From: Thermohalobacter berrensis
GTDB taxonomy: Bacteria > Bacillota > Clostridia > Tissierellales > Thermohalobacteraceae
Direction: 5' to 3'
DNA length: 44,984 bases
NCBI RefSeq assembly: GCF_003609645.1
Contig: NZ_MCIB01000016.1
Coordinates: forward strand, 1-44,984
The position numbers were made by a program, and so were the translations under genes. The notes beneath the pieces were generated by a model that was not told the DNA's origin, did not search any database, and saw only the letters and a program-made list of their open reading frames with translations. Each line of letters opens with the position of its first letter. The stretch's first letter is position 1. Positions 1 through 44,984 of this stretch are shown piece after piece.

Positions 1-1
1 C

Positions 2-1198
2 CCAGGAGCATTCATGGATAGATCAATCCTAGAAGGAGACCCTCATTCAGTAATAGAGGCAATGGCGATAGCCGGATATGCAGTAGGAGCAAACCAAGGA
101 TATGTATATATAAGAGCAGAGTATCCAATAGCAGTACAAAGATTACAAAAGGCTATAGACCAAGCAAAAGAGAAGGGATTATTAGGAGAAAACATCTTTG
201 GTACAGATTTTAGTTTTGACCTTGAAATAAGACTAGGAGCAGGAGCTTTCGTATGTGGTGAAGAAACTGCCCTAATAGCATCAATAGAAGGCGAAAGAGG
301 AATGCCGAGAAACAAGCCACCATATCCAGCAAACAAAGGGTTATGGCAAAAACCAACACTAATAAACAATGTTGAGACATATGCCAATGTTCCAAGTATA
401 GTTCTAAAAGGAGCAGAATGGTTTAAAGGTATAGGAACAGAAAAATCACCAGGAACAAAGGTATTTGCTCTAGGTGGAAAGATAAACAATACAGGATTAA
501 TAGAAATACCAATGGGAACAACATTAAGAGAAGTAATCTACGAAGTAGGTGGAGGAATACCAAAGGGAAAAGAATTTAAGGCAGTACAAACAGGTGGACC
601 ATCAGGAGGATGTATACCAGCAGAACATATAGACACACCAATAGACTTTGATTCATTAACAGAGCTTGGGTCAATGATGGGTTCAGGTGGAATGATAGTG
701 TTAGATGAGGATACATGTATGGTTGATATAGCAAGATTCTTCCTAGACTTCACAGTTGAGGAGTCATGTGGTAAATGTACTCCTTGCCGTGAAGGTACAA
801 AACGAATGCTAGAGTTACTGGAGAAGATAACATCGGGAAAAGGTGAACCTGAAGATATAGATAAACTAGAAAGATTAGCCCATACAATTAAAAACACAGC
901 ATTATGTGGACTAGGACAAACTGCACCAAACCCAGTATTATCAACATTAAAATACTTCAGAAATGAATATGAAGCACACGTAAATGAAAAAAGATGTCCG
1001 GCAGGAAGCTGTAAAGAATTACTTTCATTCTTTATCGAAGAAGACAAATGTAAAGGATGCACACTATGTGCTAAGGCTTGTCCTGCAGATGCAATAAGTG
1101 GAGAGAGAAAAGAAGCACATACTATTGACCAAGATAAGTGTGTAAAATGTGGTGCTTGTGTAGAAAAATGTCCATTTAATGCAATTGTAAGGAAGTAA
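2..1198 (+). CDS. hydB: NAD(P)H-oxidising flavin subunit of [FeFe] hydrogenase (NuoF/HydB/HndC family), 5' truncated
   Basis: The frame is open from base 2 and the true start lies outside the window; the first visible residues, [15 protein letters not shown], are the conserved middle of NuoF-type proteins, so the FMN-binding N-terminus is missing and the Met at 14 is internal. The NuoF [4Fe-4S] motif [12 protein letters not shown] is present (about 755-790), and the C-terminus carries two ferredoxin-type clusters, [12 protein letters not shown] and [12 protein letters not shown], an extension typical of hydrogenase-associated NuoF homologues and absent from plain complex I NuoF. It should transfer electrons between NAD(P)H and the hydrogenase catalytic subunit, possibly with ferredoxin bifurcation. 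The hydA start is 22 nt downstream behind a GGGGGGAT ribosome-binding site, so the two form one operon. The family is certain; NAD versus NADP use and bifurcation are inference. Confidence 0.92.
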
Positions 1199-1220
1199 CA
1201 AAATAAGGGGGGATAACAGA

Positions 1221-2966
1221 TTGAGTAATGTTACGTTAACTATAGATGGCCAAAGGGTAACAGTACCAGAAAATTATACGGTACTTGAAGCTGCAAGAAG
1301 TGCAGGAATTAATATACCAACACTTTGTTATCTAAAGGAAATAAATGAAGTAGGTGCATGCAGAGTTTGTGTTGTAGAAGTTGAGGGAGCTAGAACTTTA
1401 CAAGCTTCTTGTGTACTTCAAGTAGAAGATGGAATGGTAGTAAAGACTAATACTAAAAAGGTTAGAGAAGCTAGAAAAGCAGTTGTTGAGCTAATGCTTT
1501 CATCCCATGATAGAAAATGTTTAACATGTGAGCGTAATAATAAATGTGAGTTACAAAACCTAGCAAATGAATTTAATATAAAGGAAATATCCTTTGAAGG
1601 AAAAATGAAAGTAGAAACTGTTGATATGAAATCCACTTCAATAGTAAGAGACCCTAATAAGTGTGTACTTTGTGGAAGATGTGTAAGTGTATGTAATAGA
1701 GTACAGAATATTGGTGTATTAGGATTTGCCAATAGAGGTTTTGAAACAAAAGTAGGACCAGTGGCGGAAAAAAGTATTAGTGAGGTTCCTTGTATTAATT
1801 GTGGTCAGTGTATTACTGCCTGTCCAGTAGGAGCCCTACGAGAAAAGGAATCTATAGATTATGTTTGGGATGCAATTGAAGATTCAAATAAGCATGTTGT
1901 AGTTCAAACAGCCCCTGCTATAAGGGCAGCATTAGGTGAAGAATTCGGACTTCCAATGGGAACAAGGGTAACAGGGAAAATGGTAGCTGCATTAAAAAGA
2001 CTAGGATTTGATAAAGTATTTGATACTGATTTTGCCGCTGACTTAACAATAATGGAAGAGGGACATGAGTTTTTAGAGAGATTAAAAAACGGTGAAAAAC
2101 TCCCAATGTTTACGTCATGTTGTCCAGGATGGATTAAATATTGTGAACATTACCACCCAGATTTATTAGATAATATTTCTACTTGCAAATCTCCTCAAGA
2201 AATGATGGGTGCAGTCATAAAGTCATATTATGCTAAAAAGAATGGAATAGATCCTAAAGATATATATGTAGTATCAGTAATGCCATGTACAGCCAAGAAA
2301 TTTGAATCACAAAGAGAAGAACTTCAATCTACTGGATACGCAGATGTTGATATTGTACTAACAACAAGGGAATTAGCTAAAATGGTTAAACAAACCATAA
2401 ATGATTTTACCAGCTTACCTGAAGAGGATTTTGATGAAGTCCTAGGAGAATCAACAGGGGCATCAGTTATATTTGGTGTAACAGGTGGGGTAATGGAGGC
2501 AGCATTAAGGACTGTATATGAAGTAGCTACTGGTAAGAAATTAAAAAAATTAGAATTTGAAAATATTAGGGGAATGGAAGGAATAAAAGAGGCTTTAGTA
2601 GAAATAAATGGAAAAGAGATTAAAGTAGCTGTCGTTCATAGTATTGGTCAAGCAAATAAGTTAATAGAAAAGATTAAGGCTGGAGAGAAGTTTTACCATT
2701 TTGTAGAGGTAATGGCATGTTCAGGGGGATGTATTACTGGTGGAGGACAGCCATATGTTAATGATAAAATAAAACTAAGTAAAGATATAAGAAAGGAAAG
2801 GGCAAAGGCACTATATAATGAAGATAAGGCAAAGAAAATTAGAAAATCCCATGAAAATCCAATGATTAATAAAATTTATGATGAATACTTCGACAAACCA
2901 AATAGTCATAAATCACATGAACTACTTCACACACATTATAAGAAAAGAGAAAAACATCCTGTATAA
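1221..2966 (+). CDS. hydA: [FeFe] hydrogenase catalytic subunit
   Basis: Catalytic subunit of a cytoplasmic [FeFe] hydrogenase, 581 aa, TTG start behind AGGGGGGAT. Domains in order: plant-type [2Fe-2S] domain (about 1-75, with CYLKEINEVGACRVC), a His/Cys-ligated [4Fe-4S] site (HDRKCLTCERNNKC), a two-cluster ferredoxin domain (CVLCGRCVSVC and CINCGQCITACP), then the H-cluster domain. All three H-cluster signatures are intact: TSCCPGW near residue 298, MPCTAKK near 354 and MACSGGCITGGGQP near 498. The C-terminal small-subunit-like tail ends with a KIYDEYFDKPNSHKSHELLHTHY type helix. Position between a NuoF-like subunit and a formate dehydrogenase suggests an NAD(P)-linked multimeric hydrogenase that can exchange electrons with formate, as in hydrogenase-formate dehydrogenase complexes of acetogens and purinolytic clostridia; that coupling is inferred from gene order only. 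Confidence 0.96.
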   Translation: MSNVTLTIDGQRVTVPENYTVLEAARSAGINIPTLCYLKEINEVGACRVCVVEVEGARTLQASCVLQVEDGMVVKTNTKKVREARKAVVELMLSSHDRKCLTCERNNKCELQNLANEFNIKEISFEGKMKVETVDMKSTSIVRDPNKCVLCGRCVSVCNRVQNIGVLGFANRGFETKVGPVAEKSISEVPCINCGQCITACPVGALREKESIDYVWDAIEDSNKHVVVQTAPAIRAALGEEFGLPMGTRVTGKMVAALKRLGFDKVFDTDFAADLTIMEEGHEFLERLKNGEKLPMFTSCCPGWIKYCEHYHPDLLDNISTCKSPQEMMGAVIKSYYAKKNGIDPKDIYVVSVMPCTAKKFESQREELQSTGYADVDIVLTTRELAKMVKQTINDFTSLPEEDFDEVLGESTGASVIFGVTGGVMEAALRTVYEVATGKKLKKLEFENIRGMEGIKEALVEINGKEIKVAVVHSIGQANKLIEKIKAGEKFYHFVEVMACSGGCITGGGQPYVNDKIKLSKDIRKERAKALYNEDKAKKIRKSHENPMINKIYDEYFDKPNSHKSHELLHTHYKKREKHPV

Positions 2967-2989
2967 AGGGGGATAAAAGGGGGGAAAAT

Positions 2990-5665
2990 ATGGTTTCTAT
3001 CACAATTAACGGGAAAAAAGTAAAAGTGCCTAAAGATTATTCTATACTTGAAGCTTGTAAAGAATTAGGAATAAATATACCTACTTTATGTCATGATGAA
3101 AGGTTAGAACCCCATGCTGCTTGTAGAATATGTGTTGTAGAAATAGTAGGTATGGAGAAACTGCCTACATCATGTTCTACTAAAGTAGAGGAAGGTATGG
3201 AAATTTATACCCACAGTCAAAAGGTTAGAGAGGCTAGAAAAGAAATTTTAAATCTTCTAATATCTAATCATCCATTAAACTGTCTAATGTGTGATAAATC
3301 TGGAGATTGTAAACTTCAGAAATACTGTTATGAATATAATATAAAAGAAGTAGAATATGTGGGAGAAAAAAAGAACTATCCAATTGATGATAGCAATCCT
3401 TTTTATATAAGTGACCAAAATAAATGTATTGATTGTGGTAAATGTGTAAGGGTTTGCAGTGAATTACAATGTACTGGTGCTATAAGTTTTTCTGAAAGAG
3501 GATTTAATACACATGTTGGAGTACCTTTTGAAATGCCTTTAGAAAAATCTGATTGTGTATCTTGCGGTAATTGTGTATCTGTATGTCCTGTTGGAGCTTT
3601 AATCCCAAAAAGAAAAGAAAGATTTATGTATGAAGAAACTAAAAGAGTTAGAACAACCTGTTCATACTGTGGAGTAGGTTGTCAGATGGACTTAATAGTA
3701 AAGGATAATAAAATAGTTGAAGTTCATCCTGCCATGGGACCATCTAATAAAGGACTTTTATGCGTAAAAGGAAAATTTGGTTATAAATTTGTAAATCATC
3801 CCGATAGACTTAAAAAACCTTTAATAAAGAAAAATGGAAAATTTGTTGAAGCTTCTTGGGAAGAAGCATATAGTTTAATAACTGATAAGATTAATGAAAT
3901 AAAAGGAAAATATGGTACTGAATCTTTTGCAGGTCTTACATCAGCAAGATGTACTAATGAGGAAAATTACCTGTTTCAAAAGCTTTTTAGAGCAGTTATA
4001 GGTAATAATAATGTAGACCATTGTGCACGCCTCTGACACTCCTCAACAGTTGCAGGTCTTGCAACTACGTTAGGAAGCGGTGCTATGACAAATAGTATAG
4101 AGGAAGTTTTAGGTGCCGATGTAATTTTTGTTACTGGGTCAAATACAACTGAGAACCACCCAGTAATAGCTGCACAGATGAGACAGGCTATAAAAAGGGG
4201 AACCAAGCTTATTGTGGCAGATCCTAGGAAAATAGAGTTAGCTAAAGACGCAGAGGTATTCTTACAAATAAAACCAGGAACAAATGTTGCATTATTTAAT
4301 GGATTAATGAATGTAATAATTGAAGAAGGTTTACAAGATAAGGAATATATTAAAGAGAGAACTGAAAATTATGAGGACTTAGAAAAGTTAGTTAAGGATT
4401 ATACACCTGAAAGAGTAGCAGAAATTTGTGGTGTAGATGCTAATGATATTAGAAAGGCAGCAAGACTTTATGCTAAGGCAGATAAAGCTGGTATATTTTA
4501 TGCAATGGGTATAACTCAGCATAAATCTGGAACACATGGAGTTATGTCTATATCTAATTTAGCACTATTATGTGGGAATATAGGAGTAGAGTCTGGAGGA
4601 GTAAACCCATTAAGGGGACAGAATAATGTCCAAGGTGCTTGTGATATGGGGGGACTTCCAGCAGATTATCCAGGATATCAAAAAGTTAATGAGTCTGAGG
4701 TTAAGGAAAAATTTGAAAAAGCATGGGGAGTTAACTTATCATCAAAAGTAGGATTAACTATACCAGAAATGATGAAGGCTGCTGAAAAAGGAACTATAAA
4801 ATTTATGTATATAATGGGAGAAAACCCAATGTTTTCAGATCCTGATATTAATCATGTAAAAAAAGCCTTAGAAAACCTAGATTTTCTTGTTGTGCAAGAT
4901 ATATTTCTGACTGAAACAGCTGAACTTGCAGATGTAGTACTTCCAGCTGCATCCTTTGCAGAAAAGGATGGAACTTTTACAAATACAGAAAGAAGGGTTC
5001 AAAGAATTAGAAAAGCTATAGAACCTGTTGGTGAATCAAAGCCAGATTGGGAGATTTTAATGGATATAATGAATAGATTAGGATATAAAAAGAAATATAG
5101 TCATCCATCAGAGATAATGGATGAAATAGCTGAGGTAACACCACAGTATGGTGGAATTAATTATGACCGTATAGAAAAAATAGGACTACAATGGCCTTGT
5201 CCAACAAAAGACCATCCAGGAACTAAATATCTTCATAAGGGCAAATGTGCAAGGGGCAAAGGATTATTTATGGCAGTAGACCATACAGAAAGTGCTGAAC
5301 AGCCTGATGCTGATTATCCTTTCATTTTGACTACAGGTAGAATGCTTTACCATTATCATACTAGGACAATGACAGGTAGAGTTGAAGGTCTAAATAAGAT
5401 ATCCTCAGAGTCATATATAGAAATTAATCCTTCAACAGCTAATAAACTAGGATTAAAAGATGGAGATAAGGTTAAGGTAAGTTCGAGACGTGGAGAGATA
5501 ACTACTAAGGTTAAATTAGTAGATATTATTAATGACAATATTGTTTTTATGCCATTCCACTATGCAGATGGAGCTGTAAACTATCTAACTAATACAGCGT
5601 TAGATTCAATAGCTAAAATACCAGAACTAAAGGTATGTGCTGTAAATATTAAAAAGATATCTTGA
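2990..5665 (+). CDS. fdhF: Selenocysteine-containing formate dehydrogenase, catalytic subunit (UGA read through as Sec349)
   Basis: One 891-residue protein interrupted by an in-frame TGA at 4034-4036. Residues around it read DHCARL-U-HSSTVAGL, the active-site motif of formate dehydrogenase, and a SECIS-like hairpin follows at once, so this is selenocysteine and not a frameshift or two genes. Domains: N-terminal [2Fe-2S] (1-75), His-ligated [4Fe-4S] (HPLNCLMCDKSGDC), two ferredoxin-type clusters (Cys146-156 and Cys189-199), then the molybdopterin domain opening with CSYCGVGC (from Cys224) that binds the proximal [4Fe-4S]. The C-terminal molybdopterin-dinucleotide-binding fold contains TGRMLYHYHTRTMTGR. 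The metal may be Mo or W; the tungstate transporter downstream favours W, as inference. It interconverts formate and CO2 with NAD(P)/ferredoxin via the adjacent hydrogenase subunits. The ATG lies 8 nt after AAAGGGGGG. Confidence 0.95.
4034..4066 (+). promoter_or_regulatory. Bacterial SECIS element for fdhF selenocysteine insertion
   Basis: The UGA at 4034-4036 is followed after 11 nt by a perfect 7-bp stem AGTTGCA (4048-4054) / TGCAACT (4060-4066) closing the loop GGTCT. A GGUCU-containing apical loop at this distance is what SelB recognises in the E. coli fdhF SECIS. The implied trans factors (selA, selB, selC, selD) are not in the window. Confidence 0.88.
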
Positions 5666-5675
5666 GGTGAATAGT

Positions 5676-6164
5676 ATGTTTAAAGTTGGGGTAATTACTG
5701 CCAGTGATAAGGGATACAAAGGACAAAGGGAAGATTTAAGCGGAAAAGCTATTATAGAAATAATGGAAAAACAGGGGTACAAAGTTGAAAGATATGTAAT
5801 TCTTCCAGATGATGAAGAAAAACTATATGAAGAGATGGTATACATGTCTGATGAGCTAAAGTTAGACTTAATTCTTACAACAGGGGGAACGGGTTTTAGC
5901 CCAAGGGATGTTACTCCAGAGGCCACAAGAAAGGCTGCAGTTAGATTAGCACCCGGAATATCTGAGGCTATAAGGTATTATAGCCTTAAGATTACCCCTA
6001 AGGCTATGCTATCAAGGGGAATATCGGGGATAAGAAAAGGAACACTTATAATAAACTTACCAGGAAGTCCTAAAGCTGTGAAAGAATCTTTAGAGTATAT
6101 AACAGATGCCCTTCACCATGGTTTGGAAATACTTACTGGCCAAGCAGGTGAATGTGCAAGATAG
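5676..6164 (+). CDS. mogA: Molybdopterin adenylyltransferase, MogA/MoaB family
   Basis: 162 aa protein of the MogA/MoaB fold that adenylates molybdopterin before metal insertion by MoeA. The signature TTGGTGFSPRDVTPE (GGTG loop plus PRDxTPE) and the C-terminal NLPGSPKAVKE are both present. An in-frame GTG at 5667 is possible, but it overlaps the GAGGTGA ribosome-binding site (5664-5670), so the ATG at 5676 is chosen. It begins 10 nt after the fdhF stop codon, so the cofactor genes are co-transcribed with the enzyme that needs them. The enzyme class is secure; MogA versus MoaB cannot be settled from sequence alone. Confidence 0.93.
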   Translation: MFKVGVITASDKGYKGQREDLSGKAIIEIMEKQGYKVERYVILPDDEEKLYEEMVYMSDELKLDLILTTGGTGFSPRDVTPEATRKAAVRLAPGISEAIRYYSLKITPKAMLSRGISGIRKGTLIINLPGSPKAVKESLEYITDALHHGLEILTGQAGECAR

Positions 6165-6174
6165 AGGGATGGAT

Positions 6175-6774
6175 ATGAAAAAATTTGGTTCAGCAGTTAT
6201 ATTAGCTGGAGGAAAAAGCACAAGAATGGGATTTGATAAGCAACTATTAAAACTAAAGAAGAAAAGACTTATATCTATAATTGTAGAAAAGCTTAATAAG
6301 GAGTTTAATGAAATAATAATAGTAACTAACAAATTAGAATATTATAAAGGATTTAGAAATAAGGTTATTACTGATGAAATAAAACAGAAAGGGCCTTTAA
6401 GTGGTATACATGCGGGACTTAAGGAAGCAGAAAGTAAGTATGTATATTTTATCGCCTGTGATATGCCAAATATTAATCTTGATTATATAAGGTATATGAA
6501 AAAAAGAATTTACAAATTAGATATTGATGCATGTGTTACCAAGTTAGGTGAATGGATAGAGCCATTTAATTCTTTTTATTCAAAGGATATAGTTAAGGAT
6601 ATAGAGTGTTATTTAAAAGATAATAGAAAGGCAATTTATCCTCTATTAAAAGACCTAAAAACTTATTATATAGAAGAAAAAACTGCTAGACAATTTAGCC
6701 CAAATTGGAACATGTTTTTAAACTTGAATACTAAAAAGGATCTTAAGAAATATGTAGACTTATTAGATTTTTAA
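6175..6774 (+). CDS. mobA: Molybdenum cofactor guanylyltransferase
   Basis: About 199 aa nucleotidyltransferase that attaches GMP (or CMP in MocA-type relatives) to Mo-molybdopterin. The N-terminal signature AVILAGGKSTRMGFDKQ is the GTP-binding LAGGxSxRMGxDK loop, and FIACDMPNI is the metal-binding aspartate segment. The chosen ATG at 6175 has AGAGGG (6163-6168, overlapping the mogA stop) 6 nt upstream; an ATG at 6169 sits inside that ribosome-binding site, and longer in-frame starts would overlap mogA. Bis-MGD is the cofactor form used by formate dehydrogenase, which fits the neighbourhood. Confidence 0.92.
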   Translation: MKKFGSAVILAGGKSTRMGFDKQLLKLKKKRLISIIVEKLNKEFNEIIIVTNKLEYYKGFRNKVITDEIKQKGPLSGIHAGLKEAESKYVYFIACDMPNINLDYIRYMKKRIYKLDIDACVTKLGEWIEPFNSFYSKDIVKDIECYLKDNRKAIYPLLKDLKTYYIEEKTARQFSPNWNMFLNLNTKKDLKKYVDLLDF

Positions 6775-6806
6775 TATCTAATATAATTTAAGTCATATGG
6801 ATTTAA

Positions 6807-6834
6807 TTTTGAGGGGCAATTTTGTCCCTCAAAA
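6807..6834 (+). other. Intercistronic hairpin between mobA and fdhD
   Basis: Perfect 9-bp inverted repeat TTTTGAGGG / CCCTCAAAA with a 10-nt loop, 26 nt before the fdhD start. No T-run follows on the + strand, so it is not a canonical intrinsic terminator; it may stabilise mRNA or tune fdhD expression. It also argues against the upstream ATG at 6797 as the fdhD start. Confidence 0.55.
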
Positions 6835-6859
6835 ATTATATTTAAAGGGACTGATAAAC

Positions 6860-7642
6860 ATGAAGGAGACTAAAGAATATGAAATACTAAGAATTAAAGG
6901 AGACTCTATAAAAAGGGAAGAGGATTTAGTAATAAAAGAATACCCATTTACCATATATTTAAATGGAGAGGAGCTTGTAACACTTTTATGTACTCCTAAG
7001 TCCTTGAAATATTTAGTTATAGGTTTTTTACAGTCAGAAGGTCTAATTGATATAAAAGAAGACTTAAAGGATATAAAAATAGATTATGAAAAGGGTATTG
7101 GATATGTTTACACTAAAAGAAAAGATCAATTAGCATTAAAACTTTATAATAAAAGGACAATAACAAGTGGTTGTGGTAAAGGAACTATTTTCTATAATGT
7201 AATTGATTCTTTTAAAGCAAAAAAAATAAATAAAATTCCTAAAATAAAAAAGAAGGAAATATTTGGTCTTACAGAGAAATTTAATAAAAAGTCTCAACTT
7301 TTTCTAAATACTGGTGGTGTACATAGCTGTGCCTTATGTAGTAAAGATAAGATTATTTTCTTTGAGGAAGATATAGGAAGACATAATGCATTAGATAAGG
7401 TTTTAGGTAGGGCTTTGTTAGAGGAAATAGATTTAGAGGACAAAATAATTTTAACTAGTGGGAGGGTATCATCAGAAATACTTATTAAGGTTTTAAAAAG
7501 GGGAATACCGATTCTCATTTCTAGATCAGCACCTACCAGTTTAAGCATAGATATAGCTAGAAAATTAAATATCTTATTAATTGGTTTTGCTAGGAGGGAA
7601 AAAATGAATATATACTCAAATTTTCCGAGTATAAATTTCTAA
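6860..7642 (+). CDS. fdhD: Formate dehydrogenase accessory sulfurtransferase FdhD
   Basis: 260 aa FdhD family protein, which passes sulfur from a cysteine desulfurase to the molybdenum/tungsten bis-MGD cofactor so that formate dehydrogenase becomes active. Recognisable parts are the N-terminal E.PFTIYLNGEELVTLLCTP, the active-site loop TSGCGKGT, and FFEEDIGRHNALDKVLG with the conserved DIGRHNA. The active-site loop shows one Cys (SGCGKGT) where the E. coli protein has a CxxC pair; a separate CALC pair occurs in VHSCALCSKDK. The start ATG 6860 has AAAGGGA 8 nt upstream and follows the hairpin; an upstream in-frame ATG (6797) lacks a ribosome-binding site. The stop codon (7640-7642) is embedded in the 5' strand of the next riboswitch. 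Confidence 0.93.
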   Translation: MKETKEYEILRIKGDSIKREEDLVIKEYPFTIYLNGEELVTLLCTPKSLKYLVIGFLQSEGLIDIKEDLKDIKIDYEKGIGYVYTKRKDQLALKLYNKRTITSGCGKGTIFYNVIDSFKAKKINKIPKIKKKEIFGLTEKFNKKSQLFLNTGGVHSCALCSKDKIIFFEEDIGRHNALDKVLGRALLEEIDLEDKIILTSGRVSSEILIKVLKRGIPILISRSAPTSLSIDIARKLNILLIGFARREKMNIYSNFPSINF

Positions 7643-7721
7643 GGCTTTTATGCTATGGAATTTATGCCGATAGGGTATAGAAAGAAATTTCTATGCCTCC
7701 CGTGTTAGGAAAGGGAAATTT
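7633..7721 (+). promoter_or_regulatory. Moco/Tuco-type riboswitch aptamer (molybdenum or tungsten cofactor RNA)
   Basis: The segment GCCTCCCGT followed by GGAAAGG (7695-7714) matches what I recall of the invariant core of the Moco RNA in the E. coli moaA leader (GCCUCCCGU....GGAAAGG). The preceding hairpin GGGTATAGAAA-GAAA-TTTCTATGCCT (7673-7698) matches the stem ahead of that core and is capped by a GAAA tetraloop. A closing helix AAATTTC (7633-7639) / GAAATTT (7715-7721) brackets it, with an added CTAA/TTAG pairing. The arm between 7643 and 7668 (GGC...GCC) is short, so the P3 stem appears absent, a feature reported for the tungsten-cofactor (Tuco) variant; that suits the tungstate transporter downstream. 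The aptamer starts inside the fdhD stop region, so it acts on read-through transcripts. Covariance-model scoring has not been done. Confidence 0.82.
7676..7703 (+). repeat. 28-nt segment repeated exactly in inverted orientation at 8779-8806 (left copy, in riboswitch)
   Basis: This stretch of the aptamer, from TATAGAAAG through GCCTCCCGT, is identical over 28 nt to the reverse complement of 8779-8806; identity stops at both ends. The two copies flank tupA. Confidence 0.95.
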
Positions 7722-7789
7722 GAGTTGTTGAAGCACTTATAAAAGTGTATATTTCATCAACTCAAACAGTCCTTTCAGGACTGTTTTTT
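7719..7789 (+). terminator. Riboswitch expression platform: long hairpin and intrinsic terminator
   Basis: A long hairpin pairs TTTGAGTTG (7719-7727) with CAACTCAAA (7758-7766), with an inner CACTT/AAGTG stem. It is followed by an intrinsic terminator, AAACAGTCCT (7764-7773) / AGGACTGTTT (7777-7786) plus a T-run. The long hairpin shares TTT 7719-7721 with the aptamer closing helix and AAA 7764-7766 with the terminator, so the three helices compete at their edges. A plausible reading is that cofactor binding secures the aptamer helix, opens the middle hairpin and favours termination before tupA, giving off-control; the direction is inferred. Confidence 0.78.
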
Positions 7790-7844
7790 AGTTAATCTAC
7801 TAATTTACGAAATTTAAAATATTCAAAAACTAAGGGGGATAAAA

Positions 7845-8684
7845 ATGAAAAGAATTTTATCAATTTTACTTGTATCATTACTGATTATTGGGGGATTAGT
7901 AGGATGTAGCAATAATAAAGCTCAAAGTGACACAGGTAAAAGAATAATACTTGCTACAACAACTAGTACTAGAGATAGTGGTTTATTAGATTACATATTA
8001 CCTAATTTCGAAGAAGAAACTGGAATAAAGGTTGATGTCATAGCAGTGGGAACTGGTAAAGCATTAGAGATGGGAAGAAAAGGTGAAGCAGATGCTTTAT
8101 TAGTTCATGCAAAACCATCAGAAGAGGAATTTGTAAAAGAGGGACATGGATTATATAGAAAAGATGTAATGTATAATGATTTTGTTTTAGTAGGCCCTAA
8201 AGAAGATAAGGGAAATCTTAAGGAAAAATCTCCTAGGGATATAGTAAAGGGTTTAAGGCTAATAGCTGAAGGAAATTACAAATTTGTTTCTAGAGGGGAT
8301 GACTCTGGTACACATAAGAAAGAAAAGGCCCTTTGGGAAGAAGCTAAAGTAAAACCTGAAGGAGAATGGTATCTATCCTCTGGAAGTGGAATGGCTCAAA
8401 CTCTAAAGATTGCAAGTGAAAAACAAGCCTATACAATTACAGATAGAGCTACATATTTAAACCTAAAGGATAAATTAGACTTAGAAATTATTATAGAAAA
8501 GGATGATAGATTATTTAATCAATATGGTGTAATACCTGTAAATCCTGACAAAAATGAGAACATAAACAACAAAGGTGCTGAGAAATTTATAGAATGGCTT
8601 CTATCAGAGGAAACTCAGAAACAAATAGGAGAGTATGGTAAAGATAAATTTGGAATGCCCCTATTTGTACCAAATGCTAAATAA
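7845..8684 (+). CDS. tupA: Tungstate ABC transporter, substrate-binding lipoprotein
   Basis: 279 aa periplasmic-type binding protein anchored as a lipoprotein: signal peptide MKRILSILLVSLLIIGGLVGC with lipobox LVGC, Cys21. The mature protein begins with the TupA hallmark TTTSTRDSGLLDYILP, which forms part of the oxyanion pocket, and contains SRGDDSGTHKKE and SGSGMAQTLKIA, also typical of TupA/WtpA-like proteins and not of ModA. It should capture tungstate for the TupBC permease. The gene is the first after the Moco/Tuco riboswitch, so its expression is likely set by cofactor level. Start ATG is 6 nt after AGGGGGAT. Substrate preference for tungstate over molybdate is inferred from family. Confidence 0.93.
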   Translation: MKRILSILLVSLLIIGGLVGCSNNKAQSDTGKRIILATTTSTRDSGLLDYILPNFEEETGIKVDVIAVGTGKALEMGRKGEADALLVHAKPSEEEFVKEGHGLYRKDVMYNDFVLVGPKEDKGNLKEKSPRDIVKGLRLIAEGNYKFVSRGDDSGTHKKEKALWEEAKVKPEGEWYLSSGSGMAQTLKIASEKQAYTITDRATYLNLKDKLDLEIIIEKDDRLFNQYGVIPVNPDKNENINNKGAEKFIEWLLSEETQKQIGEYGKDKFGMPLFVPNAK

Positions 8685-8778
8685 TTATGAGCTAGGTATT
8701 TATAACTAGAGGTATAAATTAATTATAATTTTAAGTATAGATTGTTAAGTAAAAAAACAGTAAAAGACGATTTTAAAA

Positions 8779-8806
8779 ACGGGAGGCATAGAAATTTCTT
8801 TCTATA
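8779..8806 (-). repeat. 28-nt inverted copy of the riboswitch core (right copy)
   Basis: Exact reverse complement of 7676-7703, lying in the 210-nt gap between tupA and tupB. On the - strand it reads as aptamer stem plus GCCTCCCGT but the following GGAAAGG is absent, so it is not a functional second aptamer. In a tupA transcript it would be perfectly complementary to the leader. Confidence 0.93.
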
Positions 8807-8810
8807 ATTT

Positions 8811-8826
8811 TGTTTCACGTGAAACA
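8811..8826. other. parS centromere-like site (ParB/Spo0J binding)
   Basis: TGTTTCACGTGAAACA is a perfect 16-bp palindrome identical to the B. subtilis parS consensus. It lies in the non-coding gap between tupA and tupB, 4 nt from the inverted riboswitch fragment. Such sites cluster around the replication origin and load ParB and SMC. Confidence 0.93.
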
Positions 8827-8894
8827 TTTATATAACATAGTTTTTGGACAAAGGTTAAAAAACTATTGGAGAATGGGAAAAAGGAGTATATTAA

Positions 8895-9587
8895 ATGGAT
8901 TACATTATAAATGGAATTATTGAAGCTTTAAAACTTTTAGTAAGTTTTAACAGGGAATTGTATGAAATAATATTCTTATCAGTATTTGTTTCCTCTACTG
9001 CCACATTAATCTCTTCTATAATCTTCATACCATTGGGATTATATTTAGGAATAAAGAATTTTAAAGGAAAAAAATTGTTTTCAAGATTATTATATACACT
9101 CATGAGTATTCCTTCTGTTGTTGTCGGTCTATTGGTGGCTATTTTACTTTCTAGAAGGGGACCTTTAGGTTTTTTAGAACTTTTATATACTCCAACGGCT
9201 ATGATAATTGCACAGTCTTTACTTGTAACTCCTCTAAGTTTAGGATTATCCTATAATTTATCTAAGAATCGTGGTAAAAAAATAGAAAGGGTAGGAATTA
9301 CACTAGGGGCTCGAGGTGTAAAGATAATATTCCTATTAATAAGAGAGTTAAAAATTGATTTATTTATAAACCTTGTAACTGTATTTTCTAGAGCAATATC
9401 TGAAGTTGGAGCAGTAATGATTGTTGGAGGTAATATTAAGAACCGTACTAGAGTTATAACAACCTCTATTGCTATGTTTAATTCTATGGGAAATTATTCA
9501 ACGGCAATTGCTTTAGGATTAGTTTTACTTGCAATATCATTTATTATTAACAGTTTAATATATAGCTATCATCAGGAGGATTATTAA
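8895..9587 (+). CDS. tupB: Tungstate ABC transporter permease
   Basis: 230 aa integral-membrane permease of the MetI/ModB type. Hydrophobic segments are evident near residues 22-48, 62-85, 98-120, 142-160 and 198-222, and the ATPase-docking loop lies around SRAISEVGAVMIVGGN (conserved EVG region). It moves tungstate delivered by TupA across the membrane with energy from TupC. Start ATG follows AAGGAG by 8 nt. The gene overlaps tupC by one base, TAATG, indicating translational coupling; the unusually long gap from tupA holds the inverted repeat and parS site. Confidence 0.9.
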   Translation: MDYIINGIIEALKLLVSFNRELYEIIFLSVFVSSTATLISSIIFIPLGLYLGIKNFKGKKLFSRLLYTLMSIPSVVVGLLVAILLSRRGPLGFLELLYTPTAMIIAQSLLVTPLSLGLSYNLSKNRGKKIERVGITLGARGVKIIFLLIRELKIDLFINLVTVFSRAISEVGAVMIVGGNIKNRTRVITTSIAMFNSMGNYSTAIALGLVLLAISFIINSLIYSYHQEDY

Positions 9588-10234
9588 TGGAAATAAAGAT
9601 AAAAAATTTAAAGAAGTACTATAATGATAAATTAGTTTTAAAAATAGAAGAGTTGCATATAGAAAAAAGAAAAATTACTGGAATAATAGGTCCTAATGGT
9701 GCAGGTAAAACTACCCTTCTTAGAATTATTTCAGGTCTCGATGAGGATTTCTCTGGAAGGATAACCTATGATAATAGTACTTTAAATAATAATATATATG
9801 ATAATATGACTTTGGTTTTCCAAAAACCCTATTTGTTTAGGAGAAGTGTTTATGATAATATCGCATATCCTTTGAAAATTAGGAAGAAGAATAAGGCTGA
9901 AATTGATAAAAGGGTAAGTGAAATGTTAAATAGATTACAAATTTACAACTTAAAGAATGAAAAGGCACATTTACTATCTGGAGGAGAATCTCAAAAAGTT
10001 GCATTGGCTAGGGCTTTAATATTTAAACCTAAACTTGTAATGTTAGATGAGCCTACATCAAATATAGATCCTGAATCCATTAAGACAATAGAAAAGGAAA
10101 TAAAAAATTATAATAGCAATGAAAAAGCAACAATCATTATAATAACCCATAACCTAGAGCAGGCCAAAAGGCTATGTGATAATACTATATATTTAGAAAA
10201 TGGAAGGGTGAATAGGATAAATGGATTTCTTTAA
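9587..10234 (+). CDS. tupC: Tungstate ABC transporter ATP-binding protein
   Basis: 215 aa ABC ATPase. Walker A is GPNGAGKTT (near residue 35), the Q-loop is VFQKPYLFRRSVYDN, the signature is LSGGESQKVALARAL, Walker B is LVMLDEPTSNID and the switch His is in IIITHN. The gene partners TupB, with which it overlaps by one base, and TupA. Short length and lack of a C-terminal TOBE domain separate it from ModC. It overlaps the downstream moeA start by 14 nt, so tungstate import and cofactor metal insertion are translated from one message. Confidence 0.93.
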   Translation: MEIKIKNLKKYYNDKLVLKIEELHIEKRKITGIIGPNGAGKTTLLRIISGLDEDFSGRITYDNSTLNNNIYDNMTLVFQKPYLFRRSVYDNIAYPLKIRKKNKAEIDKRVSEMLNRLQIYNLKNEKAHLLSGGESQKVALARALIFKPKLVMLDEPTSNIDPESIKTIEKEIKNYNSNEKATIIIITHNLEQAKRLCDNTIYLENGRVNRINGFL

Positions 10235-11447
10235 GGTAGTTTCAATAGAGGAGGCCAGAGAAAAGTTAATTAATAATTTTAAAGATTACAAATTACCTAT
10301 AGAAGAAGTAGATATATTAGACAGTCTAAATAGAGTTTTAGCAGAGGATATAATATCTAATATAAATGTTCCTGAATTTAATCGTTCTACGGTAGATGGA
10401 TATGCTATAAAAAGTAGTGATAGTCATGGAGCAAATGAATCAATGCCTAGTTTTTTAAATATAGTAGGAGAAGTAAAAATGGGGGAAAATACAAATATAA
10501 AAATAAAATCTGGAGAAGCAGTTTATGTACCTACTGGAGGAATGATACCCGAAGGAGCGGACAGTGTAATCATGATAGAAAACGCAGAAAGACTTGATGA
10601 GAATACCATAGCAGTATATAAAGCAATATCACCAGGAGAAAATTTAATATTTAAAGGTGATGATATAAAGAAAGGAGAACTTGTTTTAGAAAAAGGGAAA
10701 AGAGTAACAAGTCAAGACATAGGGGCTTTGGCGGCTATTGGTATATCTAAGGTGAAGGTCTATAGAAGGCCAAAATTTTATGTTATTTCCACTGGAGATG
10801 AAATAATTGATATTGATGAGGAATTAGAAATAGGGAAAATTAGGGATATAAACGGATACAGTTTATCTGCATTAATAAAGAAAATAGGTGGAGAAGTAGT
10901 GGATAAAGTAATAGTTAAAGATGATTTTGATTTACTGAAAGAAGAAATGGAAAAGGCTTTAAGTTTATCAGATATAGTTTTAATATCAGGGGGTAGTTCA
11001 GTAGGAGCTAGAGATTATACCTATGATTTGATAAATTCCTTTGATGATATAGGGGTTTTTGTCCATGGGGTATCTATAAAGCCTGGTAAGCCAACTCTTA
11101 TTGGTAGAGCAAATGGTAAAGCTGTCTTTGGGCTGCCTGGACATCCTGTATCTGCAATAATAGTGTTTAAGGTATTTGTAGAACATTTTATTAAAGAACT
11201 TATAGACTACAAAGAAGAAATTAGAAAAACTAAAGCTATTATGGACTTTAATGTACATTCTTCACCAGGTAAAGAAACCTATCAAATGGTTACATTAGAA
11301 GAAAGGGATGGAAAATTATATGCCACTCCTATTTTTGGAAAGTCAGGTATGATTACATTATTATCTAAATCTAATGGCTATATAGTTATAAAATCCCATG
11401 AAGAAGGGGTTACTAAGGGAGAGGAAAGAGAAGTTTTCTTTTTATAG
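10221..11447 (+). CDS. moeA: Molybdopterin molybdenumtransferase MoeA
   Basis: 408 aa MoeA, which inserts molybdate or tungstate into adenylated molybdopterin. Conserved features seen: FNRSTVDGYAIKSSD near the N-terminus, PTGGMIPEGADSVIMIE (the PTGA-like loop with ADSVIMIE), STGDEIIDIDEELEIGKIRDINGY, the catalytic/nucleotide segment ISGGSSVGARDYT, and the C-terminal VHGVSIKPGKPTLIGR and FGLPGHPVSA. Length and domain order are as usual for the family. The first of two adjacent moeA genes; having two may allow one per metal (Mo and W), which is inference. Starts inside tupC, 14 nt overlap. Confidence 0.95.
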   Translation: MDFFKVVSIEEAREKLINNFKDYKLPIEEVDILDSLNRVLAEDIISNINVPEFNRSTVDGYAIKSSDSHGANESMPSFLNIVGEVKMGENTNIKIKSGEAVYVPTGGMIPEGADSVIMIENAERLDENTIAVYKAISPGENLIFKGDDIKKGELVLEKGKRVTSQDIGALAAIGISKVKVYRRPKFYVISTGDEIIDIDEELEIGKIRDINGYSLSALIKKIGGEVVDKVIVKDDFDLLKEEMEKALSLSDIVLISGGSSVGARDYTYDLINSFDDIGVFVHGVSIKPGKPTLIGRANGKAVFGLPGHPVSAIIVFKVFVEHFIKELIDYKEEIRKTKAIMDFNVHSSPGKETYQMVTLEERDGKLYATPIFGKSGMITLLSKSNGYIVIKSHEEGVTKGEEREVFFL

Positions 11448-11474
11448 ACTAGATTAATAATTAGGAGGGAGAGG

Positions 11475-13373
11475 ATGAGAAAGGAAGAAAGAAATATATA
11501 TATATCTAATACTGATGTAGAAAAAGCAAAATCCCTTTATATGGAAAAATTAAATATACAACCTAATGTTGAAGAAATTGATGTATTAGGTTCTATGGAT
11601 AGGGTGACATATGAGGCAGTATATGCACAAAAATCATCACCATATTATAATGCAGCAGCAATGGATGGAATAGTAGTTAGGGCAGAATGGACTTATGGTG
11701 CCACAGAGGTAAATCCTTTAATTTTAGAGGAAGGGAAAGACTTTCAATATATTAACACAGGAAACCCTATACCAAATGATTATGATGCAGTGATTATGAT
11801 AGAAGATGTTATTGAATTAGGTAGTGGAAAGGTAAAGATTATAAAACCAGCATATCCATGGCAGCATATAAGACTAATTGGTGAAGATATAGTTGCTACA
11901 GAAATGATAATACCATCAAAGCATAAAATTAGACCAATTGATTTAGGAGCCCTAATTTCAGGAGGAATAGAAAAAATAAAAGTATATAAAAAACCATTGG
12001 TTGGTATTATTCCTACAGGGACAGAACTTGTTGAAAATGTTAAAGAATTAGAAAAGGGTAAGATTTTAGAATCAAACTCAAGGGTATTTGAAGGCCTTAC
12101 ATTTAAATATGGAGGAATACCTAAGAGATATTCTCCAGTATCAGATAAATATAATTTGCTAAAGGAAAGTATTTTAGAAGGAATTGAAGAAAATGATATT
12201 TTAATTATAAATGCTGGTTCATCTGCAGGAACTGAAGATTATACAGCAAAGGCCATTAGAGAATTAGGCCAGGTAGTAGTTCATGGAGTTGCTTTAAAGC
12301 CTGGGAAGCCTACTATTTTAGGAATTATAAATAATAAGCCAGTTATAGGTGTACCAGGCTATCCGGTATCAGCTTACCTAACCTTTGATACGTTTGTAAA
12401 ACCACTAATTTATAAGTATACAGGACAAAAAGAGGATACAGATACAATTAAAGCTACCATTTCAAAGAGGATTGTTTCGTCATTAAAACATAAAGAATTA
12501 ATAAGGGTAACTTTAGGGTATGTACAGAATAGATATATAGCAACTCCTTTAACCCGTGGAGCGGGAGTTACTATGAGTTTAGTAAAAGCAGATGGAATAT
12601 TAGAAATACCACAAAATAGTGAAGGTATAGAGGCTGGAGAAGAAGTAAAGGTAAAGCTATTAAAATCAAAAGATAAGATTAAAGATACTTTAGTATCCAT
12701 TGGAAGTCATGATCTTATTATGGATGTTATAGGAGATATGATGAACTTATCATCAGGTCATATCGGAAGTATGGGTGGTATAATGGCCATGAAAAGGGGA
12801 GAATGTCATATAGCTCCTGTACATCTATTAGATCCAGAAAGTGGAGAATACAATATTCCATATATAAAAAAATATTTCCCGGGTAAAAGAATAGCTTTAG
12901 TAAAGGGAGTAAGAAGATTACAAGGATTTATAGTTCAAAAAGGAAATCCATATAGAGTAAAAAGTTTTAAAGATCTTATAAGAGAAAACGTAGCTTTTGT
13001 AAATAGACAGAGGGGATCTGGAACTAGAATGCTTTTAGATTATAATCTAAATAAATTAGGTATAAACTCTAATGAAATTAGAGGATATGAAAGGGAAATG
13101 ACTACACACATGGCTGTTGCTATGGCAGTAAAGTCAGGGACGGCTACAACAGGATTAGGTATAATGTCTGCAGCAAAGGCAATGGACTTAGAATTTATTC
13201 CTGTAGGTTATGAAGATTATGATTTTATAGTACCTTACGAGTTTTTAGAAGATAAAAAGATAAAGGAGTTTGTAGATATACTTAAATCTAAAGAGTTTAA
13301 AGATAAGGTAAGTTTATTAGGTGGATATGAGTTTAAGGATACAGGGGAAGTAAAAATAATTAAATCTAATTAA
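11475..13373 (+). CDS. MoeA fused to a C-terminal periplasmic-binding-protein-like domain
   Basis: 632 aa protein. Residues 1 to about 400 form a complete MoeA homologue (NAAAMDGIVVRAEWTYG, NTGNPIPNDYDAVIMIED, PTGTELVEN, INAGSSAGTEDYT, GVALKPGKPTILGI, GVPGYPVSAYLTF). The remainder, from about residue 415 (VSIGSHDLIMDVIGDMM), is a type-2 substrate-binding-like domain containing FVNRQRGSGTRMLLDYNL, similar to the effector domain of LysR/ModE-like sensors. The fusion is a known architecture in Firmicutes and archaea, annotated as molybdopterin biosynthesis protein. The extra domain might bind the oxyanion or sense cofactor; this is not shown. Its C-terminus probably works in cytoplasm since no signal peptide exists. 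Start ATG follows TAGGAGGGA. Confidence 0.9.
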   Translation: MRKEERNIYISNTDVEKAKSLYMEKLNIQPNVEEIDVLGSMDRVTYEAVYAQKSSPYYNAAAMDGIVVRAEWTYGATEVNPLILEEGKDFQYINTGNPIPNDYDAVIMIEDVIELGSGKVKIIKPAYPWQHIRLIGEDIVATEMIIPSKHKIRPIDLGALISGGIEKIKVYKKPLVGIIPTGTELVENVKELEKGKILESNSRVFEGLTFKYGGIPKRYSPVSDKYNLLKESILEGIEENDILIINAGSSAGTEDYTAKAIRELGQVVVHGVALKPGKPTILGIINNKPVIGVPGYPVSAYLTFDTFVKPLIYKYTGQKEDTDTIKATISKRIVSSLKHKELIRVTLGYVQNRYIATPLTRGAGVTMSLVKADGILEIPQNSEGIEAGEEVKVKLLKSKDKIKDTLVSIGSHDLIMDVIGDMMNLSSGHIGSMGGIMAMKRGECHIAPVHLLDPESGEYNIPYIKKYFPGKRIALVKGVRRLQGFIVQKGNPYRVKSFKDLIRENVAFVNRQRGSGTRMLLDYNLNKLGINSNEIRGYEREMTTHMAVAMAVKSGTATTGLGIMSAAKAMDLEFIPVGYEDYDFIVPYEFLEDKKIKEFVDILKSKEFKDKVSLLGGYEFKDTGEVKIIKSN

Positions 13374-13395
13374 CTTTTTTAAAGGCGGCGATATA

Positions 13396-14349
13396 ATGAG
13401 AGATTCTTTTGGAAGAATGATTAATTATTTAAGAATATCAGTTACTGATTTATGTAATTTAAGATGTATGTACTGTATGCCGCAAAAGGGGATATGTAAA
13501 TTAAAGCATAAAAATATACTAAGAATAGAAGAGATAAAAGAGATAGCAAAAACATTTGTTGCTTTAGGTGTAAACAAAATAAGATTAACTGGTGGAGAAC
13601 CGTTAGCTAGAAGGGGAATGATTAGTCTTATAAAAGATTTAGCAAACTTAGATGGACTAAAAGATTTAGCAATAACAACTAATGGTACTCTTTTAAAAAA
13701 GTTTGCAAAGGACTTAAAAAATGCTGGGTTAAAAAGAGTAAATATAAGTTTAGACACACTTAATGATGATAAATATTCTTTTATAACCAGGGGTGGCAAA
13801 TTAAAAGATGTATTAGAAGGTATACAAGCAGCTAAAAGGGTAGGACTTAGTCCAATAAAGATTAATGTTGTATTAATTAAAGGATTTAATGAAGATGAGA
13901 TAGAAGATTTTCTTAAATTTACTGAAGATGGTATAGATGTACGGTTTATTGAATTAATGCCAGTAGGAGAGGCCTCTAATTGGGCTTTAGAAAGATTTAT
14001 ATCAAATGAAATTGTACTTAATAAAGTAAAAGATTTAGTTAAAGTCGAAAATATTAATCCTTCTTCTCCAGCAGTTTACTACAGATTAAATAATAATAAA
14101 GGAAGAATCGGACTTATAAACCCTATTTCTTGTAAGTTCTGTAATAATTGCAATAAGGTTAGACTTACATCAACAGGTAGCCTAAAATTATGTTTACATT
14201 CTAATAGAGAAATAGACTTAAAGGGTCATTTAAGAAAAGGCTCTAATTTAAAGAACATAATAATAAAAGCTATTAAAGAGAAGCCAGAATCACATTATTT
14301 AGAAGATGGAACATATATAGAAAAAAATATGTTTCAAATAGGAGGGTAA
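13396..14349 (+). CDS. moaA: GTP 3',8-cyclase, radical SAM enzyme of Moco synthesis
   Basis: 317 aa MoaA, the first enzyme of molybdopterin synthesis, acting on GTP. The radical-SAM cluster is Cys20-x3-Cys24-x2-Cys27 (DLCNLRCMYC). KIRLTGGEPLARRG, ITTNGTLL and NISLDTLN are the SAM-binding segments, and the second cluster lies in SCKFCNNCNKVRLTSTGSLKLCLHS. The protein ends in GG (FQIGG), the tail known to matter for catalysis. It starts 23 nt after the moeA-fusion stop behind AAAGGCGG and is followed at 2 nt by moaC, its pathway partner. Confidence 0.96.
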   Translation: MRDSFGRMINYLRISVTDLCNLRCMYCMPQKGICKLKHKNILRIEEIKEIAKTFVALGVNKIRLTGGEPLARRGMISLIKDLANLDGLKDLAITTNGTLLKKFAKDLKNAGLKRVNISLDTLNDDKYSFITRGGKLKDVLEGIQAAKRVGLSPIKINVVLIKGFNEDEIEDFLKFTEDGIDVRFIELMPVGEASNWALERFISNEIVLNKVKDLVKVENINPSSPAVYYRLNNNKGRIGLINPISCKFCNNCNKVRLTSTGSLKLCLHSNREIDLKGHLRKGSNLKNIIIKAIKEKPESHYLEDGTYIEKNMFQIGG

Positions 14350-14351
14350 AA

Positions 14352-15275
14352 ATGGGATTTACACATTTAAATGAGAATGGAAGGGCCCATATGGTAGAAG
14401 TCGGGGACAAAAATGATACAAAAAGAACAGCAATTGCAAAAGGAAAAATAAAAATGAAAAAGGGAACCATAAAGAAGATAAAAGAAGGAGTTATTAAAAA
14501 AGGGGATGTCCTATCTGTAGCCCAAATAGGAGGTATAATGGGAGCTAAAAAGACTAGTGATATTATACCAATGTGCCATAATATACCTATAACAGGAGCA
14601 AATATAAAGTTTAATATTTTAGATGACTGTATTGAAATTGAGGCTGAAGTAAAAACTGTAGGGAAAACTGGTGTTGAAATGGAAGCTTTAAATGCTGTTT
14701 CTATTACTGCTTTGACCATTTATGATATGTGTAAATCAGTTGATAAAGATATGATAATTAGTGATATTATGCTTATAAAAAAGACTGGAGGTAAATCTGG
14801 AACATACTTGAGGGGGAATAAAATGGCTAAAAAAGGTAAGGTTGTTGCAGTAAATATTAGTGAAAAGAAGGGTGTACCTAAAAAGTCAATAGAGGAAGGT
14901 TTTTTTAAGGAAGGCCATGGTTTAGTGGGGGATGCACATGCTGGGAAATGGCATAGGCAAGTAAGTTTATTGGGTGTAGAAAGTGTTGAGAAAATGAAAA
15001 AACTAGGTATAAAGGGACTTTGTAGTGGTAAGTTTGCTGAAAATCTTACAACTGAAGGAATATATCTACATGAATTATCTGTTGGTACAAAATTAAAAAT
15101 TGGAGAAACGATACAAGAAATCAGCCAAATAGGGAAAGAATGTCATTCAGGTTGTGCTATTGCTAAAGAAGTAGGAAAATGTATAATGCCTAAAGAGGGG
15201 ATATTTACTAGAGTTATTAAGGGTGGAAAAATTAAAGTAGGAGATACAATTGAAGTATTAGAAGATAAAAAATAA
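14352..15275 (+). CDS. moaC: MoaC-MOSC fusion: cyclic pyranopterin monophosphate synthase with C-terminal MOSC domain
   Basis: 307 aa. Residues 1 to about 155 are MoaC, which turns the MoaA product into cPMP: RAHMVEVGDKNDTKRTAIAKG, MCHNIPITG and KTGVEMEALNAVSITALTIYDMCK (catalytic Lys and dimer contact region) are intact. Residues about 158-307 are a MOSC domain (VVAVNISEKKGVPKK, GLVGDAHAGKWHRQVSLL, CSGKFAENLTTEGI, IGKECHSGCAIAKEVGKC), a fold that handles sulfur carriage to molybdenum cofactor. A natural junction Met at 14823 is visible, but the frame is continuous with no separate ribosome-binding site needed. Such two-domain proteins occur in clostridia. The MOSC half may serve terminal sulfuration or selenation of the hydroxylase encoded at 36-40 kb; that link is speculative. 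Confidence 0.92.
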   Translation: MGFTHLNENGRAHMVEVGDKNDTKRTAIAKGKIKMKKGTIKKIKEGVIKKGDVLSVAQIGGIMGAKKTSDIIPMCHNIPITGANIKFNILDDCIEIEAEVKTVGKTGVEMEALNAVSITALTIYDMCKSVDKDMIISDIMLIKKTGGKSGTYLRGNKMAKKGKVVAVNISEKKGVPKKSIEEGFFKEGHGLVGDAHAGKWHRQVSLLGVESVEKMKKLGIKGLCSGKFAENLTTEGIYLHELSVGTKLKIGETIQEISQIGKECHSGCAIAKEVGKCIMPKEGIFTRVIKGGKIKVGDTIEVLEDKK

Positions 15276-15364
15276 TAAATATTGGAATTAAATTTATAAA
15301 AATATAATGATATAATTAAATAAACTTAAAGATAAAAATATAAATGAACTATGGAGGTAAACTT

Positions 15365-15907
15365 ATGCTTAATGAAATTATTAAGTGGAATAAAGAGTTT
15401 GTTAAAAAGAGAAAGGAAAAAGAACTAGATAGGCCAACAAATTCCCATGCTTCAAAAGAGGCCTTAATCTTTACATGTATGGATACAAGATTAATTGGAC
15501 TAGTAGAAGAAGCAATGGGATTTAAAAGGGGAGAAGTTAAAGTATTAAAGAATGCAGGAAATAGTATTAGAAATAACTGTGATGATGTTATAAGGTCAGT
15601 ATCTCTAGGAACAATAATGATGGGAATAAAAGAAGTGTTTATAGTAGGACATAAAGATTGTGGTATGGCAAAACAGGATTTAGATGATATTAAAAATAAG
15701 ATGATTGAGAGGGGTATACCAGAGGAAGAAATAAATAAAATTGATTTAAAGGAATGGACAGGTATTATTGATAATGAAAGTGAAAATGTTAAGGAAGTAG
15801 TAAACAAACTTAAAAATTCTCCTTATATTCCTAAAGATGTGAAGATACATGGACTTGTAATTGACCCGAATAGTGGAGAGTTAGAGGTTATTGTAGAAGA
15901 TGAATAA
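15365..15907 (+). CDS. Beta-class carbonic anhydrase
   Basis: 180 aa cytoplasmic carbonic anhydrase (CO2 hydration to bicarbonate). Zinc ligands are visible: Cys in FTCMDTR (with the Asp-Arg dyad of this family), His and Cys in VGHKDCGMA. The NAGNSIRNNCDDVIRS segment is conserved. Start ATG 15365 has TGGAGGT 6-7 nt upstream; an ATG at 15344 precedes that ribosome-binding site and is discounted. The gene is 89 nt downstream of moaC-MOSC and ends at a strong terminator. CO2 made or used by the formate dehydrogenase could be its substrate, by context only. Confidence 0.92.
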   Translation: MLNEIIKWNKEFVKKRKEKELDRPTNSHASKEALIFTCMDTRLIGLVEEAMGFKRGEVKVLKNAGNSIRNNCDDVIRSVSLGTIMMGIKEVFIVGHKDCGMAKQDLDDIKNKMIERGIPEEEINKIDLKEWTGIIDNESENVKEVVNKLKNSPYIPKDVKIHGLVIDPNSGELEVIVEDE

Positions 15908-15912
15908 AATTT

Positions 15913-15940
15913 AGCATCCGCATTGCGGATGCTTATTTTT
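15913..15940 (+). terminator. Intrinsic terminator after the carbonic anhydrase gene
   Basis: Stem AGCATCCGC / GCGGATGCT around ATT, followed by TATTTTT. It closes the redox and cofactor block. Confidence 0.93.
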
Positions 15941-15988
15941 ATAATAAGATCTATTCATTTCTATTTTCTAAATATTTAACTATGTTAG

Positions 15989-16195
15989 CTATTTTTTAAA
16001 CTTATTAATTATATCTTTACACATATTTTTAGCATTTTCCAAATCTTCTCTTACTCCCTTACCATCATTGTTTTCAACTTTAATTAGCATTTAATCTCTT
16101 AGATTATGTAATTCAAGATACCTTTTAGCAATACTTTCCAAGTTCCTTTTATTCCTCTATAAATAGTTCAATAGAATCTCTAATTAAAGTTATCT
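15989..16195 (-). pseudogene. Decayed gene remnant, unidentified
   Basis: The 406 nt between the terminator and the pucR start hold no intact gene. On the - strand a coding-like stretch can be read as fragments: IKITLIRDSIELFIEE, then after a frameshift NKRNLESIAKRYLELHNLRD, then one in-frame stop and a 33-residue piece MLIKVENNDGKGVREDLEN... ending KDIINKFKK (15989-16090). The fragments are helical and charged, with normal amino-acid composition, which suggests a broken small gene. I cannot name a family. From 16200 to 16330 the sequence is very AT-rich and probably carries the pucR promoter, but no clear -35/-10 pair is evident. Confidence 0.4.
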
Positions 16196-16345
16196 TAATC
16201 TTTGTGTATACATAATAAATAATATAAAATAGAAATAGGTTAATTTATAAAAAATTTTAAAAAGTTATAAATAATTACAGGTTACCATAGTAATTATTTA
16301 TAGAGTATTAATAAATTGTGTTGTGTATTTCAGGGGGGAGTAAGC

Positions 16346-18016
16346 TTGTTGGGAAGGCAGAATGGTGTCACCATTAAAGATGTTTTAAAAATGAATTGTA
16401 TGGAAAAATGTAAATTAATTGCAGGTTTTAAAGGAGTAGATAATACTGTATCTAGAGTTAATATTATGGCAGATCCAGATATACTAAATTGGGTCCATGA
16501 GGGGGAACTATTACTAACTACTGCATATTCCTTTAGAAAGGATAGTATAGAAATTCAAAAAAAGCTTATTAAAGAATGCTCTAGAAAAGGGCTTGCCGGA
16601 ATAGGTATTAAAATCCATCCATATTTAAAACGCTTATCTTCAGAAGTAATCGATTTAGCAAATACTCTCAATTTTCCAATTATAGACCTCTATTATGATA
16701 TTCCTTTCTCAGATATTATGACACCTATTTTTAAAGAAATTTTTAATAAAGAGGCTTTACTGCTTCAAAGACTAGATAGGATTCATGAAGAATTGATGAA
16801 TGCAATGCTAAGTGGGGCAAGTATAGAAAGTATAGCTAATGTAATACATAAAAACCTAAATAATCCTGTGCTAATTAAGTTAGAATTCCCTAATAAACAA
16901 ATAATGAAATTTGGTGACTTAGATAAATATATAAAAGAATTGCTTATAAATAATATGAGAAGCTTTTACAATTCTAGTTCTTTTAACTACCACGAAAAAA
17001 AATTCACTGAAACTACAGAGTTGATTAGCGGGAAGTATATAAAAAGAGTTATATTACCTATAGTTGTAAAGAACACCATATATGGGCACATATTTTCATG
17101 GGCAATAGATACTCCCTTTAGTGGATTTGATTTGTCAATATTAGAAACTGCTTCTACTACAATTGCTTTAGAAATTTTAAAAAAACTTTCAGTAAGTGAA
17201 GTTGAAAATAGATACAAATCTGAGTATTTAGAAGATTTAATATCACTGGACAAAAAGAGAAAGAAAAAAGCTTTAGAAAGGGCTTCATTTTTTAATTTAG
17301 GATTAGATAATATATATGTTGTTTCTATTATCAATTTGATAAATTCTCATATGGGAAAAGATAAACTATCAACAGATGAAGTTCAACAGACAATATCAGG
17401 GATTATTAGAGCTATTAAAGATTTAATGAATAAGCTGGATATTAAAGGGTTTGTATCTAGTAAAACAGATAGCATAAGAATACTCCTATTTGATAGCGAT
17501 GGGGAACGATTAACTATGAAAATAGGTCAAATCAGACAAAATATAAAAAAAGTACTAGATAACAAAATAACCAATTTAGAATATAGAGCGGGATTTGGTA
17601 GACCATACAAAGGTTTGGAAAATGTTTACAAAAGCTATACAGATGCAATTAAAGCAATTCATGCAGGTGAAATTTTAGGGGAAAGCAAAATAACTTCCTT
17701 TAATGAATTAGGAATTTATAAACTACTATGTAATGACAATCTAAAGGATGAAATGGAAATATTCTATAATGAGACCTTAAAGATACTAGTAGAATATGAT
17801 AAAAACAAATCTACAGAATTAGTAAAAACACTAGAATCATATTTTAAATATAATGGTAATCTTAAACAAATGTCTAAAGCTCTTTTTACTCACTATAACA
17901 CGGTACTATATAGAATACAAAGAATAAAAGAAATTACGGGTATGGATTTAGATAACGCTGAAGATAGGTTAAATTTACAAATAGCCTTAAAAATAAAACC
18001 TATTTTAGATGTGTGA
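16346..18016 (+). CDS. pucR: PucR-family purine catabolism regulator
   Basis: About 556 aa transcription factor with the PucR layout: N-terminal purine-catabolism regulatory domain (VTIKDVLKMNCMEKCKLIAGFKGVDNTVSRVNIMADPDILNWVHEGELLLTTAY in pieces, residues about 5-130), a central GGDEF-like/activator region (about 310-430), and a C-terminal helix-turn-helix (MSKALFTHYNTVLYRIQRIKEITG) that binds DNA. Start is taken as TTG 16346, 6 nt after CAGGGGGGAG; an upstream in-frame TTG (16316) precedes that ribosome-binding site and is unlikely. PucR proteins respond to purine breakdown products, so this is the obvious candidate controller of the locus at 20.7-41.3 kb; the regulon is inferred. Confidence 0.92.
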   Translation: MLGRQNGVTIKDVLKMNCMEKCKLIAGFKGVDNTVSRVNIMADPDILNWVHEGELLLTTAYSFRKDSIEIQKKLIKECSRKGLAGIGIKIHPYLKRLSSEVIDLANTLNFPIIDLYYDIPFSDIMTPIFKEIFNKEALLLQRLDRIHEELMNAMLSGASIESIANVIHKNLNNPVLIKLEFPNKQIMKFGDLDKYIKELLINNMRSFYNSSSFNYHEKKFTETTELISGKYIKRVILPIVVKNTIYGHIFSWAIDTPFSGFDLSILETASTTIALEILKKLSVSEVENRYKSEYLEDLISLDKKRKKKALERASFFNLGLDNIYVVSIINLINSHMGKDKLSTDEVQQTISGIIRAIKDLMNKLDIKGFVSSKTDSIRILLFDSDGERLTMKIGQIRQNIKKVLDNKITNLEYRAGFGRPYKGLENVYKSYTDAIKAIHAGEILGESKITSFNELGIYKLLCNDNLKDEMEIFYNETLKILVEYDKNKSTELVKTLESYFKYNGNLKQMSKALFTHYNTVLYRIQRIKEITGMDLDNAEDRLNLQIALKIKPILDV

Positions 18017-18031
18017 TTTAGGGGGATATAT

Positions 18032-18838
18032 ATGAATATAACAATAATTCATTCTAATAAGAGTCATAAGATGCCTAAAACTGTTTTTGAAATGCAGACA
18101 GATACGAAATTTGCCAACAACAAATTTATTCCTCATTTAAAAGACGAGAAAAAAGTATGTAATTTATGTGGTAAAAAATGTTATTGGTGTAGAGGAGAAT
18201 ATAATTTAGATTTTAGCCAAAATATAAAAGAAATTATCAGTTTACCAGATGTATACCCTTTATTTGTGGACAATCCTTTAGATTATTTGCCAGAAAAATT
18301 CAAAAAAAGTGATGTTTTTATCCCTCTAGGTATACATGAGGATATTTTAATTGAAATCCCTAGACTAGCTTATGAAAGTGGAGGAAAAGCTCTTATTGTT
18401 CCAATCGAGGACTCAAAATGGGTATCAAGATGGGTTAAGGATAAAACCATAGAAGAGTGTAAGAAGTACTCATTAGAATATGCTTTTCCAAAGCCATTTT
18501 GTACGTTAAACAAGGGGAAGTCAAAAACAATAAATCAATTTATAGAAATATTTAAAATAGGTAAACCTAGATTTAAATTTTATGTTAATAGTAATGATAT
18601 TATAGAATGGGCTGAAGTTATTATTTCAGCTCCTTGTGGGAATGGTTATAATATAGCTAAACACTTAACCGGTAGCAAACTAGGCGAAGAAGCAAAAATG
18701 CGAGTTGCCAAATATTGGCATAGTTTTCCATGTATGGGTAGTATGGAAGTTGACCCTGAACTTGGTGATACTATTTTACATATTGGTGGATATACACATT
18801 ACGAAGCTTTAGAAAATGCCGAAATAGTTAGGATATAA
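18032..18838 (+). CDS. DUF166 family protein
   Basis: 268 aa protein that I match to the DUF166 family, known in methanogens and some anaerobic Firmicutes and of unproven function (sometimes compared to thymidylate synthase). Visible family marks are a Cys-rich N-terminal part (CNLCGKKCYWCRGE), IPLGIHEDILIEIPRLA, ALIVPIEDSKWVSRW, YAFPKPFC, ISAPCGNGYNIAKHL, and a C-terminal HSFPCMGSMEVDPELGDTILHIGGY. Conserved Cys and His could bind a metal or Fe-S cluster. It is 15 nt after pucR and so likely cotranscribed, which raises the possibility of a role in one-carbon or purine metabolism. No signal peptide or membrane segment. Confidence 0.75.
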   Translation: MNITIIHSNKSHKMPKTVFEMQTDTKFANNKFIPHLKDEKKVCNLCGKKCYWCRGEYNLDFSQNIKEIISLPDVYPLFVDNPLDYLPEKFKKSDVFIPLGIHEDILIEIPRLAYESGGKALIVPIEDSKWVSRWVKDKTIEECKKYSLEYAFPKPFCTLNKGKSKTINQFIEIFKIGKPRFKFYVNSNDIIEWAEVIISAPCGNGYNIAKHLTGSKLGEEAKMRVAKYWHSFPCMGSMEVDPELGDTILHIGGYTHYEALENAEIVRI

Positions 18839-18867
18839 AATTTTTAAGTTAAGAAAAAGTAAAAATA

Positions 18868-18896
18868 TTTACCTTATAAAATTTTTATGATATAAT
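18868..18896 (+). promoter_or_regulatory. Sigma-A type promoter for the HTH-TPR/peptide pair
   Basis: TTTACC (18868-18873), 17-nt spacer, TATAAT (18891-18896). The predicted transcript starts near 18903, leaving about 14 nt of leader and excluding the ATG at 18899 as a start codon. It is the only convincing promoter before the pair, so the regulator and repeat peptide gene would be co-transcribed. Confidence 0.75.
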
Positions 18897-18916
18897 ATAT
18901 GCGAGGTGAAAACATT

Positions 18917-20218
18917 TTGAGCAACAATCAAAATAGTCTAGGAAAGCATTTAAAAAGAGTTAGAAAAGAATTGGGTTTTAAACAGCATGAAATTACTGGT
19001 GGAGAAATTACAAGAAATCTTATAAGCCTTATAGAGAATAACAAAACACCTTTAAATGAAAAAACGGCAAAAATACTTGCTGAAAATATGAACAAGCTTT
19101 TAAGAAAAAGTAATATAAATATGATAATAGACCCAGAGGATTTACTTAACCCTGAAAGATATTATGCAAAGAAAAAGGTAGACCAATATATCAATCAGTT
19201 TGAATCTGCAGCTTCTGATAGGGACAAGGAAGAGAAAATAAAAGAAATTGAAACCTTTTTAATTAACTGGGATATTCCCGATAAGAAGACAGTTGCTTTT
19301 GGAAAAATTGGAGATTACTATTATTCTCAAAAAGAATTTTATAAGGCATATATTTACTTTATAAAGGCATTTGAAAATTCTATTAAAATATCAAGGCCTA
19401 CTGTTATTTGTACTTTAATATTAAAAATAACAAGATGCTGTTTAAAGCTAGAAAAATATGATGAAGCTATTCATTACAGTAAAATTGTTCTCATATATGA
19501 AGAAATTATACCAGAAGATTTATTATCTAAAATATTATTTAATACAGCTTTAACTTACTACCATTTAGAGCTATATTCTCATTCTATTGATATAATCAGA
19601 AAGGTAGAAGATAAATTAAATAGAATTGATGGGCAAAAGTTATTTGACCTTCTAACCTTAAAAGCAATTTGTTATAAGGAAATGGAAGAATATGAAAAAG
19701 GCCTCAACATTCATGAAAAAATACTTACTATTATAGATGATAACTTAATAGAAAAAAAGATTATTGTTCTGGTAAATATTCTTAATACTCTTTATGGAAT
19801 GAATGATAAGGAAAGAGTATCTGAATGTCTAAATACTATTTTAGAATTTCTAAATAAGTTACCTTCAACGAATGTTTATTTATGTCAGATTTATTATGAG
19901 ATAGGATGTGCATATAAGTTTTTAGATAGATATAATGAGGCTGAAGAATACTTTGAAAAGTCATTAGAATATGCAGAAAGGAAAAATAATCTAACAATTC
20001 AGGCTAAAGCAACTCTAAATCTAATTGATATATATAAAATGTCTAATAATAAAAAGAAAATAGATGTCTTAAAGGAAAAGGTATTTGGGTTGGTAAAAAA
20101 AAATCTAATTCAGACTAATGATAATATAATTTTTAAACTAATATTATGTTATAACCAATTAGGTTGTATAGAAAAAAGTAATGAAATAATTAATTTTATT
20201 TTAAATAATAAAAATTAA
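18917..20218 (+). CDS. HTH-TPR regulator resembling RRNPP quorum-sensing receptors
   Basis: About 433 aa from TTG 18917, chosen because AGGTGA lies 7 nt upstream and the ATG at 18899 falls before the predicted transcript start. The N-terminus is an XRE helix-turn-helix (LGKHLKRVRKELGFKQHEI, TRNLISLIENNKTPLNEKTAKILAENM). The remainder, about residues 120-430, is a run of roughly eight TPR-like helical hairpins, for example GDYYYSQKEFYKAYIYFIKA, FNTALTYYHLELYSHSIDII and YYEIGCAYKFLDRYNEAEEYF. HTH plus TPR is the architecture of PlcR, NprR, PrgX and AimR, cytoplasmic receptors of short secreted peptides. The next gene, 21 nt away, encodes a small exported repeat protein. Peptide binding and DNA targets are inferred from architecture and context; a non-signalling TPR regulator remains possible. 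Confidence 0.88.
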   Translation: MSNNQNSLGKHLKRVRKELGFKQHEITGGEITRNLISLIENNKTPLNEKTAKILAENMNKLLRKSNINMIIDPEDLLNPERYYAKKKVDQYINQFESAASDRDKEEKIKEIETFLINWDIPDKKTVAFGKIGDYYYSQKEFYKAYIYFIKAFENSIKISRPTVICTLILKITRCCLKLEKYDEAIHYSKIVLIYEEIIPEDLLSKILFNTALTYYHLELYSHSIDIIRKVEDKLNRIDGQKLFDLLTLKAICYKEMEEYEKGLNIHEKILTIIDDNLIEKKIIVLVNILNTLYGMNDKERVSECLNTILEFLNKLPSTNVYLCQIYYEIGCAYKFLDRYNEAEEYFEKSLEYAERKNNLTIQAKATLNLIDIYKMSNNKKKIDVLKEKVFGLVKKNLIQTNDNIIFKLILCYNQLGCIEKSNEIINFILNNKN

Positions 20219-20239
20219 ATATATTAAGGGGGATAGTTT

Positions 20240-20593
20240 ATGAAAACAAGTAAAACAGTTTTACTTATTATGTTACTACTTGTAGTTTCTATTTTTAACT
20301 TATGTGCAGTGGTACCAGAGCCAAGGAGTGTTGATGTAGCAGCAGTGGTACCAGAGCCATGGAGTGTTGATGTGGCAGCAGTAGTACCAGAGCCATGGAG
20401 TGTTGATGTGGCAGCAGTGGTACCAGAGCCATGGAGTGTTGATGTAGCAGCAGTGGTACCAGAACCATGGAGTGTTGATGTGGCAGCAGTGGTACCAGAA
20501 CCATGGAGTATTGATGTGGCAGCAGTGGTACCAGAACCATGGAGTATTGATGTGGCAGCAGTGGTACCAGAGCCATGGAGTATTGATGTATAA
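20240..20593 (+). CDS. Secreted tandem-repeat peptide precursor (candidate multi-copy signalling propeptide)
   Basis: 117 aa. Residues 1-22 are an export signal: Lys at 2 and 5, hydrophobic core LLIMLLLVVSIFNLC. Everything after it is eight copies of a 12-residue unit AVVPEPWSVDVA (first copy has Arg for Trp by a single base change; copies 6-8 have Ile for Val; last copy lacks its final Ala). There is no other domain. Each junction has small residues, DVA-AVV, and VAA fits a signal-peptidase-like or subtilisin-accessible cleavage. AAGGGGGAT is 7 nt before the ATG. The gene directly follows the HTH-TPR gene, as phr follows rap, and a strong terminator follows it. The likely role is a precursor giving several identical short peptides per chain, but no homologue is recognised and a structural or bacteriocin-like role is not excluded. 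Confidence 0.85.
   Translation: MKTSKTVLLIMLLLVVSIFNLCAVVPEPRSVDVAAVVPEPWSVDVAAVVPEPWSVDVAAVVPEPWSVDVAAVVPEPWSVDVAAVVPEPWSIDVAAVVPEPWSIDVAAVVPEPWSIDV
20306..20590 (+). repeat. Eight in-frame tandem repeats of 36 bp
   Basis: Units begin at 20306, 20342, 20378, 20414, 20450, 20486, 20522 and 20558 (last one 33 bp). They differ at only a few positions: gtg/gta, gag/gaa, gtt/att, ccaagg/ccatgg. Copies 6 and 7 are identical. Near-identity at DNA level points to recent duplication and to copy-number change by slippage or recombination. Confidence 0.97.
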
Positions 20594-20630
20594 TCAATTG
20601 TTAACATCACTGCTATTTACATAAATATTT

Positions 20631-20664
20631 AAGGACCTAGTATTTAAATACTAGGTCCTTTTTG
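20631..20664. terminator. Bidirectional terminator between the peptide gene and the convergent cyclase gene
   Basis: Perfect 30-bp palindrome, AAGGACCTAGTATTT / AAATACTAGGTCCTT, followed by TTTT on the + strand. The - strand exit is AT-rich (AAATATTT) with a weaker U-run. It abuts the cyclase stop codon at 20666. Confidence 0.92.
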
Positions 20665-20665
20665 A

Positions 20666-21358
20666 TTATTCCTCGACTAAAGCGACTGCCCTTATAGGTG
20701 ATCCAGAACCATCCCTAATTTTAAGGGGAAGTCCAATATATAAAAAGCGTTTATTTAAAACCTTATCAAGATTACAAAGATTTTCTGTGTTTGTTATATT
20801 GTATTCTCCACATACTAAGTGTCCTGAAAAGTCTAAATCATCAGGATGATCTATTGAAGGAGCGTCTACTCCTATATTAACAACTCCTCTTTCAGCTAAC
20901 CACTTTGCACCATCATAACTTAGTCCTGTATATGTAGTTTGCCATTTATCTGTACCGAAATTTCTATCATAATGACCTGTATATAAGAGTACTATATCTC
21001 CTTTATTTATTTCTTGTTCCGATTTCCTTAAAGCAGTTTCTAAATCTTTTGGTTCAATCATTTTACTTGCAGGTACATTAGATACATCGATACATATAGC
21101 ACTTCCCCAAAAACATTCCATAGGCATTTTATCAATAGTAGGTCCAGATGGTTTAAATTCCCAAACAGCATCTGAATGTGTTCCACCGTGTTCACTTATA
21201 AGTAGATTTCTAGCTGAAAAACCTAAGGTTTTACTTCCTGTCTCCCTCATATTTTCTTTATGGGTCATATTAGTCATTATAAAAGTTTTCTGATGCATTG
21301 GGAACACGGACATACCTTCAAAAATTTCTTGAGATAAATCAATTAAGCGAAGCCCCAT
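20666..21358 (-). CDS. Cyclase-family metal-dependent hydrolase (kynurenine formamidase/isatin hydrolase-like)
   Basis: 230 aa from the ATG at 21358, which has GGAGGGGG five nt upstream on the - strand; longer in-frame starts ignore that site. The family signature HGGTHSDAVWEF (HxGTHxD metal site) is present, with DLSQEIFEGMSVFP at the N-terminus and DIVLLYTGHYDRNFG, GVVNIGVDAPSIDHP and GHLVCGEYNITNTENLCNLD further on. Members hydrolyse amide or lactam C-N bonds with Mn or Zn. In this purine setting a ring-opening step such as 4-imidazolonase is conceivable; that is only contextual. The gene is convergent with the peptide unit and divergent from the formiminotransferase gene. Confidence 0.88.
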   Translation of the reverse strand: MGLRLIDLSQEIFEGMSVFPMHQKTFIMTNMTHKENMRETGSKTLGFSARNLLISEHGGTHSDAVWEFKPSGPTIDKMPMECFWGSAICIDVSNVPASKMIEPKDLETALRKSEQEINKGDIVLLYTGHYDRNFGTDKWQTTYTGLSYDGAKWLAERGVVNIGVDAPSIDHPDDLDFSGHLVCGEYNITNTENLCNLDKVLNKRFLYIGLPLKIRDGSGSPIRAVALVEE

Positions 21359-21745
21359 ATGCTCCCCCTCCTTTTTTAAATAGCCTTTCAACATTAACTA
21401 TATATCTTTATATAATTATATCTTTATTAATACAAATAGAAAAGTCTGACAATTCTGAAAAGGATTCGTTATAAAGAGCCCTCAATAATTGATACTACTG
21501 GATTAGAAATAGCTATATGGACATATTTATTAGATAAAGATATAAAAAATTTATAAATATGTCACAAAAGAAGTATCAAAATATTCAGATTATTATGTGT
21601 TTATTTATTAAATTATAATAAAGGTATTTTTGGATTTTTATGGTAACATGTATAGTGAAGGGATCAAGTAAGAATATTATGATTAATTTGAAAATTCATT
21701 AAATTTATTAATGTATATATTTTTTAAACAAAAGGGGGAGTTAAA
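21359..21745. other. 387-nt divergent intergenic region
   Basis: It contains the ribosome-binding site of the - strand cyclase gene (about 21364-21371) and that of the + strand formiminotransferase gene (GGGGGAG before 21746). A possible + promoter is TTTGGA (21629-21634), 16 nt, TATAGT (21651-21656); a TATAAT also occurs at 21614. Between 21440 and 21553 is a 38-codon open stretch (SLTILKRIRYKEPSII...) without a start, perhaps a coding relic. Being the divergent control region of the purine locus, it is the most likely place for PucR sites, but no operator is recognised. Confidence 0.5.
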
Positions 21746-22654
21746 ATGGTTGAAAATAAAAAATATGTATTAGCTGTACCAAACTTTAGCGATGGTAGGA
21801 GAAAGGAAGTTATTGAGGCTGTTGTTGAACCGTTAAAAAATGTTGAAGGAGTTAAACTTGTAAGTTATGAACCAGAGCACGACTTTAACAGAACGGTTAT
21901 TACGGTAATTGGAGAGCCTGAACCACTTAAAGAGGCATTACTTAATATGGCTAGTAAAGCTTATGAGTTAATAAATATGGAAGAACATGAAGGAACTCAT
22001 CCTAGAATAGGTGCCCAAGATACCATTCCTATATTCCCGTTTAAAAATATTAGTTTAGATGAATGTGTTCAATTAGCAGAGGAAATAGGAGAAGAAATTT
22101 ATAAAAGATATAAAGTACCAGTATACTTTTCTGGACAGAATGCTAGGAACGAAAAGAGAAAAGCACTTTCCTTTATAAGAAAAGGACAATATGAAGGTTT
22201 GAAAAAGGTTGCACACACTGAAGAAAGGAAACCAGATATAGGTCCGGCAGCTCTACATCCAACAGCTGGTGCCACTATAGTTAGTGCGGATACTGAAGGG
22301 TTAACTGCTTATAATATATTCCTAGACACAGAAAATTTAGAGATTGCTAAAAAGATAGCTAAAGCTTTAAGGGGACCTAGTGGTGGTTTTACAACAATTA
22401 GATCAGTAGGGATTAAGTTTCCTGAAAGGGATGGGGTAGTTGTATCAATGAATATGTTCGACTGTACTAGAACACCGCTTTATAGAGCATTTAATTTTGT
22501 TAAACAGGAAGCCCAAAGGTATGGAGTTAATGTAACAGGTTCAGAAATAGTTGGGCCAGTAAAACTAGACCATCTATTGAACTCATTAGAATATTTCCTA
22601 GGATTAGAGAACTTTAGAAAAGAGCAAATATTAGAAACACATTTGATGGAATAA
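21746..22654 (+). CDS. ftcD: Formiminotransferase (glutamate or glycine formimidoyltransferase, FTCD N-terminal type)
   Basis: 302 aa enzyme moving a formimino group to tetrahydrofolate. N-terminal AVPNFSDGRR, HDFNRTVITVIGEP, EHEGTHPRIGAQDTIPIFPF (catalytic His region) and GPSGGFTTIRSVG are the conserved formiminotransferase segments, and the protein ends where the bifunctional animal enzyme would continue into cyclodeaminase, so that activity must be encoded elsewhere. In histidine degraders the donor is formiminoglutamate, but no hut gene is here; next to formate-THF ligase and purine enzymes the donor is more likely formiminoglycine, the end product of anaerobic xanthine breakdown. Donor identity is inference. 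Confidence 0.92.
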   Translation: MVENKKYVLAVPNFSDGRRKEVIEAVVEPLKNVEGVKLVSYEPEHDFNRTVITVIGEPEPLKEALLNMASKAYELINMEEHEGTHPRIGAQDTIPIFPFKNISLDECVQLAEEIGEEIYKRYKVPVYFSGQNARNEKRKALSFIRKGQYEGLKKVAHTEERKPDIGPAALHPTAGATIVSADTEGLTAYNIFLDTENLEIAKKIAKALRGPSGGFTTIRSVGIKFPERDGVVVSMNMFDCTRTPLYRAFNFVKQEAQRYGVNVTGSEIVGPVKLDHLLNSLEYFLGLENFRKEQILETHLME

Positions 22655-22734
22655 AAGATAAATAAAAAGATAAAGAAGGAAAAACATATAAATAAAGAGA
22701 AGTTTATAAAGAAAATAACAATAGGAGGTATAAG

Positions 22735-24405
22735 ATGAAGACAGATGTTCAAATTGCTCAAGAAGCAAAAATGCTACCAATTGAGGAGGTGGCTAAAAAG
22801 CTAGGGATTGAGAGGAACGAACTAGAGCTTTATGGTGATTATAAAGCAAAGGTTTCCCTAGATGTATTTAAAAGATTGGAGAATAATCCTGATGGAAAAC
22901 TTATTTTAGTTACAGCTATTAATCCTACTCCTGCTGGTGAAGGTAAAACTACTACTAACATTGGCTTAAGTATGGGGCTAAATAAGATCGGTGAAAAAGC
23001 TATAACTACTTTAAGAGAACCATCCCTTGGACCATGTTTTGGGGTAAAGGGTGGAGCTGCTGGTGGTGGATATGCACAGGTTGTTCCAATGGAAGATATA
23101 AATCTTCACTTTACTGGTGATATCCATGCTATAACTACTGCCCATAACCTTTTAGCTGCCCTTTTAGACAATCACTTGCATCAAGGAAATAAACTTAATA
23201 TTGATCCTAGGAAAATAGTTTGGAAAAGGGTATTGGATATGAACGATAGAGCCCTTAGAAATATTGTTGTAGGATTAGGCGGTAAAGGTAATGGAGTTCC
23301 TAGGGAAGATGGATTTGATATATCAGTTGCATCAGAGATTATGGCAATATTATGTTTAGCAACTAGCCTTGAAGATCTAAAAGAGAGATTAGGTAATATG
23401 ATAGTTGCATACACATATGATGATGAGCCTGTTAGGGCAAAGGATCTAAATGCAACTGGAGCATTAACACTACTTCTTAAGGATGCTATTAAACCTAATT
23501 TAGTTCAAACTGTTGAAAATACACCTGCATTTATTCATGGAGGACCATTTGCTAATATAGCTCATGGATGTAATAGTGTAATGGCAACAAAGATGGCACT
23601 AAAGTTAGCAGATTATGTTGTAACTGAAGCAGGATTTGGAGCTGATTTAGGTGCAGAAAAATTCTTTAATATTAAGTGTAGATTTGCAGGATTAAAGCCT
23701 GATTGTGCAGTAGTGGTGGCTACTGTTAGAGCTCTTAAAAATCATGGTGGAGTTGAAAAGGATAAACTAAATGAAGAAAACCTTGAAGCCCTAGAAAAAG
23801 GTTTTAGAAATTTAGAAAAGCATATTGAAAATGTACAAAAGTTTGGAGTACCGGTAGTTGTGGCAATTAATAGATTCCCTACAGATACAGAAAAAGAACT
23901 TAACTTCCTATTTGAAAAGTGTAAAGAAAATGGAGCAGAAGCTGTAATATCTGAAGTTTGGGCAAAAGGTGGAGAAGGTGGAAAAGAGTTAGCTAACAAA
24001 GTAGTAGAAACTATAGAAAATAAGCCATCTGAATTTAAGCCACTTTATGATGAAAATGATTCAATTAAAGAGAAGCTACAAAAGATAGTAAAAGAAGTAT
24101 ATGGTGGTAATGGAGTTGTATTTACAAAGAAATGTGAAAAACAAATTAAAGAAATAGAAAAGCTTGGTTTAGATAAAATGCCTATTTGTATGGCTAAAAC
24201 CCAGTACTCACTATCAGATGACCCAACACTTAAAGGAAGACCAAAAGACTTTAAGGTTACAGTAAGGGAAGTAAGAGTATCAGCTGGGGCTAAATTCTTG
24301 GTTGCATTAACAGGGGATATTATGACAATGCCAGGACTACCTAAAGTTCCTGCTGCAAATAATATGGATATTTCTTCTGATGGAGAAATTACTGGATTAT
24401 TCTAA
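22735..24405 (+). CDS. fhs: Formate-tetrahydrofolate ligase
   Basis: 556 aa, the usual length of formyl-THF synthetase. The ATP-binding loop [58 protein letters not shown] (given in part) and [15 protein letters not shown] are diagnostic, with the C-terminal [14 protein letters not shown]. In acetogens it activates formate; in purine fermenters it runs in reverse, forming ATP and formate from 10-formyl-THF, which would be the energy-yielding step of this locus. ATG lies 7 nt after AGGAGG. The 80-nt gap from the formiminotransferase gene has no terminator, so they are probably one operon. Confidence 0.96.
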
Positions 24406-24414
24406 TATTATATA

Positions 24415-24450
24415 TAGCTAGGGTTATCTCTAAAGGGATAGCCCTAGCTA
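24415..24450 (+). other. Intercistronic hairpin after fhs
   Basis: TAGCTAGGG / CCCTAGCTA with inner TTATC/GATAG pairing, no U-run afterwards. It may protect the fhs message or reduce read-through into the next gene; not a standard intrinsic terminator. Confidence 0.6.
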
Positions 24451-24520
24451 ATCCAAAAACAAGAAAACCTTTTCAAGGGGTGTTTTCAGAAGATTCAAAA
24501 AATAAAAGGGGGATTTTACA

Positions 24521-25933
24521 ATGTATGATTTAATTTTGAAGAATGCTAGAATTCCACAGGGGGATGACACTGTAGTTACAAATATTTTAGTAAAGGATGG
24601 GAAAATATCAGGCTTTACTCAAGAATTAGATGGAATTGAAGCTAAAGAAGTAATGGATGTTGAAGGACATCTAACTTTACCAGGTTGTATTGATTCACAT
24701 GTACATATTAATGATCCAGGATTTACACATAGGGAAAATTTCCTTACAGGAACATCTGCTGCTGCAAGTGGTGGTATAACTACAGTAATTGATATGCCTT
24801 GTTGTTCAGTACCATCAGTAAGAAGTGTTGAACAGTTAGAAAATAAATTAAATGCAATAAAGGATAAAGCTATAGTAGACTATGCAATGTGGGGAGGAGT
24901 TACAGGAGAAGATGTTAGAGAAGGATGGCTTCATAACGTAAAGGAGCAGGCAGATTATGGTGTAGTTGCCTTTAAGGTATATATGACTCCATCAGTTCCA
25001 ACATATCCTAGAGTAACTGACCCAGAGATGCTTGAAGCCTTTAAGGCAGTTGCTGAAACAGGACTTCCAATAGGTATACATGCTGAAAACTTTGATATGT
25101 GTGACTTTTATGTTAAGAAGTTTGAAGAAGAGGGACGTATGGATGGCCCGGCTTGGGCAGAAGCTAGAATGCCATTAGCAGAAAAGGTTGCAATTGAACT
25201 TGGTATTAGTTTTGCAGAAGCTACAGGTGCAAGACTACACATAGTTCACATGAGTACAGGTATAGGAGCAAAATTGGTAGGTGAAGCCAAGAAGAGAGGT
25301 CTAGATGTTACTGCAGAAACTTGTCCACACTATCTAACTCTAAACTATAAAGATGCCATGAGTAAATTTAAGCAATTTGCTAAAATAGCACCACCACTTA
25401 GAACTGAAAAAGATAATGAAGAACTTTGGGAAGGCCTACAAAATGGAAGTGTTGATTTTATAGCAACTGACCATGCGCCTTATGAAATAGCAACAGAAAA
25501 GGATGCTGAAGGAATGAATATTTGGACTGCATTCCCAGGAATTCCAGGAGTAGAGACTATGGTACCTATAATTATTAGTGAAGGATATAATAAAGGAAGA
25601 TTATCATTAAGTAGACTTGTAGAAGTACTAAGCACAAGTCCAGCTAAACATTATGGATTATATCCTAAGAAGGGTGCAATGTTTATAGGTTCAGATGCTG
25701 ACTTTACAGTGATTGATCTTGATAAGGAATGGACTATTGATAAAGACAAAATGTATACTAAATCTAAATATACCCCATTCCATGGATATAAGCTAAAGGG
25801 TAAACCAGTTAAGACAATAGTAAGGGGTAAATTAGTGTATGATGATGAAAATGGAATAGTAGGTCAAGAGGGATATGGTGAATTTATTAAGAGACAAAGT
25901 ATTCAAAAATTAGATAAGGCTATTAAGTATTAA
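24521..25933 (+). CDS. Dihydropyrimidinase/allantoinase-type cyclic amidohydrolase; candidate xanthine amidohydrolase
   Basis: 470 aa metal-dependent amidohydrolase. The binuclear metal site is complete: HVHINDPG (HxH), FKVYMTPS (carbamylated Lys), GIHAENFD, RLHIVHMST and ATDHAPYE. Family members open cyclic ureides and amides (hydantoin, dihydropyrimidine, allantoin, dihydroorotate). Beside an isochorismatase-like amidase, a UbiD decarboxylase and microcompartment genes, the fitting substrate is xanthine, giving 4-ureido-5-imidazolecarboxylate; this assignment is inferred from pathway order, and allantoinase or dihydropyrimidinase activity is the alternative. The C-terminal tail (FIKRQSIQKLDKAIKY) looks amphipathic and could be an encapsulation helix. 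AAAAGGGGGAT precedes the ATG. Confidence 0.9.
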   Translation: MYDLILKNARIPQGDDTVVTNILVKDGKISGFTQELDGIEAKEVMDVEGHLTLPGCIDSHVHINDPGFTHRENFLTGTSAAASGGITTVIDMPCCSVPSVRSVEQLENKLNAIKDKAIVDYAMWGGVTGEDVREGWLHNVKEQADYGVVAFKVYMTPSVPTYPRVTDPEMLEAFKAVAETGLPIGIHAENFDMCDFYVKKFEEEGRMDGPAWAEARMPLAEKVAIELGISFAEATGARLHIVHMSTGIGAKLVGEAKKRGLDVTAETCPHYLTLNYKDAMSKFKQFAKIAPPLRTEKDNEELWEGLQNGSVDFIATDHAPYEIATEKDAEGMNIWTAFPGIPGVETMVPIIISEGYNKGRLSLSRLVEVLSTSPAKHYGLYPKKGAMFIGSDADFTVIDLDKEWTIDKDKMYTKSKYTPFHGYKLKGKPVKTIVRGKLVYDDENGIVGQEGYGEFIKRQSIQKLDKAIKY

Positions 25934-26021
25934 GTTTAAAAAAATAGATAAAAAATGAGGAATACTGAAATCACATTATGCAGAAAATTTAAAATTTTTA
26001 AAAACAAAAGGGGGATTTTCA

Positions 26022-26624
26022 ATGCCAAGGCATGCAATTCTTGTTATTGATATGTTAAATGATTTTGTTGGGGAGAAGGCTAAACTAAGATGTCCAGGAG
26101 CAGATGATATTGTTCCAAATTTACAAAAGTTATTTAAATGGGTTAGAGGTAGAGAAGATGACAATGTGCAAATAGTACACATTCAAGAGGCCCATAGAAA
26201 AAATGATGCAGACTTTAGAGTTAGACCTGTTCATGCTGTAAAGGGAACATGGGGTTCTGATTTTATAAAAGAGCTTTATCCAGAGGAAGATGAATATATA
26301 GTTCAAAAGAGAAGACATAGTGGATTTGCATATACAGATTTAGACTTATATCTAAGGGAAGAGAATATAGATACTGTTGTAGTTACAGGGGTTTGGACAA
26401 ATGTATGTGTAAGGAGCACAGCTTCAGATGCCCTTTATAGAGCATATAAAGTAATTACTTTAAGTGATGGATGTGCATCTAAGACACCAGAAATGCATGA
26501 ATATGGACTAAAAGATTTAAGCTTGTTTAGTAAAGTAATGACTATAGATGAATATATTGATGCATGGGAAAAGGGAATAGACCCATGGCTAGGAGGAGGA
26601 GACAGAGAAAATAAGGTAGAGTAA
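26022..26624 (+). CDS. Isochorismatase-family amidase; candidate ureidoimidazole-carboxylate amidohydrolase
   Basis: 200 aa cysteine hydrolase. The catalytic triad is visible: Asp in LVIDMLNDF, Lys in HAVKGTWG, Cys in VVTGVWTNVCVRSTA. Relatives include N-carbamoylsarcosine amidase, nicotinamidase and biuret hydrolase, which remove carbamoyl or amide groups. Coming straight after the cyclic amidohydrolase, it would suit removal of the carbamoyl group from 4-ureido-5-imidazolecarboxylate, producing 4-amino-5-imidazolecarboxylate with CO2 and ammonia. Substrate is inferred. The start ATG follows AAAAGGGGGAT. The C-terminal part YIDAWEKGIDPWLGGGDRENK is an extension beyond the core fold. Confidence 0.9.
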   Translation: MPRHAILVIDMLNDFVGEKAKLRCPGADDIVPNLQKLFKWVRGREDDNVQIVHIQEAHRKNDADFRVRPVHAVKGTWGSDFIKELYPEEDEYIVQKRRHSGFAYTDLDLYLREENIDTVVVTGVWTNVCVRSTASDALYRAYKVITLSDGCASKTPEMHEYGLKDLSLFSKVMTIDEYIDAWEKGIDPWLGGGDRENKVE

Positions 26625-26634
26625 TAAAATATTA

Positions 26635-26666
26635 GCTGTAGCGGAGAATAAGTTCTTCGCTACAGC
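26635..26666 (+). other. Intercistronic hairpin before the ubiX-like gene
   Basis: GCTGTAGCG / CGCTACAGC with an inner AGAA/TTCT pair and a 4-nt loop, followed only by TTAATT. It may be an mRNA stability element or weak attenuator inside the operon. Confidence 0.55.
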
Positions 26667-26694
26667 TTAATTGGAAAAGGGAAGTGGGAACATT

Positions 26695-27255
26695 ATGAGG
26701 ATTACAGTAGGAATTTCAGGTGGAAGTGGAGCTATATATGGGGTAGGACTTTTAAAGGTATTAAATGAACTTGGTATTGAGACACATCTTGTTGTATCAG
26801 ATATGGGCGAATATGTAGTAGAACATGAATGTGGTATAAAACTTGATGAATTAAAGGAATTGGCAACATACTTCCATGATAATAGAAATTTAGCTGCACC
26901 AATTGCTAGTGGTTCTTTTAAAACAGATGGAATGGTTATAATACCCTGTTCCATGAAGACATTAGCTTCAATAGCTAATGGGATAACAGATAATCTTCTT
27001 ACAAGGGCTGCAGATGTAACAATAAAGGAAAGAAGAAGATTAGTATTAGTTCCTAGAGAAACCCCCTTAAGTGTTATTCATCTAGAAAATATGTTGAAAC
27101 TGGCTAAAGCTGGTGTAGTTGTATTACCTGCAGCACCTGGTTTTTATAATCATCCACAAACTATTGGTGATATTGTAAGTATTATTGTAGGAAGGACATT
27201 AGACCAATTAGGAATAGAACATAATCTAATGAAGAGGTGGGGTGAAGATTCATAA
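26695..27255 (+). CDS. ubiX: UbiX-type flavin prenyltransferase
   Basis: 186 aa flavoprotein that makes prenylated FMN, the cofactor of UbiD decarboxylases. TVGISGGSGAIYGVGLLKVL is the FMN/prenyl-phosphate-binding start; IASGSFKTDGMVIIPCSMKTLASIANGITDNLLTRAADV and RRRLVLVPRETPLS contain the conserved UbiX residues (quoted in pieces of the same region). The ATG at 26695 gives the family's normal length; the alternative TTG at 26671 adds eight unconserved residues. The gene is 15 nt from its partner ubiD-like gene, the usual pairing. Members of this family were earlier annotated Pad1/VdcB. Confidence 0.93.
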   Translation: MRITVGISGGSGAIYGVGLLKVLNELGIETHLVVSDMGEYVVEHECGIKLDELKELATYFHDNRNLAAPIASGSFKTDGMVIIPCSMKTLASIANGITDNLLTRAADVTIKERRRLVLVPRETPLSVIHLENMLKLAKAGVVVLPAAPGFYNHPQTIGDIVSIIVGRTLDQLGIEHNLMKRWGEDS

Positions 27256-27270
27256 AAAAGGGGGGATAAA

Positions 27271-28620
27271 GTGGAAAAGCAGATGCTTAGGGCAAGCCTT
27301 AAAAGGCTTAAAGAAAAGAATGACCTTCTTATATGTGAAAAAGAGGTTGACCCTAAATATGAATTAGGTGCAGTTTTAAAATATTTTCAAAACACAAGAC
27401 CTATTCTTTTTAACCGTATTAAAGGTAGTAATATACCAATAATAGGTGGAATGTTTGGAAATCGAAAGCTATATTATGAAATGATAGATACAACCCACGA
27501 AGAAAGAATACATGCCTTTATAAATGCAATTGCTAATCCTATGGAACCTAAAGTTATTCCTAATGGCCCTATAAAGGAAAACATTATAAGAAGAAACATC
27601 GACCTACCAAGAATGTTTCCAATTCCAACATTTCATGATGAAGATTCGGCTCCTTTTATAACTTCTGGGATTGTTGCCTTTAAAGATCCTGATACTGGTA
27701 ATGTATATACAGCTGTTAGAAGACTTCAGGTAAATGGAGGAAATAATATAAATGTTTTAATTGCTTCGCCTATGATGACAGAGTTATTTGAAAAATTTGA
27801 GGCTCAAAACAAACCCTTAGAGATAGCAGTTATTTTAGGTTATGATTATGAATTCCTTTTAGCATCTCAGGTAAGCAGTGAATTATATGGTGTAGATAAA
27901 TATAAGATAGATAGTGCTTTAAGAGGAGAACCCCTTGAATTAGTAAAATGTGAAACTATAGACTTAGAAGTTCCAGCATATGCAGAAATAGTTTTAGAAG
28001 GAGTAATGGTACCTAATAAGAGAATTGAAGAAGGTCCCTTTGGTGAATTGATGGGATATTACGGAGGGAAAGCACCCCATCCAGTAATGGAGGTTAAGGC
28101 TGTACTCCATAGAAACAATCCTATATTACAAGTTGCATTCCCATGTAGAGAAGAACATTTAGCAAATGGTCTTATGAGGGAAGTAGAGCTTTATTCTGCA
28201 CTAGATAAGCAAGTAGATGTAAATGATGTTAATGTAACGGTAGGTGGAGGATATAGATTTCATGGGGTTGCATCTATAAACAAAAAAACAGAGGGAGACG
28301 GTAAGACAGCAATATTAGCAGCTTTAGGAAGTAATAAGGATTTAAAACATGTAGTTATAGTAGATAATGACGTAGATATATTTGATTCAAAGGAGGTTGA
28401 AGGAATTATAGCTACAAGGGTACAGGGTTCAAAGGACATAGTTATTATTGAAGGAGGAATAGGTTCTGGGTTAGACCCTTCACATTTTCTAAGGGGGGTT
28501 ACAGATAAAGTAGGAATTGATGCTACAAAGCCTTTAGGAGAAGATGGAAAAAGATTTGAAAAGGCAAAAATGCCTGGTTATGAAAATATAAATATAAAAG
28601 AGTACTTTCCTTCAATTTAA
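27271..28620 (+). CDS. ubiD: UbiD-family prFMN-dependent decarboxylase; candidate aminoimidazole-carboxylate decarboxylase
   Basis: 449 aa UbiD homologue, GTG start behind AAGGGGGGAT. The family's catalytic acids are in RIEEGPFGELMGYYG (Glu...Glu) and the prFMN/metal segment in AVRRLQVNGGNNINVLI; PCREEHLANGLMREVELYSAL and IEGGIGSGLDPS are conserved C-terminal parts. These enzymes reversibly decarboxylate aromatic and heteroaromatic acids using the UbiX product. In the xanthine route the matching step is 4-amino-5-imidazolecarboxylate to 4-aminoimidazole. To my knowledge that step has not been clearly assigned to UbiD proteins, so this is inference from position between the amidase and the shell genes. 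Confidence 0.92.
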   Translation: MEKQMLRASLKRLKEKNDLLICEKEVDPKYELGAVLKYFQNTRPILFNRIKGSNIPIIGGMFGNRKLYYEMIDTTHEERIHAFINAIANPMEPKVIPNGPIKENIIRRNIDLPRMFPIPTFHDEDSAPFITSGIVAFKDPDTGNVYTAVRRLQVNGGNNINVLIASPMMTELFEKFEAQNKPLEIAVILGYDYEFLLASQVSSELYGVDKYKIDSALRGEPLELVKCETIDLEVPAYAEIVLEGVMVPNKRIEEGPFGELMGYYGGKAPHPVMEVKAVLHRNNPILQVAFPCREEHLANGLMREVELYSALDKQVDVNDVNVTVGGGYRFHGVASINKKTEGDGKTAILAALGSNKDLKHVVIVDNDVDIFDSKEVEGIIATRVQGSKDIVIIEGGIGSGLDPSHFLRGVTDKVGIDATKPLGEDGKRFEKAKMPGYENINIKEYFPSI

Positions 28621-28645
28621 TTAAGTAAGATAAGGGTGATGAAAA

Positions 28646-28924
28646 GTGAAACAAGCAATAGGTATGGTTGAAACAAGGAGTTTGGTTGCTGCTATTCAGG
28701 CTGCAGATACTATGGTTAAAACAGCTAATGTTCAGCTTTTTGATTTAGATTTTGTTGGTTCCGGAATTGTTTCTGCAATAGTATCTGGAGAAGTGGCAGC
28801 TGTAAAGGCAGCTGTTGAAAATGGAAGAGAAACTGCAGAGCAGTTAGCTGAAGTTATTTCAACTAATGTAATTCCTAGACCACATGATGAGGTTGATAAG
28901 GTTGTTGAGAAGGTTATTGAATAA
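28646..28924 (+). CDS. Bacterial microcompartment hexameric shell protein (BMC-H), first of three
   Basis: 92 aa single BMC domain of the PduA/EutM/CcmK class: QAIGMVETRSLVAAIQAAD start, VGSG pore loop ([21 protein letters not shown]), and ISTNVIPRPHDEVD end. Hexamers tile the facets of a protein-shelled organelle. The GSG pore is the common form. GTG start follows AAGGGTGATG. It lies 26 nt after the decarboxylase gene, so the shell and enzymes are one transcriptional unit. Confidence 0.96.
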   Translation: MKQAIGMVETRSLVAAIQAADTMVKTANVQLFDLDFVGSGIVSAIVSGEVAAVKAAVENGRETAEQLAEVISTNVIPRPHDEVDKVVEKVIE

Positions 28925-28950
28925 AAATATAGGCTCATGGTGGTGAGATA

Positions 28951-29376
28951 ATGGCCAATCAATTGACAAAGGTTGTTATGCAGAATATCCTAAAAAAATC
29001 AGGAAAAGACAAGGGTAATACTGAAGGTCCTACATCTAATAATTTATCTAAAAAAGAAGAAAAAATACTATTAAATGTGATGTATAAAAATGTAAAAAAG
29101 AAGGGGAATAAAGATATTAACAGAGTAACATTAGAGGATTTAACTAGAAAAAACAACTTAGCTAGAAAGGATAAAGACTATGGAAAAACTAAAAAAAGTA
29201 ATACTATGCTGACATTAAAAGATTTAGCTTCAAAAGCAAACAACCAAAGCAATAAAACAGAGGTAAAAAATGATTATAAAAATAGGGAAAAGTTAAAAGT
29301 TAAAAAGAGTAGTTTGAATTCCTATATACCTAAGGTCTCACTTAATTCAATAGGAAAGAATAACTCCTTAAAGTAG
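28951..29376 (+). CDS. Lysine-rich, low-complexity protein inside the microcompartment operon, unknown family
   Basis: 141 aa with no recognised domain. About a quarter of the residues are Lys, with many Asn and Ser and almost no aromatic residues, which predicts an intrinsically disordered chain. Short helical motifs recur: VTLEDLTRKNNLARK and LTLKDLASKANNQSNK share [VL]TL[EK]DL[TA].K, and VVMQNILKKSGK and KILLNVMYKNVKKK look like amphipathic helices. It is sandwiched between BMC-H genes (26 nt and 19 nt gaps), GGTGGTGAGA before the ATG. Possible roles are scaffold or linker between enzyme core and shell, by analogy with disordered carboxysome proteins, or RNA binding from its charge. No function can be assigned. 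Confidence 0.8.
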   Translation: MANQLTKVVMQNILKKSGKDKGNTEGPTSNNLSKKEEKILLNVMYKNVKKKGNKDINRVTLEDLTRKNNLARKDKDYGKTKKSNTMLTLKDLASKANNQSNKTEVKNDYKNREKLKVKKSSLNSYIPKVSLNSIGKNNSLK

Positions 29377-29395
29377 ATTAATAGGAGGTGGAGAT

Positions 29396-29755
29396 GTGAA
29401 AGCTGCATTAGGCTTAATTGAAACAGTTGGATTAACAACTGCAATTACAGCACTTGACGCTGCAAGTAAAGCAGCAGATGTTACTTTAGTGGGTTACGAA
29501 AAGGTCATAGGGGCTGGAAAGGCAGTTAGTGTAACTATACAGTTTGTGGGTGAAGTTGCTGCTGTTAAGGCCAGTGTAGAGGCTGGTGTTAATGCAGGTA
29601 GCAGAGTTGGTACTGTATTATCTCATAGGGTAATACCAAGACCCCATGAAGAAGTTGATAGTTTAATAAAAAGATTTGAAAAAAATATTAAGAAAAAAGA
29701 GTCTAAAAAAACAACTGAAAGTAAAACAAAAAAAGATTTAGATAATAAAAATTAA
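29396..29755 (+). CDS. BMC-H shell protein with pore-loop insertion and charged C-terminal tail, second of three
   Basis: 119 aa. The core is a BMC domain ([36 protein letters not shown]). Its pore region reads [19 protein letters not shown], about four residues longer than the standard KIGSGLVTVIVRGDV and with GAG in place of GSG, so the pore should differ from its neighbours. After residue 95 comes a Lys/Glu/Ser tail ([20 protein letters not shown]) absent from normal BMC-H; composition resembles the disordered protein encoded upstream. GTG start after AGGAGGTGGAGAT. Confidence 0.94.
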
Positions 29756-29769
29756 GGAGGTTGAAATTT

Positions 29770-30048
29770 ATGAGTCAAGCATTAGGTATGGTTGAAACTA
29801 AAGGTTTAGTGGGATCTATAGAAGCTGCAGATGCTATGGTTAAAGCAGCTAATGTAACTTTAGTTGGATACGAAAAAATAGGATATGGATTAGTAACAGT
29901 AATGGTAAGGGGAGATGTAGGAGCTGTAAAAGCTGCAACTGATGCAGGTGCAGAAGCAGCAAGAGCAGTAGGAGAATTACATTCAGTACATGTAATCCCA
30001 AGACCACATACAGAGGTAGAAAGAGTATTACTAGAAAAGAATGAGTAA
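29770..30048 (+). CDS. BMC-H shell protein, third of three
   Basis: 92 aa BMC domain closest to the common facet type: [55 protein letters not shown]. The pore carries GYG instead of GSG, placing a Tyr at the pore rim. ATG 29770 has AAGGAGG nine nt upstream; the in-frame TTG at 29761 overlaps the ribosome-binding site region and is discounted. It starts 14 nt after the second shell gene. Confidence 0.96.
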
Positions 30049-30087
30049 AAAAGATACTTTTTTCACCAGTGATACGAGGTGCTAAAA

Positions 30088-30912
30088 ATGAATAAATATG
30101 ATTTGACAAAAAATATAATAAGTGAGTTAGGCCTTAAGGTGAGTTTAGGAAAGGATATCAAAAAAGAAAATAGCCCTTTACATGGATACAATAGAACTAA
30201 ATATTATAAAAGTAATATTTTAGTACTTTTTACTGGAACTGATGTAGGCTTATATTCCTCAATTTCAGAAATAAATAAGTTGAAGGAAAAGAAGATTAAA
30301 TTTAATGCTGCAATATCTAAGGAAGCTGAAAGGATTATAGGTGTTGATACATTAAGGAAAGAACTTAAACCAGAAAAGGTTTATACTGATGATAACAAAC
30401 TTCATTATAAAGATATCATCAAGGAGTCTGATGGAGCAGTTGTTCTAACTACTACACAAAATACAGCTATAAAATTGGCATTAGGAATACAAGATGAATT
30501 TATACCTACTTTATTATGGCAATTTTTATGGGATAATAAGCCTGTTTTTATGGACATGGAAGCAGTTGTAACTAAAGGTGGCAAAAGGTCTGAAAATAAG
30601 TATCTTTGTAATATGGTTGAAAGGTATATTGAAAAATTAGAGGATATGGGAGTAAATAGGATAAGTAAGGGTAGCTATATATCTAGTATAACAGAAGTAT
30701 TAAGAGGTAATAAGACCAATTACAATTATAAGAGAACTTACAAAGAAGAAACTTATTGTAAAGAAAAAGGAGAAAAACAGGTGATAACTGAAGGGGATAT
30801 ATTAAAATTTGTAGGAAATAAAGATAGATTAATTATTCCAAAGGGAAGTATTATAACCCATTTAGCTAGAGATACAGCAAGGGAAAAGGGAATAGAAATC
30901 ATAATGGAATAG
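30088..30912 (+). CDS. Microcompartment-associated flavoprotein-like protein
   Basis: About 274 aa from ATG 30088 (GAGGTG upstream; in-frame GTG 30079 is part of that site). The central part NILVLFTGTDVGLYSSISEINKLK ... DGAVVLTTTQNTAIKLALGIQDEFIPTLLWQFLWDNKPVFMDMEAV (read in pieces) follows the Flavoprotein (Pfam PF02441-like) pattern of strand-glycine loop and TxxNTAxKLAxGIxD. The C-terminal region TEGDILKFVGNKDRLIIPKGSIITHLARDTAREKGIEI resembles tails seen in other BMC-locus flavoproteins. Such proteins recur in BMC operons and may hold FMN for redox or prFMN handling; exact role is unknown. Confidence 0.7.
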   Translation: MNKYDLTKNIISELGLKVSLGKDIKKENSPLHGYNRTKYYKSNILVLFTGTDVGLYSSISEINKLKEKKIKFNAAISKEAERIIGVDTLRKELKPEKVYTDDNKLHYKDIIKESDGAVVLTTTQNTAIKLALGIQDEFIPTLLWQFLWDNKPVFMDMEAVVTKGGKRSENKYLCNMVERYIEKLEDMGVNRISKGSYISSITEVLRGNKTNYNYKRTYKEETYCKEKGEKQVITEGDILKFVGNKDRLIIPKGSIITHLARDTAREKGIEIIME

Positions 30913-30935
30913 ACTTAAACAAAAGGAGAGGTAAT

Positions 30936-31214
30936 ATGATTCTTGGGAAAGTAGTTGGTACAGTAGTTGCAACTAGAAAAGACGAAAGATTAGTAGGGTA
31001 TAAACTTATGGTAGTCCAACCTATAAACGAAGATAAAAAACCAATAGGACAATCTGTAATAGCCATAGATACAGTTGGTGCTGGAATAGGTGAAATTGTT
31101 ATATATACTAAGGGAAGTGGTGCAAGAAAAGCAGCAAACAAACCAGATTCACCCATAGATGTGGCAATTGTAGCTATTGTGGACAATATAGATGTCTATA
31201 AAGACATTACATAA
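30936..31214 (+). CDS. Bacterial microcompartment pentameric vertex protein (BMC-P, EutN/CcmL family)
   Basis: 92 aa protein with the EutN/CcmL pattern: MILGKVVGTVVATRKDERLVGYKLMVVQP start, AIDTVGAGIGEIVIYTKGSGARKA middle, and DVAIVAIVDNIDV end (shown in parts). Pentamers cap the vertices of the shell, so its presence with three BMC-H genes gives the minimum set for a closed compartment. No trimeric BMC-T gene is in the window. AAAGGAGAGG precedes the ATG. Confidence 0.95.
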   Translation: MILGKVVGTVVATRKDERLVGYKLMVVQPINEDKKPIGQSVIAIDTVGAGIGEIVIYTKGSGARKAANKPDSPIDVAIVAIVDNIDVYKDIT

Positions 31215-31240
31215 TATTTGTTAAGGAAGGGGGCTGTCTC

Positions 31241-33055
31241 TTGCTTAATCCGTTAAAGGTAAAAGAGGCAATTGAATATAGACAACTAATTGATGTCTTA
31301 ATGTCAGATAATAATTTTGCAGATATAATTCTTTATGGTGGGAATGTAGTAAATGTGTTAACAAGGGAAGTATATACTGCAGATATAGCAATAAAGGGTA
31401 AGTATATACTCCTTGTGGGTGATGGAGAAAAACTCATAGGGCCAGATACTCTTGTGGTTGATGTTCAAGGAAAATACCTAGCTCCAGGTTTTATTGATTC
31501 TCATATGCACTTTGAAAGTAGTATGCTTACAATTACTGAATTTTCAAGATTATCTATTCCTTCAGGTACTACTACATTAGTTGCAGATCCTCATGAAATA
31601 GGTAATGCTCTAGGGCCCATAGGAATGAAAGCTATGGCAGAAGAGGCAAGTAAAGTACCAAACCATGTTCACCTTGTTGTTCCTGCATTAACCCCAGATT
31701 GTCCTACATTAGAGACAGCTGCATATGATATTACTTCTAAGGATATGGAAGAAATACTTAATTACCCTAATGTAATAGGTATTGGTGAACTACAAGGATT
31801 TAGTAATGCAAAACATGTATATAGAAACACTCCAGAAGTAATTACAGATTTAATAGCCTCTACTTCATATGCAAAGTCTATAGGACAAATAGTTGATGGT
31901 AATGCTCCAGAGCTTTTTGGAAATGAACTTGCAGCACATATTATTGCTACAGGAGGAGAATGTTCCTGCCATGAGACTACAACAAAGGAAGAATGTGTTG
32001 AAAAATTAAGACAGGGAGTATACGTATTTATGAGGGAAGGGTCAACCCAGAAAAATATGGCTGAATGTATAAGGGCAGTTACTGAAGAAGGACTAGATTC
32101 AAGAAGATGTATACTTGCCACAGATGATATGGTAGCAGAGGATTTAGAAAAATTAGGTCATATGAATGAGATTGTAAAAAGGACAATAAAACAAGGAGTA
32201 GACCCTGTAGAGGCAATACAAATGGTAACAATTAACCCTGCAACCTATTTTGGATTTAAGGATAGGGGTGTACTAGCACCAGGTAAGTTAGCAGATATAG
32301 CAATTATCTCAGATATAAACGAAATGAAGGTAGATGCTGTATTTATTGAAGGAGAACTGGTTGCAGTTGATGGGAAACTGTTAATAAACCTTCCACAATA
32401 TACTTACCCAGATTATGTAAAGAACTCAGTAAAACGTCAACCAATTACTGAAAGGGATTTAGAAATTTACGCAGATGGAAGGGAAGCTTTAGTTAGATGT
32501 ATAGAACTTATACCTGATCAGAATTTAACTGGTAAATTAGAAGCAAACATAAAAGTAAATAATGGTATAGTTAATCCAGATCCCAATAAAGATATATTAG
32601 AAATTGCATGTATAGAAAGATATGGAAGAAACGGTAATGTTGGAAAAGCATTTATTAAAGGATTTGGGTTAAAGGATGGAGCCTTTGCCGAAAGTGTAGC
32701 CCATGATACTCACAATATTATAGTTGTAGGAACTAATATTAGAGATATGACAGAGGCAGTAAATAGGGTAATTGAGCTTGGTGGGGGATTGGCTGTAGCT
32801 AAGAATGGTAGAATAATTGAGGATATGAGACTACCAGTTGGAGGACTTATTACTGATGAGCTTAAGGGAGAAGAGGTAAGTAGAAAAATAGCCAAGTTAG
32901 AAAAAACTATTAAAGAGGATTTAGGTTGTAGGGTTCATGCACCATTTATGCACTTATCCTTTGTATCATTATCTACAAGTCCAGAATGGAAAATTACAGA
33001 CAAAGGATTAGTTGATGTAAATAACTTTGAAATTTTAACACCTGTAGTAGAGTAA
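31241..33055 (+). CDS. Divergent adenine-deaminase-family amidohydrolase; candidate aminoimidazole deaminase
   Basis: 604 aa protein of the bacterial Ade family, TTG start after AAGGAAGGGGG. Family metal motifs are present (DSHMHFESSMLTITEF, TTLVADPHEIGNALG). Compared with the canonical paralogue at 39619, several signatures differ: CSCHETTTKEE where the canonical gene has RTEHECSTVEE, ATDDMVAEDLEKLGHMN where it has CTDDKHPEDILKAGHID, and FVSLSTSPEWKIT where it has FLALPVIPEIKVT. Such changes near the active site suggest a different amine substrate. Immediately after the vertex-protein gene, deamination of 4-aminoimidazole to 4-imidazolone is a natural guess, which is inference; adenine is the alternative. 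Confidence 0.88.
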   Translation: MLNPLKVKEAIEYRQLIDVLMSDNNFADIILYGGNVVNVLTREVYTADIAIKGKYILLVGDGEKLIGPDTLVVDVQGKYLAPGFIDSHMHFESSMLTITEFSRLSIPSGTTTLVADPHEIGNALGPIGMKAMAEEASKVPNHVHLVVPALTPDCPTLETAAYDITSKDMEEILNYPNVIGIGELQGFSNAKHVYRNTPEVITDLIASTSYAKSIGQIVDGNAPELFGNELAAHIIATGGECSCHETTTKEECVEKLRQGVYVFMREGSTQKNMAECIRAVTEEGLDSRRCILATDDMVAEDLEKLGHMNEIVKRTIKQGVDPVEAIQMVTINPATYFGFKDRGVLAPGKLADIAIISDINEMKVDAVFIEGELVAVDGKLLINLPQYTYPDYVKNSVKRQPITERDLEIYADGREALVRCIELIPDQNLTGKLEANIKVNNGIVNPDPNKDILEIACIERYGRNGNVGKAFIKGFGLKDGAFAESVAHDTHNIIVVGTNIRDMTEAVNRVIELGGGLAVAKNGRIIEDMRLPVGGLITDELKGEEVSRKIAKLEKTIKEDLGCRVHAPFMHLSFVSLSTSPEWKITDKGLVDVNNFEILTPVVE

Positions 33056-33086
33056 AATTTTATAAATATTAAAGGGGGAAGATTGT

Positions 33087-34409
33087 GTGAATAGTAAAGC
33101 TCATGCTAAAGATGGTTTTTTGGAAAAAATGTTTAGGTTAAGAGAAAATGGTACCAATGTAAAAACAGAAGTAATAGCAGGGCTTACAACATTTATGACA
33201 ATGGCATATATATTAGTAGTTAATCCTTTAATTTTAAGTGAAACAGGAATGGATAAAGGGGCTGTCTTTACTGCCACTGCAGTTTCATCCTTTGTTGCAA
33301 TATTAGTTATGGCCTTCTATGCTAACTACCCATTTGCTTTAGCCCCAGGAATGGGATTAAATGCTTTCTTTGCCTTTACTGTAGTTATAGGGATGGAATA
33401 TTCCTTCCAATTTGCATTAACAGCAGTTTTACTAGAAGGGATAATTTTCTTAATCCTTACATTCTTAAATGTAAGGGAAGCAATACTTAACTGTATACCT
33501 ATTAACATAAAACATGCAGTAAGTGTAGGAATTGGTCTTTTTATAGCCTTTATAGGGCTGGTTAATGCTGGACTTGTAGTTAATAATGATGCTACTTTAG
33601 TTGGGTTAGGCGATATTACTAGTCCTGCAACCCTTTTAGCATTAATAGGATTAATTATTACAGGAATACTTCTGGCAAAAAAGGTAAAGGGAGCACTTCT
33701 TATAGGGATTATAATTACAACAATAATTGGAATTCCATTGGGAGTAACTCCTATGCCAAATGGATTTATAAGTCCACCACCATCATTAAAGCCAATTGCT
33801 TTTAAGTTTGTTGGTTTTGACCAGATATTTTCAATAAACATGTTAATTGTATTATTTACCTTCTTATTTGTAGATATGTTTGATACTATTGGAACACTTA
33901 TAGGTGTTGCCTCAAAGGCAGATATGCTAGACAAAGATGGAAACCTTCCGAAGGCAAAAGAAGCTTTATTTGCAGATGCTTTAGGAACAACTGTAGGTGC
34001 TTGTTTAGGAACAAGTACAGTTACTACATATGTTGAAAGTGCATCAGGGGTAGCTGAAGGAGGAAGAACAGGCCTTACATCACTTATAACAGGACTTCTT
34101 TTCCTATTGGCCCTATTCTTTGCTCCAATATTTACTATAGTACCATCAGCTGCTACGGCACCGGCCTTAATATTAGTTGGCTTATTTATGATGTCACCAA
34201 TATTAAAGATTAATTTAGAAGACTTTACTGAAGCCATACCAGCATTTTTAACTATAATAATGATGCCTTTAACTTATAGTATTGCAGAGGGATTAGTTTT
34301 TGGTGTTCTTTCATATGTATTATTAAAACTATTAACTGGAAGAGGGAAAGAACCTTCACCTCTAATGTATGGACTTGCAGTACTATTTGTAATTAAGCTT
34401 CTTGTATAG
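33087..34409 (+). CDS. AzgA-type NCS2 purine permease
   Basis: 440 aa membrane transporter of the AzgA/PbuG/PbuO group, importing hypoxanthine, guanine or adenine by proton symport. FRLRENGTNVKTEVIAGLTTFMTMAYILVVNP is the classic N-terminus of the group (cited in part), and NYPFALAPGMGLNAFFAF and FADALGTTVGACLGTSTVTTYVESASGVAEGGRTGLTS (in part) hold the substrate-binding NCS2 motifs. About 12-14 hydrophobic segments span the chain. GTG start follows AAAGGGGGAAG. The gene supplies purines to the deaminases and hydroxylase on either side. Confidence 0.94.
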   Translation: MNSKAHAKDGFLEKMFRLRENGTNVKTEVIAGLTTFMTMAYILVVNPLILSETGMDKGAVFTATAVSSFVAILVMAFYANYPFALAPGMGLNAFFAFTVVIGMEYSFQFALTAVLLEGIIFLILTFLNVREAILNCIPINIKHAVSVGIGLFIAFIGLVNAGLVVNNDATLVGLGDITSPATLLALIGLIITGILLAKKVKGALLIGIIITTIIGIPLGVTPMPNGFISPPPSLKPIAFKFVGFDQIFSINMLIVLFTFLFVDMFDTIGTLIGVASKADMLDKDGNLPKAKEALFADALGTTVGACLGTSTVTTYVESASGVAEGGRTGLTSLITGLLFLLALFFAPIFTIVPSAATAPALILVGLFMMSPILKINLEDFTEAIPAFLTIIMMPLTYSIAEGLVFGVLSYVLLKLLTGRGKEPSPLMYGLAVLFVIKLLV

Positions 34410-34430
34410 AAACAGGAATTGCTTAAAACA

Positions 34431-34464
34431 ATATAACTCCCATCCATCTGGATGGGAGTTATAT
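34431..34464 (+). other. Hairpin after the permease gene
   Basis: ATATAACTCCCATCC / GGATGGGAGTTATAT, perfect 15-bp stem with a 4-nt loop, but no U-run follows. Either an inefficient terminator or an mRNA-protecting structure. Confidence 0.65.
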
Positions 34465-34500
34465 ATAGTGCTCTAAATTTATGAAAGGGGATTGGGATAG

Positions 34501-35853
34501 ATGTCTAGTTTGCTAATCAAAAATGGTACCATCGTCACTATGAACAAAAACAGAGATATTTTTAAAGGAGATATTTTAATTAATGACAATGAAATTATAG
34601 ATGTTAAATCAAAAATAGATACAGAAGCTGACCAAATTATTGATGCAAAAGGAAAGGTAGTTATTCCTGGACTTATTCAAACCCATGTCCACTTAACACA
34701 GACCTTATTTAGGGGGCAAGCAGATGACTTAGAACTACTTGATTGGTTAAAAGAAAGAGTATGGCCTCTAGAGGCTACACATACTGAAGAATCAAATTAC
34801 ATATCAGCAAAACTAGGGATAGCTGAGATGATAAAAGGTGGAACTACGTCAATTATTGATATGGAGACAGTAAATCACACAGATGCAGCTATAAATGCTA
34901 CTTATGAAACGGGTATTAGGGCCTTAACAGGCAAATGTATGATGGATTATGGAGATGGTGTTCCAGATGGTCTTATGGAGGATATTGAAGAATCTATAAA
35001 AGAGAGTGTTAAGTTACTAAAGAAATGGCATGGAAAAGGCAATGGAAGAATACAATATGCCTTTGCACCTAGGTTTGCAGTATCCTGTTCTGAAGAGTTA
35101 CTAACAAGGGTAAGGGATTTAGCTAGAGAATATAATGTAATTATTCATACACATGCTTCAGAAAACAGGGAAGAGGTTCAAGTTATTCAAGAAGAAAGGG
35201 GTATGAGAAACTTAAAGTATTTGCATAAAATAGGACTTACTGGTAAAAATTTAGTCCTTGCCCATTGTATATGGCTAGATGATGAAGAAATGAGGATTCT
35301 AGCAGATACAGGTACAAGTGTAGCTCACTGTCCAAGTTCCAACCTAAAACTAGCATCAGGTATAGCTAAGATTCCAGAAATGCTTGATATGGGAGTTAAT
35401 GTGTCAATTGGAGCAGATGGAGCACCTTGTAATAATAATATGGATATGTTTACTGAGATGCGAATTGCTGCATTAATTCAAAAGGGTAGGCTTCTTAAAC
35501 CAACGGTAATGCCGGCAGAAAAAGTGTTTGAGCTTGCTACTTTAGGTGGAGCAAAGGCTATGGGAATGGAAGATAGGTTAGGTAGTATTGAAAGGGGTAA
35601 GTTAGCTGACATAGTAATTATGAATCTTAACAATTTACATAACAGTCCCTCTAAAGAGGTTAATATAGTTTCACAGTTAGTTTATTCAGCAAAGGCTCAA
35701 GATGTAGAAACAACTATAATCGATGGGAAAGTAGTAATGCTTGAGGGTGAACTTACTACTATTAATGAAGACTTATTAATTGATGATGTAAATAGAGTAA
35801 TAAAAAAGCAAGTAGAATCTGCAGGAATAAAAAGGACATTGATTGCTAGATAA
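34501..35853 (+). CDS. Amidohydrolase of the guanine/chlorohydrolase deaminase group; candidate guanine deaminase
   Basis: 450 aa mononuclear metal deaminase of the TrzA/AtzA/SAH-deaminase family. Motifs: IQTHVHLTQTLFRGQADD (HxH), HTHASENREEV, VLAHCIWLDDEEM, AHCPSSNLKLASG and SIGADGAPCNNNMD (metal Asp). Relatives deaminate guanine, 8-oxoguanine, S-adenosylhomocysteine, methylthioadenosine or 5'-deoxyadenosine. Between a purine permease and a purine hydroxylase, guanine to xanthine is the most likely reaction, but the short family motifs do not settle substrate. ATG after AAAGGGGATTGGGAT. Confidence 0.85.
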   Translation: MSSLLIKNGTIVTMNKNRDIFKGDILINDNEIIDVKSKIDTEADQIIDAKGKVVIPGLIQTHVHLTQTLFRGQADDLELLDWLKERVWPLEATHTEESNYISAKLGIAEMIKGGTTSIIDMETVNHTDAAINATYETGIRALTGKCMMDYGDGVPDGLMEDIEESIKESVKLLKKWHGKGNGRIQYAFAPRFAVSCSEELLTRVRDLAREYNVIIHTHASENREEVQVIQEERGMRNLKYLHKIGLTGKNLVLAHCIWLDDEEMRILADTGTSVAHCPSSNLKLASGIAKIPEMLDMGVNVSIGADGAPCNNNMDMFTEMRIAALIQKGRLLKPTVMPAEKVFELATLGGAKAMGMEDRLGSIERGKLADIVIMNLNNLHNSPSKEVNIVSQLVYSAKAQDVETTIIDGKVVMLEGELTTINEDLLIDDVNRVIKKQVESAGIKRTLIAR

Positions 35854-35940
35854 ATTTAATTAATATTAATTTTCATATAATCATAGCAAAGTCATATCTG
35901 AAAAATTTAAGTAGTTAATAACTGACAGTTAATTAGTGAC

Positions 35941-35968
35941 AATAAAGGCGGCCTTGGCCGCTTTTATT
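35941..35968 (+). terminator. Intrinsic terminator before the hydroxylase operon
   Basis: AAAGGCGGCC / GGCCGCTTTT around TT, then ATT. Stem contains one G-T pair. It separates the deaminase gene from the xanthine-dehydrogenase-like operon, though only 15 nt precede the next ATG, so it may act as an attenuator for that operon. Confidence 0.8.
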
Positions 35969-35983
35969 AAAAGGGGGAGTTTT

Positions 35984-36847
35984 ATGGGTATAAGGGAGGT
36001 ATATAAAGGTAGAAATATTGATGAAGTATTAGAACTCTTAGATAAATATAGGAATGACTGTAGGATAATAGCAGGTGGCACAGATCTGGTAGTACACCTA
36101 AGGCACAAAAGACTAAATCCAAAGGTTCTAGTAGATATTTCAGATATTGAAGAATTACATGGGATTAAAAAAGAAGGAGAATTTATTGAGATTAAAGGAG
36201 CAACAACTTTTACGGAAATAGTAAAAAGTAACCTAGTTAATAAACAACTTATTGGATTAAAGGAAGCAGCAAAATCTGTAGGATCACCCCAAATAAGAAA
36301 CAGGGGGACTATTGGGGGTAATATATGTAATGGTTCTCCTGCAGCAGATATAGTTCCTCCATTATTGGCTTTAGATTCTACTGTTCTTTTAAAGAGCAAA
36401 AATAAAGAGAGAGAAATATCTTTAGAAGAACTCTTTTTAGATAAAGGTAAAGTTAACTTAAAGGAAAATGAGCTTTTATATAGTGTAAAATTTAAAAAAA
36501 TTAATAAAAACCAAGTTTTATCTTTTTCTAAATTAGGTTTAAGAAAGGCATTGGCTATTTCTAGGCTTTGTATAAGTGTTTTTTTAGAATTAGATAAAAG
36601 CAAGGAATGTAAAAGGGTTAAGATCGCAGATGGGGCATTAGGTAAACATGGAGTAAGGGAGAGAAAAGTAGAGGAGTTTTTATTGGGAAAAAGGTTAAAT
36701 GAAGAAACTATAGAAGAAGGAGCAATTATTCTTCAAGAGGAAATTTCACACAGGTTACAAGGCCGTTTAAGTTTACCCTTTAAAAAAGAGGCTGTAAAAG
36801 GTGTATTTAAAAGTGCAATTAGTAAGGCCTTGGAAAACTTACATTAA
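35984..36847 (+). CDS. Molybdenum hydroxylase FAD-binding subunit (xanthine/nicotinate dehydrogenase type)
   Basis: 287 aa, CoxM/XdhB/NdhF-like. FAD motifs are RIIAGGTDLVVHLRHKRLNPKVLVDISDI and VGSPQIRNRGTIGGNICNGSPAAD (quoted in part), with the C-terminal CO dehydrogenase flavoprotein domain from about residue 175. It accepts electrons from the Fe-S subunit and passes them to NAD(P) or another acceptor. ATG 35984 is 7 nt after AAGGGGGAG; an ATG at 35936 lies within the terminator region. First gene of the four-subunit hydroxylase operon. Confidence 0.93.
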   Translation: MGIREVYKGRNIDEVLELLDKYRNDCRIIAGGTDLVVHLRHKRLNPKVLVDISDIEELHGIKKEGEFIEIKGATTFTEIVKSNLVNKQLIGLKEAAKSVGSPQIRNRGTIGGNICNGSPAADIVPPLLALDSTVLLKSKNKEREISLEELFLDKGKVNLKENELLYSVKFKKINKNQVLSFSKLGLRKALAISRLCISVFLELDKSKECKRVKIADGALGKHGVRERKVEEFLLGKRLNEETIEEGAIILQEEISHRLQGRLSLPFKKEAVKGVFKSAISKALENLH

Positions 36848-36882
36848 TTATATGAATCTAATTTTATGAGGGTGTGATTGTA

Positions 36883-37356
36883 TTGAAAAAAATAAAACTA
36901 ACTGTGAACAAAAAAGAATATATGCTGGAGATTAAGGAAGATACAAGACTTATAGATTTATTAAGAGATGTTTTAGGCTTTACAGGTGTTAAAGAGGGAT
37001 GTGGTGAAGGTGAATGTGGAGCTTGTACAGTAATTATGGATGGAGATATAGTAAATTCCTGTTTAGTGTTGGCTTTTCAGGCAGATGGAAAAGAGATAAT
37101 AACAATAGAAGGTGTTGAGTCAGAGGAAGAAATTCATCCTATTCAACAAGCTTTCTTAGATGTTGGAGCTGTACAATGTGGATTTTGTACTCCAGGAATG
37201 ATATTATCTGCTAAAGCTTTGTTAGATAAAAATCCTTCTCCTACTAGAGAAGAGATAAGGGCAGCTATTTCTGGTAATCTTTGTCGTTGTACTGGATATA
37301 ACAAGATAGTAGATGCAATTGAAAGGGCAGCCTTATATTTAAAAAGGGGGAAGTAG
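36883..37356 (+). CDS. Molybdenum hydroxylase [2Fe-2S] subunit
   Basis: 157 aa. The plant-type [2Fe-2S] motif GCGEGECGACTVIMDG...C and the family-specific second cluster QCGFCTPGMIL...GNLCRCTGY are complete. It wires the Mo site to FAD. TTG 36883 is favoured as start because GAGGGTG lies 8 nt upstream; the GTG at 36874 overlaps that site. Three nt separate its stop from the next start. Confidence 0.95.
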   Translation: MKKIKLTVNKKEYMLEIKEDTRLIDLLRDVLGFTGVKEGCGEGECGACTVIMDGDIVNSCLVLAFQADGKEIITIEGVESEEEIHPIQQAFLDVGAVQCGFCTPGMILSAKALLDKNPSPTREEIRAAISGNLCRCTGYNKIVDAIERAALYLKRGK

Positions 37357-37359
37357 GTT

Positions 37360-38634
37360 GTGAGACTAAATTCTATAGGTAAAAAGATTATACGAGTTGA
37401 CGGGTTGTCAAAGGTTAAAGGAAAAGCCTTATATCCACAGGATATTTATATGGAAGGAATGCTTTATGGGAAAACATTACGTTCAAGTAGGCCACATGCC
37501 TATATTAATATAGATACTTCAAGGGCTGAAAAAATAGATGGCGTTGTTAAAGTGTTTACATATAAAGATGTACCGGGGAAAAATTGCCATGGTGTTTTAT
37601 TTAAGGATCATGAGGTTTTTTGTAGTGAAAGGGTAAGAAGAGTAGGTGATCCCATTGCATTTGTAGTTGCAACAAATAAAAAGGCGGTAGAAGAGGCAAT
37701 AGAAGTAATCGATGTTAATTATGAAGATATAGAGGCAGTATTTGATCCCTTAGAAGCTATGAAAGAAGAATCAGTAAAAATACATGGAAATAGTAATATT
37801 ATTTACCATTATAAATTAAGAAAGGGAGATGTAGAAGAAGCCTTTAAAAGATGTCATGTAATAGTAGAAAGTGAGTATAAAACTCCAATGGTAGAGCATG
37901 CCTTTCTTCAGCCAGAGGCAGGTATTGCATATACTGAAGATGATGGAACAATAGTTGTATGTGCATCAACCCAATATCCACACTTTGACCAGATTGAAGT
38001 AGCTGAAGCTTTAGAAGTAAATAAAGATAAAGTAAAGATAATCAACCCTGCAGTAGGAGGGGCCTTCGGAGGAAGAGAGGATATTACTCTTCAAATTCAC
38101 CTTGCAATTGCAGCTAAGGTAACAGGACGACCAGTCAAGGCCGTATATTCTAGGGAAGAGTCATTTTTAGCCCACTCAAAAAGACATTCCATGATAATGA
38201 GATATAAAACTGGATGTAATAAAGATGGAAAATTATTAGCTATGGAGGCTGAAATAATTGGAGATACAGGTGCTTATGCGTCATGGGCTATAAATGTATT
38301 AAGAAAGGCAGGGGTTCATGCTACAGGACCATATGAAATACCCAATGTTAAGGTAGACAGTTATGCAGTATATACTAACAATCCCTTTGCAGGCGCAATG
38401 AGAGGCTTTGGTGCAACCCAAGTTCCTATTGCCCATGAACAACAGATGGATATGTTATCAGAGAAACTAAATATGGACCCAGTAACCTTTAGGCTTAAAA
38501 ATATATTTAAAAAGGGGTCAAAAACGGCTACAGGACAGGTCTTAGAAGAAAGTGTACCAATTGATAGGTGTATTAAGGAAGTAGCAGATAGAATAGGTAT
38601 AACTCCATTAAGTGAAAGGGGTGGAGTTGTATGA
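37360..38634 (+). CDS. Molybdenum hydroxylase Mo-subunit, N-terminal half (NdhL-like large subunit)
   Basis: 424 aa matching the N-terminal half of XdhA-type molybdopterin subunits: KVKGKALYPQDIYMEGMLYGKTLRSSRPHA, ASTQYPHFDQIEVAEAL, NPAVGGAFGGREDIT (molybdopterin contact), GRPVKAVYSREESF and AMRGFGATQVPIAHEQQMD (cited in part). The chain stops where most single-chain relatives continue; the second half is the next gene. The pattern of large (424), medium (334), FAD (287) and Fe-S (157) subunits equals that of the selenium-containing nicotinate dehydrogenase of Eubacterium barkeri. In this locus a xanthine/hypoxanthine hydroxylase is preferred over nicotinate. GTG start after AAAAAGGGGGAAG. 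Confidence 0.9.
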   Translation: MRLNSIGKKIIRVDGLSKVKGKALYPQDIYMEGMLYGKTLRSSRPHAYINIDTSRAEKIDGVVKVFTYKDVPGKNCHGVLFKDHEVFCSERVRRVGDPIAFVVATNKKAVEEAIEVIDVNYEDIEAVFDPLEAMKEESVKIHGNSNIIYHYKLRKGDVEEAFKRCHVIVESEYKTPMVEHAFLQPEAGIAYTEDDGTIVVCASTQYPHFDQIEVAEALEVNKDKVKIINPAVGGAFGGREDITLQIHLAIAAKVTGRPVKAVYSREESFLAHSKRHSMIMRYKTGCNKDGKLLAMEAEIIGDTGAYASWAINVLRKAGVHATGPYEIPNVKVDSYAVYTNNPFAGAMRGFGATQVPIAHEQQMDMLSEKLNMDPVTFRLKNIFKKGSKTATGQVLEESVPIDRCIKEVADRIGITPLSERGGVV

Positions 38635-39635
38635 AAAAAAGGGGAATTGGAATAGGTAGTATATTTTATGGAACAGGATATGGAAATGGATTTCCTGATG
38701 TTTCAAAGGCTGTAGCCCAATTAAAATCAGATGGAAAAATAGCAATATATGTTGGAGCAACTGAGGTAGGACAGGGGGCTAAAACTGCTTTAAGTCAGAT
38801 CGCTGCAGAGGTTTTAGGGTTATCTGTTGATGATATAGTATTTATAAATGAAGATACCAGTATTACTCCCGATTCAGGAACAGCTGCTGCTAGTAGACAA
38901 ACTTATAACACAGGAAATGCAATAAAATTGGCCTGTGAAAAATTAAAGAGGGACATTTTAGAAGTTGCCAAAGATTATCTTGGTCTAAATAGTATTGTAG
39001 GCTTAACTTTAAAAAATGGGTATGTGTATCCTAAAACTTTACCTGAAAAGAGAGTTTCTTTAGGAGAAATTTCAGAATCTTTAGAAAGCAGCTTGAAGGA
39101 AGAAGCTGTATTTACTGCTCAAACAACTGAAATGGATGAAGAAACAGGTCAAGGAGCACCCTATTGGCCCTATACTTTTTCCGCTTGTGGTGTAGAAGTT
39201 GAGGTTGATACGGAAACAGGAAGAGTTGAAATTATAAGGGCAGTATTAGCACAAGATGTAGGAAGGGCAATAAACCCTGAGTTAATAGAAGGACAAATAG
39301 ACGGTGGTTTTGCAATGGGGGCAGGATATGCACTATATGAAGACCTAAAGATAGAAAAGGGGAAAATAAAAAACAATAGCTTTACTAATTATCTAATTCC
39401 CACTTCTTTAGATATGCCAGATATAGAAAAGGTGATTATTGAAGACCCTGAATCTACAGCTCCATATGGAGCAAAAGGGATTGGTGAACCAGTTATGATT
39501 CCAGTGGCACCAGCTATATTAAACGCAATATATGACGCAGTAGGAGTAAGAATGACAGAAATACCTGTAACTCCTGAGAAGCTTCTTAAGGCTATAAAAG
39601 AAAAGGAGATGACTTATAATGAAGGAAAGAATTAA
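38631..39635 (+). CDS. Molybdenum hydroxylase Mo-subunit, C-terminal half (NdhM-like medium subunit)
   Basis: 334 aa continuing the Mo-subunit fold: RGIGIGSIFYGTG, VGATEVGQGAKTALSQIAAEVLG (Q-G-x-x-T molybdopterin loop), DTSITPDSGTAAASRQTYNTG, QDVGRAINPELIEGQIDGG, and the catalytic GAKGIGEPVMIPVAPAILNAI with the Glu base in GIGEP (pieces). It overlaps the previous gene by ATGA, a coupling that ensures equal synthesis of halves. With labile selenium such enzymes hydroxylate xanthine, hypoxanthine, purine or nicotinate. A frameshift artefact is unlikely, given correct start, overlap and the known two-chain precedent. Confidence 0.9.
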   Translation: MKKRGIGIGSIFYGTGYGNGFPDVSKAVAQLKSDGKIAIYVGATEVGQGAKTALSQIAAEVLGLSVDDIVFINEDTSITPDSGTAAASRQTYNTGNAIKLACEKLKRDILEVAKDYLGLNSIVGLTLKNGYVYPKTLPEKRVSLGEISESLESSLKEEAVFTAQTTEMDEETGQGAPYWPYTFSACGVEVEVDTETGRVEIIRAVLAQDVGRAINPELIEGQIDGGFAMGAGYALYEDLKIEKGKIKNNSFTNYLIPTSLDMPDIEKVIIEDPESTAPYGAKGIGEPVMIPVAPAILNAIYDAVGVRMTEIPVTPEKLLKAIKEKEMTYNEGKN

Positions 39636-41343
39636 AAAAATGATAGATATAGCTTCGGGAAGAGAAAAGGCAGAGCTTGTCCTTAAAAATTGTAGAGTAG
39701 TTAATGTTTTTTCACAGGAAATTATAAAAGGCGATGTGGCAATAGATTCAGGGAAAATAGTTGGGATAGGAGAATATGAAGGTTTAAATGAAACTGATTT
39801 AAATGACAGTTATGTTGCCCCAGGATTAATTGACGGACATGTCCACATTGAATCTTCAATGGTTTCCCCTATACAATTTGCAAGGGGAGTTGTTCCACTA
39901 GGAACTACTACTATAATTGCTGATCCACACGAAATTGCCAATGTATGTGGAATAGAAGGAATTAAATATATGATAAATGCAAGTGAAGGCCTTCCATTAA
40001 ATATATACTTTATGCTCCCATCTTGTGTTCCTGCAACCTCATTTGAAAATGCCGGTGCAGTGTTAGGAGCCGATGAATTAAGAGAAATGATAGACCATGA
40101 TAAAATTTTGGGACTTGGAGAATTAATGGATTACCCTTCGGTTATTTCAGGAAATGAAAAAACTATAGATAAGATAGTTGTAGCAAAAGATAAAATAATA
40201 GATGGTCATGGTCCCAATATAAAGGATAAAGACTTAAATGCATATGTAGTAGCTGGGGTTAGGACTGAACACGAATGTTCTACAGTAGAAGAAATGATAG
40301 ATAGGCTTAGGTTAGGCATGTATATTTCAATCAGAGAGGGTTCAGCTGCAAGAAACTTAAGGACCTTAATTAGAGCTGTCAATAAAGAAAATATAAGAAG
40401 GTGTTTATTTTGTACAGATGATAAACATCCAGAGGATATTTTAAAGGCCGGACATATTGATAATAATGTTAGATTAGCCATTAAAAATGGAATTGATCCT
40501 ATATCAGCAATACAAATGGGTACCATTAATGCTGCAGAATGTTATGGACTTAAAAATATTGGTGCCATAGCCCCTGGATATGATGCTGATATAATAGTTT
40601 TAGATAGTTTAGAAAATTTTAATATAACTAAAGTATATAAAAATGGAAAACTTGTAGCAGAAAATAAAAAACCTCTATTTAGAGAGACAGAATGTGATTA
40701 TTCAAATGTAACCGATACAGTTAGAATAAAAGAAATTACCAAGAAAGATTTAGAAATAAAATTAAAATCAGATATAGTTAATGTAATTAGCCTTCTTCCT
40801 AGAAACCTTGTAACTGAGAAAGTAGTAAGGAAAGTAGACACAGAAAATGGGGTTTTTAAATATCATAAAGATTTAGATATATTGAAATTAGCTGTAATTG
40901 AAAGACATAAGGCTACAGGGAATATAGGTTTAGGGTTAGTTGAAAACTTTAAATTAAAGGGAGGAGCAATTGCTTCAACTATTGCCCATGACTCACATAA
41001 TTTAATCGTAGTTGGAGATAATGATGATGATATGCTTTTAGCTATTAAAGAAGTTTCTAGTGTAGGTGGTGGGATTACAATTTGTTCTGAAGGGAGAGTA
41101 TTAAAAACTTTACCATTACCTATTGCAGGTCTCATATCTGATAAATCTATGTCAGAAGTTAATGAAAGTTTAAAAGAAATGCTTGACATCGCCTATAATA
41201 AATTAAATGTAAACCCTGATATAGATCCATTTATGACACTATCATTCCTTGCATTACCAGTTATACCTGAAATTAAGGTGACAGACTTAGGATTGTTCGA
41301 TGTAAATAAATTTGATTTTATAGAATTAAATGTTAATGAGTAA
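39619..41343 (+). CDS. ade: Adenine deaminase
   Basis: 574 aa canonical bacterial adenine deaminase (adenine to hypoxanthine plus ammonia). Metal and substrate motifs: DGHVHIESSMVSPIQF, TTIIADPHEIANVCG, RTEHECSTVEEM, SIREGSAARNL, CTDDKHPEDI, LKAGHID, and the C-terminal DPFMTLSFLALPVIPEIKVTDLGLFDV (in part). It overlaps the Mo-subunit gene by 17 nt, so adenine deamination and hydroxylation of the product are co-translated. It serves as the reference for the divergent paralogue at 31241. Confidence 0.95.
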   Translation: MKERIKKMIDIASGREKAELVLKNCRVVNVFSQEIIKGDVAIDSGKIVGIGEYEGLNETDLNDSYVAPGLIDGHVHIESSMVSPIQFARGVVPLGTTTIIADPHEIANVCGIEGIKYMINASEGLPLNIYFMLPSCVPATSFENAGAVLGADELREMIDHDKILGLGELMDYPSVISGNEKTIDKIVVAKDKIIDGHGPNIKDKDLNAYVVAGVRTEHECSTVEEMIDRLRLGMYISIREGSAARNLRTLIRAVNKENIRRCLFCTDDKHPEDILKAGHIDNNVRLAIKNGIDPISAIQMGTINAAECYGLKNIGAIAPGYDADIIVLDSLENFNITKVYKNGKLVAENKKPLFRETECDYSNVTDTVRIKEITKKDLEIKLKSDIVNVISLLPRNLVTEKVVRKVDTENGVFKYHKDLDILKLAVIERHKATGNIGLGLVENFKLKGGAIASTIAHDSHNLIVVGDNDDDMLLAIKEVSSVGGGITICSEGRVLKTLPLPIAGLISDKSMSEVNESLKEMLDIAYNKLNVNPDIDPFMTLSFLALPVIPEIKVTDLGLFDVNKFDFIELNVNE

Positions 41344-41345
41344 AA

Positions 41346-41384
41346 AAAGGACTGCTATTGATCTTTCAATAGCAGTCTTTTTTT
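41346..41384. terminator. Strong terminator closing the purine locus
   Basis: GACTGCTATTGA (41350-41361) / TCAATAGCAGTC (41366-41377) flanked by A-run and T-run, thus bidirectional in form. Confidence 0.95.
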
Positions 41385-41646
41385 ATTGGCTAAGAAAGTA
41401 TATTTCAACGAATTACTGAAAAAAAGATAATACTGCATTTAAGTATTATAGAAAATTATGTAAGACAATAAAAAATAGGGTTTGTATCAGCCGAAGGGGA
41501 ACTAGGTTCCCCTAGCGGAAGTGAGCTTTGCTCGCTTTTTTATTATTATGATATATAATTATAAACAATAATTGTCCCAGTAAAAAGTAATATAATGGCA
41601 ATATTATGTTATAATAAAGTTGTATCTAGACTTGGGGGTGAGTACG
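41385..41646. other. Gap between ade terminator and desulfurase gene: hairpin RNA candidate and AT-rich leader
   Basis: The 41344-41646 gap has the ade terminator, two hairpins at 41491-41541 and an AT-rich leader. TATAAT hexamers occur at 41591 and 41610, but neither has a good -35, so the desulfurase promoter is not fixed. GGGGGTGA (41633-41640) is the ribosome-binding site. Confidence 0.5.
41491..41541 (+). ncRNA. Candidate small structured RNA or attenuator with terminator
   Basis: Two adjacent hairpins: CCG-A-AGGGGAAC / GTTCCCCT-AG-CGG (41491-41518), then AAGTGAGC / GCTCGCTT (41519-41537) and TTTT. The GC-rich stems stand out from the AT-rich surroundings. The second hairpin is an intrinsic terminator, and since ade already has one, the RNA probably has its own promoter upstream. 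No known RNA family is recognised. Confidence 0.45.
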
Positions 41647-42789
41647 ATGATATATCTTGATAATGCTGCTACTTCTTATCCAAAGCCAGATGAAGTTTAT
41701 GAGGCTATGTATGTTTCAATGAAAGAGTATGGTGCAAATCCAGGGAGATCAGGGCATAAACTTGCTTTAAAGGCTGGAAGGGCTATATATGAAGTTAGAG
41801 AATTGATTGCAAAGCTTTTTAAGATAGATAATCCTATGAATATTATATTTACTTCAAATGCAACAGAGGCCTTAAACATTGGAATAAAAGGGCTTCTTGA
41901 ACCTGGAGATCATGCAATAACTACTTCAATGGAACATAATTCAGTCTTAAGACCACTTAAGTCAATGGAAGAAAAGGGAGTAGAATTAACTATTGTACAA
42001 TGTGATTCAGAAGGTAATATAAATCTAGAAGATATTGAAAAAAACATTAAGGAAAATACAAAGCTTATAGTTACAACCCATGCCTCTAATGTTACAGGAA
42101 CAATATTTCCGATAAAAGATATAAGCAAAATAGCTAAAAAGAATAACATTATATATATGGTAGATGCAGCACAAACTGCTGGAGTATATGACATAGATGT
42201 TGAAGAAATGGGAATTGATTTACTAGCATTTCCAGGACATAAAGGTCTTTTAGGTCCACAAGGTACAGGAGGATTATATATAAAAGAAGGCCTTATGATA
42301 AGGCAAATGAAAGAAGGAGGTACTGGTAGCAAATCAGATTTACTTACACAGCCTGAAATGCTGCCAGATAAATTTGAAAGTGGTACTCCAAATACCCCGG
42401 GAATCATTGGTTTAGGAGCAGGGATTAAATATATATTAGATAAAGGTATAGTAAATATAAGAAAACATGAAGTTGAACTTACTAAATACTTTATGGATGA
42501 ATTAAAAAAGATAGACAAAGTAAGAATATATGGCCCTATGGATATAGAAAAGCATGCACCTGTTGTTTCTATAAATATTGGTAATGAAGACTCTTCAGAA
42601 GTAAGCTATGTTCTTGATAAAGTATTTAATATTGCAGTAAGACCAGGGCTTCATTGTGCACCTTTAGCCCATAAAACTATTGGAACCTTTGAACATGGGG
42701 TTATAAGATTTAGTATAGGCCCATTTACTACCACAGAAGATATAGAAAAGGCTATAGATGCAGTAAAGAAGATTTCTAGAGAAATATAA
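41647..42789 (+). CDS. Cysteine-desulfurase-like aminotransferase class V protein
   Basis: 380 aa PLP enzyme of the NifS/Csd superfamily: MIYLDNAATSYPKP, TSNATEALNIGIKGLL, TTSMEHNSVLRPL, VDAAQTAG, FPGHKGLLGPQGTGGLYI (PLP Lys) and RPGLHCAPLAHKTIGT (catalytic Cys). It belongs by appearance to the group typified by E. faecalis EF2568, which accompanies selenium-dependent molybdenum hydroxylase clusters; it might supply sulfur or selenium to the hydroxylase cofactor. A general desulfurase role is the alternative. ATG 41647 follows GGGGGTGA; the earlier TTG at 41620 has no ribosome-binding site. Confidence 0.9.
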   Translation: MIYLDNAATSYPKPDEVYEAMYVSMKEYGANPGRSGHKLALKAGRAIYEVRELIAKLFKIDNPMNIIFTSNATEALNIGIKGLLEPGDHAITTSMEHNSVLRPLKSMEEKGVELTIVQCDSEGNINLEDIEKNIKENTKLIVTTHASNVTGTIFPIKDISKIAKKNNIIYMVDAAQTAGVYDIDVEEMGIDLLAFPGHKGLLGPQGTGGLYIKEGLMIRQMKEGGTGSKSDLLTQPEMLPDKFESGTPNTPGIIGLGAGIKYILDKGIVNIRKHEVELTKYFMDELKKIDKVRIYGPMDIEKHAPVVSINIGNEDSSEVSYVLDKVFNIAVRPGLHCAPLAHKTIGTFEHGVIRFSIGPFTTTEDIEKAIDAVKKISREI

Positions 42790-42806
42790 AACTAGGAGGA
42801 GCTTAA

Positions 42807-43688
42807 GTGAAGGTACTTTTTGTTATAAATCCCATAGCAGGTAGGCATAGGTCACAAAGTATTATCCCTATTATAAAAGAAAAGATGAAGAATAAAGATA
42901 TAGAGTATAAAATAATTACAACTAAAGCTCCCAAGGATGCAGTTAGTATTACTAAATATGGGCTAAAATCAGGTTTTAATATAATAACAGCAGTAGGTGG
43001 AGATGGTACAATAAATGAGGTTGCAACAGGAATTCTTTCAGTTGGACATGGAACTTTAGGAATAATACAAGGGGGTACAGGAAACGACTTAGCTAAAACT
43101 TTAAATATACCAAAAGAACCTCATAAAGCAATAGATTTAATCTTAAAAGGAAAAACTAAAGTTATAGATATAGGAAGTGTAAATGGAAGACCTTTTTTAA
43201 ATGTTGCTAGTATTGGAGTTGACTCTCAAATAGCTCAAAACATTGAAAATATTAAAAAATATTTTAGGGGTAAGACCGCTTATACCTTAGGTTTTCTAAA
43301 GACTATATTTTCATACAAACATAAAAAACTGAAAGTTAAAGTTAATAATAATATTATAGATAGAAAAGTATTACTTATAGCTATAGGGAATAGCAAATAC
43401 TATGGTGGTGGCATGGAAATTTGTCCAGATTCTATTATAGATGATGGAAATTTTGATATATGTATTGTAAATGAAATGCCAAAATATAAAGTAGTAACAT
43501 TATTCCCTTCAGTTTTTAAAGGAGAGCATTTAAAATATAAAAAATATGTTGAGTACTTTAGAGTAAAGTCTTTAGAAATAGAAGTTTTGGACAAGGCATA
43601 TCTTAATTTAGATGGAGAAACTTATCCTATTAGTGAAAAATTATTATTTTCAATATATAATAAAAAATTAAACGTAATATGTAACTAA
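42807..43688 (+). CDS. Diacylglycerol-kinase-family lipid kinase (YegS/DgkB type)
   Basis: 293 aa soluble lipid kinase. FVINPIAGRHRS at the N-terminus, the nucleotide loop TAVGGDGTINEVATGI and GGTGNDLAKTLNIP, and the C-terminal YYGGGMEICPDSIIDDGNFDICIV and LDGE are family marks. It phosphorylates diacylglycerol or related lipids. GTG start, AGGAGG six nt upstream, 17 nt after the desulfurase stop, so probably cotranscribed but functionally unrelated. Confidence 0.92.
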   Translation: MKVLFVINPIAGRHRSQSIIPIIKEKMKNKDIEYKIITTKAPKDAVSITKYGLKSGFNIITAVGGDGTINEVATGILSVGHGTLGIIQGGTGNDLAKTLNIPKEPHKAIDLILKGKTKVIDIGSVNGRPFLNVASIGVDSQIAQNIENIKKYFRGKTAYTLGFLKTIFSYKHKKLKVKVNNNIIDRKVLLIAIGNSKYYGGGMEICPDSIIDDGNFDICIVNEMPKYKVVTLFPSVFKGEHLKYKKYVEYFRVKSLEIEVLDKAYLNLDGETYPISEKLLFSIYNKKLNVICN

Positions 43689-43700
43689 AGGCATAAAAAA

Positions 43701-43744
43701 ACCTCCAGTGATAATACTAAAAGTAAGGAACTATTGCTGGAGGT
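43701..43744 (+). promoter_or_regulatory. Hairpin sequestering the Shine-Dalgarno of the ykuS-like gene
   Basis: ACCTCCAGTGATA (43701-43713) pairs with TATTGCTGGAGGT (43732-43744), 13 bp including two G-T pairs. Its 3' strand contains the ribosome-binding site GGAGGT for the GTG at 43751. In the folded state initiation should be blocked, suggesting translational control. Confidence 0.7.
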
Positions 43745-43750
43745 GTAGCT

Positions 43751-44029
43751 GTGTCCAAAAAGATAGCAGTCCAAGGACATTTAAATGAAATAAAGGAAAA
43801 TTTAATTAGAAGAGGATATGAAGTTTTTGATATCAATGAAAATAGAGATGTTGAAGCAATTATATATATGTCAGATGGGCATGAAATTCCCTATTATGGT
43901 CAGGTTACTAACATGGATCAGGGGGAGGATATGACTGGTAAAGGAGCTATACTTATTAATGCAAATGGTAAATCTATAGAAGAAATAGAATACATTATTA
44001 ACAATAGAATATATAGTCCTCTATTTTAA
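43751..44029 (+). CDS. YkuS/UPF0180 family protein
   Basis: 92 aa protein resembling B. subtilis YkuS (UPF0180): KIAVQGHLNEIKENLIRRGYEVFDI start and KGAILINANGKSIEEIEYIINN end. Function of the family is unknown. GTG start; its GGAGGTG ribosome-binding site is within the hairpin noted just upstream. 62 nt after the lipid kinase gene. Confidence 0.8.
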   Translation: MSKKIAVQGHLNEIKENLIRRGYEVFDINENRDVEAIIYMSDGHEIPYYGQVTNMDQGEDMTGKGAILINANGKSIEEIEYIINNRIYSPLF

Positions 44030-44033
44030 ACTT

Positions 44034-44068
44034 AAAATGCTGATGGATTAAAATCCGTCAGCATTTTT
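44034..44068. terminator. Bidirectional terminator between ykuS-like and yyaC-like genes
   Basis: AAATGCTGATGGATT / AATCCGTCAGCATTT with a 2-nt loop and flanking A- and T-runs, between convergent genes. Confidence 0.94.
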
Positions 44069-44079
44069 AATATGTTTTA

Positions 44080-44670
44080 CTATAATATATTTTCTTTTCC
44101 ATTATAATATTTCCAAAGGCTAAAAAGTATAGATTTAGATATTACATTTGCCATTTTCATGACAATGCTTAATCTAGTATTTTGAAGTACAACATATTCC
44201 ATAAAGCCACCCATATTTACAATCCCTGTAATATGTATATCTCCTATCTCAGGTAAATCTTTATTGACACCTGCACCAGGTTTAAGAGGTCCTGTAGAAA
44301 TTGTTACATATCCTATTCGCTCAGATTTACCTAAAGATGCATCAATAGATATAATAAAGGGATTGCTAAATGAGCAATTTATTAATTTAATTTTATCTTC
44401 TAAATTCTTTGCATGTACAGGTTCATTTAGAGTGCCTAGAAGATGGACATTAGGATACCATTTCATAAAACTAGATAGCTTATCCCCTACAAGAGGTCCT
44501 AAAGAATCACCAGTAGACCTATCAGTACCTATACAAACTATTATAAGATTATCATAATTTTCATTATAATAATTATGCAAATATTCTAAGACTATATTGC
44601 TAAACTCTGAAATTGCAAAAGGAGAATCAGAATTAACACTATGCTTTTTTCTTTTGTTTAGTAAAGACAT
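44080..44670 (-). CDS. yyaC: Sporulation protein of the YyaC family
   Basis: 196 aa from ATG at 44670 (GGGAGGTG upstream on the - strand); a longer start at 44697 is unlikely. IIVCIGTDRSTGDSLGPLVG, GTLNEPVHAKNL, ISIDASLGKSERIGYV and GPLKPGAGVNKDLPEIGDIHITGIVN are conserved YyaC segments, of a fold resembling hydrogenase maturation/germination proteases. In B. subtilis yyaC lies close to spo0J and parS near the origin; the parS at 8811 makes the resemblance notable. Supports a spore former. Confidence 0.92.
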   Translation of the reverse strand: MSLLNKRKKHSVNSDSPFAISEFSNIVLEYLHNYYNENYDNLIIVCIGTDRSTGDSLGPLVGDKLSSFMKWYPNVHLLGTLNEPVHAKNLEDKIKLINCSFSNPFIISIDASLGKSERIGYVTISTGPLKPGAGVNKDLPEIGDIHITGIVNMGGFMEYVVLQNTRLSIVMKMANVISKSILFSLWKYYNGKENIL

Positions 44671-44839
44671 TTTACACCTCCCAAATATTTGGAACAATTA
44701 TTATATTGAAACTAGATAATTTATAAATTTACTTAAAAAGAGTTTTCCCTAAAAATACTACTTTAATTCCTTGATTTGTAATACTTTTTCCGGTTTAATA
44801 AACAACTGTAGAATATGCAAAAAAGGATATAATTAACAT

Positions 44840-44868
44840 TTGACAGGATGTAAAATTTATGTTAAGAT
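44840..44868 (+). promoter_or_regulatory. Strong promoter P1 at right edge, probable rRNA operon promoter
   Basis: TTGACA (44840-44845), 17-nt spacer, TAAGAT (44863-44868). Followed by ACTGTCGC, similar to starts seen after clostridial rrn promoters. Confidence 0.75.
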
Positions 44869-44936
44869 ACATACTGTCGCTAATTAAGGGCGGCGAAAAG
44901 GGAAGAAAAAACAATCAAAAAAATTGAAAAAAAGTC

Positions 44937-44965
44937 TTGACACCAAATCAAAAATTTGCTATAGT
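44937..44965 (+). promoter_or_regulatory. Strong promoter P2 at right edge, probable rRNA operon promoter
   Basis: TTGACA (44937-44942), 17-nt spacer, TATAGT (44960-44965), preceded by an A-rich UP-like tract. Tandem consensus promoters 97 nt apart are typical of rRNA operons; the 16S gene itself would be beyond the window. Confidence 0.8.
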
Positions 44966-44984
44966 ATTAAGAGTCGATACGAAA

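Follow-up and report, generated by a model that had tools for sequence, protein, structure and literature searches.

A gene for an HTH-TPR receptor and a gene for a small exported propeptide lying directly behind it very probably form an RRNPP-type peptide quorum-sensing system of the Qsr/Qsp kind in Thermohalobacter berrensis, working by the mechanism proposed below. The pair is encoded in the window, the whole 44,984-nt stretch of DNA that was analysed, and its features are listed in Table 1. What is new here is a palindrome, GTAAA-N4-TTTAC, that lies over the receptor's own -35 box and recurs before family receptors. The reading of the pair as an RRNPP-type receptor with an exported propeptide, already offered in a first-pass annotation of this DNA, was well supported by homology to QsrB, by the propeptides found behind 35 of 37 close receptors, and by an NprR/Rap-like fold and profile.

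Table 1. Features of the receptor-propeptide locus, in window coordinates.
Feature	Position	Strand	Basis
Palindrome GTAAAAATATTTAC, candidate operator of the receptor	18859..18872		Exact match; right arm overlaps the -35 box
Promoter-like site TTTACC-17-TATAAT, TG before the -10	18868..18896	+	Consensus scan, 10/12
HTH-TPR receptor, Qsr-like	18917..20218; ORF open also from ATG 18899	+	Pfam TPR and HTH, AlphaFold2, QsrB homology
Propeptide gene: signal-like start, then array	20240..20593	+	ORF; homologous propeptides behind relatives
Array of eight 36-nt units, AVVPEP[W/R]S[V/I]DVA, last unit ending at the stop	20306..20593	+	Tandem Repeats Finder
Terminator-like hairpin, 13 pairs, then T's; between the propeptide gene and a convergent cyclase gene	20631..20660		

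The order of elements given in the first-pass annotation (promoter, XRE-TPR gene, 21 nt, 117-aa repeat protein, terminator) was confirmed by the open reading frames and the consensus scan, the promoter-like call at 18868-18896 being a match to consensus only. The receptor ORF (18899-20218) encodes 439 aa from its ATG and is followed, after a 21-nt gap, by the 117-aa ORF at 20240-20593. The in-frame TTG at 18917, which stands behind GAGGTG and gives 433 aa, is the likelier start because the -10 box (18891-18896) would place the transcript start after ATG 18899. Minus-strand ORFs across the array were taken to be by-products of the repeat. A Pfam scan identified the neighbours of the pair as PucR, DUF166, cyclase and formiminotransferase genes. 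The same annotation had put the unit between PucR and the purine locus; PucR (16316-18016) is not adjacent to the receptor, since the DUF166 gene (18032-18838) intervenes.

The receptor matched the Pfam families TPR_12 (E 2e-14) and, below the Pfam cut-off, HTH_19 (E 9e-5), and its size of 433-439 aa falls within the RRNPP(A) criterion of about 250-500 aa with TPRs and, often, an N-terminal HTH. An AlphaFold2 model built from 27 sequences (the window and relatives' loci) reached a mean pLDDT of 90.9 and placed an HTH ahead of paired TPR-like helices. Structure comparison of the model returned NprR (5dbk, Z 22.1 over 317 residues) and RapI (4i1a, Z 20.6), both outranked by eleven LGN/Pins-type entries, and the Foldseek list included Rap, NprR and PlcR, all behind LGN. 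Likewise, the family profile matched the solved structures of NprR (E 3e-12) and RapH (E 2e-11), while LGN and kinesin light chain scored better or similarly. The predicted fold agrees with that of RRNPP receptors, an agreement that is weak by itself and no proof: a TPR fold alone is generic, since TPR proteins of eukaryotes (LGN) rank above NprR and Rap.

With the window protein alone as query, 23 of 60 relatives' genomes, its own included, gave matches at E<=1e-10. At E<=1e-20, and with short partial relatives counted, a 21-row alignment used as query matched 47 of the 249 genomes searched from the order; it also matched 62 of 206 genomes of one family, f58 (E<=1e-25), and 5 of 391 genomes of a class sample (E<=1e-30). 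Family members include Tissierella, Schnuerera, Caloranaerobacter, Maledivibacter and several Clostridium. A second full-length receptor was absent from the T. berrensis genome, in which one 242-aa ORF on C23 matches the N-terminal part.

Eight receptors were found by the family profile in genome G764. Behind one of them lies a 50-aa propeptide whose residues 37-43 read AEPTWGW, with seven more before its end, and because this propeptide fits QspB as described in PMC7376267, the two genes are evidently QsrB/QspB of C. acetobutylicum. The window receptor is identical to this presumed QsrB at 126 of 427 positions (30%, E 4e-55). A propeptide lies behind all seven of the G764 receptors that passed the length filter (7/7), and in 6 of them it ends in Trp. 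In C. acetobutylicum, as reported in PMC7376267, the effect of overexpressing QsrB was reversed by short synthetic peptides, AEPTWGW among them.

Propeptide genes are a regular companion of the close receptors (those of at least 360 aa at E<=1e-120, the window included). An exported small ORF was found downstream of 35/37 of these vs 16/119 other ORFs (Fisher 4e-20), and one containing P-x-P downstream of 31/37 vs 1/119 (Fisher 1.5e-25). A propeptide call was an exported small ORF at -45 to +330 nt from the receptor stop, with P-x-P counted after residue 20; the 119 controls came from the same loci and were the remaining ORFs of 200 aa or more, not all of which need be genes. Homologous regulators consistently without a downstream repeat gene, the pattern that the first-pass annotation had set against its own reading, were thus not what was found among close receptors. 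More distant homologues often had no propeptide: calls were made for 47/59 receptors at E<=1e-60 (36/59 with P-x-P) and for 51/70 at E<=1e-25 (39/70 with P-x-P). Two of the 47 calls at E<=1e-60 (L079, L083) were plainly other proteins and were dropped, leaving 45 systems. The gap between receptor and propeptide lay between -17 and +73 nt in 42 of the 45, and between -17 and +21 nt in 40 of these. When 36 propeptides were aligned on P-x-P, mainly two cores appeared, PxPIR and PxPWS. In the Clostridiaceae set a propeptide was called behind 28/48 receptors vs 7/31 control ORFs, and no repeated core was seen by eye among those 28.

Some relatives' loci have further genes near the pair. A gene judged by eye to be subtilisin-type protease-like follows the propeptide in L013 (from 3540) and in L015 (from 3263); its product might process the propeptide or be a target. 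At L117:13673-16726 (G026) and in the matching region of G010 there are two receptors, 365-371 aa long, that lack the HTH part of the profile and have a propeptide containing DPPPLK. The one in G026 stands behind a PAS histidine kinase-like gene, and in both genomes a DUF166 gene 68% identical to that of the window lies about 8 kb from the DPPPLK receptors.

The 117-aa product in the window consists of a short basic start, a hydrophobic stretch (the signal sequence was assigned by a simple rule, not by SignalP) and eight 12-residue units. These are joined head to tail with no spacer and with no Cys, Lys or Arg site between them. Tandem Repeats Finder described the array as 36 nt x 7.9 copies with 96% matches and a score of 498 (20306-20589). 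Variation among units is confined to three silent codon columns, one V/I and one W/R: Arg replaces Trp in copy 1, Ile replaces Val in copies 6-8, and the last unit ends ...SIDV-stop. Two peptide forms set by the V/I exchange, as had been suggested earlier, are possible; the exchange may equally be neutral, because the same choice separates homologues (PWSV, PWSI), and a W/R form exists too. The earlier idea of a multi-copy precursor stood in so far as the array was confirmed and repeated cores persist in some relatives, the release of each copy being putative. At least two copies occur in 10 of the 45 propeptides (nine detected by script and one, L009, by eye): eight in the window, six of GPDPIRAE, three of GEINPEPIR, and two in each of seven, one of these seven being truncated at the end of a contig. 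In the three-copy GEINPEPIR case the cores are kept and the intervening stretches differ.

Given its great uniformity, the array may have arisen by recent slippage and have no selected function beyond one copy. It is possible, if somewhat unlikely, that the pair is a quorum-sensing system in which the last unit or one unit alone signals and the other copies are neutral, recent 36-nt slippage. The 96% identity of the units at the DNA level, as in a young array, fits this account, as do the single copy shown by 35/45 family propeptides and the role of the C-terminal peptide as pheromone in many RRNPP systems (PMC7376267). The changes between units, though few, are mostly silent or conservative, however; other relatives keep their cores while the spacers diverge, and internal copies are active in phage Rap-Phr systems according to PMC11343458. 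The quorum-sensing pair may also be read in a bolder and rather unlikely way, with the array as an evolvable signal amplifier. Its copy number, changing by 36-nt slippage, would set the number of pheromones per transcript, a single kind of cleavage, repeated at each junction of the spacerless units, would release eight active peptides, and the Arg and Ile variants would be a reservoir for new specificity. The array would then feed a self-reinforcing switch, because the receptor would sit on its own -35 box.

It is very improbable that the repeat protein serves a structural or surface role instead of being a precursor and stands behind a regulator by accident: a uniform repeat without Cys, Lys or Arg between units to mark an obvious processing site would suit such a protein, but the relatives have in the same place an ORF with a P-x-P core, mostly in one copy and of 37-66 aa, too small for a structural repeat.

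Receptor and repeat co-vary, as the first-pass annotation had proposed to examine: the peptide core tracks the receptor, and the signal part hardly does so. Across the 45 systems receptor distance correlated with core similarity at rho -0.45 (0/1000 permutations as strong) and with signal-part similarity at rho -0.10 (68/1000 permutations as strong); the partial correlations were -0.44 for the core and 0.006 for the signal part. This co-variation lends support, not proof, to a receptor-peptide match, as shared descent is uncorrected in it and similarity between signal parts is soon saturated. The 11 PxPW-type and 18 PxP[ITE]R-type systems are told apart by ten receptor columns. In a tree of 57 receptors, from which at least the L009 receptor was left out, the window receptor groups with the PxP[ITE]R type (97/94, midpoint root), yet its peptide is PxPW. 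It has the PxPW-type residue at P0001 positions 140, 180 and 255, which fall in model helices 120-136, 160-176 and 238-254, and at 44 and 81 that of the other type, these five columns being too few for a test. Position 255 of P0001 is Glu where the peptide is PxPxR and almost always Lys where it is PxPW; a charge pairing between this residue and the peptide Arg was rejected as a rule, since two PPPLK systems also have Lys.

Multi-core precursors are known for secreted antimicrobial and other modified peptides. A precursor of this sort, locally controlled by the regulator, is a highly unlikely explanation of the array, given that the neighbours PucR, DUF166, cyclase and formiminotransferase include no modification, immunity or dedicated export gene, that the core varies with the receptor, and that the family includes QspB, experimentally an intracellularly acting signal (PMC7376267).

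The palindrome at the receptor promoter recurs in the family. Exact GTAAA-N4-TTTAC was found upstream of 20/58 family receptors, the window included, vs 0.04 in shuffles, and with one mismatch upstream of 30/58 vs 1.24 expected. Other spacers from 0 to 8 gave only 0 to 3 exact matches in the family upstreams, and the upstreams of 69 other ORFs used as controls gave 1 exact match and 2 with one mismatch. At 29/30 sites a TATAAT-like hexamer stands 16-18 nt from the right arm of the palindrome, vs 9.7 expected from shifted positions. The N4 palindrome was absent, even with one mismatch, upstream of 28/58 family receptors. In Clostridiaceae relatives the arms recur with a longer spacer, as GTAAA-N8-TTTAC with at most one mismatch in 20/47 upstreams vs 1.44 expected; among the Clostridiaceae loci L121-L164 the half-site also occurs as GTAAA-N2-TTTAC in four. 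Because the palindrome overlies the receptor's own -35 and recurs exactly in 20 of the 58 upstreams, the receptor probably controls its own operon through this candidate site.

Naming a regulon from the motif was rejected, as the T. berrensis genome has 6 exact GTAAA-N4-TTTAC sites, a count not above the 10 for a backward control pattern. Exact sites in this genome (C34, C5) lie at L236:1501-1514 and at L232:1501-1514 and 2728-2741, and the genes just after them were labelled by eye as aldehyde-dehydrogenase-like, cyclase-like and response-regulator-like.

For the quorum-sensing pair we propose the following mechanism. The small gene product would be exported, and extracellular proteases would cut the array into short peptides centred on P-E-P-W-S-[V/I]; the mature form might be VVPEPWS[V/I]DV, successive copies being separated by Ala-Ala. 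Once cell density is high, an oligopeptide permease would import the peptide; four SBP_bac_5 proteins are encoded in the genome. Inside the cell the peptide would bind the TPR groove of the receptor and alter its DNA binding. By occupying GTAAAAATATTTAC (18859-18872), a site whose right arm doubles as the -35 box for the two genes, the receptor would control its own operon. Computation shows the gene pair and its array, the homology, the conserved core and its co-variation with the receptor, and the conservation of the palindrome over the -35; we infer processing, uptake and binding, and with them the sign of regulation, other targets and a higher signal output per transcript from the eight copies. 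Spo0A is encoded in the genome, so that by analogy with QssB, and on no other ground, sporulation may be a target.

A link to purine use, suggested earlier from the position of the pair, was not borne out. The receptor stands between DUF166 and the cyclase gene within the purine locus. Thirty window proteins were compared by tblastn with 30 receptor stretches of 9-19 kb and 30 control stretches from the same genomes, with receptor and propeptide matches set aside and relatives of PucR, Xdh, AdeC, the permease and SsnA counted at E<=1e-10. Purine-type genes were found near 3/30 receptors vs 1/30 controls (p=0.61), and two of the three positive neighbourhoods came from one species, Tissierella simiarum. 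In that species (L063:420-2117, L067:4916-7153) one pair is divergent from a PucR-like gene and the other lies just upstream of a xanthine-dehydrogenase-like gene. The purine locus of the window also holds, at 28951-29755, a BMC-shell-domain protein (29396-29755) beside a 141-aa protein without a Pfam match. No relative was confirmed in the viral contigs and phages searched, and a plasmid collection gave one match, a chromosome-sized 2.6-Mb record of Acetoanaerobium noterae.

The label of candidate new system in the first-pass annotation goes too far if it means a new kind, as RRNPP systems of Clostridium and propeptides of up to six or eight copies are already published. PMC9765709 describes up to six mature-peptide copies in AimR, NprR, PlcR and Rap propeptides, and longer propeptides as well; PMC11343458 cites up to eight copies and reports tandem copies that are processed and active; repeated Phr peptides are described in PMC5199041, and PMC10075063 reports 21 novel RRNPP clusters. 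In the open-access literature, searched by title and listing, we found no multi-copy clostridial Qsp, no DNA site of Qsr receptors, and neither the clostridial array, the P-x-P family nor the candidate operator in print. RRNPP_detector looks for propeptides of 10-100 aa (PMC10075063), a range that serves the search and does not define them biologically. The 117-aa propeptide exceeds it, and long arrays can be missed by such surveys because precursors of more than 100 aa fall outside. With this pair, Qsr/Qsp-type signalling, which rests on experiments in solvent-forming Clostridium, extends to Clostridia that have been little studied, and the pair indicates that the Qsr-like branch too stacks pheromone copies. 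GTAAA-N4-TTTAC provides a concrete candidate DNA site for Qsr-like receptors; in 2019, to the knowledge of the authors of PMC6414698, PlcR alone among RRNPP regulators had a defined binding motif.

In its several near-identical pheromone copies, carried on an exported precursor encoded beside a TPR receptor, the pair resembles the multi-copy Rap-Phr, AimR, NprR and PlcR systems. Those systems belong to Bacilli and their mobile elements, whereas here the receptor is clostridial and Qsr-like, the core is P-x-P and the units are spacerless. RstA of C. difficile, likewise an RRNPP-type clostridial regulator, acts as a repressor of its own gene by way of an inverted repeat lying over the promoter (PMC6414698). 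Unlike the receptor described here, RstA is presented in that report as an orphan without an adjacent propeptide, and its repeat, of 29 bp, as imperfect and with no consensus defined. The closest likeness is to Qsr/Qsp of C. acetobutylicum, QsrB/QspB in particular, in which a homologous HTH-TPR receptor has a small exported propeptide directly behind it and the peptide core shares Pro and Trp (AEPTWGW in QspB, VPEPWSVDV here). Qsp precursors, as described in PMC7376267, are 39-50 aa long, contain one peptide and mostly end in Trp, with conserved Leu, Pro and Trp near the C-terminus and Trp last except in QspB. The T. berrensis pair is better called Qsr-like than Qsr/Qsp proper, because its precursor of 117 aa and eight units has Trp within the units and no final Trp.
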